DNA of 64,000 bases from Thermoplasmata archaeon (GTDB lineage: Archaea > Thermoplasmatota > Thermoplasmata > Lutacidiplasmatales > UBA184): the NCBI GenBank assembly GCA_021816865.1, contig JAKAWX010000006.1:1-64000 (forward strand), written 5' to 3'. Of this stretch, positions 1 through 64,000 are shown one piece after another (position 1 is the stretch's first letter; every line of letters begins with the position of its first letter). The notes below the pieces were generated by a model. It was not told the origin of the DNA. It did no database searches and worked only from the letters and a program-made list of their open reading frames with translations. Both the position numbers and the translations under genes were made by a program.

Positions 1-97
1 CAACTCTGCACGCCGGGCTCCTTGAGGAGAGGTCGATGATCGAGGCGACCTCTGGGTTCACGGAAAGGGTCGGCGGAGCGAGGCACGAGGGATACAT
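1..97 (-). CDS. Possible partial ORF running off the left edge (hypothetical)
   Basis: From an ATG at 95-97 the minus strand stays open for 32 codons to the window edge, giving a short peptide beginning MYPSCLAPPT that I do not recognise. An AT-rich stretch (catatatg, about 107-114) lies just upstream, but its centre is only about 14 bases from the ATG, closer than the 25-31 bases seen at other genes here. The other strand is also open in one frame, so this may not be a gene. It is listed because the window edge prevents a decision. Confidence 0.2.
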   Translation of the reverse strand, partial: MYPSCLAPPTLSVNPEVASIIDLSSRSPACRV

Positions 98-128
98 GGG
101 GCCCCGCATATATGAACCCATAAGTGGA

Positions 129-202
129 CGGGCCCGCCGGGATTCGAACCCGGGTTTGAGGCTCCGGAGGCCTCCGTGATGTCCAAGCTATACTACGGGC
201 CC
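129..202 (-). tRNA. tRNA-Arg (anticodon CCG)
   Basis: The minus strand folds into a cloverleaf: acceptor GGGCCCG with CGGGCCC (7 pairs), anticodon stem GAGGC/GCCTC around loop CTCCGGA (U33 followed by CCG), T arm CCGGG-TTCGAAT-CCCGG and discriminator G. A14, G15, G18 and G19 are in place and G15 can pair with C48. The D stem is weak: with GTAT opposite TCAC only two of four pairs form. The variable loop has four bases. No intron is seen and CCA is not encoded. The anticodon reads CGG, a common codon in such a GC-rich genome. Confidence 0.93.
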
Positions 203-442
203 AAGGTGGGTGCCCCGTCGCGAGCGACGGGCGGGTAAGGACTTTTCGGCGTTCCGCTGCCGCTCGGTCCGCGCCGAGGTCGGGCCGGGCTGAGCGAAGG
301 GTCTTAGCCGCCGCGGCGCGTCCGCCGGTAAGGCGGGCCGGTTCCGTGCCCCCGTCCGGAGACGACGACCACGACCGCGAAATCCCGAGAGGAGACCACC
401 GCCGACGACGGCGGCGCGGAGCGCCCCCGCCCTCTCGACGCG
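203..442. other. Intergenic region with a perfect inverted repeat next to tRNA-Arg
   Basis: No gene is supported in this 240-base gap between tRNA-Arg and the thioredoxin gene. It holds an inverted repeat, CCCGTCGC-GA-GCGACGGG at 214-231, lying about 12-29 bases upstream of the tRNA. Behind it is a less GC-rich stretch (gggtaaggacttttcgg, about 233-249) that may contain the tRNA promoter, read on the minus strand. The hairpin could be a terminator of something to the right or may lie in the tRNA leader; I cannot tell. Confidence 0.4.
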
Positions 443-838
443 TTGCGGCGATGGTTCGGCGTTCGTGACCCTCCCGCCGGGCCCACCGTCCTGCGCGTTC
501 CCGGCGCTCGGGGTCGCGTGACGTCCCTCTCGGGGCTCTCCGCGACCAAGTTCGTCGAGGAGAACGCCCGCGTGGCGGTCGACCTGTGGGCCGGCTGGTG
601 CCGGCCGTGCCGGACGTTCTCCCCGATCGTCGAAGGCGTGGCGGAGCAGTTCGTCGGCCGGGTGGCGTTCGGTAAAGTGAACGTCGAGCGGGACCCGACG
701 CTCGCCGAGCGTTGGCAGGTCCGCAGCATTCCGACCGTTCTCCTCTTCCGCGAGGGTCGACCGGCCGGTCGGCTCACCGGGGTGCGTTCGGCGGACGCGC
801 TCGCACGCGAGGTCCGACGAGGGCTCAAGGTCCGCTAG
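443..838 (+). CDS. trxA: Thioredoxin
   Basis: Small dithiol-disulfide oxidoreductase. The active site WCRPC sits inside WAGWCRPCR, with cysteines at residues 53 and 56 counted from the TTG at 443. The cis-proline loop SIPT is near residue 97, followed by the usual strand (VLLFREGRPAGRLTG) and C-terminal helix. From 443 the protein has 131 residues, about 25 more than typical. An in-frame GTG at 518 would give a normal 106-residue thioredoxin and is a plausible true start. The gene stands alone; a thioredoxin-reductase-like protein lies far off at 52962-53957. Its substrate cannot be told from sequence. The long minus-strand ORF across it is a shadow. Confidence 0.9.
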   Translation: MRRWFGVRDPPAGPTVLRVPGARGRVTSLSGLSATKFVEENARVAVDLWAGWCRPCRTFSPIVEGVAEQFVGRVAFGKVNVERDPTLAERWQVRSIPTVLLFREGRPAGRLTGVRSADALAREVRRGLKVR

Positions 839-877
839 GGACGGTCGGCGGACGCGCCGTCGGCTCGGGACCGCAGG

Positions 878-1081
878 TCACGCGGCGGCGGCCTTCCCCT
901 TGGCTCTCGCGGGCGGAGGGGCCTTCGACTCGGAGTACCCGCAGCGGCCGCACGAGCGGCGGTCCTTGTGCTCGGCGAGGAACGTGCCGGGCCCGCACTT
1001 GGGACAGGACTTGTGGGTCCGGGTGAGCGTGTCGCCCTTCGTATCGTAGAGACCGACGCGCGCCTTGGCCATCGGGCTCAC
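878..1081 (-). CDS. rps27ae: 30S ribosomal protein S27ae
   Basis: Zinc-ribbon protein of the small ribosomal subunit. CPKCGPGTF and CGRCGYSE supply four zinc-binding cysteines, and the start [10 protein letters not shown] is family-typical. A GTG at 1079-1081 overlaps the stop of rps24e (GTGA); an ATG three codons later (1072) gives the more usual N terminus. The C terminus is a short Ala/Lys/Pro-rich tail. It is the last gene of the operon rpoE1-spt4-dephospho-CoA kinase-rps24e-rps27ae, and pairing with S24e is a standard archaeal arrangement. Confidence 0.95.
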
Positions 1082-1437
1082 TCCTTCTTCTCGGGCGCGG
1101 GAACGGGCGCAGGGGCCCCGGCCGGCGGGGCGGGGGCCGCACCCTTCGCGACCTTTTCCTTCAGGCCGTTGCGCACGAGGATGTGCTCGCGGGCGATCGC
1201 CTTCGCGGCATCGACCGATTCGTAGACGAGCGCATCGCCTCGCGTGACGGCGGTCCCGAAGCGGGCGTGCATCCGCTCGACGATCACGCGGTCCTTCGGG
1301 GCCTTCACGAGCTTCGAAAGCTCTCCGCGCACGGCGTCCCGGCTCGGCGTCGCGGCGGTCGCGTGAGCGACCTCGAATCGGTACTCGTGTCGCTTCAGGA
1401 GGGGGTTCGCCCGCTCCTCGAGGATCTTAACTTCCAT
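1078..1437 (-). CDS. rps24e: 30S ribosomal protein S24e
   Basis: Archaeal/eukaryotic small-subunit protein. The start [18 protein letters not shown] and the central [17 protein letters not shown] are characteristic of S24e. At 119 residues it is slightly longer than usual because of an Ala/Pro-rich tail ending APEKKE, which looks unstructured. Its ATG lies inside the end of the upstream kinase gene (11-base overlap) and its stop overlaps the S27ae start, so the genes are probably translationally coupled. Confidence 0.97.
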
Positions 1438-1984
1438 GCCGGATTCTCCGAAGTACCATCAGGCTGATCAGGTGCCGTACGTGTTCCTTCGACACCGCGT
1501 CGACGCGCACGAAGGAGACTCCCTCACCCGGGATGCCGTATATAACGGTGGCCCCGGCGGGGAGCGACTCGATCAGCGCGAGCGACCCGAGATCCTCCTC
1601 GCCGTCGACCTCGATGAGGCCGCCTCCCTTCGCGATCAGTTCCTTGACCGCAACGCGCAGACCCTCGGTCAGGCAGCCCGGGGGGTTCGAGACCCGAACG
1701 CGCCGGCGCGCGGCGAGCGCCCGGAAGAGCTCCGGAGCGACCGGTTCGCGGCGGCGGGTCTTGTAGTCGACGATCCCCAGGAGCGGGGGGTGCCCGAGCT
1801 CGATCGCCCGAGCGGTCACTCGGTCGCCGCAGGTCGCGAAGGTCCCGAGGGCGCGGATCCGCCGGTCGGCCTCGTCGCCGGCGTAGACGGGCCCGTACTT
1901 CTCGGCGAGCGTCGGCCGCAGCGACTCCGGGACGGCCCACGCCCGTTCGTCACTTGACGCGGAGCGCGTACCGACCCGCGGCAT
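1427..1984 (-). CDS. GTP-dependent dephospho-CoA kinase (DUF359 family)
   Basis: Archaeal enzyme for the last step of CoA synthesis, phosphorylating dephospho-CoA with GTP. Recognised by family pattern: PESLRPTLAEKYGPVY near the start, GDRVTARAIELGHPPLLGIV-DYKT (a Gly/Asp segment followed by DxKT), the NPPGCLT loop, and EVDGEEDLGSLALI near the C terminus. About 185 residues from the ATG at 1984, the only in-frame start ahead of the conserved region; this overlaps spt4 by 35 bases. The neighbourhood Spt4-this kinase-S24e-S27ae is conserved in many archaea and supports the call. Confidence 0.88.
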   Translation of the reverse strand: MPRVGTRSASSDERAWAVPESLRPTLAEKYGPVYAGDEADRRIRALGTFATCGDRVTARAIELGHPPLLGIVDYKTRRREPVAPELFRALAARRRVRVSNPPGCLTEGLRVAVKELIAKGGGLIEVDGEEDLGSLALIESLPAGATVIYGIPGEGVSFVRVDAVSKEHVRHLISLMVLRRIRHGS

Positions 1985-2150
1985 GGATCCCCATCTTGCG
2001 TGCGATCTCCGACTTCTCGGGATCGATGACGACGAGGTACCCCTGCCACTCGCGCGAGACCTCGCCACCGCAGCGCGGGCATTTCGTTTGGTCGGTGACC
2101 GACCGGCAGTTCTTGCACGCCTTCAGATTGATCATCGCGCGTTCGTTCAC
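1950..2150 (-). CDS. spt4: Transcription elongation factor Spt4 (RpoE'')
   Basis: Small zinc-binding partner of Spt5 that raises RNA polymerase processivity. Two cysteine pairs are visible (KACKNCRSV and KCPRCGGE), followed by the typical WQGYLVVIDPEKSEIARKMG. The GTG start at 2150 overlaps the rpoE1 stop (GTGA) and gives 66 residues; an internal ATG at 2135 would give 61. Second gene of the operon. Confidence 0.93.
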   Translation of the reverse strand: MNERAMINLKACKNCRSVTDQTKCPRCGGEVSREWQGYLVVIDPEKSEIARKMGIHAAGRYALRVK

Positions 2151-2782
2151 CCCGCGGCGGGGGCTCCCTTCTCGGCTTTCTTCGCGGGCGCCACCTTCTT
2201 CGGCGCCGCGGCGGGTTTCTTGCCCTTGTCGTCCGTGCGTCGGTGGGCCTCGACGATCCACTCGAACCGTCCGAGGGCGGGTTGGCGCATCGTGAGGCCG
2301 ATGCGGCTGTCGCGCGGGCTGATCTCGGAGAGCGAGAGCGAAACGACCCGCGCCCGGACCTTGTAGCCGACCTTGAGGTCCTTCTTCGACTCGACACCGA
2401 CGAGCCGCTGGTTGTGCTCGTCGATGTTCACGCGGTCGTCCATGATCTGCGAGACGTGCAGGAGCCCGTCGAGCGGTCCGAACCGGACGAACGCCCCGAA
2501 CTTGCGGATTTCCACCACCGCCCCCTCGACGACCTCCTGGATCTCGGGTCGGAAGAGGAGGGCCTGGTACTCGACCTCCTGGTACACGCCGCCGTCGCCG
2601 TGGATGATGTGACCCTCCCCCAGCGGGCGGACATCGCGGATCGTCACCGCGAGGCTCTGGCCATCGACCAGCTTGCCCTCGAACTGCTGTTGCGCGAGTT
2701 CGGTGAGGACGTCGTCGAGCTTGGGCCCGAGACGCGCGGGCGGGATCCGAACGACGTCCCGACGACGGTCGAGGTAGTACAT
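2147..2782 (-). CDS. rpoE1: DNA-directed RNA polymerase subunit E' (Rpb7 homologue)
   Basis: Stalk subunit of archaeal RNA polymerase. The start MYYLDRRRDVVRIPPARLG and an S1-type OB fold (GAFVRFGPLDGLLHVSQIMDD) are diagnostic. A Lys/Ala/Pro-rich tail of about 25 residues follows the conserved GLTMRQPALGRFEWI and is not usual. Although the frame stays open far upstream, the ATG at 2782 is chosen because it starts at the family N terminus and a TATA box (CTTATACA on the minus strand, 2805-2812) is centred 26 bases before it, as in a leaderless transcript. First gene of a five-gene operon. Confidence 0.96.
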   Translation of the reverse strand: MYYLDRRRDVVRIPPARLGPKLDDVLTELAQQQFEGKLVDGQSLAVTIRDVRPLGEGHIIHGDGGVYQEVEYQALLFRPEIQEVVEGAVVEIRKFGAFVRFGPLDGLLHVSQIMDDRVNIDEHNQRLVGVESKKDLKVGYKVRARVVSLSLSEISPRDSRIGLTMRQPALGRFEWIVEAHRRTDDKGKKPAAAPKKVAPAKKAEKGAPAAG

Positions 2783-2804
2783 CCGCCGCGCGCGAGTGGG
2801 GGGG

Positions 2805-2812
2805 TGTATAAG
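2805..2812 (-). promoter_or_regulatory. TATA box of the rpoE1 operon
   Basis: CTTATACA on the minus strand, centred 26 bases before the rpoE1 ATG in otherwise very GC-rich DNA. The spacing implies transcription starts at or next to the start codon. Confidence 0.75.
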
Positions 2813-2822
2813 ATGGTTGGGG

Positions 2823-3806
2823 TCAGCGGGGGCGCGGGGCCGCGGCGGGCCGAGCCCGACGGTCGCGGACGGCCGCGACCACGAACCCATGGCCCGTCTC
2901 GAGGACCCCGGGCCGACGGCCGACCATCTCCTCGGTCCGAAGGAGGTTCTCCCACGTCGTCGGCTCCCGACGCGCGGCCCGTGCGACGACCTCCTGGAAC
3001 GCCGCGATCGGCCCGACGGCCATGCGGTCGAGGACCCGAAACCCCGCGCGGGAGAGCCTCCGCCCGATCTCGGGGGCGGTGTGGAATCCGAACTCCCAGT
3101 TCGCCATCCGGTCCGGCGCATACGGTTGGTACCCCGTCGCGAGCACGCGGCGAACGAAGTACCGGTCCGGGTCGCGCAGCACTCGGCGCAGGAGCCGACG
3201 TTCGGCGCCTCGGACGAAGAACTCCTGCAGGGCCCCGCCGGGCGAGGCGACATCGAGGAGGAGGCGTCCGTTCCGGGCCACCACCCGACCGAGCTCCGCG
3301 AGGAGGACCGAGGTCTCGCGCGCGCTGAACCCGAGGATGTTCCCGTAGAGGACCGCCGCGCGGAACGAACGGTCGGAGAAGGGGAGACGCTCGCCGGCGC
3401 CCCGCACCCAAGCGGCCCGATCGGCATCGTGACGACCGCGAAGCCGGCGGCGGGCCGAGCGGAGCATGGGGAGGCTCAGGTCGACCGCCACGACGTGCCC
3501 CCCCGAACCGAGGATCTCCGGTGTGAACCGTCCGGGCCCGGGCCCGAGCTCGAGGACCCAGCCGGATCCGGAGGGCAGGTGCCGGGCGAGGAACCGGCTC
3601 CGCAGTTCGCGGACGAGGACCCGTCGGGCCTCTCCACCGTAGCGGCGCCATTCCCGGCCCGGACTCGGGTCGAACTGGGCCCGTATCTGTCGATGGCGTC
3701 GCGCGGTCCGGGAGGAAGAACGAACCGTCGGGTCCGGCGCGGGTCGGCGGCGCCGGTTCGAAGCGGGGCGACGGGACGGCATGGACCCGAGTACGGCGGA
3801 ATCCAC
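2823..3806 (-). CDS. Class I SAM-dependent methyltransferase, substrate unknown
   Basis: Rossmann-fold methyltransferase. Motif I is VLELGPGPGRFTPEIL, followed by an acidic end of the second strand (VVAVDLS), GERLPFSDRSFRAAVL and the NGRLLLDV segment. About 327 residues, with an Arg/Ser/Pro-rich N-terminal extension of roughly 45 residues from the GTG at 3806; an ATG at 3782 would trim part of it. It follows the GAPDH gene by 8 bases and may be co-transcribed. The fold is clear, but nothing in sequence or context shows what is methylated. Confidence 0.85.
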   Translation of the reverse strand: MDSAVLGSMPSRRPASNRRRRPAPDPTVRSSSRTARRHRQIRAQFDPSPGREWRRYGGEARRVLVRELRSRFLARHLPSGSGWVLELGPGPGRFTPEILGSGGHVVAVDLSLPMLRSARRRLRGRHDADRAAWVRGAGERLPFSDRSFRAAVLYGNILGFSARETSVLLAELGRVVARNGRLLLDVASPGGALQEFFVRGAERRLLRRVLRDPDRYFVRRVLATGYQPYAPDRMANWEFGFHTAPEIGRRLSRAGFRVLDRMAVGPIAAFQEVVARAARREPTTWENLLRTEEMVGRRPGVLETGHGFVVAAVRDRRARPAAAPRPR

Positions 3807-3814
3807 GGGCGAGG

Positions 3815-4834
3815 CTATGGGCCGAGCCCGAGGGACCGGTCGGTCAGAGCGACCGAGCTCGGCCCGTCGCGCGCGAGGTCGAACATCGCCCGGATCGCGT
3901 CGATGTTCTCGGGGACGACGATCGATTCCTGGTGGATCGCCTGGAAGAAGGAGAGGTCACGGCCGTCGAGCCGCACCCCCGCCTCCCAGAGGACGTTCTC
4001 CATCATGTCGTTAAACCCGAGCCCACGGTCGCGCGCGTACTCCATCACCTGGGGGGTCCCGTCCACGTGCTCCCACGCCGCGAACACGTGGAACCGGGGG
4101 GTCCGCCGGAACGCGTCCACGACCTCCCGGGCGCTCGCCGGCGCTCGCGTCAGGCGCACGTGGTTGACGTGCACGTGCATGAGGGTGGTCGGGACGACGA
4201 GGGCGGTGGTCGCGATCGAGAGGTCGGGGTAGATCGTCTGCACGTCGGGCCCATGGTGGGACGGGAGGTGGAACGTGGGCAGAATGCCGTTGATCGGGCC
4301 CTTCTTCGACTCGGCGGGGTCCGCACCCCGGCGCACGAGCGTTGCCTCCCAGTGGTCTACCCCCCAGTTCGACCGGAGGACGGACGCCGCCCGGGCGAGG
4401 CCCGTGGTGTTGCACGAAACGACCCGCAGCGACCGCTTCCCGCGGCCCACGTCGTAGTTGCCGAGGGCGCTGAACGACGCCTCGGCGACGTCCGCCTTCT
4501 CGCCGCCCTGGAAGACGGCACGGATGCCGCGGGCGTCGTAGAGCGATCGGTTCTCCCGGCCGACCTTCTCGGGGGCGGCGTCGACGACCACATCGACCTT
4601 CGCGAGGAGGTCGGACAGGGTCCCAGCGACCGGCAGGCCCGCCGCGGCGAACTCGGCGAGGGCGCCGTCGCCGGCGACGTAGAGCGGGTGGCCTTTCTCC
4701 GCGGCCCGACGCGCCTCGAAGCTCGGTCGCGTCTTCGTCACCCCGACGAGCTCCATGTCGGGCTGCCGCGAGACCGCTTCCGCGACGCGCTTGCCGATCG
4801 TCCCGTAGCCGTTGACCGCGACCCGAACCTTCAC
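3815..4834 (-). CDS. gap: Type II glyceraldehyde-3-phosphate dehydrogenase
   Basis: Archaeal phosphorylating GAPDH. The N terminus MKVRVAVNGYGTIGKRVAEA is the NAD(P)-binding turn, and SCNTTGL carries the catalytic cysteine (residue 141). The 339-residue length matches the archaeal family. The GTG at 4834 is chosen because it begins the Rossmann fold and follows a Shine-Dalgarno-like GGAGG; the frame remains open upstream without homology. It works in gluconeogenesis or the lower Embden-Meyerhof route. Confidence 0.96.
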   Translation of the reverse strand: MKVRVAVNGYGTIGKRVAEAVSRQPDMELVGVTKTRPSFEARRAAEKGHPLYVAGDGALAEFAAAGLPVAGTLSDLLAKVDVVVDAAPEKVGRENRSLYDARGIRAVFQGGEKADVAEASFSALGNYDVGRGKRSLRVVSCNTTGLARAASVLRSNWGVDHWEATLVRRGADPAESKKGPINGILPTFHLPSHHGPDVQTIYPDLSIATTALVVPTTLMHVHVNHVRLTRAPASAREVVDAFRRTPRFHVFAAWEHVDGTPQVMEYARDRGLGFNDMMENVLWEAGVRLDGRDLSFFQAIHQESIVVPENIDAIRAMFDLARDGPSSVALTDRSLGLGP

Positions 4835-4947
4835 AGGTCGTCCTCCGTCCGTCGGAGCCGTGCCGGGATAAAGACGTTCCCCGGGGCTGCGTCCCACAGG
4901 CCCCGCAGATAGGCTAATCTCCCGGTGGGCCTCGCGAGCCGACACCG

Positions 4948-6138
4948 ATGGATTTCCGGTTGTCGGACGAGGAAGAAGCGTTCCAGGCCGCGGTCCGGCG
5001 CTTCGGCGACAAGGTGCTGCGGCCGCACGAGAGGGAGATCGACACCGAGGGCCGTATTCCTGCCGAGGTCCTGCGGGCGATGGCCGACCTCGGCCTCCTC
5101 GCGATGCCCGTCCCCGCGGAGTACGGCGGGATGGGGGCGTCCGCGGTCCTCACGGAGCTCGCCGCGGAGGAGATCGGGCGCGGCGACTTCTCGATGGCCA
5201 CCGCGGTATTCTTCCTGCTCGAAGCGGGATGGGGATACGTGCTGAGCCGGCACGGGACCGAGGAGGCGAAGCGCGAGGTGCTGCCGCCCGTCTGCGCCGG
5301 CCACGCGTTCCTCGGCGTCGCCACGACCGAGCCGACCGGGGGAAGCGACCTCGCGAACCTGCGCACCCGTTCGCACCGGGACGGAGATGCGTTCGTCCTC
5401 CACGGTGAGAAGGCGTTCGTCTCGGGCGTCGAGGAGGCGAAGGCGCTCGGCGGCGGCCACTTGACGCTCGCGAGGTCGGCGACCGGGGGGTTCGACCTCC
5501 TCTACGTCCCGACGCGGACGGACGGAATCTCCACCCAGCGGTTCCACAACATGGGCCGCATGGGGATCTCGACCGGAGGCCTCTCGTACCAGGACGCGCG
5601 GGTCCCGGCCAAGTACCTCCTCGGGACGGAGGGGCACGGCTTCGGCTGTGCGATGGAGGGGTTCACGGTCGCCCGGACGTTCGTGAGCGCCGCGTGCATC
5701 GGGGCGGCGGAGCGGGCGCTCGAGACCGGCATGGCGTACATCCGGGAGCGGAAGGCGTTCGGCCAGCCCCTCGGGAAGTTCGAGGGGATACAGTTCGAGC
5801 TGGTCGACCTCTGGACGCAGGTCGAGGCGGTGAAGTGGCAGTGCCGCCGGGCCGCGTGGCTGCTCGACACCTACACGCTGAAGGGGGACGACTCCCATCG
5901 CTCCGAGGTCGACCGGGCGGTCGCGGCGGTCAAGCTCACCGCCCCCCCGGTCGCGTTCGAGTGCGTGAAGCGCGTGATGATGTGGTTCGGGGCCGCGGGT
6001 TACACGAAGGACGTCGGCCTCGAGCTCGGCTTCCGCGGCATCATGTCGTACCTCGTCGGCGCGGAGGGTGGGCTCAACATCATGCGGATCATCCTCGGGC
6101 GCGAGCTCCTCGGTAAGGAGTTCGTCCCGTACAAGTGA
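4948..6138 (+). CDS. Acyl-CoA dehydrogenase
   Basis: FAD enzyme forming the alpha-beta double bond of acyl-CoA thioesters. The 396-residue protein shows the full family layout: a helical N-terminal domain (MDFRLSDEEEAFQAAVRRF), the flavin-contacting segment GVATTEPTGGSDLANLRT, the beta domain ending VPAKYLLGTEGHGF, and a helical C-terminal domain with RERKAFGQPLGKFEGIQFEL. The catalytic glutamate is probably in VGAEGGLNIMR. Divergent from gap. Its acyl chain length cannot be told; no other beta-oxidation genes are adjacent. Confidence 0.93.
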   Translation: MDFRLSDEEEAFQAAVRRFGDKVLRPHEREIDTEGRIPAEVLRAMADLGLLAMPVPAEYGGMGASAVLTELAAEEIGRGDFSMATAVFFLLEAGWGYVLSRHGTEEAKREVLPPVCAGHAFLGVATTEPTGGSDLANLRTRSHRDGDAFVLHGEKAFVSGVEEAKALGGGHLTLARSATGGFDLLYVPTRTDGISTQRFHNMGRMGISTGGLSYQDARVPAKYLLGTEGHGFGCAMEGFTVARTFVSAACIGAAERALETGMAYIRERKAFGQPLGKFEGIQFELVDLWTQVEAVKWQCRRAAWLLDTYTLKGDDSHRSEVDRAVAAVKLTAPPVAFECVKRVMMWFGAAGYTKDVGLELGFRGIMSYLVGAEGGLNIMRIILGRELLGKEFVPYK

Positions 6139-6145
6139 CCCCACG

Positions 6146-7132
6146 ATGCCGGCGCTGCGGTCCGGCCGACCGACCCCGATCCGCGAGCGGGCGTTCCACG
6201 ACTGGCTCGCCCGCCGCCTGCCCGCGGGACGCGGCGGGCTCCTTCCGATCGGGGACGACGCGGCCGCTCTCGAACCTCCGGCCCGCTCGGTGGCGGTGCT
6301 CTCGACCGATGCGCTCGTCGAAGGGACCCACTTCCTCGCGGAGTCCCCGCCCGACCGCGTGGGAAGCGCGGCGACGAACGTCAGCCTCTCCGACCTGGCC
6401 GCGAAAGGCGCTCGGCCCTCCGCGCTCCTGCTCGCGATCATCGTCCCCCGCGGTACTCCGGCGGCGTGGGCCGAGGCCGTCGTCCGGGGCGCGGAGCGGG
6501 CCGCGCGGCGGCACGGCGCGCACGTGGTCGGTGGCGACACTAAGCCCGGTCCGGTCCCGACCATCGTCAGCACCGCGCTCGGGTGGGGGAATCCCCGACG
6601 GCTCGCCCCGCGCTCGGGGGCTCGCTCGGGAGACGTCGTCGTCACCACCGGAGCGGTCGGCCGGGGCGGCGTCGCGGCGGCTTCGCTCCGGCGGGGCGAG
6701 GCGCGGACCCGGGCGGACCTCGCCCGGCTGCTCGACGTGCGACCGCGGGTCCGGGAAGGGATCGCTCTTTCCCGCTGGGCCCATGCGATGATCGACACCT
6801 CCGACGGGCTCGCCGAGGCCGCCCGTCTCGTCGCCGCGGCGAGCCGGGTCCGTGTCGTGGTCGAGGAGGACCGCCTCCCCCTCGCGCCCGGGGTGGCCCG
6901 GAAGGCCCGCTCGCGGGCCGGGCGGCGGGCCCTCGCCTTCTTCGGGGGCGATTACGAGCTCCTCGCGACGGTCGCCCCGGGCGACCTCGGACGCGCCGTC
7001 CGCGCGGTCGCCCGGGTCGGCGGCCGGATCACCGCGATCGGTTCGGTCGCCTCCGGTCGCGGTGCCTGGCTTGTCGCGGCCGGCCGCCTCGAGCCGATGC
7101 CCGAAGCGGGGTGGGCACCCTTCGGTCGGTAG
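6146..7132 (+). CDS. thiL: Thiamine-monophosphate kinase
   Basis: Phosphorylates thiamine monophosphate to the diphosphate with ATP. Family motifs are in order: LPIGDDAAALEPP, STDALVEGTHF, NVSLSDLAAKGARP (metal and nucleotide sites), VVGGDTKPGP, MIDTSDGLAEAA and FFGGDYELLATV. About 328 residues, normal for ThiL. The ATG at 6146 lies 7 bases after the acyl-CoA dehydrogenase stop, so the two are probably co-transcribed; the frame upstream of it only shadows that gene. Related AIR-synthase-fold kinases are less likely because all ThiL motifs are present. Confidence 0.93.
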   Translation: MPALRSGRPTPIRERAFHDWLARRLPAGRGGLLPIGDDAAALEPPARSVAVLSTDALVEGTHFLAESPPDRVGSAATNVSLSDLAAKGARPSALLLAIIVPRGTPAAWAEAVVRGAERAARRHGAHVVGGDTKPGPVPTIVSTALGWGNPRRLAPRSGARSGDVVVTTGAVGRGGVAAASLRRGEARTRADLARLLDVRPRVREGIALSRWAHAMIDTSDGLAEAARLVAAASRVRVVVEEDRLPLAPGVARKARSRAGRRALAFFGGDYELLATVAPGDLGRAVRAVARVGGRITAIGSVASGRGAWLVAAGRLEPMPEAGWAPFGR

Positions 7133-7238
7133 CCGCCGAGCGTTTCGGCGGTGGACGCCGTGCGTCACCCTCACAGACTTCACGTTACTCTCAAGTAGAA
7201 GGGGCCGGCTTCTGGCGGGTACCCGAGGTGGCGTGCAC

Positions 7239-8501
7239 ATGGCGGGCACCGAATCGCAGATCAATCCGTTTGAGACAGCGAAGCAACAGGTGGACATCGT
7301 CGCGGACCTGATCGGTCTCGATGGGGGCCTGCGCGACGTCCTGAAGCACCCGAAGCGGGAGCTCACGGTCAACTTCCCGGTCCGGATGGACGACGGGACC
7401 TACCGCGTCTACACCGGTCACCGGGTCCAGTACAACATGGCTCGCGGGCCGTGCAAGGGCGGCATCCGCTACCACCCTCAGGTCACGCTCGACGAGGTTC
7501 GGGCCCTCGCGGCCTGGATGACGTGGAAGTGCGCCGTCGTCAACATCCCGTACGGCGGGGCGAAGGGCGGCGTCATCTGCGACCCGAAGCACATGTCGAA
7601 GGGCGAGCTCGAGCGGATGACCCGCCGCTACGCGAGCGAGATCAGCGCCTTCATCGGGCCGGAGATGGACATCCCCGCGCCCGACGTCTACACCGACAGC
7701 CAGACCATGGCATGGATCATGGACACGTACTCGATGCAGAAGGGCTACAGCGTGCCGGGCGTCGTCACCGGCAAGCCGATCAGCCTCGGCGGGAGCGAGG
7801 GCCGCGGCGAGGCGACGGGGCGCGGGTGTGCGTACGTGATCCGCGAGGCGTCGAAGCACGCGGGCGTCCACGTCAAGAACGGCACCGTCGCGGTCCAAGG
7901 GTTCGGCAACGCGGGCAGCGTGGCCGCGAACATCCTCTACGACGAACAGGGGGCGAAGATCGTCGCGATCTCCGACTCGAAGGGCGGGATCTACCGGGCG
8001 GACGGCCTGAACCCGCACGCGGTCGAGGCGCACAAAGCGAAGACCGGCTCGGTGGTCGGCTTCCCCGGCGCGAAGGCGATCTCGAACGAGGAGGTCCTCG
8101 AGACGAAGGCGGACATCCTCATCCCCGCGGCGCTCGAGAACCAGATCACCGCGAAGAACGCGGGCAAGATCCAGGCGAAGATCGTCGCCGAGGCCGCGAA
8201 CGGCCCGACGCTCCCCGCCGCGGACACCGTCCTCTACGAGAAGAAGATCACCGTGCTTCCCGACATCCTCGCGAACGCGGGCGGCGTCACGGTGAGCTAC
8301 TTCGAGTGGGCGCAGGACATCCAGGGGTTTTACTGGACGCTCGACGAGGTCAACCAGCGCCTCGAGCGGGTCATGGTCCGGTCGTACGACGCGGTCCACA
8401 AGGTCGCGACGGAGCGCCACGTCCACAACCGCACCGCCGCCTACGTCCTCGCGATCCAGCGCGTGGTCGACGCGGTGAAGCTGCGCGGGATCTACCCGTA
8501 G
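7239..8501 (+). CDS. gdhA: Glutamate dehydrogenase (Glu/Leu/Phe/Val family)
   Basis: Interconverts glutamate and 2-oxoglutarate plus ammonia. The dimerisation domain carries the substrate and catalytic segments GPCKGGIRYHP and IPYGGAKGGV, followed by DIPAPDVYT. The coenzyme domain has VAVQGFGNAGSVAANIL. 420 residues, typical of the archaeal hexameric enzyme. The ATG at 7239 begins the family N terminus, with a purine-rich GAGGTGG upstream. NAD versus NADP use cannot be fixed from the visible residues. A phosphoribosyltransferase follows 25 bases downstream. Confidence 0.95.
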   Translation: MAGTESQINPFETAKQQVDIVADLIGLDGGLRDVLKHPKRELTVNFPVRMDDGTYRVYTGHRVQYNMARGPCKGGIRYHPQVTLDEVRALAAWMTWKCAVVNIPYGGAKGGVICDPKHMSKGELERMTRRYASEISAFIGPEMDIPAPDVYTDSQTMAWIMDTYSMQKGYSVPGVVTGKPISLGGSEGRGEATGRGCAYVIREASKHAGVHVKNGTVAVQGFGNAGSVAANILYDEQGAKIVAISDSKGGIYRADGLNPHAVEAHKAKTGSVVGFPGAKAISNEEVLETKADILIPAALENQITAKNAGKIQAKIVAEAANGPTLPAADTVLYEKKITVLPDILANAGGVTVSYFEWAQDIQGFYWTLDEVNQRLERVMVRSYDAVHKVATERHVHNRTAAYVLAIQRVVDAVKLRGIYP

Positions 8502-8526
8502 GGCGGTCCCGGACGCGTCGGTCGAA

Positions 8527-9159
8527 ATGGTCGACCTCCCGCGCTGCCGTCGGGCGACGTGGGAGGACGCGGACCGGTGGGCCGGGCGGATCGCCGAGCG
8601 GGTCCGTGCGGCCGACGCGATCCCCCAGACGATCGCCGCGCTCACCCGCGGCGGTTGGGTCCCGGCGCGCCTCCTCTGCGACCTCCTCGGGGTCCACCGG
8701 CTCGTTTCGCTGCGCGCGCAGCACTGGGGTGTCACCGCGACCCCGAGCGGGAAGGCCGAGCTGACCGAGGGATTGAGCGGGTCGGTCGCCGACCAGCGGG
8801 TCCTCGTCGTCGACGACATCACGGACACCGGCGAGAGCCTCTCGCTCGCGGTCGAGCACGTGCGGGCCGGCCACCCGAGTCGCGTCGAGAGCGCGGCGTT
8901 CCTGCACATCGCCCACTCGACGTTCGTCCCGACCTACTATGCCGAGGAGATCCCGCGGACGGCGTGGGTCTGGGTCGTCTTCCCGTGGAACTACTGGGAG
9001 GACCTTTCGACGCTCGCGGCGCGCGCCGCCGCGATCGCCCCCGGGATCGACGCCGTGCGCGCGACGCTGCGCGAGCGCTCGGGACTCGACGTCCCGCGGG
9101 CCGACCTCGAGCGGGTCGCCGCCTACACCCCGCTCGACCGTCCGAAGGGCCCCGCGTGA
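8527..9159 (+). CDS. Type I phosphoribosyltransferase (purine salvage type)
   Basis: The PRPP-binding motif VLVVDDITDTGESLSLA lies mid-protein, preceded by PQTIAALTRGGWVPARLL, which is typical of archaeal hypoxanthine/xanthine/guanine phosphoribosyltransferases. The segment WVWVVFPWNYWED resembles the hood region of archaeal Gpt/Hpt relatives. 210 residues. Purine salvage is the likely role, but base specificity cannot be read from the sequence. Downstream of gdhA and possibly co-transcribed; convergent with the DUF373 gene. Confidence 0.85.
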   Translation: MVDLPRCRRATWEDADRWAGRIAERVRAADAIPQTIAALTRGGWVPARLLCDLLGVHRLVSLRAQHWGVTATPSGKAELTEGLSGSVADQRVLVVDDITDTGESLSLAVEHVRAGHPSRVESAAFLHIAHSTFVPTYYAEEIPRTAWVWVVFPWNYWEDLSTLAARAAAIAPGIDAVRATLRERSGLDVPRADLERVAAYTPLDRPKGPA

Positions 9160-9202
9160 GCCGCCCGGCCCCCGTCCCGAGGCGGGCCGCGTCGGCCGAC
9201 CC

Positions 9203-10294
9203 CTAGCTCGAACCGGTCGGCTCGCCCACCGGAGGAGGCCGCGACGCCGACCGGAAGTGCTGCTGGAGCACTCCCGCGCCGATCACGAGGCCGAACCCCG
9301 CGACGATCAACCCGACGATGAGCGGCAGTTGCGAGGGGCGGCTGATCCCTTCGAGGTACCGGACGAGGTAGACGATCCCGAAGCTCACGCACCCGATCCC
9401 GACGATCGAGGTCGTGGCGACCAGGAACGAACGGGGGAAGCGTCCGCGGGAGAACATCCGTCGGATCGCCCGGCCGCTTTCCCAGACGAGGGCGCCGAGG
9501 ACCCACCAGATGAGCCCCGAGTCGAGGAAGAGGAGGATCCGGTCGAGCGGCGGCGCCGTGCTCGCGTAGTAGGCGTTGTACCCCGAGAGGAACCCGACGC
9601 CGACCAGCGCGATCGCGAAGAGGCCGAAGCCGAACGCGACCGATCCCTGGCGGACGTCGGTCGAGGCGCTGCGCACCGAATCGATGATCGCCTCGTCGAT
9701 GTCGAACGTCCAGAAGATGAGGTAGACCCCGAGGACGACCGCGAGCCCGATCACGCCCCAGAGGAGCACCCCGCCCGCGGCCGCGAGGCCGAGGATCAGG
9801 AGAACGAGGGCGAACGGGAGGACGGTCTTCGCGCGAAGCTTCGGGTCCTTGAGCGCGCGCACGAGCGTGTAGTACGTCGACTCGATGCTCGCGTTCTGCC
9901 GCACGAAGACCCGGCGGACGCCGTCGACGCGGACGCGCGATGCGAGGATCGGGAAGAGATACTCGTCCTCCGCCCCGTCGCTGACGAGGTAGCTCGACGT
10001 CGCGCGGACCCGCTCGAGCACGTGGTCGAACTGGTCGGCGACGCGACGGTCGGAGAGGACCCCGACCTTCGGCGAGCCGGTGAGGATGCAGACCTCGCAC
10101 TCCTCGCCCGCGCCCCGAAGCTCGTCGAGGAGGCTCACCGCCGCGAAGATCGCGTTGGTGTCCGAGTCCTCCGGGTCGACCGTCCCGAGGCGGACCGCGG
10201 CGTCGAGGACGTCCGCGCGGCCGACGACCGGTCCGACCACGCCGGCCTTGCGGCCCAGGTCGTCGTCCCGGTCGATGCACACGACGAGCCGCAT
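9203..10294 (-). CDS. DUF373 family membrane protein
   Basis: Archaeal protein of unknown function. A soluble N-terminal domain (about 1-155) begins MRLVVCIDRDDDLGRKAGV and contains EDSDTNAIFAAVSLLDEL and CILTGSPKVG. It is followed by at least six hydrophobic segments (about residues 158-345) and a short polar tail. The acidic IDRDDD start and the SDTNA motif are what I recognise as DUF373. No function is established. A TATA-like GTTAAG (minus strand, around 10322-10327) sits about 30 bases before the ATG. Confidence 0.85.
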   Translation of the reverse strand: MRLVVCIDRDDDLGRKAGVVGPVVGRADVLDAAVRLGTVDPEDSDTNAIFAAVSLLDELRGAGEECEVCILTGSPKVGVLSDRRVADQFDHVLERVRATSSYLVSDGAEDEYLFPILASRVRVDGVRRVFVRQNASIESTYYTLVRALKDPKLRAKTVLPFALVLLILGLAAAGGVLLWGVIGLAVVLGVYLIFWTFDIDEAIIDSVRSASTDVRQGSVAFGFGLFAIALVGVGFLSGYNAYYASTAPPLDRILLFLDSGLIWWVLGALVWESGRAIRRMFSRGRFPRSFLVATTSIVGIGCVSFGIVYLVRYLEGISRPSQLPLIVGLIVAGFGLVIGAGVLQQHFRSASRPPPVGEPTGSS

Positions 10295-10436
10295 GGCCCC
10301 TTCAATATGGTGGGCTCAGGGCTTAACAACTTGCGTGCACCCCGGCCGACGCCGAGAGCGTCCGGGAGAGGCCCCCGGGGCCCGGGTCCGACCGGTCCCG
10401 CCGGTGGGGCGAGCTCCGGCCGCGGACGCCTATACG

Positions 10437-10444
10437 CTTATACT
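10437..10444 (+). promoter_or_regulatory. TATA box of proS
   Basis: CTTATACT centred about 30 bases before the proS ATG at 10471. Confidence 0.7.
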
Positions 10445-10470
10445 CCCCGGCCTCCCCTTCCGACGCTCCG

Positions 10471-11898
10471 ATGGCCGACCTGCCCGACAAGGGGACCGCG
10501 TTCATCGACTGGTACCTGGCCGTCGTCGAGGCGGCCGAGCTCACCGACAAGCGCTACGGCGTCAAGGGGATGAACATCTGGACCCCGTACGGGTTCCTCG
10601 CGCGCCGCCACCTCGACGCCGTCCTCGTCCGGGAGATCGAGGCGACCGGCTCGCAGCCGGTCGAGTTCCCCACGCTGATCCCCGAGACCGAGTTCGCAAA
10701 GGAGAAGGAGCACATCAAGGGGTTCGACGAGCAGGTCTTCTGGGTCACGAAGGGCGGGAGCTCGACGCTCGACGTGCCGCTCGTCCTCCGGCCCACGAGC
10801 GAGACCGCGATCTACCCCGTCTTCGCGCTCTGGGTCCGGTCGCACCGGGACCTCCCGCTCAACCTCTACCAGATCGTGAACGTCTTCCGCTACGAGACGA
10901 AGACGACGCGGCCGTTCCTGCGGGTCCGGGAGATCCATTTCTTCGAGGAACACACGTGCCAGGTCGACGAGGCCCACGCGACCGAACGGCTGCGCTCCAA
11001 CCTCGGCGCCTTTCGCCAGATGGCCGCGGCGCTCGCGCTCCCTTACGTCGCCGTGCGTCGCCCGGACTGGGACAAGTTCCCCGGGGCGCACTCGTCGGTC
11101 GCCTTCGACATCCCGGTCGGAGGCGGCCGCACGCTCCAGATCGGCAGCATCCACCACTACCGCGACAACTTCGCCGGACCGTACGGCATCCGCTACGAGG
11201 CGGTCGACGGGAGCCAGAAGCTCGTCCACCAGACGACGTTCGGGCTCTCGGAGCGGCTGCTAGGCGCGGTCGTCGCGGTCCACGGGGACGCGAAGGGAGC
11301 GGTCTTCCCGACCTCGATCGCCCCGTACGAGGTCGTGATCGTGCCGATCCCCTCCGCGGAGGCGGGGGACGCGCCCCTCGCCGCGGCGCGCGAGCTCGCC
11401 GAGCGGCTGCGCCGTGCGGGCCGCCGGGTCCGCCTCGATGACGGTGACGAGCGACCGGGGGCTAAGTACTACCGCTGGGAGCTGCGCGGCGCGCCGTTGA
11501 GGCTCGAGGTCGGCCGTCGGGAGGCCGAAGGAAAGGCGGCGACCGCCGTCGACCGCCTGGGCCACCGCGGCCGCATCCCGTTCGACGCGCTCGAAAACGA
11601 CGTCGCCCGTCGGCTCGAGGAGTTCGACCGGGGCCTCGCCGCCCGCGCCCGCGCGGCGTTCGAGGAGGCGTTCGTGCTCGTCCACCGGCTCTCGGAGCTC
11701 GCCGGATCGACCCGGGTCGGTGTCCTCGCCTGGTGCGGGAGCGAGGAGTGCGGCCACAAGGTCGAGGCCGCGGTCGAGGGCGCGCTCCTCGGGACGCCCG
11801 AGGAGGGACTCCCGATCCCCGTCGGCGAGCCGGGCCCGTGCGTTGGCTGCGGGTCGACGGCGGGGGTCCGCTGGGCGCTCGCGGGGCGGCCGCTCTAG
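10471..11898 (+). CDS. proS: Prolyl-tRNA synthetase, archaeal/eukaryotic type
   Basis: Charges tRNA-Pro. Class II motif 2 is visible (LNLYQIVNVFRYETKTTRPFLRVREIHFFEEHT), as are the proline-pocket segment LRPTSETAIYPVF and motif 3 region. An anticodon-binding domain and a zinc-type C-terminal domain follow (WCGSEECGHKVE, GPCVGCGST). 475 residues is the archaeal length, without the bacterial editing insertion. The ATG at 10471 starts the family-typical DKGTAFIDWYLAVVEAAEL. Confidence 0.97.
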   Translation: MADLPDKGTAFIDWYLAVVEAAELTDKRYGVKGMNIWTPYGFLARRHLDAVLVREIEATGSQPVEFPTLIPETEFAKEKEHIKGFDEQVFWVTKGGSSTLDVPLVLRPTSETAIYPVFALWVRSHRDLPLNLYQIVNVFRYETKTTRPFLRVREIHFFEEHTCQVDEAHATERLRSNLGAFRQMAAALALPYVAVRRPDWDKFPGAHSSVAFDIPVGGGRTLQIGSIHHYRDNFAGPYGIRYEAVDGSQKLVHQTTFGLSERLLGAVVAVHGDAKGAVFPTSIAPYEVVIVPIPSAEAGDAPLAAARELAERLRRAGRRVRLDDGDERPGAKYYRWELRGAPLRLEVGRREAEGKAATAVDRLGHRGRIPFDALENDVARRLEEFDRGLAARARAAFEEAFVLVHRLSELAGSTRVGVLAWCGSEECGHKVEAAVEGALLGTPEEGLPIPVGEPGPCVGCGSTAGVRWALAGRPL

Positions 11899-11902
11899 CG
11901 CC

Positions 11903-12160
11903 TCAGCGGGACGGCGCCTGCGGCGCCGGAGGGTTCGGCAGGACGAGCCACATGCCGGCGAGGCCGAAGAGGAGCATGGTGATGACGACGGCGTACACGC
12001 CGTTGTCGATCCAGACCCCGAAGGAGACCCCCCACCAAACGTAGAACGCCGCCGCGAGGACCACCAGCCCGGCGAACCCCCAGAACGTCGCCTTGCGCGC
12101 GGTCGACATTTCGAGCGGCCGGCGGGGGGCCGACGGGACGGCGGCGGGAGCTTCGGCCAT
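11903..12160 (-). CDS. Small membrane protein, unknown function
   Basis: 85 residues: a polar Ala/Pro-rich N terminus (about 25 residues), then two hydrophobic helices (about 27-46 and 54-75) joined by a short loop, and a Pro-rich tail. I do not recognise a family. It converges on proS, whose stop is 5 bases away. A TATA-like GTTATCTAAC (minus strand, 12183-12192) centred 28 bases before the ATG supports it as a real leaderless gene. Confidence 0.65.
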   Translation of the reverse strand: MAEAPAAVPSAPRRPLEMSTARKATFWGFAGLVVLAAAFYVWWGVSFGVWIDNGVYAVVITMLLFGLAGMWLVLPNPPAPQAPSR

Positions 12161-12182
12161 GCGCGCCGCCGACTCGGGAACC

Positions 12183-12192
12183 GTTAGATAAC
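12183..12192 (-). promoter_or_regulatory. TATA box of the small membrane protein gene
   Basis: GTTATCTAAC on the minus strand, centred 28 bases before the ATG at 12160. Confidence 0.6.
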
Positions 12193-12277
12193 CCTTGCGG
12201 AACCGACGGGCCGGTGCGCGGTCGACCGGCCGCGGACGCCCGGACGGCGGGCGGGCGCCGGGTGTGCGGGTCGGCAG

Positions 12278-12287
12278 GGATTTAACC
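12278..12287 (+). promoter_or_regulatory. TATA box of the ATPase-less TPR gene
   Basis: GATTTAAC-type box centred about 28 bases before the GTG at 12311; it supports that start and argues against a lost upstream ATPase exon. Confidence 0.6.
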
Positions 12288-12310
12288 TCCGCCGGCGACT
12301 AGACGGTCCC

Positions 12311-13912
12311 GTGGTCGCGCACCGGCCCGAGTCCGCGCACGCCGGCGGGCCGGAGCCGGCCTCCGCCCTCGACGGGATCCGCCCGGAGCAACACCGGATC
12401 CTCGCGTACGCGAGCGCGATCGGACCCGAGTTCGACTTCTCCTTACTCGCGACGGCGATGGGGATCGACGAGGAGGTTCTCTCCGAGGAGGTCGAGCGCC
12501 TCGTCCACCTCGGCCTCTTGCGCGAGCGGCCCGGTGGCGAGCGGTTCGCGTTCGTCGAGGAAGCCGCGCGGGCGCGCATCTACCGCTCCCTTACCGAGAG
12601 CCGTCTGCGCGTCCTCCATCGCAAGATCGCGGAGGTCCTCGAGCGGACGCACCCGGACCCGCCTCCCGAGGTCCTCGCCGAGCTCGGCCGACATTACTTC
12701 CTCGGGAAGGTGCCGTCGAAGTCGTACGAGTTCAACCGCCGAGCGGCCGAGGTCGCCCGCTCCCAGGACGCCCCGGACGTGGCCGCGCACCACCTCCAGC
12801 GCGCCCTCCTCGACCTGGTCGCGCTCGGCGGCGACCGGCGCCGCGAGCGGGCCGAGGTCGCGGAGACGCTCGGCGACCTCGCGTACTCGACCGGCGACTT
12901 CCCGGCCGCGGACCGCTCGTACCGTGAAGCGCTCGACCTCCTCGGGAACGACGAGCCGCCGCTCCGCGCCCGCCTTCTGCTCGCCCGCGCCGAGATCGCC
13001 CGCGAGGGCCTCAACGTCGACCGAGCGGTCGAAGGCGCGCTGGCGGCCCAAGCGCTGTTCGAGGAAGCGGGCGACCGGATCGGCGTCGCCCAGACGTTCC
13101 GGCTGTTGGGCCGCCTCGAGTTCCAGCGCGGCGCCTACCGCGAGGCGCTCGAGGAGAGCATGCGGGCCCTCGACCAACTCGCGCCGGGCGAGGACCCGAG
13201 GTTCCTCGGCCGCCTCTCGATCGATATCGGCAACTCGTTCGCCCTCCTCGGCGCCGAGGTCCGCCCGGTCGCGATCGAATGGTACGAGCGTGCGGTCGCC
13301 CGACTCCGGGAGGCCGGCGACTGGACCGAGCTCGCCCGGGCGTACCACAACCTCGGCGTCGCCGTCGGGGAGACGCACCCGCAGGACGGGCTCGACTACC
13401 TCGAACAGGCCCGAGAGGCCGCCGAACGGGCGCACGACCCCCGGTCGACCGGTCGGGCGCTCCTCTCGGGCGTCGAGATGCGCCTCGCGCTCGGCGACCT
13501 CGAGGAGGCGTCCCGGGACAACGAGCAGGCCGGTCGCCTTCTCGCGCGTCTCGGCGACGACCTCGGCAGCGAGCAGGTCGCGGTCAACCGGGGTCGGATG
13601 GCCGAGAAACGGGGACAGTGGGACGAAGCCGAGCAGGCCTACGCCCGGGCCGCCGACATGTGCCGTCGGCTGAAGCTTCCCGCGGACCGGGCCGAGGTCG
13701 AGTTTTACCTCGCTCGGCTCCGACATAAGACGCGGGACCGCGAAGGCGCCCGCCGGGCCTACCGCGCGGCCGCCGAGCTCGGACTCCCATCGGTGCGCCC
13801 CCACCTCGCGTCGGCGTTCGAGGAGCTCGGCCGCGAGCTCGACGAGCCGCCCTTCTCACCGGGTCCCCCCGAACCCGCGGCGGACCGACCCCCCTCGCGC
13901 GGGGACGACTAG
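12311..13912 (+). CDS. Winged-helix plus TPR protein lacking an ATPase domain
   Basis: 533 residues. An N-terminal winged-helix-like domain (about 20-95, with RPEQHRILAYASAIGPEFDF and EEVERLVHLGLLRER) leads into tetratricopeptide-type helical repeats filling the rest, for example GDFPAADRSYREALDLL and GQWDEAEQAYARAADM, and a Pro-rich acidic tail. It aligns by eye with the C-terminal two thirds of the next gene (TESRLRVLHRKI versus TETRRRILHQKI; YEFNRRAAE versus VEYNLRAAQ). It begins almost exactly where that protein's ATPase domain ends. A scaffold or regulatory partner of the neighbouring ATPase is an inference. Confidence 0.8.
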   Translation: MVAHRPESAHAGGPEPASALDGIRPEQHRILAYASAIGPEFDFSLLATAMGIDEEVLSEEVERLVHLGLLRERPGGERFAFVEEAARARIYRSLTESRLRVLHRKIAEVLERTHPDPPPEVLAELGRHYFLGKVPSKSYEFNRRAAEVARSQDAPDVAAHHLQRALLDLVALGGDRRRERAEVAETLGDLAYSTGDFPAADRSYREALDLLGNDEPPLRARLLLARAEIAREGLNVDRAVEGALAAQALFEEAGDRIGVAQTFRLLGRLEFQRGAYREALEESMRALDQLAPGEDPRFLGRLSIDIGNSFALLGAEVRPVAIEWYERAVARLREAGDWTELARAYHNLGVAVGETHPQDGLDYLEQAREAAERAHDPRSTGRALLSGVEMRLALGDLEEASRDNEQAGRLLARLGDDLGSEQVAVNRGRMAEKRGQWDEAEQAYARAADMCRRLKLPADRAEVEFYLARLRHKTRDREGARRAYRAAAELGLPSVRPHLASAFEELGRELDEPPFSPGPPEPAADRPPSRGDD

Positions 13913-13934
13913 GGCGTTCCGGGGGAAGAGGTTC

Positions 13935-16349
13935 ATGATCCGCGCTCCCGGGTCGAGCCGCTCGGCCGCCCCGCCCCTTTTCGGCCGTGACGACGTACTG
14001 AGCGAGGTGGACGAGCTGCTCGCCCGGGCGGCCGGCGGTACCGGGGGCGGGCTGCTCCTCGTCGGGGCCGACGGGATCGGGAAGAGCCACCTCCTCCGGG
14101 CCACGACCGAGCGGGCCCGCGCCCGGGGTTTCGGGGTCCGGGCGGGGCGTGCGCTCCCCGAGGAGCTCCCGACGCCTTTCTCCCTCGTCCGGGACCTCCT
14201 CGACGCTCCGCCCGACGACGACCGTCGGACGGGCGCGTCGCCCGGGAGCGGCGACTCGATCGTCGCGCTGCTCGCGCCCTGGGCGGTGCCGCACACCGGA
14301 CCCGCACGGGACCGAACCGACCCCGGCTCGTCGGACGAGCTCGAACGGCTGCTCGCTCCCCTCGGGAACACCGTGGTCGAAGGGCTCGGGGCGAGTCGCG
14401 AGGAGCTCCTCGGCCGGCTCGAGGACCGCTTCCGCGACCTCGCCCGGCGCGGACCCCTCCTGCTCGCGATCGACGACCTCGACTTCGCCGACGCGTCGTC
14501 CCTCGAGTTCCTGAAGCGCCTCGCGGCCGCCCTCCCCGAGACCTCCCTCGCCCTGATCGCGACCCTAGGCCCGCGGCCGCGGGTTCCGTCGGGAACGGCC
14601 ACGGCCATCGACGCCCTCGTTCGGACCGCTTCGCTCCGCTCGACCACGCTGCGTCCGCTCTCGGTCGTAGAGGTCACGGAGCTCGTCCGGTCGATCCTGG
14701 GAGGCACCGACCCGGACCCGCAGGAGGTGTTGCGCTGGCACGCCGAGACCGAGGGGAATCCGCTCTTCGTCGAGCAGGTCGTGCGCGCCGCGACCGGCTA
14801 CGGACCGGCCCCCGCGTCCGACCCCGCGACCGGGCCGCAGACGCTCACCGAGGTGCTCGTCGGACGCGTGCGGGCCCTCGGGGAGACGGAGCGACGGCTG
14901 CTCACCTACGCGGCCGTCCTCGGCCGGGAGTTTCGCTTCGCGACCCTCGCCGCCGTTTCGGGGATGGGCGAGGAGAAGGTGACGGAACACCTCGACCGGC
15001 TCGTCCAGAGCGGCCTCGTGCGCGAGAAAGAGGACGAGGTCTACGAGTTCCTCTCCGAGGCGATCCGCTCGGAGGTCTACACGTCCCTCACCGAGACCCG
15101 CCGACGGATCCTCCACCAGAAGATCGGCCGGGCGCTCGCCGTCACACCGGGGACGAGCGACGTCGAGCTCGCCCGGCAGTTCTACCTCGGGCGGGACGAC
15201 GCCCGAGCGGTCGAGTACAACCTGCGCGCCGCCCAGAGCGCGACGCGGGCGTTCGCGTTCGAGACGGCCGCCGCGCACCTCGCCCGGGCGCTCGAGGCCC
15301 AGCGTCGCCATCGCCCCCGCGATCGTCGCGCCGAGGTCCGGCTGTTGACGGAGCTCGGACGGCTCTGGGACGAGATCGGCGACCTGCCGCGCTCGGAAGG
15401 GGTCCTCGGCGAGGCGCTCGATCTCGCCCGGGGCGAGGAGGGACTCGACCTCGAGGTCGGTCGCGCGCTCCTCGGGCTGGCGCAGACGCGGTGCGACAAG
15501 AGCGACTACGACGGCGCGGAGGCGCTCGTGACCGAGGCGTCCGCGCTCCTCGTCCAGGTCGGTACGCCGCGCGACCGCCTGGCCGCGCACCGCGTCGCGG
15601 GCGTCGTCTTCTGGCGGCGAGGCGACCTCGTGCGGGCGGAGCATCACCAGCGGGCCGCGCTCGAGATCGCCGAGGAGGAAGGGACGCCCCTCGAACGGGG
15701 GCACGCGCTCGTCGATGTTGCGAACACGATGGTGCCCGCGGGCCGCGCGCGGTTCGAGCCGGCCCTCGCCCTCTACACCCGCGCCGCCGAGCTGTTCCGT
15801 ACGGTCGGGGACCACGGCGCCCGGGCGAGGGTGCTGATGAACCGGGCCGTTCTCGAGTACGGTGCCGGACGGACGGAGGAGGCGTTCCGGGACCTCGCGA
15901 CGGCGATCGACGCCGCGGAGCGCTCGCGCTCGCCGATCTGGATCGGGTACTGCCAGCTCAACTTCGCCCAGTGGCACGCGGAACTCGGGAGGCCCGCGGT
16001 CGCCCGTCCGGCCCTCGAGCGAGCGGCCCAGGTGCTCGCCCCGACCGGCGACCGGCTGAGCGAGCAGCAGGTCGCGATGACCCGCGGGATGATCGCGGAG
16101 GCCGAAGGCGCGCTCGACGCCGCGGAGGAGCGGTACGAGGAGGCGCTCGCCCTCGCCCGGGAGATGCGGATGGCTTCCGAACTCTGCGAGATGCTGTTCC
16201 GCATGGCGCAGCTCGCGCACGAACGCGGCGACGACCCCGAGGCCCGCGCCCGTCTCGGGGAGGCCCGGGCGGCGGGGCTCGCCGACCACCGCCCCGATTT
16301 CGCCCCCCGACTCGCCGCACTCGAGCGGGCGCTCGAGCGCGTTCCGTGA
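13935..16349 (+). CDS. AAA/STAND-type ATPase with winged helix and TPR repeats
   Basis: 804 residues. An N-terminal predicted ATPase domain starts PPLFGRDDVLSEVDELL, with Walker A GADGIGKS (44-51), Walker B LLLAIDDLDFAD (about 175-186) and the downstream EGNPLFVEQVVR (273-284) typical of such signal-transduction ATPases. A winged helix follows (about 310-385), then TPR-like repeats to the end. No effector domain is attached, so output is probably by protein contact. Starts 22 bases after its ATPase-less paralogue. Proteins of this layout often act as switches or transcriptional regulators; the trigger here is unknown. Confidence 0.85.
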   Translation: MIRAPGSSRSAAPPLFGRDDVLSEVDELLARAAGGTGGGLLLVGADGIGKSHLLRATTERARARGFGVRAGRALPEELPTPFSLVRDLLDAPPDDDRRTGASPGSGDSIVALLAPWAVPHTGPARDRTDPGSSDELERLLAPLGNTVVEGLGASREELLGRLEDRFRDLARRGPLLLAIDDLDFADASSLEFLKRLAAALPETSLALIATLGPRPRVPSGTATAIDALVRTASLRSTTLRPLSVVEVTELVRSILGGTDPDPQEVLRWHAETEGNPLFVEQVVRAATGYGPAPASDPATGPQTLTEVLVGRVRALGETERRLLTYAAVLGREFRFATLAAVSGMGEEKVTEHLDRLVQSGLVREKEDEVYEFLSEAIRSEVYTSLTETRRRILHQKIGRALAVTPGTSDVELARQFYLGRDDARAVEYNLRAAQSATRAFAFETAAAHLARALEAQRRHRPRDRRAEVRLLTELGRLWDEIGDLPRSEGVLGEALDLARGEEGLDLEVGRALLGLAQTRCDKSDYDGAEALVTEASALLVQVGTPRDRLAAHRVAGVVFWRRGDLVRAEHHQRAALEIAEEEGTPLERGHALVDVANTMVPAGRARFEPALALYTRAAELFRTVGDHGARARVLMNRAVLEYGAGRTEEAFRDLATAIDAAERSRSPIWIGYCQLNFAQWHAELGRPAVARPALERAAQVLAPTGDRLSEQQVAMTRGMIAEAEGALDAAEERYEEALALAREMRMASELCEMLFRMAQLAHERGDDPEARARLGEARAAGLADHRPDFAPRLAALERALERVP

Positions 16350-16355
16350 CCCCCA

Positions 16356-16363
16356 CCGTTATG
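16356..16363 (+). promoter_or_regulatory. TATA box of ubiE
   Basis: CCGTTATG centred about 28 bases before the ATG at 16388, inside a 38-base gap. Confidence 0.5.
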
Positions 16364-16387
16364 GCGCGGGGCCGAGTGGGCGGGCCG

Positions 16388-17182
16388 ATGGTCGACGCGA
16401 GCTCGCCCGGGCGGACGGCGCCGGACGGCTCGCCGTACCCGGACCGCGCGGCCCCCACGTTCGAGCGGGACGTGCGCCGGATGTTCACGCACATCGCCGC
16501 CCGCTACGAGTGGTTCGACCACGTCGCGTCGCTCGGCAACGACTACCTCTGGCGGCCGCGCGCGGTCTGGGACCTCGACCGGTTCCGCGACGACCGGCCC
16601 GTCCGCCGGGTCCTCGACGTCGGCTGCGGGACGGGCGAGCTCGCCCGGCTCGTCGCGCGCCACTACCCCGGCGCCCGCGTCTTCGCTTCGGACTTCACGC
16701 GCGCGATGGTCGTGAAGGCCGAGGAGTCCGCCCGGCGGCACGGCGAGCGACCGAGCCTCGACTTCGGTCGGGCGAACGCGCTCCGGCTCCCGTTCGCCGA
16801 CGGGGCGTTCGACCTCGTGACGAACGCATTCGTCGCCCGGAACCTCTCGGACCTCGGCGGGGCGCTCGCCGAGATGGGCCGGGTGCTGCGTCCGGGGGGA
16901 GTCCTGCTCACCCTCGAGATCACGGAACCGGTCTCGGCCTCGTTCGGCCGGGTCTTTCACGCGTACTTCGACCGGGTCGTACCGTGGCTCGGCGCCGCGG
17001 TATCGAGCGCCGGCCCGTACCGGTACCTGCCCGAGTCGCTCAAGACGCTCCCGTCGCGATCCGCGTTCCTCGCGACGCTCGCGGCGAGCGGGTTCGGCCG
17101 CACCGCGGCGCTCCCGCAGTCGTTCGGGATCGTCACCACGTTCCTCGCCGCCGCGGGGCCCCCCGCCCCCCAAAGCCGTTAA
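16388..17182 (+). CDS. ubiE: UbiE/MenG-type quinone methyltransferase
   Basis: SAM-dependent C-methyltransferase of menaquinone or ubiquinone synthesis. The N terminus FTHIAARYEWFDHVASLGND and the following WRPRAVW are family hallmarks. Motif I is VLDVGCGTGELARL, then ALRLPFADGAFDLV and EMGRVLRPGGVLLTLEIT. 264 residues. With no ubiquinone expected in archaea, demethylmenaquinone is the likely substrate. UbiD and UbiA family genes at 36.5-38.9 kb fit the same pathway. Confidence 0.9.
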   Translation: MVDASSPGRTAPDGSPYPDRAAPTFERDVRRMFTHIAARYEWFDHVASLGNDYLWRPRAVWDLDRFRDDRPVRRVLDVGCGTGELARLVARHYPGARVFASDFTRAMVVKAEESARRHGERPSLDFGRANALRLPFADGAFDLVTNAFVARNLSDLGGALAEMGRVLRPGGVLLTLEITEPVSASFGRVFHAYFDRVVPWLGAAVSSAGPYRYLPESLKTLPSRSAFLATLAASGFGRTAALPQSFGIVTTFLAAAGPPAPQSR

Positions 17183-17184
17183 AC
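17176..17184 (+). promoter_or_regulatory. TATA box of the aminotransferase gene
   Basis: CCGTTAAAC centred about 27 bases before the GTG at 17207, overlapping the end of ubiE. Confidence 0.6.
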
Positions 17185-17206
17185 CCGCCGGGCGCCGTCT
17201 CGGGCC

Positions 17207-18331
17207 GTGTCGACCCCGTTCGACGCGTTCGGGTACGCGCGCGCCCGGCCCGGCGAGATCGCCTGGCTGAGCCAGAACACGAACCACCTCGTTCCGCCCG
17301 AGGTCGTGCGCGGGGCGCTCGAGGAGGCGGTCCGCGCGCGCCGGTACGAGGGGTACCCGGTCGCGACGGGCGATCCCGAGCTCCTCGACCTCGTCACCGC
17401 CGACTTCGGCCTTTCGGGCGCGCGAACGTACCTCACGGGCGGAGGCACCGAATCGCTCTACATGACCGCCCGGGCGCTCCTCGGCGCAGGCGACGAAGTG
17501 ATTGCCTCCGACCCGAGCTACCTCATCATCCACCGGTTCGTCGAGCTCTCGGGGGCGCGGACGAAGAACCTCGACATCTACGCCCCGCCGTACCGGCTCA
17601 CCGCCGAACGGATCTCGGAGGCCATCGGGCCCCGCACGAGGATGATCCTCCTCATCGATCCGTTGAACCCGCTCGGGAGCGGCTACTCGCGCGACGAGGT
17701 CCGCGCGATCGCCGAGGTCGCCCACGACCACCACCTCCTCCTGCTCAACGACGTGACGTACCGCGACTTCTCCGACGGCCATGCCCTCGCGGCGGAGTTC
17801 GCGCCCGAGGAGACGGTGACGGTCTGGTCGCTCTCGAAGAATTGCGGTCTCGCCGGACTGCGCGTCGGGGGGTACCTCGCCGTCCCCGAGCTCGGGGCGA
17901 AGATCGCGCGGTTCAACACGAACGACCTCGGCATCAACGTCCTCGCGCAGGTCGCCGGCCGGGCCGCGCTCGCGACGAAGTCCCGGTGGATCGGGCCCGT
18001 CGTCCGCCAGACCCGCGCGAACGGGGAACGGGTCCGCGAGGTCGTCGGCGGGGTCGAGGGGACGCACCTCCTCGTTTGCCCGTCGCGGGCGAACATGATG
18101 GCGATCGACCTCGCCGCGACGGGTCTGTCGCCCGAGGCGGTCCAGGAGGACCTCCTGCGCCGGCACGGTGTCTTCCTGCGCGCCGGCAACTACCTCTCCC
18201 CGACGCACGGCGGGCGGTTCATTCGGATCTCCTTCTCGAACCCTCCCGCCGACCTCGAGCGGTTCGCGGCGGCGTTCCCCGAGACGATCGAGCGGCTGCG
18301 CGCCGACCGCCCGGCCGCCCGAGCGGCGTAG
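17207..18331 (+). CDS. PLP-dependent aminotransferase, class I/II
   Basis: Fold type I transaminase. Seen are YLTGGGTESLYMTARALL (phosphate-side loop), DPLNPLGSGYS (the NP of the PLP-contact loop), NDVTYRDFSDG (Asp/Tyr contacts) and VWSLSKNCGLAGLRVGG, with the Schiff-base lysine in SLSKN. The C-terminal arginine segment GRFIRISFSNP probably binds the carboxylate. 374 residues. The amino donor is not evident. Its stop abuts the convergent taw2 stop. Confidence 0.88.
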   Translation: MSTPFDAFGYARARPGEIAWLSQNTNHLVPPEVVRGALEEAVRARRYEGYPVATGDPELLDLVTADFGLSGARTYLTGGGTESLYMTARALLGAGDEVIASDPSYLIIHRFVELSGARTKNLDIYAPPYRLTAERISEAIGPRTRMILLIDPLNPLGSGYSRDEVRAIAEVAHDHHLLLLNDVTYRDFSDGHALAAEFAPEETVTVWSLSKNCGLAGLRVGGYLAVPELGAKIARFNTNDLGINVLAQVAGRAALATKSRWIGPVVRQTRANGERVREVVGGVEGTHLLVCPSRANMMAIDLAATGLSPEAVQEDLLRRHGVFLRAGNYLSPTHGGRFIRISFSNPPADLERFAAAFPETIERLRADRPAARAA

Positions 18332-19210
18332 CTAGCCGCGCGGCGCGACGCGCGCGTCGACGACGACGTGCGTGCGCCCCGGCCCGTACGGCTTCACTTC
18401 GCGCGCCGCCAGGGGTTCGAGGAGACGGGCGCCCGCCTCCCGGAGCGCGAGCTCGACCGCGCGCGACCCGTCGGGCTTCGCCGACCGCGCGTCGGCAACG
18501 GTGTGGACGTGCAGGAACCCTCCCGACGACCGAAGGAGCGAGACCGCGCGCGGGAGCCACGGGAGCGCGCTCGGGAGGTAGCCGAGGAAGACCCGGTCGG
18601 CCACCCCCGTCCCGAGAGGTACGACCCGGTTGTCGCCCTCCACGACCTCGACCCGCGACCCCACGCGGTTGAGCTCCACGTTCTCGCGGAGGTACCGGAA
18701 CGCGACCGGGTTCTTCTCGACGGCCACCACCCGCGTCGCGGGGCCCGAGAGCGCCGCCGGGATCGCGAAGTATCCGATCCCGGCGAAGAGGTCGACGACG
18801 TGCTCCCCCGGCGCCACGAGCCGACCCGCCCGTCGGCGTTCCGTCCGGTTCCCGGCGGCGAACATCACCCGCGCGGCGTCGAAGCGCCACCTCACCCCGT
18901 GCTCGACGACCTCGGTCTCGGTAGGCCCGCCCGCGATCGTCTCGACCCGGGGGGTCCGCAGCTCGCCCTCGACGGGGCCGACGACGGTGAGGACGCTCTC
19001 CACGCCGAGCTCCTCCTGCCACGCCCGACCGATCCGGGAGAAGTGCGGGCGCAACGCCTCGGGAAGCCGCAGAAGGAGCACCCGACCGAGCCGCTGGTAG
19101 CCGACCGGCAGGAGGACCGCCGCCGCGGGACCGGCCGACGCGCGCACGCGCTCGCGCACCCGCTCGGCGGGCGGGACGCGGACCCGGCGGACGCGCGGTC
19201 GCTCGACCAT
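18332..19210 (-). CDS. taw2: tRNA(Phe) wybutosine-type aminocarboxypropyltransferase (Taw2/TYW2 family)
   Basis: Rossmann-fold SAM enzyme acting on position 37 of tRNA-Phe. The central VVDLFAGIGYFAIPAAL and VVAVEKNPVAFRYLRENVELN are shared by the Trm5/Taw2 group. The ADRVFLGYLPS segment has the GY seen in Taw2, rather than the NLP of the Trm5 methyltransferase, so aminocarboxypropyl transfer is preferred. 292 residues. Lies 22 bases after trmB on the same strand and is probably co-transcribed. Trm5-like m1G37 methyltransferase is the main alternative. Confidence 0.82.
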   Translation of the reverse strand: MVERPRVRRVRVPPAERVRERVRASAGPAAAVLLPVGYQRLGRVLLLRLPEALRPHFSRIGRAWQEELGVESVLTVVGPVEGELRTPRVETIAGGPTETEVVEHGVRWRFDAARVMFAAGNRTERRRAGRLVAPGEHVVDLFAGIGYFAIPAALSGPATRVVAVEKNPVAFRYLRENVELNRVGSRVEVVEGDNRVVPLGTGVADRVFLGYLPSALPWLPRAVSLLRSSGGFLHVHTVADARSAKPDGSRAVELALREAGARLLEPLAAREVKPYGPGRTHVVVDARVAPRG

Positions 19211-19232
19211 CGGGAGCGTCCCCGCGGGGCCC

Positions 19233-19988
19233 CTAGGGCGACGGCGGTTCGGGCTCCTTCTCGAGGATCACCTCGAGAAACTGCTTCAAGTGGGCGATCA
19301 GGATCGGGTTGTCGGTGAAGCCGCAGGCGTCGAGGCCCGGGGCGGCGAGCAGGGCGTGCTCGCCGTCCGCGAGGACCTCGGTCGCGAGAAGGTTCTCCCG
19401 CGGTACGTACGTGACGCCTTCGGGGACCCGCTGGAGCGGCGCCGTGACGAACGTCACCTGGACGCCGCGCTTCACGGCGTGCTGGATCTTCTTCCCGAGG
19501 TCGTCCCGCAGGTCGGCGATCTGGCCGGTCGTCAGGATGTACGTGCGGCTCGACTGGTCGAGGAGCTCGCCGATCTTGCCGACGACCTTCTCCCGGCCCG
19601 AGAGCAGGTAGACGAGTTGCGGTTCCCCGTGCTCGGCGACGACGCGGTGGAGGGTCGCGAGCTTCTCGAAGACCTCCTGGATCGCCCCCTTGAGCGTGTC
19701 GGCGACGTCGAGCGGGGGTGTCGGGCGGAAGAGGATCGGCTTCCCTCCGGTCGGCTGGGCGTATCCCTTCGCCGCGAGCGACTCGAGGACCTTGTAGGCG
19801 CTCGTGCGCGGGATGCCGGCCGCCGCCGCGAGCGTCGCCGCGTCCCCGACCCCGCGCGCCACGAGCGCGATGTAGGCGCGCGCCTCGTAGCGGGTCAGAC
19901 CGACCTTCCCGAGTACGTCGGCCGCCTGCCGGAACTCCTCGGAGCTCTGGTTGCCGAGCGCGACGGCGGTCTCTTCGATCGTCGCCAT
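19233..19988 (-). CDS. TrmB-family transcriptional regulator
   Basis: 251 residues. An N-terminal winged helix (about 22-95) begins LGKVGLTRYEARAYIALVARG and has the recognition region AGIPRTSAYKVLESLAAKGY. A coiled linker (about 96-120) and a C-terminal effector domain follow, with SRTYILTTGQ and GVQVTFVTAP. TrmB regulators usually sense sugars or metabolites, but this one lacks the long maltose-binding C terminus and its ligand cannot be told. It precedes taw2 in an apparent operon. A GTTAAG box lies around 20015-20024, about 31 bases before the ATG. Confidence 0.88.
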   Translation of the reverse strand: MATIEETAVALGNQSSEEFRQAADVLGKVGLTRYEARAYIALVARGVGDAATLAAAAGIPRTSAYKVLESLAAKGYAQPTGGKPILFRPTPPLDVADTLKGAIQEVFEKLATLHRVVAEHGEPQLVYLLSGREKVVGKIGELLDQSSRTYILTTGQIADLRDDLGKKIQHAVKRGVQVTFVTAPLQRVPEGVTYVPRENLLATEVLADGEHALLAAPGLDACGFTDNPILIAHLKQFLEVILEKEPEPPSP

Positions 19989-20042
19989 CCGCGCCTCCGC
20001 CGAGGGAGACCGGGGACTTAACGCCTCAGGTCGGCGGTCCGC

Positions 20043-21443
20043 TCAGCGGACCGGCTCGGCGAGCTTGAGCAGCGCCGCCTTGCCGAGGAGCGATTCGACC
20101 TCGTCGCGGCGGAGGAGACCCCGCTCGACCAGGAGGTCGGCGACCGGGCGCCCGGTCCGCTCCGCATCGTGGAGGAGCTCCGCGACCTTGAGGTAGCCGA
20201 GCCGAGGCGTGAGCACGGTCCCGATCGCGGCCGACTCGACCAGGAACCGCTCGAGCCGGGGCGCGTTCGCCGAGATGCCGTCGACGCACGTCCGGGCGAA
20301 CACGGGCAGGTAGTTCGCGAGGATCGTCGCCGAGAAGAGGACCTCGAACGCGGCGAGCGGCATCATGACGTTGATCTCGAGCTGGCCGGCCGCGACCGCG
20401 AGCGCGGTCGCCGAGTCCGCCCCGACCACGTGGAAGGCGACCATGTCGAGGCACTCCGCGGCCGACGGGTTCACCTTGGCGGGCATGATCGACGAGCCGG
20501 GCTGGATCTCGGGGAGCCGGAGCTCGTCGAGGCCCGTCGCGGGACCGCTCGAGAGCAGGCGGAGGTCGTTCGCGATGCGGACGAGCTCGAGGGCGAGCGT
20601 GCGCAGCCAGGCCGAAGCCGCCCCGAGGGGCCAGCGGCTCTGCATCGTCTCGAACGGGTCGCGCGCGACGGCGAGCGGGAGGCCGGTGAGCCGGGCGTAC
20701 TCCCCGACCGCGCGGGCCCGGAACCCGGGCACCGAGTTGACGCCGCTGCCGACCGCGCTCCCGCCGAGGGGGATCTCGGCGAGCGATCTCTCGACCGTCG
20801 GCAGGGCCTCGAGGACGTGGTCGAGCACGCTCGCGTACGCCGTGAACTCGGCGCCGAGCGTCACGGGCATCGCGTCCTTCAAGTGCGTGCGACCCGCCTT
20901 GGGGATCGCGGCGAACTCCGCGCCCTTGCGCGCGAGGCTCTCGGCGAGCTGTCGGACCGCGGCGCGAACCTCGTCCAGCGCGAAGAGGGTAGCGACCTGC
21001 GCCGCGGACGGGAACGTGTCGTTCGTCGACTGCCCGCGGTTCGCGTGGTCGTTCGGGCTCATCTCGGCGTAGTCGCCGCGGGGGCGACCGAGTATCTCGA
21101 GGGCCCGGTTGGTGAGGACCTCGTTGACGTTCATGTGGAACGACGTCCCCGCCCCCGCCTGGAAGACGTCGACGATGAACTCGGAGTTGAATCGCCCCGC
21201 CGCCATCTCCTCGGCCGCCTGGGCGATCGCCCGGCCCCGGACGGCGTCGAGCCCCCCCTTCTCCACGTTCGCCCGCGCGCAGGCGAGCTTCAAGAGCGCG
21301 TAGGCCCGGACGAGGTGGTGGGAGACGCCGAGACCGCTCACCGGGAAGTTCTCCCGCGCGCGCAACGACTGGATCCCCCAGTACGCCGCCTCCGGGACCT
21401 CCCGGGAACCGAGCGAATCCTTCTCCACCCGCGCTGGGGCCAT
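20043..21443 (-). CDS. Aspartate ammonia-lyase or class II fumarase
   Basis: Member of the fumarase/aspartase superfamily, 466 residues. N-terminal RVEKDSLGSREVPEAAYWG, the substrate loop SPNDHANRGQSTNDTFPSA and the catalytic signature GSSIMPAKVNPSAAE are all present. The MPAKVNP form is commoner in aspartases (fumarases usually have MPGKVNP), while PNDH and NDTFP are fumarase-like. The annotation is therefore left between the two; aspartate deamination would suit the amino-acid enzymes nearby. The active-site serine of the SS loop aligns with GSSIMP. Divergent from the DUF1614/RDD gene. Confidence 0.87.
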   Translation of the reverse strand: MAPARVEKDSLGSREVPEAAYWGIQSLRARENFPVSGLGVSHHLVRAYALLKLACARANVEKGGLDAVRGRAIAQAAEEMAAGRFNSEFIVDVFQAGAGTSFHMNVNEVLTNRALEILGRPRGDYAEMSPNDHANRGQSTNDTFPSAAQVATLFALDEVRAAVRQLAESLARKGAEFAAIPKAGRTHLKDAMPVTLGAEFTAYASVLDHVLEALPTVERSLAEIPLGGSAVGSGVNSVPGFRARAVGEYARLTGLPLAVARDPFETMQSRWPLGAASAWLRTLALELVRIANDLRLLSSGPATGLDELRLPEIQPGSSIMPAKVNPSAAECLDMVAFHVVGADSATALAVAAGQLEINVMMPLAAFEVLFSATILANYLPVFARTCVDGISANAPRLERFLVESAAIGTVLTPRLGYLKVAELLHDAERTGRPVADLLVERGLLRRDEVESLLGKAALLKLAEPVR

Positions 21444-21465
21444 GGCCGGTGAGAGGGTCGCCCCG

Positions 21466-21479
21466 ACAAAACGTTTAGG
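21466..21479 (-). promoter_or_regulatory. Promoter of the aspartase/fumarase gene
   Basis: CCTAAACGTTTTGT on the minus strand, containing the palindrome AAACGTTT, centred about 30 bases before the ATG at 21443. Confidence 0.5.
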
Positions 21480-21494
21480 CCGAGTGCGCGCCTC

Positions 21495-21504
21495 GGACTA
21501 TCCC
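21495..21504 (+). promoter_or_regulatory. TATA-like box of the DUF1614/RDD gene
   Basis: GGACTATCCC centred about 25 bases before the GTG at 21524; together with the box at 21466-21479 it forms a compact divergent promoter region. Confidence 0.45.
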
Positions 21505-21523
21505 CCTCGAGGGACGCACCACC

Positions 21524-23425
21524 GTGGTCGACCCGATCGTGCTCGCCACCGACATCGCCGGCTCGGTCGTCTCGCTCGCGCTTCCCGCGACGCTCTGGGC
21601 GTTCCTCTTCCTTTTGGCCTGGGAGGCTCGGCCGTTCGCCGAGAGCCTCGGCTTCGGACGGCGCGCGTTCTGGCTGCTCCTCCCCGGGGCGCTCGCCGCC
21701 ACGTTCGCGCTCCTACCGTTCGCGGCGGTCGCGAACGACCTGGTCGCGGTGAGCTTCGGGGGGGCGGTGTTCCCGGTGTTCGTGGGCGCCCTCGCCCTGC
21801 GTCGGGTCGCCCCGCCGGTCCGCCGCACGTTCGGCCGGTTCCTCGCATTCCTCGCCGTCGAGAGCGCGCTATTGCTCGTGCTCGTCCTGCCGGTCGCCGC
21901 GCCGCTCGTGAGCGTGCTCGCCGACCGGCTCGCCCTCGCTCCCTCGACCGTGACCGCGCTCCTCCTCCTTCCCGTCGCGGCGCTCTTTCCGACGATCGCC
22001 GCCCTGCGCGCACGCGTGACGTCCTGGCTCCCGACGAACGACGAGGCGGGCGCCACGATCGCGCGGTCGGACCGAACGATCGCCGCGCTCCTCGGGCTCT
22101 GCTCGGGCGTCCTCTACGTCACGTTCCTCGCGGCCCACGCGGAGGTCGGTCAGGGGATCGTCGAGCCGTTCCCGGCCTTCCTCGTGGCGCCCATCGCCGC
22201 GGGGGGGATCGCCGTCCTCGTGGCGCGCCGGGCGTTCCCCGGCGCGGAGGCGTTCGCCCTGCCGGTCGCGTACCTCGCGACGACGTTCGGCGTGCTCGTC
22301 GGGGCCGACCTTCTCTGGCAGCCGCCGCTCTACGGTCACGGACCGGCCGGCCTCTACACGATCGGCGGCGCGAGCGTCTTCGACCTCGTCTACATCTCGG
22401 GCCCGCTCGCGCTCGCGGCGGCGTTCGCGCTCCACGTCGCCCTCGGCCGGTCCCGGGCGCCGGTCGGGGATCCGCTCCCGGCGGCCGCCCCGAGCCCCGT
22501 CGGGCGACTCGGGGAGGCGTTCCGGGCGGGGGTCGCGGGCGAGCTCGGACCGTCGCTCGCCGCGTCCGCCCGCGCCACCCACGAGGCGGCCGACCAGGCC
22601 CGTCGCCTCCTCGAGGTCGGTCCGGCCGCCGTCGACCGGCCCTGGCAGGGCCTCCCCGTCCCGGGGTGGATCGTCGCCGACCAGGCGAACCTCGACGCGG
22701 TCGCGCGCACCGGGTCGTCCGACGGGCGCGAGGGGTTCCGGGGCTGGCTGACGGCGCGCTGGCTCGTCACGATCGCACGGGACCTCGGGCAACGGCGGTT
22801 CGGCACGGTCCGCAGCCGGGCGTTCGCCTTCGGGCTCGACCTCGGGGTCGTGACGGCCCCGGCGGTCCTCGTCTGGTTCCTCCTCGCCGTCGCCGAACCC
22901 GGGGGGCTCGAGGCGCTCTTCTCCTCGGTCGCGTTCAACGCCGCCATCTACGGCTTCATCGCCCTCGCCTTCCTCTACCTCGTCGTCACGGAGACCGTCA
23001 CCGGCACCTCGCCCGGCAAGAGGGTCGTGGGCCTGGTCGTCCGCGACCGGGCGCTCCGACCTCCCGGGTTCCTCTCGGTGCTCGTGCGGAACGTGTCGGT
23101 GCTGCCGGTCCTCACGGTGGTCGGACTGGGGGGGGCGATCGCCGTCGCGGTCGCCTCGAAGACCGGCTCCGCCCCGAGCGCCCCCGTCGCCGCCGTCCCG
23201 CTGCCCGGCGGTCTTCTCGCGGTCGTCGGCGTCCTCCTCTTCCTGCTCGGGGGGATCGCGCTCCTCGGCGCCATCGCCGTGCTCGTGATCGCGCTCACCG
23301 CGGAGCGCCAGCGGCTCGGCGACGTCCTCGCCGGGACGTGGGTGGTGCGGGCCCCTAAGGCGACGGCGGCCGCGCCGCCGGCGGCGGTCGAGCCCCCGCC
23401 GCCCGGACCGGACTCGTCCGGATGA
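21524..23425 (+). CDS. Polytopic membrane protein: DUF1614-like part fused to an RDD domain
   Basis: 633 residues. About nine hydrophobic helices fill residues 1-320, with GGAVFPVFVGALALRR resembling the GGxxxP segment of DUF1614 proteins. A soluble acidic stretch (about 320-420) follows. A C-terminal RDD domain (about 425-610) has RSRAFAFGLDLGVV, GTSPGKRVVGLVV and ERQRLGDVLAGTWVV, the Arg/Asp residues that name the family. The tail is Pro-rich. RDD proteins are suspected transporters but function is unproven. The DUF1614 match is by memory of the pattern and is tentative. Its 3' end overlaps the convergent alba gene by 71 bases. Confidence 0.75.
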   Translation: MVDPIVLATDIAGSVVSLALPATLWAFLFLLAWEARPFAESLGFGRRAFWLLLPGALAATFALLPFAAVANDLVAVSFGGAVFPVFVGALALRRVAPPVRRTFGRFLAFLAVESALLLVLVLPVAAPLVSVLADRLALAPSTVTALLLLPVAALFPTIAALRARVTSWLPTNDEAGATIARSDRTIAALLGLCSGVLYVTFLAAHAEVGQGIVEPFPAFLVAPIAAGGIAVLVARRAFPGAEAFALPVAYLATTFGVLVGADLLWQPPLYGHGPAGLYTIGGASVFDLVYISGPLALAAAFALHVALGRSRAPVGDPLPAAAPSPVGRLGEAFRAGVAGELGPSLAASARATHEAADQARRLLEVGPAAVDRPWQGLPVPGWIVADQANLDAVARTGSSDGREGFRGWLTARWLVTIARDLGQRRFGTVRSRAFAFGLDLGVVTAPAVLVWFLLAVAEPGGLEALFSSVAFNAAIYGFIALAFLYLVVTETVTGTSPGKRVVGLVVRDRALRPPGFLSVLVRNVSVLPVLTVVGLGGAIAVAVASKTGSAPSAPVAAVPLPGGLLAVVGVLLFLLGGIALLGAIAVLVIALTAERQRLGDVLAGTWVVRAPKATAAAPPAAVEPPPPGPDSSG

Positions 23426-23687
23426 GCGGGATCGATATCGACGACACGTTCGCGTCGCGGCCGTCGCGGTTCACGAGACGTTCGGTGTCGACCGAGATCG
23501 GGCCCAGGTCGACCTGGCCCTCGAGGAAGCGGCGACGAACGACCTCGACGACGTCGACCGCCTTCGAGATCGCGGCCCCGCGGGCCTTCACGACCACGGG
23601 CCCCTCCCCGGAGTTGAGCTGGGTGACGACCTGGAAGACGTACGTCATCGTCGGCTTCTGACCGATGAAGACGGTGATCCCCGACAT
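23355..23687 (-). CDS. albA: DNA/RNA-binding protein Alba
   Basis: Chromatin and RNA-binding dimer. VFIGQKPTMTYVFQVVTQL, VVVKARGAAISKAVDVVEVVRRRF and the C-terminal strand SSISIPLI match Alba; the ARGAAISKAV lysine is the residue known in other Alba proteins to be acetylated. 110 residues; the last 20 are a Pro/Ala-rich tail that lies in the overlap with the convergent RDD gene and is unusual. Confidence 0.94.
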   Translation of the reverse strand: MSGITVFIGQKPTMTYVFQVVTQLNSGEGPVVVKARGAAISKAVDVVEVVRRRFLEGQVDLGPISVDTERLVNRDGRDANVSSISIPLIRTSPVRAAGARPPPAARPPSP

Positions 23688-23782
23688 CGTATGCGCCCCG
23701 GGAGCGGCCTCACCCCCCCTCCGTACAAGGCTTTTTGGAGGCGGGCGGGACTAGCGGTCCCCCTAGACCGTGCTCGCTCGCA

Positions 23783-23792
23783 AAGGTTATCG
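23783..23792 (+). promoter_or_regulatory. Promoter of tRNA-Leu
   Basis: AAGGTTATCG centred about 33 bases before the first base of the tRNA, consistent with a TATA box and a short 5' leader. Confidence 0.5.
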
Positions 23793-23820
23793 GCGGTTCC
23801 CCGTACGCGCGGTCGTCCGT

Positions 23821-23905
23821 GCAGGGGTGGCCCAGCTTGGTCAAAGGCGCCAGGTTGAGGTCCTGGTCTCGTAGGAGTTCGTGAGTTCAAATCTCACCCC
23901 CTGCA
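23821..23905 (+). tRNA. tRNA-Leu (anticodon GAG)
   Basis: Class II tRNA of 85 bases with a long variable arm. Acceptor GCAGGGG pairs with CCCCTGC, discriminator A; anticodon stem CCAGG/CCTGG encloses TTGAGGT with U33 then GAG. The variable arm (tctcgtaggagttc region) and T arm GTGAG-TTCAAAT-CTCAC are normal. No intron, CCA not encoded. Reads CTC and CTT leucine codons. Confidence 0.95.
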
Positions 23906-23923
23906 TACCGGATTCGAGGAGCG

Positions 23924-24922
23924 ATGGTCGACGACACCCGCGGCTGCCCGAACTGCGGAGCCCCGGTCCCTTCGGGCGCCGCGACCTGCTCCGTCTGCCA
24001 CACCCCGCTCGGACCGATCCCGGGGGAGCGCACGCTCGGCCGCCGGGCCGATGACCCGCTCCGGGCGGAGGCGCCCTCGAAGCCGCCCGGCCCGACCGCG
24101 CGGCGCCCCGCCCCGACGACCGCCAACCCGTTCGGCGCGGAGCTCGCCCGGCGGCTCACCCGGCTCGCCCAGTGGGCCGACGGCGCCGGCCCCCTCGGCG
24201 TGACGGTCCCGCGCCTGCCGGCGTGGGCCGAAGAAGCCGCCCGGGCGGCACCGGACCCCGAGCCGTGGGCCGAGGTCGTCCGCGGGATCGAGCGGATCGC
24301 CCAGCAACGGATCTCCGTCGCGCTCGAGGATTGGGAGCGGCGCACGAAAGGTCGCCTCACGCGGCTGGAGGCGTACGCGGTCGACAGCCGGCTCGAGCGC
24401 GAACAGATCGAGGACACGCTCCATACCGCCCGTACGGGCGACATCCCGCAGGCCCTCGCGACGTTCCAGCAGGTCGAGCGGGTCGTCGCGCTGAAGGAGC
24501 GCCACCTGGACCAGGCCCGCGAGGAGCTCGAGCGCGTGATCGCGCTGCTCAAGGACATGCAGGCGATCGGCATCGACCCGCCCCAGGACCCGGGCGAGGT
24601 CGCTGAGGACCTCGAGGGCGAGCTGCGCGCGGGAAAGCTCGCGTCGCTCAAGCAGCAGATCCGCGCGCTTCGGCTCCAGGCCGTGAACCGTCTCAAGGCG
24701 GGGCTTCCGAGGTTCGTGAGCGAGTACGGCGACTACCTGCTCACCGAGCGCCGCCACGGTACGCCGACCGAGCTTGAGGCGACGGAGCTCGCGCGCGGGG
24801 CGCGAGAGTTCTTTCACGGACACCCCGAGGACGGGGTCCGTCGGCTGAAGTCGCTCCAGCAACGCCACGGTCGGCCGCCCGGTCGCGGTCCGACGCCCGC
24901 CGCGCGCGACGTCCCGGGATGA
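23924..24922 (+). CDS. Zinc-ribbon coiled-coil protein, unknown function
   Basis: 332 residues. An N-terminal zinc ribbon (CPNCGAPVPSGAATCSVCHTPLG, cysteines at about 8, 11, 21, 24) is joined by a Pro-rich linker (about 35-75) to a long charged helical region (about 75-310) rich in Glu, Arg and Leu. That region reads as coiled coil, for example LEREQIEDTLHTARTGDIPQ. The tail is Gly/Pro/Arg-rich. No transmembrane segment. The ATG at 23924 is 18 bases after tRNA-Leu, so it may be co-transcribed with the tRNA. I do not recognise a family. Confidence 0.72.
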   Translation: MVDDTRGCPNCGAPVPSGAATCSVCHTPLGPIPGERTLGRRADDPLRAEAPSKPPGPTARRPAPTTANPFGAELARRLTRLAQWADGAGPLGVTVPRLPAWAEEAARAAPDPEPWAEVVRGIERIAQQRISVALEDWERRTKGRLTRLEAYAVDSRLEREQIEDTLHTARTGDIPQALATFQQVERVVALKERHLDQAREELERVIALLKDMQAIGIDPPQDPGEVAEDLEGELRAGKLASLKQQIRALRLQAVNRLKAGLPRFVSEYGDYLLTERRHGTPTELEATELARGAREFFHGHPEDGVRRLKSLQQRHGRPPGRGPTPAARDVPG

Positions 24923-24952
24923 CCCCGACGCGGGGCGCCGCCCGGGGGTCGG

Positions 24953-25540
24953 CTAGAGCAATCGCTCGAACAGGCGGACGTCCTCGTTCCAATCGTGCTT
25001 GTGGAGGACACCGCACTCGGTGAACCCGACGTGGCGGAAGAGCGCGTGCGCCGCCTCGAACCGCGCAAGCGCGTCGGCCCAGATCTCGGGAACGCCGGCA
25101 CGCTTCGCCCAGTCGAGCTCGGCGGCGATGAGCGCGGTCGCGACGCCCTGGCGGCGGTAATCGGGGTCGACGACGAGGTGGACGAGGCGGCCGCTGCCGT
25201 GACGCAGCTCGCACCCGACCACGCCGACCACGCGGCCGTCGCGTCGCGCGGCGAAGTACGTCACGCCTTCCATCCAGCTCGTGAACTCGAGCGGGGTCGG
25301 CTGCCACGTCTTGACGAGCTCGACGGGGAGCCCGGTCTTCTCGGCGTCCCAGACCTTCTTGTAGAGCGCGCAGATCGCGGGCACCTCTTGGTGCGTGACG
25401 CGCTCGACCGCCGGCTCCGCCGCTCCCTTCGTCGCACCGGCCGCAGGGGCGGCGACGTGCGGCGACTCCTCCCGTGCCGGTCGGTGCTCGTCGGCCACGA
25501 TGCGAACTCCGGTACGGGTCTCGAGCGCCGCGACACTCAC
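24953..25540 (-). CDS. GNAT-family N-acetyltransferase
   Basis: Acetyl-CoA-dependent acyltransferase. The acetyl-CoA site is GRLVHLVVDPDYRRQGVATAL, preceded by the strand DGRVVGVVGCELRHGS and followed by a C-terminal ALFRHVGFTECG, the usual GNAT order. 195 residues from the GTG at 25540; the first about 35 residues are low-complexity and a start further in is possible. A TATA-like TTCAATAAG (minus strand, about 25545-25553) is unusually close to that GTG. The substrate is unknown. Convergent with the zinc-ribbon gene. Confidence 0.85.
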   Translation of the reverse strand: MSVAALETRTGVRIVADEHRPAREESPHVAAPAAGATKGAAEPAVERVTHQEVPAICALYKKVWDAEKTGLPVELVKTWQPTPLEFTSWMEGVTYFAARRDGRVVGVVGCELRHGSGRLVHLVVDPDYRRQGVATALIAAELDWAKRAGVPEIWADALARFEAAHALFRHVGFTECGVLHKHDWNEDVRLFERLL

Positions 25541-25592
25541 GCCGCTTATTGAACCTTGCCCATCCGACCGGCCGCTCGGGCCCCCGGCGGGC

Positions 25593-26897
25593 CTACGGCG
25601 TGTGGCGCGACGGGGTCCGCGGGAACGGCGTCGTCTCCCGGATGTGTTCGCGTCGCAGCATCCACCGTACGACCCGCTCGACGCCGAGGCCGAAGCCCGC
25701 GTGCGGCACGCTCCCGTGCCGGCGCAGGTCGAGGTACCACTCGTACTCGCGCCGGTCGAGCCCGAGCTCGCCGAGACGCTCGACCAGGCGGTCGACGTGC
25801 GTTTCGCGGCACGAGCCGCCGACGACCTCGCCGTACCCTTCGGGCGCGAGGAGGTCCGCCGCCTCGACGGTGCGAGGGTCGTCGCCCGAGCGGAGCATGT
25901 AGAACGCCTTGAGCTCGCGGGGAAAGTGCGTGACAAAGATCGGCGAGCGCAGCTCGATCGTCAGCGCCCGCTCTTCCGCGGTGCCGAGGTCGCTGCCCCA
26001 CCGGACGGGAAGGCCTTGGGCGGCGAGCCGGTCGATCGCCTCCGCGTAGCGCAGGCGGGGGAACGGGGCCGAGAGCGCCGCGAGCTCGGCGGGGGGGCGT
26101 CCGAGCAGGGCGAGCTCGGTCGGCCGGCGCTCGGCGACCGCGTGCGCGGCCGAAACGACCATCCGCTCGACGAAGTCGATCAGCCCCTCGAGGTCGCACC
26201 AGGCGAGCTCGACCTCGAGGTGGAGGTACTCGGTGAGGTGCCGCGGGGTCCGCGACTTCTCGGCCCGGAACGACGGGGTAAGAGCGTAGACGCGCTCGTT
26301 CGGGAAGAGGAGCGCCTCGAGGTAGAGCTGCGCCGTCTGCGAGAGGTAGGCCGGCCGGCCGAAGTAGTCGAACTCGAACGCCTCCGCGCCGCCCTCGGCC
26401 GCGTTGCCCGAGAGCACGGGCGGGGTCGTCTCGAGGACCTCCTCGCGGTCGAGGAACTCGCGGAACGCGCGCAAAAGCTCCGCCTTCACGCGGAACGTGG
26501 CGACGTGCTCCTGCGAGCGGATCGCGAGGTGACGCTTGTCGAGCCGGAACTCCTCGGTCTGGTCGGAGAAGATCGGGAACGGCTCGCCGGGCTCGAGGAC
26601 CGTGAAGCGGGTCGCCCGGACCTCGCGGCCGCCCGGGGCCCGCGGGTCGTCGGCGACCGCCCCCTCGACCCGGATCGCTCCCTCGACCTGGACGTGCTCG
26701 GCCGCCGCGAACTCCTCCGGACCGAGGACGTCCTTACGGCCCGTGACCTGGACCGACCCGGTCCGGTCGCGCAGGACGACGAACAGGATCCCCCCGGACG
26801 AGCGGGAGCGCAGCACCCAGCCACGGACGCGCACCGTCCGCCCGACCGCGTCGGGCGCGAAGACGCGCGCCACCGGGTCGACCGTCGACGCGCTCAC
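25593..26897 (-). CDS. asnS: Asparaginyl-tRNA synthetase
   Basis: Class IIb synthetase, 434 residues. An N-terminal OB-fold anticodon-binding domain (about 10-110, VRVRGWVLRSRSSGGILFVVLRDR) leads to the catalytic core with FRAEKSRTPRHLTEYLHLEVEL (motif 2) and GFGLGVERVVRWML (motif 3). The ending IRETTPFPRTPSRHTP is that of AsnRS rather than archaeal AspRS. The GTG at 26897 overlaps the TFS stop (GTGA), and the family N terminus begins there. A discriminating or non-discriminating AspRS is the alternative, judged unlikely. Confidence 0.88.
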   Translation of the reverse strand: MSASTVDPVARVFAPDAVGRTVRVRGWVLRSRSSGGILFVVLRDRTGSVQVTGRKDVLGPEEFAAAEHVQVEGAIRVEGAVADDPRAPGGREVRATRFTVLEPGEPFPIFSDQTEEFRLDKRHLAIRSQEHVATFRVKAELLRAFREFLDREEVLETTPPVLSGNAAEGGAEAFEFDYFGRPAYLSQTAQLYLEALLFPNERVYALTPSFRAEKSRTPRHLTEYLHLEVELAWCDLEGLIDFVERMVVSAAHAVAERRPTELALLGRPPAELAALSAPFPRLRYAEAIDRLAAQGLPVRWGSDLGTAEERALTIELRSPIFVTHFPRELKAFYMLRSGDDPRTVEAADLLAPEGYGEVVGGSCRETHVDRLVERLGELGLDRREYEWYLDLRRHGSVPHAGFGLGVERVVRWMLRREHIRETTPFPRTPSRHTP

Positions 26898-27205
26898 TGG
26901 TAATCCCGCCACTTGTGGCCGCACTTCGTGCACTCGAAGATCCGGGTCTCGGGCTCGTCCGAGCCGCGCGTCTGGCGGAGCACCCAGTACGCCTCGCCGT
27001 TGCCGCACTTGGGGCAGACCTCCTGGGTCTTCGGGAGCGTGGCGACCTTGTTCTCGACCACCTCCATCGGGCGGTGCGTCGCGGTCGTGCGTACCACGGC
27101 GACCCCCTCGCCGAGCGGGACGGTCGTCCCGCAGGACGTGCACCGCCAGACCTCCGCCGCCCGGTCGGGCCGCATCAGCCGTTTGCATTTCGGGCAGAAC
27201 TTCAC
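26894..27205 (-). CDS. tfs: Transcription factor S (TFIIS/RPB9-like cleavage factor)
   Basis: Induces transcript cleavage in stalled RNA polymerase. An N-terminal zinc ribbon (CPKCKRLM and CTSCG, cysteines 4, 7, 22, 25) and a C-terminal ribbon (CPKCGNG and CTKCGHKW, 64, 67, 92, 95) flank the catalytic acidic pair in SDEPET (Asp83, Glu84), so it should be active. 103 residues. First gene of a tfs-asnS operon; a TATA-like GGCTATTTGAC (plus-strand reading, 27227-27237) lies 27 bases before the GTG. Confidence 0.95.
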   Translation of the reverse strand: MKFCPKCKRLMRPDRAAEVWRCTSCGTTVPLGEGVAVVRTTATHRPMEVVENKVATLPKTQEVCPKCGNGEAYWVLRQTRGSDEPETRIFECTKCGHKWRDYQ

Positions 27206-27226
27206 GGGCCCCTGCGACCCGCGAGG

Positions 27227-27237
27227 GGCTATTTGAC
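27227..27237 (-). promoter_or_regulatory. TATA box of the tfs-asnS operon
   Basis: GTCAAATAGCC on the minus strand, centred 27 bases before the TFS GTG and just downstream of the purD stop. Confidence 0.6.
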
Positions 27238-27254
27238 GGTTGGCCGAACGCCCG

Positions 27255-28661
27255 TCAGCCGAGGAGGGTCTCGGGCGTCCCCGCGCTCGAGGGCGGGGCT
27301 CCGGGCGGGGCGACGCTGAGCGGCAGGGGAGAGGTCTTCGCTCCGGGAACCCGGAGCCGTCGGACGTGCTCCCAGCGACGCGCGAGGTCGTCCTTCGTTC
27401 CGATGTCGTGCCGCACGTAGTACTCGCCCTTCACGAACGCGAGCGCCGACTCGACCCGGTGGCTCGCCTCGTGGATCGCGCTCGCCTCCCCGACGAGCGC
27501 GATCCCGCGGGACGAGGTGAGCCTCACGGTCGCCGGCCCGGCCGCCTCGACGCTCCCGTAGAGGACGTGGACACCGGCGGACTCGATCGCGCCCGCGTCG
27601 AGCGTGAGGAGCCCCCCCGGCCGCGGTCGGTCGCCGTACCCGGGCGGGACGAGGTACTTCACGACCGTGGAACGGAGCCGGAACTCGAGGAGGTTCGGGT
27701 CGACCCGTCCGTTCGCGACACCGGCGAGAAGCGCCCCGAAGTCCCCTTCCTCGTAGAGCGTGAGGACGTTGATCCCCTCGGGATCGCCGAAGCGGACGTT
27801 GAACTCGAGGAGGAGCGGGCCGTCGGCGGTGAGCATGAACCCGCCGTAGAGGATGCCCCGGTAGGCGAGCCCCTCCGCGCGTATCGCGTCGACCGATCGG
27901 GCGAGGATCGCGAGCGCCCGGTCCCGGTCGCCGGCCGAGAGGAACGGAAGGAGGTGGTCGCGCTGCGAGTACGACCCCATGCCGCCCGTGTTGCCGCCCG
28001 CGTTCCCTTCGAGCGCCCGCTTGAAATCCTGGACCGCGGGCATCGGGTAGACGCCCGAGTCGGTCACGAACGCCATGAGGCTGAACTCCTCGCCGTCGAG
28101 CTTCTCCTCGAGGAGGGCGCGCCCGCCCTGGACGAGGAGCGATTTGGCGTACATCGCGCCGTCCTTCGGGTCCGTGAAATCCGACCCCTGGACCCAGACC
28201 CCCTTGCCCGCGGTCAGGCCGTCCGGCTTCACGACGAAGGGGCGCCCGAACTCGGCGACGGCCCGGTCGACCTCCTCGACCGTCCGCGGCGCGACCCACT
28301 TCGGCTGGCCGGAAACGCGGCGGCGCTCGAGGAGCTCCCGGCAGTAGAGCTTCGACGACTCGATGCGCGCCGCCGCGCGGTCGGGCCCCACGACCGCGAC
28401 GCCGTGGGCGCGCAGCACGTCCGCGACGCCGGCGGCGAGCGGGGCCTCGGGGCCGATCACCGCGACGTCGACCCGTTCCTCGCGGGCGAGTCCGGCGAGC
28501 CGTGGCCCGTCGTTCGGGTCGGTCCGCACCGCGCGTCGGGCGATGGCGTCGAGCCCGGGATTCGCGTTCGCGCTCGCGACCACGACCTCGGCCCCCGACC
28601 GGTGGAGGGTGGCGGCGATCGCGTGCTCGCGCGCCCCTCCTCCCACGACCAGAAATCTCAT
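27255..28661 (-). CDS. purD: Phosphoribosylamine-glycine ligase
   Basis: ATP-grasp enzyme of purine synthesis step 2. The start MRFLVVGGGAREHAIAATL, VIGPEAPLAAG, the ATP-grasp segment RPFVVKPDGLTAGKGVWV, GGNTGGMGSYS and LLEFNVRFGDPE are all diagnostic. 468 residues with a Pro-rich extension of about 25 residues at the C terminus. A TATA-like GCTATAGCC lies at 28688-28696, 31 bases before the ATG. It stands alone among pur genes in this window. Confidence 0.96.
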   Translation of the reverse strand: MRFLVVGGGAREHAIAATLHRSGAEVVVASANANPGLDAIARRAVRTDPNDGPRLAGLAREERVDVAVIGPEAPLAAGVADVLRAHGVAVVGPDRAAARIESSKLYCRELLERRRVSGQPKWVAPRTVEEVDRAVAEFGRPFVVKPDGLTAGKGVWVQGSDFTDPKDGAMYAKSLLVQGGRALLEEKLDGEEFSLMAFVTDSGVYPMPAVQDFKRALEGNAGGNTGGMGSYSQRDHLLPFLSAGDRDRALAILARSVDAIRAEGLAYRGILYGGFMLTADGPLLLEFNVRFGDPEGINVLTLYEEGDFGALLAGVANGRVDPNLLEFRLRSTVVKYLVPPGYGDRPRPGGLLTLDAGAIESAGVHVLYGSVEAAGPATVRLTSSRGIALVGEASAIHEASHRVESALAFVKGEYYVRHDIGTKDDLARRWEHVRRLRVPGAKTSPLPLSVAPPGAPPSSAGTPETLLG

Positions 28662-28687
28662 GGGCGGTCTCCCGGGAAGCGGCTCAG

Positions 28688-28696
28688 GCTATAGCC
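28688..28696 (-). promoter_or_regulatory. TATA box of purD
   Basis: GGCTATAGC on the minus strand, centred 31 bases before the purD ATG. Confidence 0.55.
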
Positions 28697-28791
28697 CCGT
28701 CGGCCCGGCCCGCGCGCCGGTGCCCCGGCGGGGAGGGCGTCCCGCCACGCTTAAGAAGAGAGGGAAAGTGGGCCGTCCTCCGGTAGCGCCG

Positions 28792-29079
28792 ATGGAGATC
28801 CAGGTCACCGAGAAGGAGCACGACCTCCTGCGCGTCGAGTTCCCGCGCGGCGAGGAGACGCTCCTGATCCCGCTCGTCGAGGCCCTCCAGAAGGAGGAGA
28901 AGGTGGTCGAGGCCCGCTACTACCTCGGGCACCCGTACCTCGAGCGCCCGACGCTCCTCCTCCGGACCAAGGGCGAGAAGCCCCAGCAGATCCTGAAGCG
29001 CGTGCTCAAGGACATGACCGACCTCTACGCCGACCTGCTCACCGACTTCGAGAAGAAGGCCGACAAAGTCCGAGCGTAG
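28792..29079 (+). CDS. rpoL: DNA-directed RNA polymerase subunit L
   Basis: Rpb11/Rpc19 homologue that pairs with RpoD in the polymerase assembly platform. MEIQVTEKEHDLLRVEF, LLIPLVEALQKEEKVVEARYYLGHPYLERPTLLLRT and the C-terminal helix match the archaeal subunit. 95 residues from the ATG at 28792. A less GC-rich CGCTTAAGAAGAG (28748-28760) about 39 bases upstream is the probable promoter and implies a short leader here. kptA follows by 15 bases. Confidence 0.9.
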   Translation: MEIQVTEKEHDLLRVEFPRGEETLLIPLVEALQKEEKVVEARYYLGHPYLERPTLLLRTKGEKPQQILKRVLKDMTDLYADLLTDFEKKADKVRA

Positions 29080-29094
29080 CGGGAGAGCCGCGAG

Positions 29095-29763
29095 ATGCTG
29101 AAGGAGTGCGGTCAGCACGGGTACTTCCGGGCCGAGGTCTGCCCGGTCTGCGGCCGGCCCGGTCGGTTCCTGATGAACGACCGGGAGCTCGACCACCTCG
29201 GTCGGATCCTCACCGGCATCCTTCGCCACTTCCCGGACCGCTACGGGCTCGCGATCGAGCCGACGGGGTGGGTCTCGCTGCCGGAGATCGTCCGGGCGAT
29301 CTCCTCGAAGCACTCCGCCTACCACTGGCTCCGGACGGCGCACCTGGTCGCGATCGCCGAGACGGACGCGAAGGGCCGGTACGAGGTCCGGGACGACCGC
29401 GTGCGCGCGACGTACGGCCACACGGTCGACGTCGCCCTCGACCTGCCCACGGAGAACATCCCCGACCACCTCTACTACCCGGTCACCGCCGAGGAGGCCG
29501 GGATCGTGCTCGAGGTCGGCCTGCGCCCGTCCGACCGCAAGAAGGTCCACCTGTCGAAGACCGCCGAGGACGCCCGGAGCGCGGGCTCGGTCCGCACCCC
29601 GGAGCCGATCATCCTCGAGGTCGACGCGAGCCGGGCGCGCCGCGAGGGGGGCCTCGTGATCATGAAGGCCGGCAAGACCGTCTACCTCACCGACCAGGTC
29701 CCCGCGGAGTTCCTGCGGCGGGTGGAGACGCCCGTCCCCCGCGGGGAGAGCGACGCCCCTTAG
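29095..29763 (+). CDS. kptA: RNA 2'-phosphotransferase (Tpt1/KptA) with N-terminal zinc ribbon
   Basis: Transfers a 2'-phosphate from RNA to NAD. The N-terminal 20 residues form a zinc ribbon (CGQHGYFRAEVCPVCG) seen in many archaeal members. The core starts LTGILRHFPDRYGLAIEPTGWV and includes KGRYEVRDDRVRATYGHTV (conserved R and H) and SDRKKVHLSKT. The usual YHGT loop is replaced by LYYPVT, so one substrate-side residue is changed. 222 residues. Co-directional with rpoL. In archaea the biological substrate is uncertain. Confidence 0.88.
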   Translation: MLKECGQHGYFRAEVCPVCGRPGRFLMNDRELDHLGRILTGILRHFPDRYGLAIEPTGWVSLPEIVRAISSKHSAYHWLRTAHLVAIAETDAKGRYEVRDDRVRATYGHTVDVALDLPTENIPDHLYYPVTAEEAGIVLEVGLRPSDRKKVHLSKTAEDARSAGSVRTPEPIILEVDASRARREGGLVIMKAGKTVYLTDQVPAEFLRRVETPVPRGESDAP

Positions 29764-30109
29764 AGCCGCGCCGGCGTCCGGGGGGTCGCTCCCGGGTCAC
29801 CGACGCGTGTCGGGGATCCCCCGGATCGTCCGGCCGTTCGGTTACGTGGGGCACGGAACTTGCCGGGGGTGCTCCGAGGCTTGATCGGCCGTCGGGCCCC
29901 GGGTGCGGAGACCGCGTCCTCGGGCCGGTTCACGGTGGGATCGCTCGGGGACGTACTGCGAGCCAAGCCGAATCGTGTCGCTCTCCTCCGGCCGGTCCGC
30001 GCCGCGACCGCTCCCGACGCACCGCCGCCCCGAGCGCCCGCCGCAAGGCGGGGCCGGGCATCGGGTCCCAGAGCGGACCCGTTTCCCCGGCCCGGGTCCC
30101 CCCGGTCGC
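29764..30109. other. Intergenic region, no gene supported
   Basis: About 346 bases between kptA and the end of the convergent zinc-ribbon membrane protein gene. The open frames here are Arg/Pro-rich and not coding-like. I looked for SRP RNA (GGAAGG-type tetraloop core) and RNase P RNA motifs and found none. It contains several short GC-rich inverted repeats, expected at this composition. I see nothing definite. Confidence 0.4.
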
Positions 30110-30736
30110 TCAGGCGAACCCGCTGTTGCCCACGTTCGACTCGTACTGGGTAACGACGTAGACGCCGATCGTGAGGCTGCTCGCGACCGGGTACGGATTC
30201 GTGAACACGAAATAGTACGTGTCGGTCACCGGCGCGGAGTAGACGATCCGCGCGTCGGCGCTCGGGCCGGCGGACCACGCCGGCGCGGGGAGGCTCCCGT
30301 TCCGGAACTCCGCCCAGGCCGTAGAGTTGTAGACGGCGAGTCCGATGTTCGTCCCCGCGGGGGCGTAGGTGGAGAAGTTGCCGATCACGTAGTCGCCGCC
30401 GGTGATCTCCCCGTAGATCACGGTGAAGTTCCCGGGGCCGATCTCGTAGCCGCCCTGGGTCGTGAGGGGGTCGCCCGTGAGGACGGGAGGCCCCGAGAGG
30501 ACCGCCGGGATCACGGCGTAGGCGAGGCCGAGGACCACGACCACGACGATCGCGGTCCGGAGCGCCGCCGTCAGCCGAAGGCGGAGACGGACCTTCCGAG
30601 GCGCGCGCGGGACGTCCCGGGCGCGGACCGGGTCGCCGGCGCCGCAGATCTCGCACCGATCGGCCCGCGGAGGAACGGCGACGCCGCAGAACCGGCACGC
30701 GCCCCAAGTGCCGCTCGGGTCAAGGGTCGCGCTCAC
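30110..30736 (-). CDS. Zinc-ribbon, membrane-anchored protein with extracytoplasmic domain
   Basis: 208 residues. An N-terminal zinc ribbon (CRFCGVAVPPRADRCEICG, cysteines at about 14, 17, 28, 31) is followed by a basic stretch and one hydrophobic helix (about 58-80). A C-terminal domain rich in Thr, Tyr and Gly (about 85-208) has YYFVFTNPYPVASSLTIGVYV and looks like a secreted beta-sandwich. Topology would place the ribbon inside and the beta domain outside. No family recognised; similar anchored layouts are common in Thermoplasmatota. Start is the GTG at 30736. Confidence 0.72.
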   Translation of the reverse strand: MSATLDPSGTWGACRFCGVAVPPRADRCEICGAGDPVRARDVPRAPRKVRLRLRLTAALRTAIVVVVVLGLAYAVIPAVLSGPPVLTGDPLTTQGGYEIGPGNFTVIYGEITGGDYVIGNFSTYAPAGTNIGLAVYNSTAWAEFRNGSLPAPAWSAGPSADARIVYSAPVTDTYYFVFTNPYPVASSLTIGVYVVTQYESNVGNSGFA

Positions 30737-30809
30737 GGCCGGGAGGTCGACCCCCGCGAGCCCCTTTTGGGGTTTCGTACGAACCCGTTACGGCCCCCCG
30801 GACGACCGT

Positions 30810-32288
30810 TCAGGCCTTGCGCTTCGGGACGCCGAGGTTGACCAGGACGTTCTTGCGGCGGGTGTAGGTCCGGACCGCATCCCGCCCCTGCTCGAAACCC
30901 AGCCCGCTCGACTTCGTGCCGGCGAACGGCGACTGCGGGTAGGTGATCGGCGCCTCGTTGACGACGACCATCCCCGCCTCGAGCCGGCGCGCGACCGTGT
31001 GGGCGGTCGAAAGGTCTCGGGTCCACACGGCGCCGAGGAGCCCGTAGCGGGTCGAGTTCGCGAGGCGGACCGCCTCGTCGGCGTCGCGGAACCCGGCGGC
31101 CGCGAGCACCGGGCCGAAGATCTCCTCCGCGACCGCCCGGGAATGCTCGGGGACGTCGACGAGGACCGTCGGTCGGAGGAAGTTGCCCGACGCGAGCCCG
31201 GCCTCCGTCGCCCGAGCGCCTCCCGTCAGGAGCTTCCCGCCGTCCGACCGCGCGTCGGCGACGAACCCGAGCGCACGCTCGAGCTGCTCGGGCGACACGA
31301 CGGGACCCATCTCGACGCCCTCCGCGAGGCCCGGACCGAGGCGCAGCGCCTCGGCGACGGTCCGCACGCGTTCGAGGAACGGTTCGCGGATGCTCTCGTG
31401 GACGTAGAGGCGCGAGGCGGCCCAGCACATCTGGCCCGCGTTCTGGAAGATGCCGTACCCGATCGCCCGGGCCGCCCGGTCGAGGTCGGCGTCCGGGAAG
31501 ACGAGGACCGGGCCCTTGCCGCCGAGTTCGAGCGTGAGGGGGCGAAGGTGGCGGGCGGCGAGCGCGGCGATCCGCTCCCCGACCTCGACGCTGCCCGTGA
31601 ACGTGACGGAGCGACATCGCGGGTCCTCGACCAACGCCTCGCCGACCCGCGCGCCCGGCCCCGGGACGACGTTCAGGATCCCCGGCGGGACGCCGGCGCT
31701 CTTCGCGAGACGGGCGAAGGCGACCGCCGTCGCGGGGGTCAGGCTCGCCGGTTTCAGGACGACCGCGTTCCCCGCGGCGAGCGCCGGGGCGACCGACCGC
31801 ACCGCGAGGAGAAGCGGGTAGTTCCACGGGGCGATGTGGACGGTGACGCCGAGCGGCTCGCGCACCGTGTAATCGAATCGAGGCCCGGGAACGGGGATCG
31901 TCTCCCCCTCGGTCTTGTCGGCGAGCCCCGCGAAGTACTCGAGGGTACGGACGACGTATCCTACGTCCGCGCGCGATTCGCGCAGTGGCTTGCCCATATT
32001 GAGCGTCTCGAGACGGGCGAACGTCTCCGCGTCGGCCTCGAGGAGGGCCGCGAGCCGGAACAAGGTCCGGCCCCGGCGGGCGCCGTCGTCCTCGGCCCAG
32101 TTCGTCTCCCGGAACGCGCGCTCCGCGGACTCCATCGCCGCACGCGCGTCGTCGACCGATCCTACGGCGGCCCGGGCGAACTCACGGTTCGTCGCGGGAT
32201 CGACGATGGGGCGCCGCTCCCCCGCGGCACCGGGGGACTCCTCACCGCCGATGAACAGGTCGTACGTCGCGTCCGGGGGAGCCGACAT
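30810..32288 (-). CDS. NAD(P)-dependent aldehyde dehydrogenase
   Basis: 492 residues of the classical ALDH superfamily. Seen are APWNYPLLLAVRSVAPALAAGN (coenzyme site), VTFTGSVEVGERI, the general-base glutamate in LTLELGGKGP and the catalytic cysteine in NAGQMCWAASRLYV. The C-terminal oligomerisation strand includes SPFAGTKSSGLGFEQG. It resembles betaine/succinate-semialdehyde types, but substrate is not fixed by these motifs. The ATG at 32288 starts the family N terminus (DLFIGGEESPG); a CTCTAAG box lies about 32 bases upstream. Confidence 0.92.
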   Translation of the reverse strand: MSAPPDATYDLFIGGEESPGAAGERRPIVDPATNREFARAAVGSVDDARAAMESAERAFRETNWAEDDGARRGRTLFRLAALLEADAETFARLETLNMGKPLRESRADVGYVVRTLEYFAGLADKTEGETIPVPGPRFDYTVREPLGVTVHIAPWNYPLLLAVRSVAPALAAGNAVVLKPASLTPATAVAFARLAKSAGVPPGILNVVPGPGARVGEALVEDPRCRSVTFTGSVEVGERIAALAARHLRPLTLELGGKGPVLVFPDADLDRAARAIGYGIFQNAGQMCWAASRLYVHESIREPFLERVRTVAEALRLGPGLAEGVEMGPVVSPEQLERALGFVADARSDGGKLLTGGARATEAGLASGNFLRPTVLVDVPEHSRAVAEEIFGPVLAAAGFRDADEAVRLANSTRYGLLGAVWTRDLSTAHTVARRLEAGMVVVNEAPITYPQSPFAGTKSSGLGFEQGRDAVRTYTRRKNVLVNLGVPKRKA

Positions 32289-32335
32289 CGTGGCGGACGC
32301 GAGACCTCCGCGACCACTTAGAGATTCGGCTCCGG

Positions 32336-33478
32336 TCAGGGACGGGTCGAGTACGTCCGCCCCTTCCACTCGACCGGCCGCCCGCGCAGGCCCCGGGAGA
32401 GCGAGGTCGCGACCAGGACGAGATAGTAGGTCGCGGCGACCGGCCAGAGGAGGCCCCACGCCGCCGGCGCACCGACCGCCCGCGCGAACGCGACGTGCTT
32501 TCCGAAGAGCGCGAGGTAGAGGAACCCGCCGACCCCCACCAGCAGGGGGCTTCCGAACGCCGCGCCGAGCGGAAGGAGCGCGAGCGGCAGGAGGAAAAGG
32601 CCGACGAGTCCGGCCAGGAAGCCGATGAGGCGCCCCGCCGAGAACGTGTCACCGTGGATGTTCTTGAGGAGACCCTCGAACATCTCCGATCGGTCCCGGT
32701 ACATCCGGGTCTCGGCGAGGTCGGGCGCCCACGCGACGCGCAGGCGCCGGCCGGCGTCCCGGTATCGCCGGGCGATCGCGACGTCCTCGAGGACGATCGA
32801 CCGGACCGAGGCGTGGCCGCCGAGCGCGTCGTACGTCGACCGTCGGGTGAGCCAGTACTGGCCGTTCGCCATCGCGGCGCGCGACCCGTCCCGGTTCACG
32901 TGCGGCGCCCGGAAGTAGGTGAGGACCATCTGGACGTAGAACGGCAGGACGATCCGCTCCCACGGGCCGACCATCTCGACCCGGGGGGCGATCGTCGCGA
33001 GGTCGGCGTGCTCGCGCACCGCCCAGTCGAGCGTCGTGCGCACGGTCGCCGGACGGGTCCGCACGTCGGCGTCGAGGAACAGGAGCCACTCCCCGGAGGT
33101 CGCCCGGGCGCCCGTCGCGCAGGCCCAGTTCTTCCCGACCCACCCGGTCGGGAGCGGCGGGGGGTCGACCCGGCGGACCCGCGGCGCCCGGGCGTCGATC
33201 ACCTCCCGGGTGCGGTCGGTCGACCCGTCCTCGACGACGACGACCTCGAGGTCCGGGTAGTCCTGGACGAGCAGGCCGTCGAGTGTCGCCGGGAGGTCCT
33301 CCTCCTCGTTCCGCGCGGCGATCACGATGCTCACCTTCGGCCGCGCGAGGCCGGGCGGGTCGGGCGGCGCGGGTCCGAGCTCGGGCATCTGCGCGGCGAG
33401 GACGATCGCCACGCCCTGGTAGAGTAGGACGGCGATCGCCCCGACGATCAGGAGGCCGACCGCCCACTCCGCGAGCAT
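32336..33478 (-). CDS. Membrane glycosyltransferase family 2 (CrtQ/HpnB-like)
   Basis: 380 residues. One N-terminal hydrophobic helix (about 5-30) precedes a GT-A domain with VSIVIAARNEEEDLPATL, VVVEDGSTDRT and the metal-binding LLFLDADVRT, then GPWERIVLPFYVQMVLTYF. Three or more C-terminal hydrophobic segments follow (about 270-360). The arrangement fits glycosyltransferases acting on membrane lipids such as carotenoids or hopanoids; the actual acceptor is unknown. Divergent from the helicase, with one AT-rich box between them; the ATG at 33478 is 25 bases from that box. Confidence 0.83.
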   Translation of the reverse strand: MLAEWAVGLLIVGAIAVLLYQGVAIVLAAQMPELGPAPPDPPGLARPKVSIVIAARNEEEDLPATLDGLLVQDYPDLEVVVVEDGSTDRTREVIDARAPRVRRVDPPPLPTGWVGKNWACATGARATSGEWLLFLDADVRTRPATVRTTLDWAVREHADLATIAPRVEMVGPWERIVLPFYVQMVLTYFRAPHVNRDGSRAAMANGQYWLTRRSTYDALGGHASVRSIVLEDVAIARRYRDAGRRLRVAWAPDLAETRMYRDRSEMFEGLLKNIHGDTFSAGRLIGFLAGLVGLFLLPLALLPLGAAFGSPLLVGVGGFLYLALFGKHVAFARAVGAPAAWGLLWPVAATYYLVLVATSLSRGLRGRPVEWKGRTYSTRP

Positions 33479-33497
33479 CGTCCGCCGTAGACGGGCG

Positions 33498-33508
33498 CTA
33501 ATAAATCC
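33498..33508. promoter_or_regulatory. Shared AT-rich promoter core between glycosyltransferase and helicase
   Basis: GCTAATAAATC is centred 25 bases from the minus-strand glycosyltransferase ATG and 36 bases from the plus-strand helicase ATG at 33539. It is the only TATA-like element in the gap. Confidence 0.5.
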
Positions 33509-33538
33509 GTGGCCCGTGGCCGGGGCGGTCGCGAGCCG

Positions 33539-35143
33539 ATGGGAACCGTCGAGCATCCGAGGGTCCGGCCCGGAACGCTCGACGACCGCCTCTACCAGGC
33601 TCGGATCGCGGAGGGTGCGGTCGCGCACAACACCCTCGCGGTCCTGCCGACCGGCCTCGGGAAGACGGCGATCGCGCTCCGGGTGATCGCCGAGTTCCTC
33701 CTGCGACGGCCGACCGAGTCGGTCCTCTTCCTCGCCCCGACCCGGCCCCTGGTCGTCCAGCACGCCCGCGAGGTCGCCCGCTCGCTCTTCGCGCCCGAGC
33801 CGCTCACGCTCACGGGCGCGATCCCGCCCGACCGTCGCGCCGACCTCCTCCGTCCGCCGCAGGTCGTGGTCGCGACCCCCCAGGTGATCGCCAACGACCT
33901 CGCCGGCGGGGGGTTTCCGCTCGAGACGTTCTCCCTGCTCGTCTTTGACGAGGCCCACCGCGCGGTCGGCGACTACCCGTACGTGGTGATCGGGCGACGC
34001 AACCGCGAGGGCCCGAACGCTCGGGTCCTTGCCATGACCGCCTCCCCCGGCGGGAGCCGGGCGAAGATCCGCGAGGTATGGGCGAACCTCGGCATCGAGC
34101 GGTTCGAGTACCGCACGGAGCAGAGCCCGGACGTCCTCCCGTACGTCCACGGTATCGGTGTCGAGACCGTGACCGTCCCCGTCCCGCCCGAGGTCCGCCA
34201 CCTCGCGGTCCTCTTGCGCGCGGCCGTCCAGCGGCAGGTCGACGTGCTCCGCGAGCTCGACCTGCTGCCGGGCGGGGAGTCGGGACGGCGCGCGCTCCTC
34301 GAGGTCGGCGGCCGACTCCACCGGCGGATCGCGACGGAGCGTACCGCCCCGGGTTCGGGGACCGCGCTCTTGTGGAAGGCAGTCACCGCCCACGCGGCCG
34401 CAATGAAGGGCTACCACGCCCTCGAGCTGATCGAGAGCCAGGGCGTCGACTCCCTACGGGAGTACCTCGCGCGCCAGATCCCGGCGGAGGGGAAGCGGTG
34501 GACGCCGGCGCTGCGCGCGTTCCTGGGCGACCCGGACGTCGAGGAGGTGCGACGCCGCCTGGAACGGATCACGGTGGAGCACCCGAAGCTCGCGAAGGCG
34601 GTCGAGATCGTCCGCGCGGAATTCGGCCCGCGGCCCGGCGCGCGCGTCATCGTCTTCTCGCAGTACCGGGACACCGTCGACCGGCTCGTCGGCGAGCTCG
34701 AGCGGGGCGGGGGCGGGGCGGTCCGGCCCGCCCGGTTCGTTGGCCAGGCGAGCCACGGGGGCGACACGGGGCTCTCCCAGAAGGAGCAGGTCGCCGTCCT
34801 CGACCGATTCCGCGGCGGAGAGGTCAACTGCCTCGTCGCGACCTCCGTCGCGGAAGAGGGCCTCGACATCCCGGCGACCGACCTGGTCGTCTTCTACGAA
34901 CCGATCCCCGACGTGATCCGGACGATCCAGCGCCGGGGACGGACCGGCCGCGTCCGCACCGGCCGCGCCGTCGTCCTGGTCGCGGACGGAACGCGGGACG
35001 TCAGTCTCCATCGCTCGGCGTTCGCGCGCGAGCGTCGGATGCACGAGATGCTCGAAGAGGTCGAGTCCGAGGTCTCGAGGGGCATCGCCCCTCCGCCGCC
35101 CGCGCCGAAGCGCGTCCAGCGCGTGCTGAGCGAGTTCGACTAA
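33539..35143 (+). CDS. Hef/FANCM-type superfamily 2 helicase without nuclease domain
   Basis: 534 residues from the ATG at 33539; a GTG at 33509 is also in frame but sits almost on the promoter box. Walker A is LPTGLGKTAIALRV, then FLAPTRPLVVQHA (Ia), VFDEAHRAVGDYPYV (DEAH), AMTASPGG (III), VFSQYRDTVDRL (IV), SVAEEGLDIPATDLVVFYEPIP (V) and QRRGRTGRVR (VI). It matches the helicase half of archaeal Hef, which processes stalled forks. The XPF-like nuclease and HhH parts normally following are absent, the protein ending in a short basic Pro-rich tail. Confidence 0.88.
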   Translation: MGTVEHPRVRPGTLDDRLYQARIAEGAVAHNTLAVLPTGLGKTAIALRVIAEFLLRRPTESVLFLAPTRPLVVQHAREVARSLFAPEPLTLTGAIPPDRRADLLRPPQVVVATPQVIANDLAGGGFPLETFSLLVFDEAHRAVGDYPYVVIGRRNREGPNARVLAMTASPGGSRAKIREVWANLGIERFEYRTEQSPDVLPYVHGIGVETVTVPVPPEVRHLAVLLRAAVQRQVDVLRELDLLPGGESGRRALLEVGGRLHRRIATERTAPGSGTALLWKAVTAHAAAMKGYHALELIESQGVDSLREYLARQIPAEGKRWTPALRAFLGDPDVEEVRRRLERITVEHPKLAKAVEIVRAEFGPRPGARVIVFSQYRDTVDRLVGELERGGGGAVRPARFVGQASHGGDTGLSQKEQVAVLDRFRGGEVNCLVATSVAEEGLDIPATDLVVFYEPIPDVIRTIQRRGRTGRVRTGRAVVLVADGTRDVSLHRSAFARERRMHEMLEEVESEVSRGIAPPPPAPKRVQRVLSEFD

Positions 35144-35151
35144 CGGGCCCG

Positions 35152-35595
35152 CTAGCGGCCCGTGCTGCCGAACCCGCCACGGCGGGTAGGGGCCGGCGCG
35201 ACCGCCCCCGCGCGAAAGGCGGTCGGCACCTCCTCGACCAGGCGTACCTGGCCGATCCGGTCGCCGACCTCGATGCGGTAGCGGCCCTCGAAGAGGTACG
35301 TCAACGGCACCCGGACCTCGCCCGAGTAGTCGGAGTCGATCGTTCCGGGCGCGTTCACCATCAGGACGCCTTTGGAGCCGAGGCCGCTGCGGGGACGAAC
35401 CTCGAGGAAGGTGCCCGGAGGGCAGCGGACCTTGAGGGCGGTGCGCACGAGCGTGACCCGGCCGGGCTCGAGGTCGACCGCCTCCGCGCTCGCGAGGTCG
35501 AAACAAGCGGAACCCGCGGTCGCCCGCACCGGTAGCGCCGGCGGCCCGTCGCCGTCGGCCCGCTCGACCGTGACGGTACGCGCACGCCGGGGCAT
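35152..35595 (-). CDS. dut: dUTP diphosphatase (trimeric type)
   Basis: Hydrolyses dUTP to dUMP. The five motifs can be followed: ATAGSACFDLAS (1), RPRSGLGSKGV (2), NAPGTIDSDYSGEV (3, catalytic Asp), GDRIGQVRLV (4) and RRGGFGSTGR (5, the Phe/Gly arm that closes on the nucleotide). 147 residues. dCTP deaminases share the fold, but the complete motif 5 and the tyrosine-containing motif 3 favour dUTPase. It ends close to the convergent helicase gene. Confidence 0.92.
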   Translation of the reverse strand: MPRRARTVTVERADGDGPPALPVRATAGSACFDLASAEAVDLEPGRVTLVRTALKVRCPPGTFLEVRPRSGLGSKGVLMVNAPGTIDSDYSGEVRVPLTYLFEGRYRIEVGDRIGQVRLVEEVPTAFRAGAVAPAPTRRGGFGSTGR

Positions 35596-35620
35596 GGGGC
35601 ACCGGAACCCGGAGCTCTCT

Positions 35621-36370
35621 TTACGGTTCCCGGAGCGGTGGGGCCGCAGGCGCCGAGCCCTCCGTCGTGCCGGGGGCGGGACCGGAGCCTTCGATCGACA
35701 ACCATCGGGCGATGAGCCGGCCCTCCGCGCGGCGGAGGACCTTGCCGAGCGCCGGGGGACTTCGGCCGGACTGGCGCGCGAGCCGCGTCAGCGTGATCCG
35801 TCGGGGCACGGCGTAGTACCCGAGCACCCAGGCCCGTGCGACGAGCGTCGCCTGGAGCGGCGTGAGGGCCGGCGCGCCCTCTTCCGGTGCCTTCGGGTGG
35901 CCGCTGGCCCGCACGACCCGGTACGGGAACTCTTCGCGATCGAGGCGTTTGAGGACCCGCCGGAGCGCGCGCTCCTCGCCGTGGAACGACGCGGTCACCG
36001 TCTCGGGCGTGAGGCGGAACGGCGAGGTGGGGGAGATCTCCCCCCCCGCGAGCGCGAGCCAGTGACGCAGGCGCTCGGGGTTGCGCTGCCGGACGAGGAG
36101 GATGTAGTCGCGCGTCCGCGGCCGCCGCTCGACGAGCTCGAAGCTCTCGAGCCCGTAGATCGCCCGGATCCGGCGGGATTCCCGCTCGAGCTCCGTCGCG
36201 GTGCGCAGCGGCCCGCGGCTGCGCACCCTTAGGAGCTGGAGGCGCCAGCCCTGCTCGAGGCGCAGCGTCTCGAGGAGCTCGACCGCCTCGTACTTCTCGA
36301 ACAGCCCGGGCGGGATCACGCCGAGAAGCGCGAGGTCGTCCGTCCGGAACTCGAGCGTGACCGACTGCAC
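35621..36370 (-). CDS. HTH-10 (bacterio-opsin-activator-like) transcriptional regulator
   Basis: 249 residues. An N-terminal alpha/beta sensing region (1-175) is followed by a C-terminal helix-turn-helix with LTPLQATLVARAWVLGYYAVPRRITLTRLARQSGRSPPALGKVLRRAE, the hallmark of the Bat/HTH-10 group. The GTG at 36370 is chosen because a TATA-like GATATGAA lies 26 bases upstream; the open frame beyond is a shadow of the UbiD gene. The stimulus is unknown. Divergent from the ubiD-ubiA operon, so it may control quinone genes; that is inference. Confidence 0.85.
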   Translation of the reverse strand: MQSVTLEFRTDDLALLGVIPPGLFEKYEAVELLETLRLEQGWRLQLLRVRSRGPLRTATELERESRRIRAIYGLESFELVERRPRTRDYILLVRQRNPERLRHWLALAGGEISPTSPFRLTPETVTASFHGEERALRRVLKRLDREEFPYRVVRASGHPKAPEEGAPALTPLQATLVARAWVLGYYAVPRRITLTRLARQSGRSPPALGKVLRRAEGRLIARWLSIEGSGPAPGTTEGSAPAAPPLREP

Positions 36371-36390
36371 GGGAGGCGCCGAGCTTGGGT

Positions 36391-36400
36391 TCCGATATGA
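36391..36400 (-). promoter_or_regulatory. TATA box of the HTH-10 regulator gene
   Basis: TCATATCGGA on the minus strand, centred 26 bases before the GTG at 36370. Confidence 0.6.
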
Positions 36401-36487
36401 ACCTTTGGCGGCCGGGGCGGGAACCGGCCTAATGGGCGACCGCGGGCCCGGCGGGGACGCGGTCCGGGGGAGCGCGCCGCTCGTCCT

Positions 36488-36499
36488 GCGTTTAAGAAC
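36488..36499 (+). promoter_or_regulatory. TATA box of the ubiD-ubiA operon
   Basis: GCGTTTAAGAAC centred 27 bases before the UbiD ATG at 36521. Confidence 0.65.
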
Positions 36500-36520
36500 T
36501 CCCGACGCTCGGCGTACGGC

Positions 36521-38002
36521 ATGGCGTTCGACTCCCTCGGGGAGTTCCTCGGCGCCCTCGAGTCGGCGGGCGAGCTCGTCCGCGTGCGGACGCCGCTTTC
36601 GCGCGACCTCGAGATCACCGAGCTGACCCAGCGGGTCGTGCGGGCGCGGGGACCGGCCCTCCTCTTCGAGAACGTCCCGGGGGCATCGATGCCCCTCGTC
36701 ACGAACCTCTTCGGCACGCCGACGCGGATCGCCCGGGCACTCGGTGCGGAGTCGCTCGACGCGGTCGCCGACCGGATCGAGCGCCTCGTCCACCTGCGAC
36801 CCCCGTCGGGGATCCTCGGCGCCGTGCGCGACCTCTCGGGGACGATCGAGACCCTCTCCACCCTCCGATCGCTCGCGCCGAAGCGGGTGCGCTCGGCGCC
36901 GTGCCAGGAGGTCGAGGAGACGACGGTCGACCTCGACCGGTTGCCGATCCTCAAGTGCTGGCCCCACGACGGCGGCCGGACGATCACGCTCCCGGTCGTG
37001 ATCACGAAGGACCCCGACACGGGCGAGCCGCACACGGGGATCTACCGCCTCCAGCAGTACGGGCCCGAGACCCTCGGCATGCACTTCCAGGTCCACCGGA
37101 TCGGAGCGAACAACTACCGCAAGTGGGCCGCCCGTGGCGAGAAGATGCCCGTCGCGGCCGTGATCGGCGCCGATCCGGCGACCGTCTTCTCGGGGCTCTC
37201 CCCGGTGCCCGAGGGGATCTCGAACTTCGTCTTCTCGGGGTTCCTGCGCGGCGCGCCGGTCCCCCTCGTGCCCGCGCGCTCGATCGACCTCGAGGTCCCG
37301 GCGAACGCCGAGATCGTGCTCGAGGGGTACGTCGACCCGACCGAGCGTCGGGTCGAGGGCCCGTTCGGCGACCACACCGGTTACTACTCGACCCCCGAAC
37401 CGTTCCCGGTCTTCCGCGTCACGCGCGTCACGCGCCGCGAGCGGCCCGTCTACCTCACGACGGTGACCGGAAAGCCTCCGACCGAGGACGCCGTGCTCGG
37501 CAAGGCGGTCGAACGGGTCTTCGCGCCGGTGATCCGGCTCGTCCTCCCCGAAGTCGTCGACATGAACCTCCCGATGGAGGGACTGTTCATCAACGTCGGG
37601 ATCGTCTCGATCCGCAAGGCCTACCCCGACCACCCCCGCAAGGTGATGCATTCGCTCTGGGGCCTTGGCCAGATGATGTTCGTGCGCTACCTCATCGTCG
37701 TCGACGAGGACGTGGACGTGCACGACCTCCGCGAGGTCCTCTACCGCGTCGGCCTGCAGGCCGACCCGGAGCGGGACCTCGAGCTCTCGCACGGACCGGT
37801 CGACCAGCTGTCGATCTCGAACCCGGTCCCGAACCTCGGCGCCAAGATCGGCCTCGACGCGACCCGCAAACGGCCCGAGGACGGCTTCCCTCGCCCGTGG
37901 CCCGAGGAGATCCGGCCGGACCCGACGGCGGTCGCGCGCGTCGAGCGGGCGTGCCGGGAGGACCCCGTCCTCGCCCGACTCTTCGGCCGGTCGGGCTCGT
38001 GA
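36521..38002 (+). CDS. ubiD: UbiD-family decarboxylase
   Basis: Prenyl-FMN-dependent decarboxylase, 493 residues. The start FDSLGEFLGALESAGELVRV, the central CWPHDGGRTITLPVVITKDPDTG, the HTGIYRLQQYGPETLGMHFQ segment with the cofactor-contact residues, and VVIGADPAT are typical. A conserved Glu-Arg region (VLEGYVDPTERRVEGPFGDHTGYY) includes the acid/base glutamate. It overlaps a UbiA prenyltransferase by 4 bases. In menaquinone-making prokaryotes this pair serves decarboxylation and prenylation of the naphthoate ring, possibly the futalosine-pathway MqnL step. UbiX must be elsewhere. Confidence 0.93.
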   Translation: MAFDSLGEFLGALESAGELVRVRTPLSRDLEITELTQRVVRARGPALLFENVPGASMPLVTNLFGTPTRIARALGAESLDAVADRIERLVHLRPPSGILGAVRDLSGTIETLSTLRSLAPKRVRSAPCQEVEETTVDLDRLPILKCWPHDGGRTITLPVVITKDPDTGEPHTGIYRLQQYGPETLGMHFQVHRIGANNYRKWAARGEKMPVAAVIGADPATVFSGLSPVPEGISNFVFSGFLRGAPVPLVPARSIDLEVPANAEIVLEGYVDPTERRVEGPFGDHTGYYSTPEPFPVFRVTRVTRRERPVYLTTVTGKPPTEDAVLGKAVERVFAPVIRLVLPEVVDMNLPMEGLFINVGIVSIRKAYPDHPRKVMHSLWGLGQMMFVRYLIVVDEDVDVHDLREVLYRVGLQADPERDLELSHGPVDQLSISNPVPNLGAKIGLDATRKRPEDGFPRPWPEEIRPDPTAVARVERACREDPVLARLFGRSGS

Positions 38003-38889
38003 ACGCGCCCGCCGTTCCGTCGGGCGGTTCGGCCCGCGACCTCGGCCGGTTCCTCGAGATCCAGAACCTCGGTCTCAACCTGCCGTTCGCGCTCGCCTTC
38101 CTCGTCCTCGCGGCCCGGGGACTGCCTGCCCCGGTCACCGTGGCCCTGGTCGTGGTCGCGTTCGTCGCGGCGCGCAACGCGGGCCACAGCTTCAACCGCT
38201 ACGTCGACCGCCGGCTCGACGCCGCGAACCCCCGGACCGAGCGACGCGCGCTCGTCACGGGGCGGTTCGCCCCCGGGTTCGCCCTCGCGTTCGCGGCGGC
38301 GAACGCGGCGCTCCTCGTCGTCGCGGCGTACCTGCTCAACCCGCTCGCCTTCCTGCTCGCCCCGGTCGCCCTCGCGATCGTGCTCGGCTACAGCTACACG
38401 AAGCGGGTCACCCCGTTCACGACCGCGTTCCTCGGCCTGGTCGAGGCCGTGACGCCGGCGGCCGTCTACATCGCCGTCCGCGGGACCCTGCCGCTCGACG
38501 CGCTCTGGGCGGTCGGGGGCCTCCTCGCCTGGGGGACCGCGTTCGAGACGGTCCACAGCCTCGGCGACGTCGAGAGCGACCGCGCGCTCGGCCTCTTCTC
38601 CGTGCCGGTACGGTTCGGCGTCCGCGCCTCCGTGCGTCTCGTTCCTGTCCTGCACGCGACCGCTCTCCTCCTCCTCGCCGTCTACGGGTTCGCGATCCAC
38701 CTTGACGTCGCCTACTTCGCGGCGCTCCTCGTGATCGCCGGGCTCGCGGCGTGGACCGACCGGGAGTTCGCGCGGCGGCCGACCGTCGCGCGGATCCCGT
38801 TCGAACGGCACTTCGCACTCGGCGCGATCTACCTGCTCGGTGTCCTGCTCGCGGTGTTCGCGCCGCTCGGGATCGCCGGGCTCCCCTGA
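37999..38889 (+). CDS. ubiA: UbiA-family prenyltransferase (quinone synthesis)
   Basis: Integral membrane prenyltransferase with about eight hydrophobic helices in 296 residues. The first Asp-rich motif is NAGHSFNRYVDRRLDAANPRT and the second is SLGDVESDRALGL; these bind the Mg-diphosphate of the prenyl donor. The GTG at 37999 overlaps the ubiD stop (GTGA), so translation is probably coupled. MqnP-type (menaquinone) function is favoured by the UbiD neighbour; a heme O or lipid-type UbiA is less likely. Confidence 0.9.
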   Translation: MNAPAVPSGGSARDLGRFLEIQNLGLNLPFALAFLVLAARGLPAPVTVALVVVAFVAARNAGHSFNRYVDRRLDAANPRTERRALVTGRFAPGFALAFAAANAALLVVAAYLLNPLAFLLAPVALAIVLGYSYTKRVTPFTTAFLGLVEAVTPAAVYIAVRGTLPLDALWAVGGLLAWGTAFETVHSLGDVESDRALGLFSVPVRFGVRASVRLVPVLHATALLLLAVYGFAIHLDVAYFAALLVIAGLAAWTDREFARRPTVARIPFERHFALGAIYLLGVLLAVFAPLGIAGLP

Positions 38890-39135
38890 CGCTTCGACCG
38901 GCGGGGGCGACCCGCAGGGCCCGGGTCCCGTCCGTCCCCGAAGCGGGGGCGACCGGCGGGCGCGGCTACGGTCTCTGTTCCGGCGACTCGGAGGGCCGCC
39001 GAGGTGAGATCGCCCGCCCTCCGGGCGGGACGCTCGGGCCGGGCGGCCGCGTCGCCGTCCCGGAGGAGCGGGAAAGGCCGTGCGAGCGCGAGGGGCGAAC
39101 TAAAGAGCGGAGCCGCGAACGGGGCGATCGAGACC

Positions 39136-39492
39136 ATGCCGCAGGTGATGATCGGCCTGTCGAACCGCGATGCCCGGACCACGAACGAGGTATGGCGCCT
39201 CGCGAAGCGTCACCTGAACCCCGCCGTGCGCCGTCGCATCGGCTGGCGCGGGCGGTCGAGCTTTTTGCGCGAGCTCTTGCTCTACGGGTTCGAGAAGGCG
39301 AGCGCGGACCCGGCCGCGTTCCTCCAAGAGGTGCGGGACACCCACGACCCGCTCTTCGGCCGGCGCGGCCGTACGGAGGCGGGAGCCGAACGTCGCGAGT
39401 CGATGGCCCGGGCGTGGGAGACGTTCTTCTCCTCCGCGGTCCCCGACGGGCGCCGACGTCGATCCTCGTCGAAGTCGGCCGCCGAGGAGTGA
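39136..39492 (+). CDS. Small basic protein, unknown function
   Basis: 118 residues, Arg- and Ser-rich. The N-terminal half (MIGLSNRDARTTNEVWRLAKRHLNP and SSFLRELLLYGFEKA) could form two or three helices. The C-terminal quarter is low-complexity and basic (GRRRRSSSKSAAEE), which suggests nucleic-acid binding, but no family is recognised. The ATG at 39136 is chosen because a TATA-like GAACTAAAGAG (about 39097-39107) lies some 33 bases before it; a start at 39148 is also possible. It precedes arcS by 25 bases and may be co-transcribed. Confidence 0.6.
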   Translation: MPQVMIGLSNRDARTTNEVWRLAKRHLNPAVRRRIGWRGRSSFLRELLLYGFEKASADPAAFLQEVRDTHDPLFGRRGRTEAGAERRESMARAWETFFSSAVPDGRRRRSSSKSAAEE

Positions 39493-39517
39493 CGCCCTCC
39501 CGACCGGCGAGGCGACG

Positions 39518-41383
39518 ATGGCACGCACGCTCGAGCGGCTCGACGGCCTCGCCCTGCTGGGGGGCGCGTCGGTCGGACGGCTTCGCTTCCCGACCCCGGG
39601 ACTCCTCGAGAGCCGGCGTTCGGGCGAGGCGGGTCCGGGCCCGTACCTGAGGTCCGCGCCCGCCCCTGCGGGCACGCGTCGGTTGCTTCTCGGGGACGGG
39701 GAGAACGAGCTCGACCTCGCGTTCCCGATCCTCGCTCCCGAGATCGGCGGTGCGGGGACCGGCATCCACTCCGCGGGCTCCGGGGCGCTTCACCTGCACG
39801 CGCCGCTCGACCCCGAGGCCCTCGCTGGGGCGCGGGCCGAGCGGCCCGAGCTCCTCGTGCTCGGCAACGCCCGCACGCTCTACGCCGACGGGCGCGCGTT
39901 CGTCGAGGCCCTCTCCGCGATACGGGAGGGGTTCGGCGCGGGCCCGGTCCTGTGGGCGCCCCGCACCGCGCTCCCGCACCGGGTGGCCCTCCTCTTCTAC
40001 CTCGGGATCGACTTCATCGATACCACCGAGGGTCGGCGCGCCGCGGTCGACGGGACGTACCTCGACCCGGTCCTCGGCCCGCTCCCGGCCTCCGCGGCCC
40101 GCTCCCGGGAGAGGTGCCCGTGCGACGGCTGCCGGGACCCCGCGTCCCTCGACCTCGACGCGCACGCGCGCCACGCCTATCGGTCCGCGGTCGCCGAGGC
40201 CCGGTTCGCGGCGGCGTCGGGCCGGCTGCGCGAGCTGGTCGAATCGCGGGCCGTGGCAGAACCGGCGATGGCGGAACTCCTGCGCTACGCCGACCGCGAC
40301 CTCGCCTCCCTGCTCGACGAGCGCACCCCCGTGACCGGCGGGGAAAGCCGCAACTACGTGCTGCTCGAGTCGCACCGGCGGCCCGAGATGGCCCGGTTCC
40401 GCCGTCGCCTCCTCGAGCGGTACCGCCCTCCCGCGGCGAAGACCGTCCTCGCTCTCGTGCCCTGCTCCCGGACCAAGCCGTACCGGGCGTCACGCAGCCA
40501 CCGCCGTTTCCGCACCGCCTTCGAGGAGCTTCGGCACGTCGAGCGCCTCCACGTCGTCTCGGTGAGCTCGCCGATCGGGCTCGTGCCGCAGGAGCTCGAG
40601 GACGTTCCGCCCGCCCGGCACTACGATATCCCGGTCACCGGCGAGTGGCAGGAGAACGAGCGCCGCTACGTCCTCGAGGCGCTCGGCCACCTTCTGGCCC
40701 AGGGGTCGTACCGGACGGTCGTCGTCCACCTGGACCCCGGGGAGTACGGATTCCTCAAGCCCCTCCTCTCCGACCCCGAGCGGCACGTCTGGACCCTTCG
40801 GGGGGACCGGACCACGAGCCCCGAAGCGATCGCGTCCCTGCGCGCGGCTGTCACGCGCGCCCTCGAGCGCGAGACGCCGGTCCCCGGCGGCCCGCTCGCC
40901 GTCGTTCGGCAGGAGCTCGCGGAGGTCGCCGCCGTACAGTTCGGCCGGGGCGTCGCCGAGCGACTGTTCGCGCCGCCGGCCCGCCTCGCGGGCCGCCCGT
41001 GGTTCCAGCGCCTGACGGACGGGACGGCGGACCTCGCCACGCTCCGCGAGGAGCGCGGTCTCTTCCAGCTGACCGTTCGGGGAGCCCGGCGCCTTTTGCC
41101 CGACCCGCCGCTCTCGGTGGAGATCGATGCCGGGGTCTCCCTCGAGGGGGACCTCTTCGTGCCGGGCGTGCGCTCCGCCGACCCGGCGATCCGCGCCGGG
41201 GACGCGGTAGTGCTGCTCCGCTCGGGGGAGCTCGCCGGGGTCGGCGAGGCGGCGCTGCCCGGCCGGCTGATGACCGAGCTCGGCCGCGGGCTCGCGGTCT
41301 CGGTACGTCATCGGGTCCACGCCTCGACCGACACGGCCATGACCGAGGACGGGCCTCCGCCTACCCTGGGGCCGGTCGTCTAG
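39518..41383 (+). CDS. arcS: Archaeosine synthase (ArcS, TgtA2-type)
   Basis: Converts preQ0 at G15 of archaeal tRNA towards archaeosine. The N-terminal half retains a TGT-like fold (LELVLGNARTLYADGRAFVEAL region, GIDFIDTTEGRRAAVDGTYL and a zinc-type CPCDGCRDP). The middle has the PCSRTKPYRASRSHRRFR motif peculiar to ArcS. The C terminus is a PUA domain (VEIDAGVSLEGDLFVPGVRSADPAIRAGDAVVLL). 621 residues. Its last five codons and stop form the 5' acceptor arm and D stem of the tRNA-Val gene. The catalytic TGT aspartates seem absent, as expected for TgtA2. Confidence 0.9.
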   Translation: MARTLERLDGLALLGGASVGRLRFPTPGLLESRRSGEAGPGPYLRSAPAPAGTRRLLLGDGENELDLAFPILAPEIGGAGTGIHSAGSGALHLHAPLDPEALAGARAERPELLVLGNARTLYADGRAFVEALSAIREGFGAGPVLWAPRTALPHRVALLFYLGIDFIDTTEGRRAAVDGTYLDPVLGPLPASAARSRERCPCDGCRDPASLDLDAHARHAYRSAVAEARFAAASGRLRELVESRAVAEPAMAELLRYADRDLASLLDERTPVTGGESRNYVLLESHRRPEMARFRRRLLERYRPPAAKTVLALVPCSRTKPYRASRSHRRFRTAFEELRHVERLHVVSVSSPIGLVPQELEDVPPARHYDIPVTGEWQENERRYVLEALGHLLAQGSYRTVVVHLDPGEYGFLKPLLSDPERHVWTLRGDRTTSPEAIASLRAAVTRALERETPVPGGPLAVVRQELAEVAAVQFGRGVAERLFAPPARLAGRPWFQRLTDGTADLATLREERGLFQLTVRGARRLLPDPPLSVEIDAGVSLEGDLFVPGVRSADPAIRAGDAVVLLRSGELAGVGEAALPGRLMTELGRGLAVSVRHRVHASTDTAMTEDGPPPTLGPVV

Positions 41384-41441
41384 CGGTGAGGACGCCGCGC
41401 TTACAACGCGGAGATCGGCGGTTCGAATCCGCCCCGGCCCA
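41369..41441 (+). tRNA. tRNA-Val (anticodon TAC)
   Basis: Cloverleaf of 73 bases: acceptor GGGCCGG/CCGGCCC with discriminator A, D stem GTCT/GGAC, anticodon stem CCGCG/CGCGG around CTTACAA (U33 then UAC), variable loop AGATC and T arm GGCGG-TTCGAAT-CCGCC. G15 is present. It begins 15 bases inside the arcS reading frame, whose TAG stop lies in the D stem (GTCTAG). No intron, CCA not encoded. Confidence 0.95.
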
Positions 41442-41507
41442 CATCGCCCGGGCGCTATGTTACGGAGGCTTCCAGCCGAGCCCACCCCCACGCCAAGACC
41501 CGCCCCA

Positions 41508-41912
41508 TCAGGTCCCGCCCGCCAGGAGGGCCGTCTTCAATCGAGCCAGCGCCCTTCCCCCGTGCCCGTTCTCAAGCGGCAGTCCGTCTCGGAGCCGCTT
41601 CTTCCACCGCTTGACGGTCGCCCACGGCAGCCCCACCCGTCGTGCTTCGGCGCGGCCCATCGCGAGCAGGCGGCGTTTCCAGTCGATGAAGACGGCGGGG
41701 TCAGCGGCAGCGGTCTTACCAACTTTCAGGCGGGCGGCGAGCTTCGTCCCTTCCTTGCCGAGGCCAACGAGGGACGACTTCCGAACGAGGATGTGGCGGC
41801 TGACCGTTCGACCCTCGCCGTCAAAGAGACACCCGGGATCTTGGTTCCGAGCGGACCCCTCCCAGACGGGCCTCCCAAGACCGCGGCCGGGGTAGCTGCC
41901 CGGGTTCCGCAC
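41508..41912 (-). CDS. Hypothetical protein with HTH-like C terminus
   Basis: Up to 134 residues. The first about 35 (MRNPGSYPGRGLG...) look non-coding, and the real start may be further in, before RHILVRKSSLVGLGKEG. The C-terminal half, DPAVFIDWKRRLLAMGRAEARRVGLPWATVKRWKKRLRDGLPL, reads as a helix-turn-helix with the recognition helix in LPWATVKRWKKRL, followed by a Leu/Ala-rich helix. Codons are less strictly GC3 than in neighbours. It sits between tRNA-Val and a transporter, an AT-richer patch that could be a remnant of a mobile element, although no integrase or repeat is visible. Confidence 0.5.
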   Translation of the reverse strand: MRNPGSYPGRGLGRPVWEGSARNQDPGCLFDGEGRTVSRHILVRKSSLVGLGKEGTKLAARLKVGKTAAADPAVFIDWKRRLLAMGRAEARRVGLPWATVKRWKKRLRDGLPLENGHGGRALARLKTALLAGGT

Positions 41913-42179
41913 GGGTGGTCTCCAAAGTCGGAACTAACGCGACCCGTTCCGCGCGGTCGTCGTTCGGGTCTCGGGACGGTCCGAGGGGCCGTACGGTGAG
42001 GAAGGCGAGCGGACCGATCGAAGAAGCTCCCGAACGCGGGACATGAGAGCCGGCGAGGACGGAGAGAGCGAAGCGGTCCCTCGCCGCGTCGGTCCCCGTC
42101 GCGGACGCGCCTTCGAACACCACCCGGGGCCTCCTTCTTGTAGCCGGCGCACCCATCCCCGATCCCCGGTGAGGTCACG
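41913..42179. other. Intergenic, no gene supported
   Basis: About 270 bases upstream of the EamA transporter with only Arg/Pro-rich shadow frames; less uniformly GC-rich than surrounding genes. No repeat of the tRNA-Val 3' end is visible that would mark an attachment site. Confidence 0.35.
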
Positions 42180-43130
42180 GTGCGCGACTCCCACCTCTCC
42201 CTCCTCGCCGCGGTCACCGCGGCCGGCTTCTGGGGGCTCTCGGGGACCGCGGCACAGGCCCTGTTCGCCCTCTACGGGTTCCCGGTGCTCGGCCTGGTAC
42301 CGGTCCGGATGCTCTGCTCGAGCCTCCTCGTGATCGCCCTCATCGGCCGGAAGGGCCGCCCTCCGATCACGGCGACCTTCGTCCTCCTCTCGGTATTCGG
42401 GATCGCGGGCTCGCAGCTCACGTACCTCGAGGCGATCCGGTACTCGAACGCCGTGACGGCGACGCTCCTGCAGTTCCTCTTCCTCCCGATGGTCGCCGCC
42501 TACGAGGGGCTTCGGGGCGAGATCCGTTGGTCCTGGCACTGGAGCGCGACCCTGGGGATCGCGGTCGTGGGCACCGTGCTCCTGGTGGCGAACACGGGGG
42601 CCGGCTCGCTCGGGATCCTCATCACGCCGATCGGGGCGCTCTTCGGCCTCCTCTCCGCGGCCTCGGGGGCGTACTACTCGATCGCCGGCGGCCGCCTCGT
42701 GAAGGTCCACGGAACGTGGCCGCTCACCGCCTGGGGGTTCCTGGTCGGGGGCCTCGTCACCCTGCCGGCCGGAGCGTACGCCTTCGCGACCTACTCCTTC
42801 CCGGCGCCCCTCGCATCCTGGGCCGAGATGGTCGGGCTCGTGGCGTTCGTCATCGTCTTCGGCACCCTGCTCGGCTACGGCCTCTACCTCTTCGGCCTTC
42901 GGCACCTCCCCGCGACCGAGGTCGGGATCGCCGCGTCGGTCGAGCCGATCAGCGCCGGCGTGGCGACGCACGTCTTCCTCGGTGTGACGCTCTCGTTCGT
43001 CCAATACCTCGGTGGCGCGCTCATCGTCGTCGCGGTGGCGCTCCTCGGCCTGCGTCGCCGCCCAAGGGGCGGTGGTCCGGCCCCGGTGGCGACCGCACTC
43101 CCTCCGGCTCGGACCGATCCGCCCCCGTGA
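42180..43130 (+). CDS. EamA/DMT-superfamily transporter
   Basis: Ten hydrophobic helices in about 295 residues, in two similar halves (two EamA domains). Telltale segments are TAAGFWGLSGTAAQALFA, VTATLLQFLFLPMVAAYEG at the end of repeat one, LSAASGAYYSIAGGRLV and EVGIAASVEPISAGVATHVFLG in repeat two. Substrate unknown: relatives export amino acids, nucleosides or sugars. Start is the GTG at 42180. Confidence 0.88.
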   Translation: MRDSHLSLLAAVTAAGFWGLSGTAAQALFALYGFPVLGLVPVRMLCSSLLVIALIGRKGRPPITATFVLLSVFGIAGSQLTYLEAIRYSNAVTATLLQFLFLPMVAAYEGLRGEIRWSWHWSATLGIAVVGTVLLVANTGAGSLGILITPIGALFGLLSAASGAYYSIAGGRLVKVHGTWPLTAWGFLVGGLVTLPAGAYAFATYSFPAPLASWAEMVGLVAFVIVFGTLLGYGLYLFGLRHLPATEVGIAASVEPISAGVATHVFLGVTLSFVQYLGGALIVVAVALLGLRRRPRGGGPAPVATALPPARTDPPP

Positions 43131-43189
43131 CGCCGCGCCCCCTTTCGGGAGCGGCCGGCGCCCCCGGCTCCGGAGTGGGGGGGCGGAAA

Positions 43190-43199
43190 GCGTTAAGCC
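43190..43199 (+). promoter_or_regulatory. TATA box of the NqrB/RnfD-like gene
   Basis: GCGTTAAGCC centred 30 bases before the ATG at 43225. Confidence 0.6.
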
Positions 43200-43224
43200 A
43201 GGCCCGTGGGCTGGTCCGCTGGTA

Positions 43225-44523
43225 ATGGTGGCGGAAGCGCCCGCGGTCCGATCGAGCATCCCGGCGGCCTTGTGGCGGTCCCGACGGACCTCCATCACGC
43301 GGATGCTTCCGCCGGCCCGTCTGGTCGCGATCTTCCTGGCGGGTCTCGGGGCGTACGAGGTCTACTACCTCGGCGGGCTCGGGGCGTACACGCTCCTCGC
43401 CCTCCCCGTCTTCGCCGCGGCCGTCGACCTCGCGTTCCAGCGGGCCCGGTTCCCACACCTGCGGTTCCCGGACGCGGCGATCGCCACCGGTCTCTTCCTC
43501 GCCCTTCTGTTCCCGCCGAGCGCCCCGCTCGTCTTCGCCGCCACCGCCACGTTCGTGGCTATCGGGGTACGGCACGTCCTGAGGCTCCGCGGGCGACCAT
43601 GGTTCAACCCGGCGGTCACCGGCGTGGTCGTAGGCACGCTCTTCCTCGGGCTCGCCCCCGCCTGGTGGGTCGGCATCGGACCGTTCGGGGAGCTCGCGAT
43701 GCTCGTCCTCGGAGGTCTCCTGATCGTACGGACCCCGAGCTCCTGGCGCCTGCCGGCCGTCTTCCTGCTCACCTACGCTCTCCTCTCGGTCGTCCAGCAC
43801 GTCTTCGTCGGGGCGACCACGGACGCCCGCGTCCTGCTCTTGCAGGCGGTCGACCCGGCGACCTTGTTCTTCGCGCTCTTCATGATCCCCGAGCCCCGGA
43901 CCTCCCCCGGTGCGGCGCACCAGCAGGTCCTCTACGCCGGGGTGGTCGGGATCGCCGCGGCGTTCCTGCCGATCTTCCTCCCGACGCTCGGCATCCTCGT
44001 GAGCCTCCTGGCCGGCAATGTGCTCGCGGTCGCCCTCCGGCGGAACGCCCCGGCAACGGTCGCGTCGCGGCCCGCGCCCGCTCCCGGCCGGACGGGGCGG
44101 GGCAAGCGGAGCGCGGCCCGGGGAGCGAAGTCCTCGCCCGGACCGTCCGCCCGATGGCCGATCGCCTACCGCGTGAGCGCGGGCCTCCTCGTGCTGGTCG
44201 TGTTGGGCGCGGTCGTCGCGGCGAACCCGGCGAACCACGCGACCGCCCCCCTCTTCAAGGTCACCGCGCCCGGCGGCGGGGGCGGCGGCGGCGTGACGGC
44301 CGCCTGCCAGTCGGACAACACGTCGATCCCGTCGTCCGACCTCACGACGCTCCACAAGCTGCTCGGCCCGTCCGTGATCCTGTCGTACGACTCCCGGACC
44401 GGTGTCGTCGTCTTCTACGACCCGGTCAACCAGGTGACCGTGACCGAGTCGGACCTCTACGAGGACTACGGCTTCGCCGAGTTCAACGGGGACGACTACG
44501 CGGTCTCGGGCTGCGCTCCCTGA
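43225..44523 (+). CDS. NqrB/RnfD-like membrane protein with extracytoplasmic C-terminal domain
   Basis: 432 residues. About nine hydrophobic helices (30-275) carry RLRGRPWFNPAVTGVVVG, IVRTPSSWRLPAVFL and LFFALFMIPEPRTSP, features of the NqrB/RnfD/RnfE membrane family of sodium- or proton-coupled electron-transfer complexes. A polar Arg/Pro/Lys loop (about 275-320), another helix, a Gly-rich linker (about 345-355) and a 75-residue Cys/Asp-rich soluble domain end the protein. The rest of an Rnf/Nqr complex is not in this window. The FMN-bearing Thr of true RnfD could not be identified. It may be a stand-alone homologue of unknown role. Confidence 0.7.
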   Translation: MVAEAPAVRSSIPAALWRSRRTSITRMLPPARLVAIFLAGLGAYEVYYLGGLGAYTLLALPVFAAAVDLAFQRARFPHLRFPDAAIATGLFLALLFPPSAPLVFAATATFVAIGVRHVLRLRGRPWFNPAVTGVVVGTLFLGLAPAWWVGIGPFGELAMLVLGGLLIVRTPSSWRLPAVFLLTYALLSVVQHVFVGATTDARVLLLQAVDPATLFFALFMIPEPRTSPGAAHQQVLYAGVVGIAAAFLPIFLPTLGILVSLLAGNVLAVALRRNAPATVASRPAPAPGRTGRGKRSAARGAKSSPGPSARWPIAYRVSAGLLVLVVLGAVVAANPANHATAPLFKVTAPGGGGGGGVTAACQSDNTSIPSSDLTTLHKLLGPSVILSYDSRTGVVVFYDPVNQVTVTESDLYEDYGFAEFNGDDYAVSGCAP

Positions 44524-44590
44524 GCGGCCCCGGCGGACGCTCCCGCGCGTCCCTCCATACCCCTACGACCATAACTATAGTCTAAGTTGG

Positions 44591-44602
44591 AATTATATAT
44601 AC
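44591..44602 (+). promoter_or_regulatory. TATA box of the phoU-like gene
   Basis: AATTATATATAC, one of the most AT-rich runs in the window, centred about 30 bases before the ATG at 44627. Confidence 0.75.
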
Positions 44603-44616
44603 TGTGGCCCGGATGT

Positions 44617-44628
44617 ATCGATATCGAT
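44617..44628 (+). promoter_or_regulatory. Perfect 12-base palindrome overlapping the phoU-like start, possible operator
   Basis: ATCGATATCGAT is self-complementary over 12 bases and ends on the first two bases of the ATG at 44627. A second short palindrome, ACTATAGT (44574-44581), lies upstream of the TATA box. The pair flanking the promoter looks like a regulator-binding arrangement. The binding protein is unknown. Confidence 0.45.
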
Positions 44629-45664
44629 GAAACCGCACACGACCCGACCGACCGGGCGGAGGTCCGCCCCCAGCTCCCGATCGACCCCCCGCGCCCAGCG
44701 CGGGGACCCTGCCGCCGGCGCGAACGCGCCCGGGACGGGGCCCGCCGACCCCGACCGGGGCTCCGCGCTCGCGACCCCGTCCGCCCCTCCCGTGGCGTTC
44801 GTCGGGGTCACGGCCCACGAACCCCCCGAACACCTTTTCCGGGCCTTGCTCGCCGCGTACCTCTCGGGCGCGGGCGAATTCCTCGTCCGGGAGTCCCCCA
44901 CGGTCTCGGAGGCGACCCGCGAGGTCGTGAGGACGTTCTGCCGACGCACCCTCGGGCCGGAGATACTTTCGGAGGGGGAGGGCGTGCTGCGCCTCCGCGA
45001 CCTCTCGGCGGAGGGCTTCGTGCCGCTCGAACGGCGGGTCGCCCGCATGGGGCGCGCGGTCGTCGAGCTGCAGCGGCAGGCCGTCGAGAGCTGGTCGGCG
45101 CTCCCCCTGCGGGAGGACGGCTTCTGGGCCGGGCGCGACGACGAGGTCGACCGCGAGGCGTGGTGCATCGAGCGGAGCCTCGCCCGCGACCCCTCGGCGA
45201 CGCTCGACCCGGGCCGGCTCCTCGGCCTCTTCACGGTGACGCGGAGCCTCGAACGGATCGCGGACCACGCGGTCGGCCTCGGCGAGGAGGGGCGCCGCCT
45301 CGCGGGAACCCCGTCGGCGTCCCTGCCGGTCGGCCTCCTGCGCCGGTTCCACCGCCAGGCGATGGACCATCTCGAAGGGGCGCTCGCCGCGCGGGACGCC
45401 TCTCGTGCGAACGAGCTGCTCGACACGGGGGAGGCGTTGACCGCCTCGGGGCGGGCGCTCGCCGACCGTCTCCTGCCCGCGGTTCACGGTGAGACCGTCC
45501 CGCCGACGACGATCGCCGCGGTCGCCCGGATCCTCGACTCGATCCTGCGGACGATCGCCTATGCCCAGGACATCGCCGAGGTCGCCCTCGACCGGGTTCC
45601 CGTCCGGGAGTTCGGCGACCGGCGCGCGCGCTCCGGCCGCGCCCCGCTCGCCTCCGCGGCCTAG
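44627..45664 (+). CDS. PhoU-domain protein (phosphate uptake regulator-like), lacking the AbrB-type N terminus
   Basis: 345 residues. A Ser/Thr/Pro/Arg-rich, probably disordered N terminus (1-55) is followed by the region that in archaeal PhoU proteins comes after an AbrB-like DNA-binding domain (PPEHLFRALLAAYLSGAGEF, EILSEGEGVLRLRDL). A PhoU helical bundle (about 135-345) repeats the pattern VTRSLERIADHAVGLGEEG and ARILDSILRTIAYAQDIAEVAL. PhoU proteins tie phosphate transport to signalling. No pst transporter is adjacent, but SixA, exopolyphosphatase and CHAD genes follow, so a phosphate/polyphosphate role is plausible. Confidence 0.8.
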   Translation: MKPHTTRPTGRRSAPSSRSTPRAQRGDPAAGANAPGTGPADPDRGSALATPSAPPVAFVGVTAHEPPEHLFRALLAAYLSGAGEFLVRESPTVSEATREVVRTFCRRTLGPEILSEGEGVLRLRDLSAEGFVPLERRVARMGRAVVELQRQAVESWSALPLREDGFWAGRDDEVDREAWCIERSLARDPSATLDPGRLLGLFTVTRSLERIADHAVGLGEEGRRLAGTPSASLPVGLLRRFHRQAMDHLEGALAARDASRANELLDTGEALTASGRALADRLLPAVHGETVPPTTIAAVARILDSILRTIAYAQDIAEVALDRVPVREFGDRRARSGRAPLASAA

Positions 45665-45741
45665 CGGCCGCTCCGCGACCGAACCGGCACCGGCCGCAGT
45701 CGTTTTCCGCGCGCGGGCTCGCTGGGGAGAGCGAGGGCCGC

Positions 45742-46281
45742 ATGCGCCGATCCCTGGGACCCGGGCCGCACCACGTGAAGGTCGTTGCCGTCCGCCACGG
45801 TCCGGCCGAGGTCAAGGACCCCGTCCGTTGGCCGGACGACCGGACCCGGCCGCTCACGGAGGAGGGCATCGAAGAGACGCGACGCGCCGCCCGGGGCCTC
45901 GTGCGCCTGACCGGCCCCGTCGACCGCGTCGCGACGAGCCGCGCGGTGCGCGCCCGGCGGACCGCGGAGATCGTCCGCGACGCCCTCGGAGGATCCTCCG
46001 CGCCCGAGCGGTGGCCCGAGCTCGAGATCGGCCACCTCGTGCCGGGGATCTTCGACCGGTTGAACCGTGCGGTCCGATCGGGCGAGCAGGTGGTGCTCGT
46101 CGGTCACGAGCCGACGCTCGCGGAGTTCGTGGGGCTCGCGCTCACCGGTGAGGGGATCGCCCTCGCCCGGCTCGGCAAGGCCGGCGCCCTATGCCTCGAG
46201 TTCCCCGCGGCCGTGGTCCCCGGCGGGGCACGCCTGCTCTGGCTGCTCACGCGGAAGCAGCTCGCGAGCGTGCGCGCCTGA
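45742..46281 (+). CDS. sixA: SixA-like histidine phosphatase
   Basis: Histidine phosphatase superfamily, 179 residues. The phosphate-pocket RHG is in KVVAVRHGPAE, followed by RTRPLTEEGIEETRRAA, the SRAVRARRTAEIV arginines and the second catalytic His in VVLVGHEPTLAEF. Length and motifs fit SixA, which removes phosphate from phosphohistidine. An in-frame GTG at 45775 would drop eleven residues. 77 bases after the phoU-like gene; its end overlaps the convergent kinase gene by 35 bases. Substrate unproven. Confidence 0.85.
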   Translation: MRRSLGPGPHHVKVVAVRHGPAEVKDPVRWPDDRTRPLTEEGIEETRRAARGLVRLTGPVDRVATSRAVRARRTAEIVRDALGGSSAPERWPELEIGHLVPGIFDRLNRAVRSGEQVVLVGHEPTLAEFVGLALTGEGIALARLGKAGALCLEFPAAVVPGGARLLWLLTRKQLASVRA

Positions 46282-47011
46282 AGGACGCGCGGGGCCGTCG
46301 CGGTCGGGGAGCGTTCGCGCCCTCGGCCGCCCCGTAGAGCGGGGCGATGAGCCGCTGCACGTCGGCGTGGACCTGCTCGGGGGCCCGGTTCGCGTCGACC
46401 CGGGCGAAGTCGTAGTCGCGCTGCATCCACTCGAACTCGCGGGAGAGCAGGTCCTGGTAGCGGAAGAAGCTCTCGAAGAGGTCGCGCGAGAGCGAGAGGT
46501 CCATACCGGACTCCCAGTAGTCGAGCGTGCCGTACTTCGCGATCGCGCGGTGCAGGAGGATCTCCGGTCGGGCGTCGAGGAAGAGGACCCGGTCGGGCCG
46601 CAGGGCGAACCCGTAGAGCTCGCGCGCCCACGCGCGCGACGCCCCACGGGCGATCGCGCGGGCCATGAGCGTGTAGATGTACCGGTCGGCGAGCACGGTG
46701 CTCCCCGCCGACAGGGCCGGGACGATCTTGTTCTCGAGCTGGTCGGCGAAGTCGGCGGCGTAGAGGAGCGCCATCGTCGTCGCGCCGAGCGTGTGGCCCT
46801 TCTTCGCCCGGTCGATCTCCCCGCTCACGAGGTCCGAGCGGCGCAGCCCGGTGTCGACGACCGAGTGGCCTTCGACCTCGAGCCACGACTTCAGGAGCGC
46901 GACCTCGGTCGTCCGCCCCGAGCCGTCGGCGCCCTCGATGACGATCAGCTTCCCCGGCAGCGGCTCCGCGGGCATTCCCGGCAGGCGCGTGCCGTAGGTC
47001 CTATCCGTCAT
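46247..47011 (-). CDS. Thymidylate kinase-family protein, P-loop Lys replaced by Arg
   Basis: 254 residues. P-loop VIEGADGSGRTTEVALL, the DR motif VLADRYIYTLMARAIARG and a C-terminal FARVDANRAPEQVHADV place it in the dTMP kinase family. The P-loop lysine that contacts ATP phosphates is arginine. A Pro/Arg-rich tail of about 30 residues is added. Its ATG lies inside the end of the kinase gene upstream (11-base overlap), so the two are coupled. It may be a weak kinase, a kinase for another nucleotide or a pseudo-enzyme partner. Confidence 0.8.
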   Translation of the reverse strand: MTDRTYGTRLPGMPAEPLPGKLIVIEGADGSGRTTEVALLKSWLEVEGHSVVDTGLRRSDLVSGEIDRAKKGHTLGATTMALLYAADFADQLENKIVPALSAGSTVLADRYIYTLMARAIARGASRAWARELYGFALRPDRVLFLDARPEILLHRAIAKYGTLDYWESGMDLSLSRDLFESFFRYQDLLSREFEWMQRDYDFARVDANRAPEQVHADVQRLIAPLYGAAEGANAPRPRRPRASFRRARSRAASA

Positions 47012-47702
47012 GGATCAGCCGCTCCCCCGTCGGGAACCGCTCGAGGAGCGGCGCGAGGTGCCGGCGCACCTCCGACTGGACCGCCTCGACCGGGCGGGTG
47101 GCGTCCACGACCGTGAACTTGTCGCTGCGGGCGAGCCGGTCGTACTCCCGCATGAGCCGGCCCTGGAAACGTTCGTAGCTCTCCGTCACGGAGTCCGAGA
47201 GCCCGAGGTCCATGCCGGCCTCGTAGTAGCTGATCTTGAGCCGGGACGCGAGCTTCCGTCTCAGCGTCACCGCGACGGGGACGCGGAAGTAGAAGACACG
47301 GTCGGGCCGCGGGGCGAACGCGTAGATCGTCCGCACCCACGCCGGGTCGCAGCCCCGGGCCGCGTCGCGGACGAACGCGGTGTAGGCGTACCGGTCGCAG
47401 ACGACGAGGTACCCCGCCCGCAGCGGCGGAAGGATCTGGCGGTCGAAGCGGTCGGCGAAGTCGGTCGCGTGGAGGAGGGAGAACGTGGTCGGGGTCAGGA
47501 GCCCCTTCTTCTTCCCGCGGCGGATCACACCGGCGACGAGCTCGGACGAGTTCCACTCGGTGAAGAAGACCCGGTAGCCCCGGGCCTGGAGCCACTTGCC
47601 GAGCAGCCTCGCCTGCGTCGATTTGCCGCTTCCGTCGAGGCCCTCGAAGACGAGCAGGCGCCCCGGGAAGCCATGGTGCGCGGACGGGTCCTCAGCCGGC
47701 AT
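47001..47702 (-). CDS. tmk: Thymidylate kinase
   Basis: Phosphorylates dTMP to dTDP. The intact P-loop VFEGLDGSGKSTQARLL, the DRY segment LVVCDRYAYTAFVRDAARG and FTVVDATRPVEAVQSEV are family-typical. 233 residues. Second gene of a ppx-tmk-tmk operon, its ATG overlapping the exopolyphosphatase stop by 11 bases. Similarity to the next gene (about the same length and order) shows tandem duplication. Normally archaea need one Tmk; why two, downstream of ppx, is unexplained. Confidence 0.86.
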   Translation of the reverse strand: MPAEDPSAHHGFPGRLLVFEGLDGSGKSTQARLLGKWLQARGYRVFFTEWNSSELVAGVIRRGKKKGLLTPTTFSLLHATDFADRFDRQILPPLRAGYLVVCDRYAYTAFVRDAARGCDPAWVRTIYAFAPRPDRVFYFRVPVAVTLRRKLASRLKISYYEAGMDLGLSDSVTESYERFQGRLMREYDRLARSDKFTVVDATRPVEAVQSEVRRHLAPLLERFPTGERLIHDG

Positions 47703-49248
47703 CGCGTACCCGCACGTCGAGGCCGAACGCGCGCTGCATCGGCTTGCCGACCTTCTCCGCCCACCGGGGGGGAAGAGCGGTATCGGCCGGGGCAGAAAAG
47801 CTCACGCCGAGCACGCGACCCCCGCTCCCGAGCGCGAAGCGGGGCCGGCCGGGCGACAGGATCTCCGCGACCTCGAGGATCGTCCCGAGCCGGAGCGCGG
47901 TCGCGAGGTCGGCCGGCTTGAGGATCGGCAGGTACCCCTTCTTCCACGACGACGGGGGATCGTCGCCCTCGTGCAGGTAGACGGTCATCGACGCGAGGAG
48001 GATCTCCCGCGGGTCGAGGCCACGGATCGGGTAGTTCTGGACGAGGTAGGCGGAGTGGTGCGCGTGGTTCCAGAGGTCGACCGCGGTGCCCGCGTCGTGC
48101 ATCCAGGCCGCCACGCGCAGCGCGAGCGCCTCGCTCGGGCCGCCGTCGAACGACTTCGCGAGCACCTCGAAGAGCGCGGACGCGGTCTCCGCCACTTCGC
48201 GGCCGTGCTCGAGGCGGAAGGCGAACGACGCCGCCGCGGCGACGGCCGAACGCTCGGCGAGCTCTTCCGCCGAGGCGGGGAGCTTCGCGCCGACTGCCTC
48301 GAGCGCGATGCCGTCCCGGATGCCGGTCCCCGCGACCGTCACCCGGTCGGCCTTCCCGGCCCTAAGGAGCTCTTCGATGATGACGACGCCCGCGGGGACG
48401 ATGTCGGTCCGGTCGCTGCCGATCCCGGGGACCGACCGGCGCTTCGCGGCCGGCATCTCCCCGAGGAGCTCGCCGAGCGCCTCGAGGTCGTGGTCGTAGA
48501 GCGGGTAACCGTGTACGCGTCGGACCGGGTACTCCCGCATCTCGATCGCCGCCCGCGCGAGCGAGCGGATCGTCCCGCCGCTCCCGAAGAGGCGGTACGG
48601 GCTCCCGCCGAACGCCTCGACGACCGTCGCGAGCGTCTCGCGGACGTGCGCGCGCAATTCCTCGGTCTCGTGCCTCTTCGGCGGGTCGTGCTCGAAGAAC
48701 CGCTGCGAGAGACGAAGCACCCCGAGCGGCAGGCTCACCGAAGTGCGGAGCGCGCCGCCCCGGACCTCGGCGAGCTGGAGCGAACCCCCTCCGAGGTCGA
48801 AGACGAGGTCGTCCGCGAGCGCCCAGGCGCCGGCGACCCCGAGGTAGGCGTAGCGGGCCTCCTCGGCCCCCGTGATCACCCGGAGCGAGATCCCGGTCGC
48901 GCGCTCGACGGTCTTGAGGAACTCCCCGCCGTTCGGCGCGTCGCGGACCGCGCTCGTCGCGACCGCCACCACGCGCGACGGGGCGAGCGCTTCGAGCACC
49001 CCCGCGAACCGGCGCAGGGACGCGAGGCCGCGCTCGATCGCCTCGTCCGAGAGCCGGCCCTCGGGTCCCGGCGCGAGGCCCATCCGCGGCGCGTCCTTCG
49101 TCTCGAAGACGGCGCGCGCGGTCCCCTCGGTCGTCTCGAAGACGACGCACCGGGCGGTGTTCGACCCGAGGTCGATCACGCCGACGGTCGGGCGGGAACG
49201 GGAGGAGACCGGCGCGCGGCCCGTCGCCGCCGGAGGGGACCGGTCCAC
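47692..49248 (-). CDS. ppx: Exopolyphosphatase / guanosine pentaphosphatase (Ppx/GppA)
   Basis: Actin-fold phosphatase, 518 residues. Phosphate-1 motif VGVIDLGSNTARCVVFE, the catalytic Glu region VITGAEEARYAYLG, phosphate-2 DLVFDLGGGSLQLAEV and the adenosine-type GSGGTIRSLAR are present. A C-terminal HD-type domain (about 320-518) includes RVAAWMHDAGTAVDLWNHAHHSAYLV. It should degrade inorganic polyphosphate from the ends. First gene of ppx-tmk-tmk; a CHAD gene is divergent 101 bases away, which supports a polyphosphate role. GppA activity is not expected in archaea. Confidence 0.93.
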   Translation of the reverse strand: MDRSPPAATGRAPVSSRSRPTVGVIDLGSNTARCVVFETTEGTARAVFETKDAPRMGLAPGPEGRLSDEAIERGLASLRRFAGVLEALAPSRVVAVATSAVRDAPNGGEFLKTVERATGISLRVITGAEEARYAYLGVAGAWALADDLVFDLGGGSLQLAEVRGGALRTSVSLPLGVLRLSQRFFEHDPPKRHETEELRAHVRETLATVVEAFGGSPYRLFGSGGTIRSLARAAIEMREYPVRRVHGYPLYDHDLEALGELLGEMPAAKRRSVPGIGSDRTDIVPAGVVIIEELLRAGKADRVTVAGTGIRDGIALEAVGAKLPASAEELAERSAVAAAASFAFRLEHGREVAETASALFEVLAKSFDGGPSEALALRVAAWMHDAGTAVDLWNHAHHSAYLVQNYPIRGLDPREILLASMTVYLHEGDDPPSSWKKGYLPILKPADLATALRLGTILEVAEILSPGRPRFALGSGGRVLGVSFSAPADTALPPRWAEKVGKPMQRAFGLDVRVRDAG

Positions 49249-49349
49249 CGCGACGGGAGCGGGCGGCCCGCTAAGAACCCTCGGATGGACCCGGCCGTCC
49301 GTACCCGAATGGCTTACGGTCGGGCGGTCGATGGGGCCCTCCGAGTTCC

Positions 49350-50216
49350 GTGGGAACCTCCCGAGACCCCTCCGCCGAGGCGGAGGCTGACCGCCTCCTC
49401 CGGGAGGTCGAGCGCACGCTGGAGGCGGTGCGCCGGGACGTCACCGAGGTGGTCCGCCGTCCCCACCCGACCCCCGGACGCCTCCACCACCTCCACCGGG
49501 AGCTGCGACGGCTGCGCACGGCCCTGTCGGTCGGACGAGAGCTGTTCTCGAAACGGGACGGCACGAAGCTCCTCGCGCTCGACCGTCGGGTCCGTCGCCT
49601 CGCCCGCCTCGTCGGCGGGGTTCGCGACCGGGACGTCCTCCTTGAGCTCCTCGGGTCGGTCGGGACGAACGCGCGTCCCGGCCTCGAGAGCGAGATGCTC
49701 GAGCGGCACCGGTCCCGGCTCCGGGACGACGCGCGCACGGGACGCGAGCTCTTGCGGGCCTTCGCTCGCTCCGAGACGGAGGCCGGCCTGCTCGACGAGG
49801 TCGCCCGAACCCTCGGCCGAGCGGCCGGGACCGCCCGCACCCCCCACCTCGGTCGGTGGCTGGTCGCCCACCACGCACGCGGACGCGAGCGGGTCGCGGC
49901 GGCCCGCTCGAAAGCCCGCCGTCGTCCGTCGATGAAGCGGCTCCATCGCCTGAGGATCCGGGTCCGGCAGCTGCGGCAGGTCGCCGACCTCGCCCGAGCC
50001 GTGGCCCCCGCCTCCGGCCGGACGTTCGACGCCCCGTTCCACCGCCTCCAGCGGCAGCTCGGCCGCCTCCACGACCTCGACGTCCTCATCGCGGGCCTCG
50101 ACCCCGCGCTCTCGGCAACCGGTTGGTTCCGGGCGCTCAAGGACGAGCGCAAGCGGCAGCGACGGGAGATCCGCGCTGTCCTGCGCTCGTCGAGCGAGCT
50201 TTCGGGCCGGCCGTAG
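49350..50216 (+). CDS. CHAD-domain protein
   Basis: 288 residues, almost entirely a CHAD (conserved histidine alpha-helical) domain: two four-helix bundles with basic conserved faces. The first bundle has LHHLHRELRRLRTALSVG and GVRDRDVLLELL, the second MKRLHRLRIRVRQLRQVADLA and LGRLHDLDVL. CHAD domains are known to bind polyphosphate and to travel with CYTH, ppk or ppx genes; here ppx is divergent next door. Start is the GTG at 49350. Confidence 0.88.
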   Translation: MGTSRDPSAEAEADRLLREVERTLEAVRRDVTEVVRRPHPTPGRLHHLHRELRRLRTALSVGRELFSKRDGTKLLALDRRVRRLARLVGGVRDRDVLLELLGSVGTNARPGLESEMLERHRSRLRDDARTGRELLRAFARSETEAGLLDEVARTLGRAAGTARTPHLGRWLVAHHARGRERVAAARSKARRRPSMKRLHRLRIRVRQLRQVADLARAVAPASGRTFDAPFHRLQRQLGRLHDLDVLIAGLDPALSATGWFRALKDERKRQRREIRAVLRSSSELSGRP

Positions 50217-50290
50217 GATTCCCCGCGAGACGCCAAAGTCGGCCCGATCGGGCCCGTCATCTCCTTAGCGGGGCGGTGCGTCGCCCCCTC

Positions 50291-51802
50291 GTGGCGGTCT
50301 CGGCTCCCGCGGCGCTCGCCGAGGCGGTCCGCGACGCCCTCACCGAGACCGGAGGGATCGGCGCCACGGTCCGGCAGATCGCGTCCCGCGTCGACGACCG
50401 GCCCGCCCGGGTGGCGGCCGTCCTCGACCGGCTCCAGGGACGCGGGGACGTTCTGAGGATGGGTCGGGGGCTCTGGGTCCTCCGGGACTTCGAACACCTC
50501 TCGGAGCGGGACGGCTTTGTCGACCCTGCCGAGTTCGTCGAACGGTTCGAGTCGGAGAACGGCGTCGGGCTCGGGCGGTATTCCGGCCCGATCACCTTCC
50601 GCTCGAACGACGGCCTCCCGGTGCACCGCTGGTGGCCGTACGTCCAGGGATACTCCGCGGAGTTCGTCCGCGGCGTGCTCGCCGCGAACGGCGTCGCTCG
50701 CGGCTCGACCGTGCTCGACCCGTTCGCGGGCAGCGGCACGACCCTGGTCGAGGCGCGGCGGGCGGGGGCGTACGCGGTCGGCGCCGAGCTCCTCGCGCCC
50801 GCCGTGCTCGCGGCCCGGGTGAAGACCCGGCTCGAACTCGACCCGCGGCGGTTCGAGCGGGAGGCGGAGCGCGTTCTGGCCGCGGCGCAGCGTCGGTCGG
50901 CCGGACCGCTCCCGTTCCTTCGCGAGACCCGACGCCAGTTCGTTCCGGCCGCGCTGCGCGACCTGACCCGGCTGAGGGACGCGCTCCCGGCCGAGGGGAG
51001 CGACGCCGGCGACGCCGTGCGCCTCGCCTTCGGACGCGTGCTGATCCCCTCGAGCCGCCTCCACCGCTCGCCGTGCCTCGGCTACGACCGACGCGCGCGC
51101 TCGACCGGCCCGTCGGTGTTCGAGCGGTTCCGCACGGCGGTCGCCGAGATGGCCGCCGACCTCGACGCCCTCGGCGAGGAACGCACGCGCCTCGGGCCGC
51201 CGGCGTCCGTCGAGCGGCGCGACGCGCGCGACGGCCACTGGCCGCGCGCATCGGTGGACCTCGCCGTCACGAGCCCGCCGTACGTCAACGGCATGGATTA
51301 CGTCATGAACTACAAGGTCGACCTCGCCTGGCTCGGCTACGCCCGCTCCTACGCGGACCTCGCTGCGCTGCGCGCCACCGAGGTCGCGTGCGACAACCTG
51401 CCCCGCACGGAGACCGCCGCCTACCTTCGCACGACCGACCTGCCGGATCCGTGGCTCGACGAGCTCCTGCCGCGGCTCAGGGAGAACGTCCGCCGCAAGG
51501 GGACGTACCGGCGGGACGACATGCACGGCGTCGTGCACCGGTACTTCGCGGACCTCCTCCCCGTCCTCGACGGCGTCTACCACGCGCTCAAGCCGGGGGG
51601 ACGGTTCGTGGTCGTGGTCGGCGACTCGCTGCTCGCCGGGACCTACGTGCCCGGTGACCTGATATTCGCCCGGCTCGCCGCGTCGCGCGGGTTCTCGATC
51701 GCCTCGGTCGAGGTCGCCCGCTCGCGCCGCAGTGGCCAGCGCCGCACCTTCGAGCTCCGCGAATCGGTCGTCACGCTCGAGCGGGCCCGTTCGGCGACGT
51801 AG
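50291..51802 (+). CDS. DNA methyltransferase (SPPY type) with N-terminal winged helix
   Basis: 503 residues. A winged-helix-like N terminus (about 10-70) precedes the SAM-binding motif STVLDPFAGSGTTLVEARRAG (about 143-163) and the catalytic AVTSPPYVNGMDYVMNY (about 325-340). SPPY indicates N4-cytosine, though N6-adenine enzymes of the group use similar DPPY; the order I-then-IV is the beta/alpha type. The frame upstream overlaps the CHAD gene, so the GTG at 50291 is chosen: a CTCCTTAG box lies 25 bases before it. No restriction enzyme is adjacent. An RNA target is not excluded. Confidence 0.8.
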   Translation: MAVSAPAALAEAVRDALTETGGIGATVRQIASRVDDRPARVAAVLDRLQGRGDVLRMGRGLWVLRDFEHLSERDGFVDPAEFVERFESENGVGLGRYSGPITFRSNDGLPVHRWWPYVQGYSAEFVRGVLAANGVARGSTVLDPFAGSGTTLVEARRAGAYAVGAELLAPAVLAARVKTRLELDPRRFEREAERVLAAAQRRSAGPLPFLRETRRQFVPAALRDLTRLRDALPAEGSDAGDAVRLAFGRVLIPSSRLHRSPCLGYDRRARSTGPSVFERFRTAVAEMAADLDALGEERTRLGPPASVERRDARDGHWPRASVDLAVTSPPYVNGMDYVMNYKVDLAWLGYARSYADLAALRATEVACDNLPRTETAAYLRTTDLPDPWLDELLPRLRENVRRKGTYRRDDMHGVVHRYFADLLPVLDGVYHALKPGGRFVVVVGDSLLAGTYVPGDLIFARLAASRGFSIASVEVARSRRSGQRRTFELRESVVTLERARSAT

Positions 51803-51842
51803 CCGCTACGTTCATCGGCCGGCACGGCCTCGCTCGTCCCGG

Positions 51843-52133
51843 ATGTACTGTCCTGTCTGCGGCCGGGCGTTGGCGGGTCCGCCGGCCCCCGCGGTGCCGT
51901 TCCCGATGTTCGTCTGCCCGCACGACGGCGTCGTCTACGACCAGAAACGCGACCTCTGGCACGGTCTCCCCGAGGTCGACGCGAAGCTCTGCTGCCCCGT
52001 CTGCGGCGGCGAGATGGAGAAGGAACCGAAGGAGCCCCCGCACCGCATCTTCTTCTGCTACCAGTGCGGCACGACGTTCGACAAGGAGCGCTCGAGCTGG
52101 TTCGGGCTCGCCTACCACCGCGTCCCACCGTAG
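51843..52133 (+). CDS. Small protein with two zinc ribbons
   Basis: 96 residues. CPVCGRALAG with CPHDG forms one Cys-rich site, and CCPVCGGEMEKE with CYQCGTTFD forms a second, so two ribbon-like zinc sites seem likely; the linking part is short and polar. No family is recognised. Such stand-alone ribbons are often adaptors in transcription or RNA processing. 40 bases after the methyltransferase stop. The ATG at 51843 begins directly at the first ribbon. Confidence 0.65.
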   Translation: MYCPVCGRALAGPPAPAVPFPMFVCPHDGVVYDQKRDLWHGLPEVDAKLCCPVCGGEMEKEPKEPPHRIFFCYQCGTTFDKERSSWFGLAYHRVPP

Positions 52134-52213
52134 TCGGACGGCCCCGGTTCCGCTCGAAGCAAACCCTTAACGGGGGACGAGACGCCTCGGTCGGCCGACG
52201 GACGGAGGGTACG

Positions 52214-52954
52214 ATGCCGGTCCGGGAGTCGGGGCCAAGGTTTCTCGAGCCGCTTCTCGGGATCGTCTTCGACCTCGACGGCACGCTCGTCCTCTCGCAC
52301 CACGACTTCGGCCGGATCCGCGCCGAAGTGATCCGGGTCGCCCAGAAGTACGGGATCGTCCCCGGCCACCTGTCCGTTCACGACCCGGTCCACCGGATCG
52401 TCGAAGCCGCGCGCGAGGAGTTCCGCGCGAGCGGCGCCCCGGACGGCACCGTCTACCGCTTCGAGGCCGAGTACCAGCACCGGATCGACGCGATCGAGCT
52501 CGAGGCGCTGCCGCGCACGGTCGTTCGGCCCGGGGCCGCCGAGCTTCTCGGCGCGCTCACGACCCGGGGGTTCCGGCTCGGCGTCCTGACCCGGGCGAGC
52601 GAGACGTTCGCGCGGAAGGCCCTCGTGCGCACCCAGCTGGACGGCTTTTTCCCCTACCTGAGGAGCCGCAGCGCCCCGGGACCGGCGAAGCCGTCGCCCG
52701 AGGCGCTCCTCCTGCTCCTGCACGAGATGGGAGTGCCGCTCGACCGGGCCCTCTACGTCGGGGACCACTTGATCGATGTCGAGTGCGCGACCCGGGCCCG
52801 CGTTCGGTTCTACGCCCTCCTCCCCGACCCGTCCGAGGCGACGGCGGCGACGATTACCGAGGAGCGGTTCCTCGCGGCCGGTGCGTCCGCGATCGCCCAC
52901 GACCTTCCCGAGCTCGCCCGCCATCTCGCGGTCGCGGCCCCCCGCGCGGCGTAG
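52214..52954 (+). CDS. HAD-superfamily phosphatase, subfamily I
   Basis: 246 residues. Motif I is GIVFDLDGTLVLSHH (nucleophile and acid/base aspartates), motif II LGVLTRASE, motif III lysine in AKPSPEALLLLL and motif IV YVGDHLIDVECATRA. The cap lies between motifs I and II, as in phosphoglycolate phosphatases. Substrate unknown. A Shine-Dalgarno-like GGAGGGT seven bases before the ATG at 52214 supports that start. Confidence 0.85.
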   Translation: MPVRESGPRFLEPLLGIVFDLDGTLVLSHHDFGRIRAEVIRVAQKYGIVPGHLSVHDPVHRIVEAAREEFRASGAPDGTVYRFEAEYQHRIDAIELEALPRTVVRPGAAELLGALTTRGFRLGVLTRASETFARKALVRTQLDGFFPYLRSRSAPGPAKPSPEALLLLLHEMGVPLDRALYVGDHLIDVECATRARVRFYALLPDPSEATAATITEERFLAAGASAIAHDLPELARHLAVAAPRAA

Positions 52955-52961
52955 CCCCGTC

Positions 52962-53957
52962 CTAGAGGTACTCCGCGTACGCGTGGATCACCGCGCGCTC
53001 GGCGTTCGCCCACGCCTCGGGGATCTGGTTCCAGCCGTTGCGCAGGTCGCCGATGCAGTAGAGGCCCGGGATCGGCGCGCCCGTCCCCTCGGCGATCGCC
53101 CGGCAGTCCTCGTCCGTGACGACGTAGCCGTCCGCGTCGAACCGGCAACCGAGGGCGCGCGGGATCGCGTCGTGCATGTCGTACCACCCGACCGCGCTGA
53201 ACCCCCGGTCGAAGCTGCGCGACGTCCCGTCCGCGAACCGGACGCCGAAGCGCTTCTCCCGGATCTCGTCAAAGCCGACCATTTCGCTCGTGACGTGGGC
53301 GATGCCGTGTTCGGCGAGCGCGTCCCGCAACGTTCCGGCCTCGGCGGGCTCCTCGTCCTCGAGCAGGCGGTGGCCGTGCGTCAGGATCTCGACCGACGAG
53401 GGCTCCCAGTGGAGGAGGTCGAGCGCCGTCCGCGCCGCGAAGGCGTCGTGACCGATCACCGCGACCGAGCGGCCGACGAGCTCGTGGGCGTCGCAGAACA
53501 TGCAGAAGTCGACGAGGGCCTGGTTCGCCCAGGGGAAGATCGGCTCGATCGCCCCGCCGACCTCGGGGATCCGGTCGACCACGCCCATCGCGAGGACGAG
53601 CGCGCGGCCCCGGGCGACCTGCGTCCGCTTGAGCCAATCGAACGTGACCTCGAATCCCGCATCGGTCGGTGCCGCCGCCACCGCCCGCGCCGGCGTGAAG
53701 TAACCGACCCGCTCGTCGACCCGCCGCAGCGCGGCGATCTGGAGGTCGAGGAGCTTGTGGCCCGAGATCCCCTCGGGGAACCCCGGGATGTTCGCCATGT
53801 GCGGCGCGTAGTACGAGCGCGAGTACTTCGGACCCCGGTCGACGATCGCCGCCGTGTGGTGGAGGAGCGCGGCCTTGAGCCCGGCCTGGAGGCCGGCGTG
53901 GCCCCCCCCGACGATCACGAGGTCGTACGACTCCTTGAGGCGGGGAAACCCCGGCAC
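52962..53957 (-). CDS. Thioredoxin reductase-like FAD oxidoreductase, atypical
   Basis: 331 residues. The FAD motif is YDLVIVGGGHAGLQAG, and redox cysteines are in VDFCMFCDAHEL, matching the CxxC of thioredoxin reductases (usually CATCDG). The second nucleotide motif, SVAVIGHDAFAARTAL, lacks the GxGxxA core, so NADPH binding is doubtful. The C-terminal PGLYCIGDLRNG is the FAD-site end. Reduction partner unknown; a thioredoxin is at 443-838. Possibly a ferredoxin- or other-donor-dependent relative. Convergent with the HAD gene. Confidence 0.8.
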   Translation of the reverse strand: MPGFPRLKESYDLVIVGGGHAGLQAGLKAALLHHTAAIVDRGPKYSRSYYAPHMANIPGFPEGISGHKLLDLQIAALRRVDERVGYFTPARAVAAAPTDAGFEVTFDWLKRTQVARGRALVLAMGVVDRIPEVGGAIEPIFPWANQALVDFCMFCDAHELVGRSVAVIGHDAFAARTALDLLHWEPSSVEILTHGHRLLEDEEPAEAGTLRDALAEHGIAHVTSEMVGFDEIREKRFGVRFADGTSRSFDRGFSAVGWYDMHDAIPRALGCRFDADGYVVTDEDCRAIAEGTGAPIPGLYCIGDLRNGWNQIPEAWANAERAVIHAYAEYL

Positions 53958-54089
53958 GCCCCGACCACATCGCGAGGGGATTTGATGGCTCGCCGCGCGC
54001 GCGGCGGGCGCGCGCCGCCGATCCGGCCCCCGCGTGACGGCAAATCTTAAGGCCGAACCGCCTCCTCGGTTCGCTCGGGTTGTTCGCCC

Positions 54090-55235
54090 GTGCCGGTCCG
54101 GCCCGAGAGTGCCGAGCTCGGGGGGACCCTATTTCTTGAGGACGGGACGCGGTTCGACGGCGTCGGGTTCGGGGCGGCCGGACGCCGGATCGGGGAGGTC
54201 GTTTTCACGACCGGGATGGTCGGCTACCCCGAGTCGCTCACCGATCCCTCCTTCCGCGGCCAGATCCTCTCGTTCACCTACCCGCTGCTCGGGAACTATG
54301 GCGTCCCGTCCGCCCGGGCGCGCGGCTCCCACGGCCTCCCCGCCCTCGAGAGCGCCGGGGTCCAGGTGCGAGGCGTGGTCGTCCGCGGGACGACCCGACC
54401 GAACCACTGGTCGAGCGGGCGGTCCCTCGAGGAGTGGCTCCTCTCCGAAGGCGTTCCGGGGATCCGGGGCGTCGATACGCGACGGCTGACCGAGCACCTG
54501 CGCGCCGACGGCGTCGTGCGCGGCGCGATCGACGTCGGCCCCGCGGGCGACCGGCCGAGCGACGAGGAGCTCGCCCGTGCGATCGTTCGGGCGCCCCAGT
54601 ACGCGGACGAAGACCTCGTCGGGGAGGTCGCCCCGCGGAGACCTTCCCTCCTTGGGCGGGGTACCGGGCCGCTCGTCGCGGTCCTCGATTGCGGCCTCAA
54701 GACGAGCATCCTCCGGGCGCTTCTCGACCGGGGCGTCGCGGTCCTCCGGCTCCCGTACGACCACGGCGTCCCCGCCCGCTGGGACGGCCGCAAGGTCGCG
54801 GGACTGCTCGTCGGGAACGGACCGGGCGACCCCGCCCGGCTCGCCGTCACTATCGAGGAGCTCGCCCGACCGTCCGTGCGGTCGATGCCCACGCTCGGTA
54901 TCTGCCTCGGCCACCAGCTGGTCGCGCTCGCCCGCGGCGCGACCACCTTCAAGCTCAAGTACGGCCACCGGGGCCAGAACAAGACCGTCGTCTTCCCGGA
55001 CGGCCGGGCGCTGATCGTCAGCGAGAACCACGGCTACGCGGTCGACCCGAAGTCGATGCGCGCGACCGGGCTCCGCCCCTGGGCGGTGAACCCGGACGAC
55101 GGGACGCTCGAGGGCCTGCGCGACGGGCGAGGCCGGCTCCTCGCCCTCCAGGGACACCCCGAGGGCCACCCCGGTCCCCAGGAGGCCGGGTTCGTCTTCG
55201 ACCGGTTCGTCGAGCGCGTGCGGCGGTCGGCATGA
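54090..55235 (+). CDS. carA: Carbamoyl-phosphate synthase small subunit
   Basis: Glutaminase subunit supplying ammonia to CarB. The N-terminal domain has LEDGTRFDGVGFG and EVVFTTGMVGYPESLTDPSF. The class I amidotransferase domain has LLVGNGPGDPA, TLGICLGHQLVALARG with the nucleophile Cys and LLALQGHPEGHPGP with the catalytic His. 381 residues, normal length. The start is a GTG at 54090; an AAATCTTAAGG stretch (about 54041-54052) is the likely promoter. Overlaps carB by 4 bases. Confidence 0.95.
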   Translation: MPVRPESAELGGTLFLEDGTRFDGVGFGAAGRRIGEVVFTTGMVGYPESLTDPSFRGQILSFTYPLLGNYGVPSARARGSHGLPALESAGVQVRGVVVRGTTRPNHWSSGRSLEEWLLSEGVPGIRGVDTRRLTEHLRADGVVRGAIDVGPAGDRPSDEELARAIVRAPQYADEDLVGEVAPRRPSLLGRGTGPLVAVLDCGLKTSILRALLDRGVAVLRLPYDHGVPARWDGRKVAGLLVGNGPGDPARLAVTIEELARPSVRSMPTLGICLGHQLVALARGATTFKLKYGHRGQNKTVVFPDGRALIVSENHGYAVDPKSMRATGLRPWAVNPDDGTLEGLRDGRGRLLALQGHPEGHPGPQEAGFVFDRFVERVRRSA

Positions 55236-58200
55236 CGGGCCGACCGATGCCGGGCAAGGTCCTCGTCCTCGGGTCGGGCGCCCTCAAGATCGGGGAGGCC
55301 GGCGAGTTCGACTATTCCGGCAGCCAGTGCCTGAAGGCGCTCGACGAGGAGGGCGTCTACTCGATCGTCGTCAACCCGAACATCGCCACGTTGCAGACCG
55401 ACCCGCCGAGGCACGGACGCGTCTATTTCCAGCCGATCGTCCCCGAGTTCGTCGCCCCGATCCTCGAGGCGGAGCGGCCGGACGGGATCCTGCTCAGCTT
55501 CGGGGGCCAAACGGCGCTCAACTGCGGCGTCCAGCTCTCGGATTCCGGCGCGCTCCGGCGCACCGGTACCCGGGTGCTCGGGACCCCGCTCGCCGGCATC
55601 AAGGCGACCGAGGACCGGGCCCGGTTCGTCCGGGCGATGGCGAAGGCCGGTGTGCCGACCCTCCCGAGCCGGGCGGTCTACTCCTACGAGGAGGCGCTCG
55701 AGGCCGCCGAAGAGCTCGGTTACCCCGTCATGGTGCGGGTCGCTTTCACGCTCGGCGGCAAGGGCGGCGGCGTCGCGCGGAGCCGCGAGGAGCTCGCCGA
55801 CGTCGTCGGCCGCGGGCTTCGCGCGAGCCCGGTCGGCCAGGTCCTTCTCGAACGGTACGTCGGGACGTTCAAGCAGCTCGAGTACGAGGTCGTCCGCGAC
55901 GCGAAGGGGAACGCGCTCACGGTCTGCAACATGGAGAACGTCCTGTCCATGCGGGTCCACACCGGGGACAACATCGTCATCGCCCCGAGCCAGACCCTGA
56001 CCGACCACGAGTACCAGATGCTGCGTCGGGCGGCGCTGCGGGCCGTCGAACACGTCGGGGTCGTCGGCGAGTGCAACATCCAGTTCTGTCTCGACCCGGA
56101 GAGCGAGGAGTACTACGCGATCGAGATCAACGCCCGCCTCTCGCGCTCGAGCGCGCTCGCGAGCAAGGCGACCGGCTACCCGCTCGCGTACGTCGCGGCG
56201 AAGCTCGCGCTCGGCTACACGCTCCCCGAGCTCAAGAACCGGGTCACCGGGGTCACGACGGCCTGCTTCGAGCCCGCGCTCGACTACGTGGTCGTGAAGC
56301 TCCCGCGCTGGGACCTCGACAAGTTCGAGCGCGCCGACCGCCGGCTCGGCCCGGCGATGAAGTCGGTCGGGGAAGTGATGGGGATCGGCGCCTCGTTCCC
56401 CGAGGCGCTCTCGAAGGCCGTGCGGATGAGCGACCCGCGCGCCGACCTCCTCCCGCCGGACGAGGTCCGCGCGCACGACGCGATCCTGGCCGACCTCGCG
56501 AGCCCGACACCGGACATCCTCGTCCGGGTGCTCGAAGGGCTGCGCGCGGGCATCGACCCGGCGACCATCGGCCGAACGTCGTACATCGACCGCTGGTTCG
56601 TCGACGAGCTCGCGGAGATCGAGCGCGTCCACCGCGACCTCGTCGCCGCCCCCGGGGGACCACTTTCGGCAACGCTCGTGCGGCGGGCGAAGGAGCTCGG
56701 TCTCTCCGACCGGGCGGTCGGGCGGGCGTCGCGCCGGGACGAGGAGGAGGTGCGACGCCAGCGCCTCGCGGCCGGGATCCGTCCGCGCGTGCGGATGATC
56801 GACACGCTCGCCGGCGAGTGGCCCGCCCGCACGAACTACCTCTACCTCACCTACCGGGCCGACGCGGACGACGTCGCGCCGATGCCCGTGGGCTCGACGC
56901 TCGTCATCGGCGCGGGCCCGTACCGCATCGGCTCGAGCGTCGAGTTCGACTGGTCGACGATGAACCTCGTGGACGGGCTCAAGGCGGAGGGCGTCCCGGG
57001 CGTCGCGCTGCTCAACTCGAACCCCGAGACCGTTTCGACCGACTACGACCGCTCGGACCGCCTCTACTTCGAGGAGATCACCCTCGAGCGGGTGCGCGAT
57101 GTCCAGGACTTCGAGAACTTCGGCGGCGTCGTGACGTGCGTCGGCAGCCAGATCGCCCAGAACCTCGCCCCGCTCCTCCACATGTGCGGGATCCCGATCC
57201 TGGGCACCGCGCCCGAGTCGATCGACTCCGCCGAGGACCGCGCGCGCTTCGCGCGCCTGCTCGAGCGCCTCGAGATCCCTCAGCCCGCCTGGCGGGCGTT
57301 CCGCACGGTCGACGAGGCGAGCGCGTTCGCCGACGACGTCGGCTACCCCGTGCTCGTCCGCCCGTCGTACGTGCTCTCGGGCCAGGCGATGCGCGTGATC
57401 TCGGGCCGCGCCGACCTCGCGCGGTTCCTCTCCGAGGCCGCGCGCGTCTCCCCGGAGCACCCGGTCGTGATCACGAAGTTCGTGGAAGGGGCGGACGAGG
57501 TCGAGCTCGACGGCATCTCGGACGGCGAGCGCGTGCTGATCGCCGGCGTCATCGAGCACGTCGAGCGGGCCGGGGTCCACTCGGGCGACGCGATCTTCTG
57601 CCTCCCGCCGCGGCACACCTCGGCCGGGGTCCAGGCGATGCTCCTCGACGCCGCGCGACGGCTCGCCCGCACGCTCGCGATCCGCGGACCGTTCAACGTC
57701 CAGTTCCTCGTGAAGGACGGCCGCTACCAGATCATCGAGCTCAACCTTCGGGCGAGCCGCTCCCTGCCGTTCCTCGCGAAGGCGACCGGCGTGCCGCTTT
57801 TGCGCGAGGCGGCCCGCGCGATGCTCGGGCGGCCGGTCTCGCTCGACGGGGTCGCCCCGCTCCCCGCCGGCCGCTGGGGGGTCAAGGTCCCGCAGTTCTC
57901 GTTCCTCCAGCTGAGCGGCTCGGACCCACTCCTCGGCGTCGAGATGCAGTCGACCGGTGAGGTCGCCTGCTTCGGCCCGACGTTCTCGGACGCGCTCGTG
58001 AAGGCGCTCGTCGCGACCGGGGTCCGGCTGGTCCCCCGCCGCGGGACCGCGTTCCTCTCGGTCGGGGGGCCGCGGCTCAAGGAGGAGCTCTGGCCCGTCG
58101 CCGAACGGCTGCGCGCCCTCGGGTTCCGGATCGCCGCGACGGAGGACACCGGGGCGTTCCTCTCCGGCCGCGGGTTGCGCGGGGTCCGGACCCTCCACAA

Positions 58201-58573
58201 GGTCTCGGAGCCGGACCGGCGACCGAACGTGCGCGAGGCGCTCGACCGCGGGGAGATCGACGTGCTCCTCAACGTGCCGCTCTCCCTGACCCAGGAGAAG
58301 TTCGAGCGGATGCTCGAGGACGAATACGTCCTGCGCCGCCGGGCGGTCGAGCTCGGGATCCCGCTCTTCACGAGCCTCGAGGCGTTCGCCGCCTACATCG
58401 AGGGCGTCGCGTGGCTCGACGGGCACCCGCTCACGGTCGACGCGCTCTACGGGAGCCCGGAGCCCGAGCGGGAGGCGGGCCGTCGGCCGACCGCTCGCGA
58501 GTTCCCCGTCGTGCCGCGGCGCCGACGGGAGCGCGCGCGCCGGACGAACCGGCGCCGAATCCCGGCCGCCTAG
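55232..58573 (+). CDS. carB: Carbamoyl-phosphate synthase large subunit
   Basis: 1113 residues with two related ATP-grasp halves. The first half begins KVLVLGSGALKIGEAGEFDYSG and has NPNIATLQTDPP and ELGYPVMVRVAFTLGGKGGG. The second begins TLVIGAGPYRIGSSVEFDWS and has VGYPVLVRPSYVLSGQAM. A C-terminal allosteric (MGS-like) domain contains DTGAFLSGRGLRGVRTLHKVSE. The ATG at 55232 overlaps the carA stop (ATGA). It makes carbamoyl phosphate for pyrimidines and arginine. The last about 40 residues are Arg-rich. The 3' end shares a CTAG stop palindrome with the convergent gene. Confidence 0.96.
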   Translation: MTGRPMPGKVLVLGSGALKIGEAGEFDYSGSQCLKALDEEGVYSIVVNPNIATLQTDPPRHGRVYFQPIVPEFVAPILEAERPDGILLSFGGQTALNCGVQLSDSGALRRTGTRVLGTPLAGIKATEDRARFVRAMAKAGVPTLPSRAVYSYEEALEAAEELGYPVMVRVAFTLGGKGGGVARSREELADVVGRGLRASPVGQVLLERYVGTFKQLEYEVVRDAKGNALTVCNMENVLSMRVHTGDNIVIAPSQTLTDHEYQMLRRAALRAVEHVGVVGECNIQFCLDPESEEYYAIEINARLSRSSALASKATGYPLAYVAAKLALGYTLPELKNRVTGVTTACFEPALDYVVVKLPRWDLDKFERADRRLGPAMKSVGEVMGIGASFPEALSKAVRMSDPRADLLPPDEVRAHDAILADLASPTPDILVRVLEGLRAGIDPATIGRTSYIDRWFVDELAEIERVHRDLVAAPGGPLSATLVRRAKELGLSDRAVGRASRRDEEEVRRQRLAAGIRPRVRMIDTLAGEWPARTNYLYLTYRADADDVAPMPVGSTLVIGAGPYRIGSSVEFDWSTMNLVDGLKAEGVPGVALLNSNPETVSTDYDRSDRLYFEEITLERVRDVQDFENFGGVVTCVGSQIAQNLAPLLHMCGIPILGTAPESIDSAEDRARFARLLERLEIPQPAWRAFRTVDEASAFADDVGYPVLVRPSYVLSGQAMRVISGRADLARFLSEAARVSPEHPVVITKFVEGADEVELDGISDGERVLIAGVIEHVERAGVHSGDAIFCLPPRHTSAGVQAMLLDAARRLARTLAIRGPFNVQFLVKDGRYQIIELNLRASRSLPFLAKATGVPLLREAARAMLGRPVSLDGVAPLPAGRWGVKVPQFSFLQLSGSDPLLGVEMQSTGEVACFGPTFSDALVKALVATGVRLVPRRGTAFLSVGGPRLKEELWPVAERLRALGFRIAATEDTGAFLSGRGLRGVRTLHKVSEPDRRPNVREALDRGEIDVLLNVPLSLTQEKFERMLEDEYVLRRRAVELGIPLFTSLEAFAAYIEGVAWLDGHPLTVDALYGSPEPEREAGRRPTAREFPVVPRRRRERARRTNRRRIPAA

Positions 58574-59247
58574 CGGTAGGCGAGCGGGAACTTCGTGAGC
58601 GAGTACTCGGGCACGACCGTCGACGTGTCGAGGATCTCGGGGATACCGCGGATGCGGTCGGTGACGAAGTCGAGCACGCGGCGCTTCGACGCGGCCGGGG
58701 GCGCGAAGTCGAGGACGACCAGGATGTCCCAGTCCCCCGTCAGGAAGTGGAGCTCCTTCACCTCGGGCAGCGTCTCGAGGATGCGGCGGATCCGGTCGAG
58801 GTCGCCGCCCTTGACCTTGAGGTAGGAGAACGCGCGGACGCTCTTCAGGTCCGCGGGCATGATCGCGGCGATCTCCTCCGGTGTGAACTGCTCGACGCCC
58901 TCGAGCCGGAGGCCGAGCGGGGAGATGAGGACCGGGAACTTCTGCACGCCGCGCAGGTGCTCGGTGATGAGCCGCTCGAGCCGACCCGCCTTCTCGACGT
59001 CGATCACGCGGACCTTGTAGCCGCGACGGGCCGCCGACTCCTCGACGTGCGCCACGCAGCGCGACTGGTCGTCGGAGAGGAAGTAGACCGGCTCGCCGAC
59101 GCCGGGCATCTCGTCGCCGCCGCCGCTCGCGGCGTGGGTGGGGGCCGTCATCGGCGCGGTGGAGGAGGTGGCGGGGGCGCGGTAGAACGTGGTGACGGCC
59201 TTCTTCGACTGTACGTAGAGCGTGAGCTCGCGGGATTCCTCGGGCAT
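58570..59247 (-). CDS. Glutaredoxin-like domain fused to an Lrp/AsnC effector domain
   Basis: 225 residues. An N-terminal Pro/Thr/Ala-rich linker (1-48) leads to a thioredoxin-fold-like part (about 50-127): the strand PVYFLSDDQSRC, a helix, KVRVIDVEKAG, and FPVLISP with a cis-proline. The usual CxxC is reduced to one cysteine (Cys64). The C-terminal part (about 134-225; SVRAFSYLKVKGGDLDRIRRIL and ELHFLTGDWDILVVLDF) is an AsnC/Lrp ligand-binding (RAM) domain. No HTH DNA-binding domain is present. Possibly a sensor or a partner of a full Lrp regulator; role unknown. A TATA box (59271-59280) lies 29 bases upstream. Confidence 0.72.
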   Translation of the reverse strand: MPEESRELTLYVQSKKAVTTFYRAPATSSTAPMTAPTHAASGGGDEMPGVGEPVYFLSDDQSRCVAHVEESAARRGYKVRVIDVEKAGRLERLITEHLRGVQKFPVLISPLGLRLEGVEQFTPEEIAAIMPADLKSVRAFSYLKVKGGDLDRIRRILETLPEVKELHFLTGDWDILVVLDFAPPAASKRRVLDFVTDRIRGIPEILDTSTVVPEYSLTKFPLAYR

Positions 59248-59270
59248 GGACGCCCGTGGAACCGGGCCGT

Positions 59271-59280
59271 CCTATTTAAT
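59271..59280 (-). promoter_or_regulatory. TATA box of the Grx-AsnC gene
   Basis: ATTAAATAGG on the minus strand, centred 29 bases before the ATG at 59247. Confidence 0.65.
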
Positions 59281-59352
59281 CCAATTCGGCGAGGGGCCCC
59301 CGCCCGGAGGGCGGGGGAAAAGGTTCCGGGACGACCGGGGGGACCCGGCCGC

Positions 59353-59859
59353 CTAGTAGCGCTTGTAGCTGTCGGAGCGCTCGTGACCGCCGCCGCCACC
59401 GCCACCACGGTGACCGCCGCCGCCGTAGCCGCCGCCGCCACCGCCACCGCGGTCACGGTAGCCGCCGCCGCCACCGCCGCCGAACGACCGGCGCTCGCTC
59501 TCGAACTCCTGCTGGCTCATGTCGAGCGACGCGTTCACGTCGCCGACCGAGTCGGTGGACTTCGAGAGGTTGCCGTAGCGGCCCACGTTGAGGCGCATGT
59601 GGCCCCGCACGAGGGACACGTAGCCGTTGTCGACGAGGATCGTCTCGTCCTTCTGGATCGAGCCGATCTGCTCGTTCCACAGGGAGAGGATGATGGTCGC
59701 CGTGTCGTCGCCGACGACGGCCTCGCAGACCTTTCGGGGGTCTCCGAACTTGCCCATCACTTCTTTCGCCTCGCCTACGCCGACCACCTTGGCCAGCACG
59801 TTCACTTGCTTCGAGTTCGGCGTCAGGTCTCGCACTTTCGTCAGGGGTTTGTCTGTCAT
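59353..59859 (-). CDS. RPA-type single-stranded DNA-binding protein with Gly-rich tail
   Basis: 168 residues. One OB fold (about 5-115: KVRDLTPNSKQVNVLAKVVGVG, DDTATIILSLWNEQIGSIQKDETI, NGYVSLVRGHMRLNVGRYG) as in archaeal RPA/SSB proteins, then a glycine-rich tail (about 126-160) with Arg and Tyr residues ending SDSYKRY. The tail resembles eukaryotic RGG tails and should be disordered. The 5' region (59860 onwards) is unusually A-rich on the coding strand with a purine-rich ribosome site, suggesting strong expression with a leader. Confidence 0.9.
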   Translation of the reverse strand: MTDKPLTKVRDLTPNSKQVNVLAKVVGVGEAKEVMGKFGDPRKVCEAVVGDDTATIILSLWNEQIGSIQKDETILVDNGYVSLVRGHMRLNVGRYGNLSKSTDSVGDVNASLDMSQQEFESERRSFGGGGGGGYRDRGGGGGGGYGGGGHRGGGGGGGHERSDSYKRY

Positions 59860-60144
59860 GGTCGTCTCGCCTTCTTCGTTCGCGTTTCGCGTTCGCTTTC
59901 GTTGGGAATCGTAGAGCGACAGTCGGGTCGCGCGAACACTCGTCGCAAAACTAGGACGGGCGGGACGCTCGAGTCGGGCCGGCTCCGGGATTCCTCAAGC
60001 TCTCATCAGAACGGCGAGGATATAAACTCGACGCCGTGCGGGGGGACCGCACGGCGGAGGGCGCGGCGGCGCGTCGGCCCCCCCCCGCGCGCGGGACGGG
60101 AGAGCTTTTCCGAGGCACGACCGTCCCGTGCGACGGGTCCGGGT
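59860..60144. other. Long divergent intergenic region upstream of SSB and TPR genes
   Basis: 285 bases without a supported gene. On the SSB coding strand it carries a run of related units (cgaacgcgaaacgcgaacga) and a purine-rich segment before the ATG (cgaagaaggcgagacgacc), so this SSB messenger probably has a leader. Around 59941-59955 there is a less GC-rich gtcgcaaaactagga that could hold the SSB promoter, and gaggatataaactcg at 60015-60029 is a TATA-like element. On the plus strand that element lies far from the TPR start at 60145. Confidence 0.4.
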
Positions 60145-60888
60145 GTGAACCAGACGTTCGACATCGCGGTTCACTACTTGCTCCGGCGGGAGTACCCCGA
60201 CGCGGTCCGCGCCTTCCGCGACGTCGTCCACGACGAGCCGACGAACGCCGCCGCCTGGTCGTACTACGGCATCGCGCTCGCCCACCTCGGACGGGCCCCG
60301 GAGGCGGAGGCCGCCCTCGCCCGCGCGGTCGCCCTCGCCCCGCGCAACCCCGAGGCGTGGTTCCATCTCGGCGTCGCGCGCTCGCTCCGGGAGGAGTGGG
60401 GCGAGGCCGCGAGCGCCTACCGCCGGGCGGTCGCGCTCGTCCCGGACGATATGGTCGCCTGGCACCGGCTCGGCGTGGCGCTCGCGGAGAGCGGCGACGA
60501 GGTCGCCGCGTCGGCCGCCTTCGAGCGCGCGCTCGTCCTCTCGCGGGAGGTCCCGAACGCCGAAGGGACCGACCCGGCCGCGCGGACGCGCGCGGACGAC
60601 CACGTCGAGGAGACCGGCGAGCGGGAAGGGTCCCGCGAAGCGAAGAGCTGGCTCGACCTCGCGCTCTCGCTCCTGAGCCTCGGCGACGAGGAGGAAGCGG
60701 TCGCCGCGTACGAGCGGGCGTACACGCTCGATCCCGAGCGCGCGCAGCACTCCCTCTTCTATCCGATGCTGCGCCTGCTCACCGCCGTCCAGGGGGGGCC
60801 CGAGGAACCGGCGGTGGGGCCGGAGCGCCCGAGGCGCCCCGACGGCGCCCCGCCGCGTCCCCCGACCCGCCGGCCCGAGGTCCTCTAG
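60145..60888 (+). CDS. Tetratricopeptide-repeat protein
   Basis: 247 residues from a GTG at 60145. At least four TPR units (34-residue spacing) are readable, such as NAAAWSYYGIALAHLGRAPEAEAAL, NPEAWFHLGVARSLREEWGEAA and DMVAWHRLGVALAESGDEVAA, with the conserved W-G-A-P pattern. A fifth comes after a charged insertion (about 140-175). The C-terminal about 30 residues are Pro/Arg-rich. Probably a protein-binding scaffold; partner unknown. Convergent with trpS. Confidence 0.8.
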   Translation: MNQTFDIAVHYLLRREYPDAVRAFRDVVHDEPTNAAAWSYYGIALAHLGRAPEAEAALARAVALAPRNPEAWFHLGVARSLREEWGEAASAYRRAVALVPDDMVAWHRLGVALAESGDEVAASAAFERALVLSREVPNAEGTDPAARTRADDHVEETGEREGSREAKSWLDLALSLLSLGDEEEAVAAYERAYTLDPERAQHSLFYPMLRLLTAVQGGPEEPAVGPERPRRPDGAPPRPPTRRPEVL

Positions 60889-60946
60889 GACGGGCCGACG
60901 CGTTCGGACGACCGAGGCCCGGTGCGCGCCGGGCCGGCCCGCGGGC

Positions 60947-62095
60947 CTACAGGGGCTTCGGGGCCGTGGTGACGATCGTCGACTCGGCCCACTCCTTCAC
61001 CTTCTCCCGTGCCTCGGCGTGGCGGCGGTAGAAGGCGTGGATCCGTTCGAGGACCTGGGACTTGCACTCCCCGCAGAGGAGCGCCCCCGAGCGGCAACCG
61101 TCCGTGACCTCGCGGAACTTCTCCTCGGACTCGGCGAACCGCGTCCGCCACAGGGCCCAGACCGAGCAGATCTCGGGGGTCGCCCCGAGCCGCCGCTGCT
61201 CCTCGACGGTCGCCCGCCCGCCCGTGAAGGCGTTGCGTACCTTGCGTTCGACGACCGCCTTAGCGTCGTTCAGGAAGAGCGCGTTGTCGGCGCGGTCGCC
61301 GGTCGTCGACATCACGTTCTCGCCGAGGAGGCCCGGGATCATCTGGCTGTGGAGGAGCGCCGGCTTCGGGTACCCGAGACCTTCGGCGATGTCCCGCGTG
61401 ACCCGGAAGTGGGGGTCCTGGTCGATGCCGCAGGGGATCAGGCAAGGCACCGTGCGCCCCTCCGCCCACGACGGCCAGAAGCACGGCACGGTCTGGAGCG
61501 CCGTGTAGAAGACGAGGCCGATGTTCGTGCTCGGCTCGAAGCCGAAGACCGCCTTGACGGTCGAGTACGGGATCTTGCGGGCGACTCGGATCGCGAGCGG
61601 GTAGAGCGCCGCGATCGACCGGGAGTCGAAGAAGACGTGCGTGCGCTTCGGGTCGAAGCCGAGCGCGAGGATGTCGTAGAGGTTCTCGAGGCCCCAGGAG
61701 GCCGTCTCCTCGCGGGTGAGCCCGCCGCGCGCCCAGTACTTCTCGTCGTCGGTGATCTGGATGTACATCGGGACACGGAGCCGCTCCTGGAACCACCGGC
61801 AGAGCTCGAACGGCACGAGATGGGAGGTGTGGAGGGGACCGCTCGGGCCCCGCCCGGAGTAGAGGAAGAACGGGTGTCCCTTCGCGTGGCCGTCGAGGAG
61901 CGCGGCCAGGTCCCGGTGCGAGTAGTAGACGCCCCGTCGCAAGAGCGGATGCAGGTCGCCGCCGGTCCTCTCGCGGATCCGCTCGAGGAGTTCGGGCGAG
62001 AGCTCCTGCGTGCCGAACAGCTCGCGCAGGCGCTCGTAGTCGATCCGGCCCTTCACCTCGTACGGCGTGACGACAAACTCCTCGGAACCCGGCAC
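60947..62095 (-). CDS. trpS: Tryptophanyl-tRNA synthetase, archaeal/eukaryotic type
   Basis: Class I synthetase, 382 residues. The HIGH counterpart is GPLHTSHLVPFELCRWFQ, then YIQITDDEKYWARGGLT, CLIPCGIDQDPHFRVTRDIA and the C-terminal FTGGRATVEEQRRLGATPE match archaeal TrpRS. The KMSKS loop is degenerate: ENVMSTTGDR lacks the first lysine. Because all other segments are intact it is probably functional. The upstream zinc-ribbon gene is 15 bases away on the same strand and may be co-transcribed. Confidence 0.92.
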   Translation of the reverse strand: MPGSEEFVVTPYEVKGRIDYERLRELFGTQELSPELLERIRERTGGDLHPLLRRGVYYSHRDLAALLDGHAKGHPFFLYSGRGPSGPLHTSHLVPFELCRWFQERLRVPMYIQITDDEKYWARGGLTREETASWGLENLYDILALGFDPKRTHVFFDSRSIAALYPLAIRVARKIPYSTVKAVFGFEPSTNIGLVFYTALQTVPCFWPSWAEGRTVPCLIPCGIDQDPHFRVTRDIAEGLGYPKPALLHSQMIPGLLGENVMSTTGDRADNALFLNDAKAVVERKVRNAFTGGRATVEEQRRLGATPEICSVWALWRTRFAESEEKFREVTDGCRSGALLCGECKSQVLERIHAFYRRHAEAREKVKEWAESTIVTTAPKPL

Positions 62096-62110
62096 GTCGC
62101 AGACCTCGTA

Positions 62111-62419
62111 CTAGCCTTCCGGAAAGGTGATCTTTGACAGGATCGCTTCGCGTTCGGCGAGGGGGACCCCGGCGCTCGAGAGGGCGTCGGCGACGCACGA
62201 CCGGGAGTGCTCGAAATGGATCGAGTGCCCGCACGACGGGCAGGTCCCCCATCCCTGGATCAGCCCGCGCAGCCCTTCGCGGGACGTCGACGAATCCCGT
62301 CGGGCGAACCGGTCCACGAGGATCGCGGCCCCGGTGGAGCTTTCGAGGCTTGTGAGCGGCACCCGCACGGGCGTGTTGCAGACCGGGCAACGGGCCGGGT
62401 TCCGGCAGGTGCATGCCAT
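62111..62419 (-). CDS. Small zinc-ribbon protein
   Basis: 102 residues. An N-terminal CTCRNPARCPVCNTPV and a central WGTCPSCGHSIHFEHSRSC supply metal-binding Cys/His sets. The end LPLAEREAILSKITFPEG-like region is helical. No family recognised. It is the first gene before trpS; its promoter is probably the GCTTTTTAGG (minus strand, about 62446-62456), some 32 bases upstream. Confidence 0.65.
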   Translation of the reverse strand: MACTCRNPARCPVCNTPVRVPLTSLESSTGAAILVDRFARRDSSTSREGLRGLIQGWGTCPSCGHSIHFEHSRSCVADALSSAGVPLAEREAILSKITFPEG

Positions 62420-62473
62420 GGGCGCCCCGGGGTACCTGCCGCGGGGCCCTAAAAAGCCCGCCGTCCTCTCGAC

Positions 62474-62490
62474 CTATACGTTCTATACCC
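62474..62490 (+). promoter_or_regulatory. TATA region of the first winged-helix gene
   Basis: CTATACGTTCTATACCC carries two TATA-like units; the second is centred 29-30 bases before the ATG at 62515. Confidence 0.55.
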
Positions 62491-62514
62491 CCCGGCACGC
62501 TCGCGCACGGGACG

Positions 62515-62850
62515 ATGGAGTCCCCGGCCGAGGCGGCCGCCACGCTCGGCGACGAGCTGCTCGCGATCCTCCGGCAGCTCAACCGGGCCGAGATGGAGGC
62601 GACGGAGACCGGCGGCCTCGAGGTCGGCGAACTCCGGCACGCCCTCGTGCGCAGCGCCCACCCGACGCTCACGACCCCCGATGTCGAGCGCGCGGTGACC
62701 GTGCTCGTGGGGAACGGCTACGCGAGGGAGCGGAACGACCCTACGTACGCGTGGGACCGAGGGCGGGTCCTCGGCACCCGATACGCGATCACGACGGAGG
62801 GGAAGGCGTTCCTTCTCGCGCGCCTGGTCCGCCCGGACCGGGTCCGCTAG
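62515..62850 (+). CDS. Small winged-helix protein
   Basis: 111 residues. A helical start (TLGDELLAILRQLNRAEMEA), a VERAVTVLVGNGYARER segment typical of the third helix and wing strand, and a C-terminal RYAITTEGKAFLLARL that matches winged-helix ends. Related to the next gene, with the same layout (QQLNRVESM, LLLRNRLVEAV, RYRITADGKRFLIEAL). Probably a DNA-binding regulator; target unknown. The ATG at 62515 is supported by a TATA box. The longer frame upstream is a shadow of the zinc-ribbon gene. Confidence 0.7.
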   Translation: MESPAEAAATLGDELLAILRQLNRAEMEATETGGLEVGELRHALVRSAHPTLTTPDVERAVTVLVGNGYARERNDPTYAWDRGRVLGTRYAITTEGKAFLLARLVRPDRVR

Positions 62851-62886
62851 CGAGCGCCGGCGGGCGCCGGCCCGGCGCCGCGCACC

Positions 62887-62898
62887 GTTTTAAGTAGG
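62887..62898 (+). promoter_or_regulatory. TATA box of the second winged-helix gene
   Basis: GTTTTAAGTAGG centred about 30 bases before the ATG at 62923. Confidence 0.6.
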
Positions 62899-62922
62899 GG
62901 AAGGCGGCGTAGTTGGGTGCGG

Positions 62923-63258
62923 ATGCCGAGCGGTGACCGTCCCGACCCGGTTCGGGCGACCCTCGTCGCGGTCCTCCAGCAGCTCAACCGCGTCGAGTCG
63001 ATGCACGAAGGCAACGCGGCGGACCAGATGGTCGAGCTCCCCGACCTCGAACGCCTCCTCGGCCGGTTCTGGGCGATCGAGAACGATGGGGTCAAGATCC
63101 CGCTCGTGCTGGGGCTCCTCTTGCGCAACCGGCTGGTGGAGGCGGTCTCGAGTCCGCCCGCGGCCGGCCGCTCCCGGCGGTCCGTGCGCTACCGCATCAC
63201 CGCCGACGGCAAGCGGTTCCTGATCGAGGCACTGCAGAAGACCGACCGCATCGGATAG
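62923..63258 (+). CDS. Small winged-helix protein, paralogue of the preceding gene
   Basis: 111 residues from the ATG at 62923 (a GTG at 62917 is also in frame). It keeps the winged-helix order of the previous gene: VRATLVAVLQQLNRVESMHEG, a middle segment PLVLGLLLRNRLVEAV, and VRYRITADGKRFLIEALQK. Identity by eye is modest, so the duplication is old. Separate TATA boxes precede each copy. It precedes rps15 by 85 bases and has its own promoter. Confidence 0.68.
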   Translation: MPSGDRPDPVRATLVAVLQQLNRVESMHEGNAADQMVELPDLERLLGRFWAIENDGVKIPLVLGLLLRNRLVEAVSSPPAAGRSRRSVRYRITADGKRFLIEALQKTDRIG

Positions 63259-63310
63259 CGGGCCCCGGGAACGGGGCGGACGGTCGGCGAGCGGGAGCGC
63301 TTCTCACCAA

Positions 63311-63319
63311 AGTTAAGTA
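63311..63319 (+). promoter_or_regulatory. TATA box of rps15
   Basis: AGTTAAGTA centred 28-29 bases before the ATG at 63344. Confidence 0.65.
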
Positions 63320-63343
63320 GGGAACGCGAGTCCCCGCCCCGCC

Positions 63344-63799
63344 ATGTCTCGGGTCCACACCGGTCGCAAAGGGCGCGCCGGTTCGCACCGGCCGTACCCC
63401 CTCACGAAGCCCGAGTGGGTCACGGTCACCACCGAGGAAGCCGTCGAGACGGCGGTCCAGCTCGCGAAGGCCGGTCGACTGTCCGCCCAGGTGGGCCAAG
63501 TGCTCCGGGACTCCTACGGATTCCCGAGCGCCCGCGCGGTCACGGGCAAGCGGCTCGGTGCCCTGCTCGCCGAGAACGGCGTCCGCCCCGAGATCCCCGA
63601 GGACCTCCAGGCGCTCTTGAAGCGCGTGGTCCATCTCCAGGCCCACCTCAAGTCCCACCCGAAGGACCTTTCGAACCACCGGGGACTCTCGCTCATGGAG
63701 TCGAGGATCCGCCGACTCGCGCGCTACTACCGGCAGCGCCGACGGATCCCCGAGGACTGGCGGTACTCCGCCGCCAGTGCGGCGCTCCAGGTGGAGTGA
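63344..63799 (+). CDS. rps15: 30S ribosomal protein S15
   Basis: Archaeal/eukaryotic-length S15 (151 residues) with the extended N terminus MSRVHTGRKGRAGSHRP, TKPEWVTVTTEEAVETAVQLA, and the core KRVVHLQAHLKSHPKDLSNHRGLSLMESRIRRLARYYRQR that binds 16S rRNA. Its TGA overlaps the next ATG by one base (TGATG); S15 followed by a RecJ-like gene is a conserved archaeal pair. Confidence 0.97.
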   Translation: MSRVHTGRKGRAGSHRPYPLTKPEWVTVTTEEAVETAVQLAKAGRLSAQVGQVLRDSYGFPSARAVTGKRLGALLAENGVRPEIPEDLQALLKRVVHLQAHLKSHPKDLSNHRGLSLMESRIRRLARYYRQRRRIPEDWRYSAASAALQVE

Positions 63800-64000
63800 T
63801 GCCCTCGGGTCCGGACGGGTTCGTTTCGGATCCTCGCTACCGAGAAGAGTTCGACCGCGCCCGGGCCCTCCTCCTCGGCCGTCCGGGTCGCTGGCGCGTC
63901 ATCTACCACTACGACGGGGACGGGATCGCGAGCGCGTCGTCCGCGGTGCGCGCTCTCGGCCGCCTCGGCTACCTCGTCCAGGCGACGGCCCTCCGCGGCG
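63799..64000 (+). CDS. RecJ-like DHH-family phosphoesterase, partial at right edge
   Basis: The first 67 codons are in the window, beginning MPSGPDGFVSDPRY. The segment RWRVIYHYDGDGIASASSAV contains the DxDG metal-binding motif of DHH phosphoesterases, in the position seen in archaeal RecJ-like nucleases (GAN). The start overlaps the rps15 stop by one base. Everything after motif I is outside the window, so the exact DHH subfamily is open. Confidence 0.8.
   Translation, partial: MPSGPDGFVSDPRYREEFDRARALLLGRPGRWRVIYHYDGDGIASASSAVRALGRLGYLVQATALRG

Follow-up and report, generated by a model that had tools for sequence, protein, structure and literature searches.

The window analysed here is a 64 kb stretch of DNA from a GC-rich Thermoplasmata archaeon. 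At positions 44627-45664 of its forward strand lies an open reading frame encoding a PhoU protein of 345 residues that carries no AbrB domain. The PhoU domain was recognised by Pfam (PF01895, 34 bits against a cut-off of 23.5, E 3.9e-8, residues 168-219), and no other Pfam family matched the protein at E≤1. The score against the full-length PhoU equivalog TIGR02135 was 21.3 bits, below the cut-off of 130.25. Since the score lies below this cut-off and the protein represents a distant archaeal form, we have filed it under the PhoU superfamily and not under that equivalog. In the AF2 model, residues 131-327 (45017-45607, forward strand) are predicted to form the two PhoU helical bundles, and a structure search with the model returned 4q25 with the same double-bundle fold (Z 23.6, r.m.s.d. 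2.2 over 194 residues). Asp171, Asp175, Glu209, Arg210, Asp213 and His214, which we take to be putative metal ligands of PhoU, are invariant across the 23 sequences compared.

A preliminary description of this DNA had held that the protein has lost an N-terminal AbrB-type DNA-binding part and starts instead with a Ser/Pro/Arg-rich stretch, and both points were borne out. Ser, Pro, Ala, Gly, Arg and Thr make up 82% of residues 1-56, with a net charge of +5. The structure of the N-terminus was predicted with AF2 from 28 sequences. Residues 1-50 gave block means of pLDDT of 38-47 (under 50 at almost every position from 1 to 48), and no AbrB fold was predicted, so that residues 1-52 (44627-44782, forward strand) appear as a disordered tail where AbrB would be. 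As a control, an orthologue modelled from the same 28 sequences displayed a beta-beta-alpha-beta-beta unit of AbrB topology (strands 29-33 and 37-41, helix 44-49, strands 58-62 and 68-72) with block pLDDT values of 60-83. An AbrB profile was then run against all six frames of the regions between -600 and +450 relative to the starts of the 39 AbrB-less loci, three of which are cut at a contig end. Nothing significant was found (lowest E 0.81), and all 22 AbrB-bearing loci, which are also the training set of the profile, were detected at E≤6e-20.

The preliminary description had named two points that would count against its claim, an AbrB fold predicted for the N-terminus and an upstream start restoring the domain, and neither was found. 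The reading frame is open from 44444, and ATG, GTG and TTG are absent from it between there and 44627. Recovery of AbrB by an upstream start or a frameshift is ruled out by this reading together with the six-frame profile search. One may still ask whether the missing domain is an artefact of gene finding or assembly, as most of the relatives are draft genomes of many contigs. The start region lies on the same contig in 36 of the 39 AbrB-less loci, none of which shows a significant AbrB signal in any frame, and the close relative G051, 89% identical, agrees with the window; an artefact is therefore highly improbable. The sequence shows that the window gene encodes a PhoU that has lost its N-terminal AbrB DNA-binding domain.

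The genome to which the window belongs is assembled in 11 contigs (1.54 Mb, 83% complete). A transfer of AbrB to a separate gene was considered in a PF04014 search of this genome, which returned contigs C5 and C6 and a weak match on C3 below the cut-off. The C5 match is itself an AbrB-PhoU, a second PhoU of this genome that starts with the AbrB motif; against PF04014 it scored above the cut-off in one search and just under it in another. The C6 match (L158:1456-2496) is a 346-residue AbrB protein (PF04014, 2e-10) in which no PhoU was found by the PhoU family search or Pfam, and the rest of which has no Pfam match at E≤0.001. Its gene adjoins one whose product looks secreted by eye. On C5, the AbrB-PhoU gene adjoins, on the opposite strand and with overlapping ends, a gene (L001:17-1141) in which the C-terminal part of a sugar/MFS transporter is fused to DUF47/PhoU_div (PF00083, PF01865). 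The reading of this gene starts near the edge of the locus, and the fusion may be a phosphate transporter that carries its own PhoU-like regulator.

Among archaeal relatives, the motif RK-x-Q-x-TG...SLPK, which we take to mark AbrB, was visible by eye in 34 of 36 loci from named genomes (36 of the 80 returned). The other two, one of them from the clade of the window, are cut at contig ends. A profile of the motif sequences matched AbrB/MazE-type antidote proteins of solved structure (9vzc, E 1.8e-4). The identity of AbrB in the orthologues thus rests on motif, topology and profile: the Pfam AbrB model misses L163, and P0003 and the PhoU of L128 are just below its cut-off. For the L163 model VIA-align lists no AbrB chain, a result that says little as the N-terminus was barely tested.

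Within the genus, the orthologues split into an AbrB-bearing and an AbrB-less group. A midpoint-rooted tree of the conserved core was built from 61 rows, paralogues included (39 AbrB-less and 22 AbrB-bearing). L036, L049 and L057, cut at contig ends, entered the tree as AbrB-less by default and were excluded from the promoter alignment; the readings of L085 and L086 lack a start codon. In G054 and G014 the N-termini of phoU lie on other contigs and are without AbrB, and in G009 the first codons only are visible. The AbrB-less rows formed two separate clades, one of 32 rows including the window and one of 7 rows. The tree needs two changes (5-95% range 2-2 over 200 bootstrap trees, with one change in 1% of trees); its starred branches force by themselves one change only, and some joins lie on long branches. 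Because the AbrB-bearing paralogues fall outside the AbrB-less clades, the simplest reading of these sequences is two separate losses of AbrB in one genus.

Between the tail and the helical bundles, residues 53-127 (44783-45007, forward strand) are predicted to form a beta-alpha-beta-alpha-beta-beta domain that can be aligned in all 50 sequences compared and has no Pfam match. The best structural neighbours in VIA-align were Alba proteins (2z7c, Z 10.5, r.m.s.d. 2.0 over 73 residues), with Z 10.7 for the model of the orthologue; IF3-C and SepF, of similar topology, followed at Z of about 8. Membership of the Alba family by sequence is unsupported: none of the 50 domain sequences matched PF01918 at E≤1, hhalign gave a probability of 6%, and no Alba protein was among the PDB or Pfam profile matches. 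Our claim for residues 53-127 is therefore limited to the fold, an unannotated predicted Alba-like fold that in itself implies no function. It could be supposed that the protein binds DNA or RNA directly through this domain and the basic tail, the loss of AbrB having changed its target. The Z scores of both models, the DNA- and RNA-bound entries among the matches and the mostly positive net charge of the tail fit such a role, but the lack of Alba similarity at the sequence level and the match to same-topology proteins with other roles (SepF, Z 8.0) speak against it, and we regard direct binding as unlikely.

We then turned to the promoter. As previously proposed, AT content peaks just ahead of the gene: a 50-bp stretch there reaches 66% AT, a value equalled by no separate stretch in the 64 kb. 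The two palindromes described there are indeed present, each once in the window: ACTATAGT at 44574-44581 and ATCGATATCGAT at 44617-44628, across the ATG. Neither is conserved. At the equivalent place, ACTATAGT occurs in 6 of 36 AbrB-less, 3 of 14 AbrB-bearing and 1 of 22 pstS promoters. ATCGATATCGAT is confined to one of the 36 AbrB-less promoters, that of the window, and is missing from all 14 AbrB-bearing and all 22 pstS promoters. These counts rule out the two palindromes as a conserved operator signal. Part of ACTATAGT falls inside a longer element that is conserved. Alignment of upstream regions gave for this element CTATnG-N6-TAtAkTCTAAAT-N7-CTATATA, ending about 25 nt before the ATG. 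In the window, on the forward strand, the promoter alignment places a degenerate upstream half-site, CTACGA (consensus CTATnG), at 44563-44568, 12 bp upstream of the core; across 29 promoters of the window's clade the half-site consensus is CTATag. The core, TATAGTCTAAGT (consensus TAtAkTCTAAAT), was located at 44576-44587 by alignment and pattern search, and the TATA box region, TATATATAC, at 44594-44602, with TATA ending 25 nt before the ATG. The block TATAGTCTAAA is part of the 26-bp element.

The 26-bp pattern has a single match in the window, with 0.00 expected from 100 shuffles. When 50 orthologue promoters were compared, 42 matched it with at most three mismatches and the other 8 with four or five; some loci of the second AbrB-less clade and three with AbrB are among these weaker matches. 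The distance from the end of TATA to the start codon was 24-28 nt in 45 of the 50 promoters (32/36 AbrB-less, 13/14 AbrB-bearing); L044 was entered with a distance of -1, and a later ATG fits. Such a distance fits a transcript that is apparently leaderless. Mean information per position inside and outside the element was 1.49 and 0.37 bits in the 29 promoters of the window's clade, 1.10 and 0.43 in the second AbrB-less clade, 1.18 and 0.37 in the AbrB-bearing group and 1.34 and 0.61 in the pstS promoters, a contrast somewhat inflated because the position of the element in every promoter was taken from the best pattern match.

The 26-bp core was searched for in 61 genomes of the genus, drawn from a larger group. 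With at most three mismatches it gave 70 matches in 52 of the 61, at most two per genome, and the reversed pattern gave none. Forty-three of the matches stand before this phoU, 23 before pstS, 3 at contig ends (the split phoU N-termini of G014 and G054, and G009) and 1 elsewhere. This last copy (G024:C98:16010-16035, L141), the only one away from phoU, pstS and contig ends, precedes a short unidentified open reading frame. The window's own genome has one element, on the forward pattern only (reversed, 0); shorter patterns also match reversed there (1 and 2), and the count of one therefore rests on the 26-bp pattern. These genome-wide counts rule out a general promoter. A narrower alternative is that the element is a strong core promoter only (BRE plus TATA box) and not a regulatory site, a view favoured by the TATA box at its end, whose spacing is the one expected ahead of a leaderless start. 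However, it occurs in no more than two copies per genome and almost only at phoU and pstS, its conserved parts TAtAkTCTAAA and CTATnG reach well upstream of the TATA box, and phoU promoters of the C5 type have a TATA box without it (the element is absent from the four read, L088-L091). We consider the core-promoter reading improbable.

The association with pstS was examined by tblastn, with examples checked by Pfam, which confirmed PstS, the permeases, the ABC subunit and the PhoU borne in the operon. Among 38 strong PstS matches (E below 1e-78), 21 have an element of their own, 9 lie behind phoU on the same strand, and 8 have no match with three or fewer mismatches. Some of the phoU promoters ahead of those 9 match only with four or five mismatches. 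All of the remaining 8 have a copy with four or five mismatches, better than the best of 300 shuffles per region, where the shuffles keep single-base content only and the pattern allows one extra base at one position compared with the genus-wide search. In 13 of 22 pstS promoters (e.g., L134, L136 and L144), a short reading frame of 17-63 codons starts with an ATG or GTG located 24-25 nt downstream of the TATA box; it may encode a leader peptide or be what is left of a phoU start that was lost.

A phoU directly upstream of pstS on the same strand was found in 7 of 7 second-clade rows, 9 of 14 AbrB-bearing rows, and in none of the 32 belonging to the window's clade, where the flanks of some rows are short; the PstS matches begin 201-679 nt past the phoU stop codon, at residue 44-78 of PstS. 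In relatives, the element is common to phoU and pst genes, as in a Pho-type regulon. In the window's own genome (G000), which is 83% complete, no PstS was found, either through loss or through a gap in the assembly; the nearest relative, G051, has both PstS and the element. Judged from these promoters, the AbrB-less PhoU would belong to a conserved phoU/pst regulon of the Pho type.

In the window's clade the gene has a different setting. The gene at 45742-46281 (forward strand) encodes a SixA-like histidine phosphatase (67.7 bits, below the SixA cut-off of 74.5), a conserved neighbour that follows phoU in 29 of the 32 rows of the clade; L062 is without it, and in the other two rows the contigs end within 200 nt. 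Profile searches and clade comparison identified two thymidylate-kinase-like proteins, A (46247-47011) and B (47001-47702), and a Ppx/GppA exopolyphosphatase family protein (47692-49248), all on the reverse strand, and Pfam and clade comparison a CHAD-domain protein at 49350-50216 on the forward strand. The two Tmk-like genes, Ppx and CHAD follow in most contigs of the clade that are long enough. With phoU and pstS adjacent in the related clades and a SixA/Tmk/Ppx/CHAD setting here, the simplest history would have phoU originally leading the pst genes and relocating afterwards, with the element retained ahead of phoU and of the pst genes alike.

Two features of this neighbourhood are recorded in their own right. 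The Tmk-like pair beside Ppx (46247-47702, reverse strand) is 68-99% identical where found, more conserved than PhoU, with one outlier (TmkB of L009, a 34% match), and the first of the two proteins has, by eye, Arg for Lys in its Walker A motif (GADGSGRTT). Upstream, the phoU promoter adjoins a gene (43012-44523, forward strand) for an RnfD/NqrB-like membrane protein whose long C-terminal part lies beyond the family match; such a gene stands at that place in 4 of 31 other rows of the clade, several of which have short left flanks.

Since the element is recognisable with or without AbrB in the adjacent phoU, its reader must, in the AbrB-less clades at any rate, be some other factor. The earlier proposal that the gene is controlled by another regulator therefore stands in so far as there is a dedicated promoter element that the gene's own product could not read through AbrB; the part that assigned the signal to the palindromes does not. 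Signalling by protein contact, also part of that proposal, stays conjectural given the predicted Alba-like domain that the protein keeps, although a fold in itself says nothing of function. The C5-type AbrB-PhoU paralogue, present in 53 of 61 genomes of the genus and in 17 of 17 of high quality, is the best candidate reader. Under phosphate shortage, pst and the AbrB-less phoU would be controlled together and in trans through the element, most likely by this paralogue. The AbrB-less PhoU could then serve as a phosphate-sensing brake on Pst, as a partner that tunes the AbrB-PhoU paralogue, or as both, probably sensing phosphate status or passing it on through contacts with Pst or the paralogue. 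We hold it to be likely that these parts belong together: a PhoU that lost AbrB, a Pho-type element shared with pst, control in trans, likely by the AbrB-PhoU paralogue, and a role of the PhoU as brake or partner.

A regulator unrelated to PhoU, such as a winged-helix factor, might instead read the element, leaving the AbrB-less PhoU as a target that acts only on Pst, like bacterial PhoU. The recognisability of the element regardless of AbrB and its absence from the C5-type promoters read would suit this possibility. On the other hand, the pho-boxes of Halobacterium salinarum are described as binding motifs of PhoU regulators (PMC6560208), and no regulator is among the neighbours of the window locus that were followed; we think this possibility rather unlikely, without being slight. 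Within the preferred reading, control by the AbrB-PhoU paralogue, sensing and DNA binding may even have been split: an AbrB-less PhoU induced from the Pho box would pair there with AbrB-PhoU as a phosphate-dependent co-regulator or dominant-negative partner, an arrangement that would have arisen twice in one genus. This we put forward as a doubtful, tentative idea.

Phosphate sensing and the switching of uptake are poorly known in archaea, and the regulation of archaeal polyphosphate genes is called unknown in one report (PMC6864096). The question becomes testable with a 26-bp element that is found in 52 of 61 genomes and has nearly exclusively two kinds of target, and with a set of related regulators that naturally either retain or lack the DNA-binding domain: one can ask what binds the element and what a PhoU does without AbrB. 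Together they suggest a circuit by which uncultured archaea respond to phosphate, and open the way to a search for its controller. In the literature searched, which left subscription papers mostly outside, we recognised no AbrB-less archaeal PhoU, no link between Alba and PhoU, and no description of the element.

Among known systems, bacterial PhoU proteins (PDB 4q25, 1t72, 1xwm, 2i0m and 1sum) share the two helical bundles with the window protein (Z 21-24) and are also without AbrB, and the linkage to pst is likewise seen in relatives of the window protein, which differs in its additional N-terminal Alba-like domain and tail. In bacteria, pst is regulated via PhoR/PhoB. With Alba (Sso10b) fold proteins the predicted domain shares the beta-alpha-beta-alpha-beta-beta topology, but it has no detectable sequence similarity to them and is embedded in a PhoU protein. 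The archaeal AbrB/SpoVT-PhoU transcription regulators, among them TK2245 of Thermococcus kodakarensis (PMC7325993), have the PhoU core, which in the archaeal PhoUs of our alignments follows the same domain as in the window protein. The sister-clade orthologues of the window gene have the AbrB domain, whereas the window protein has a disordered tail in its place. The pho-boxes of H. salinarum, as described in PMC6560208, are likewise a conserved promoter element before pst genes; the element found here differs in that it also precedes a stand-alone phoU.
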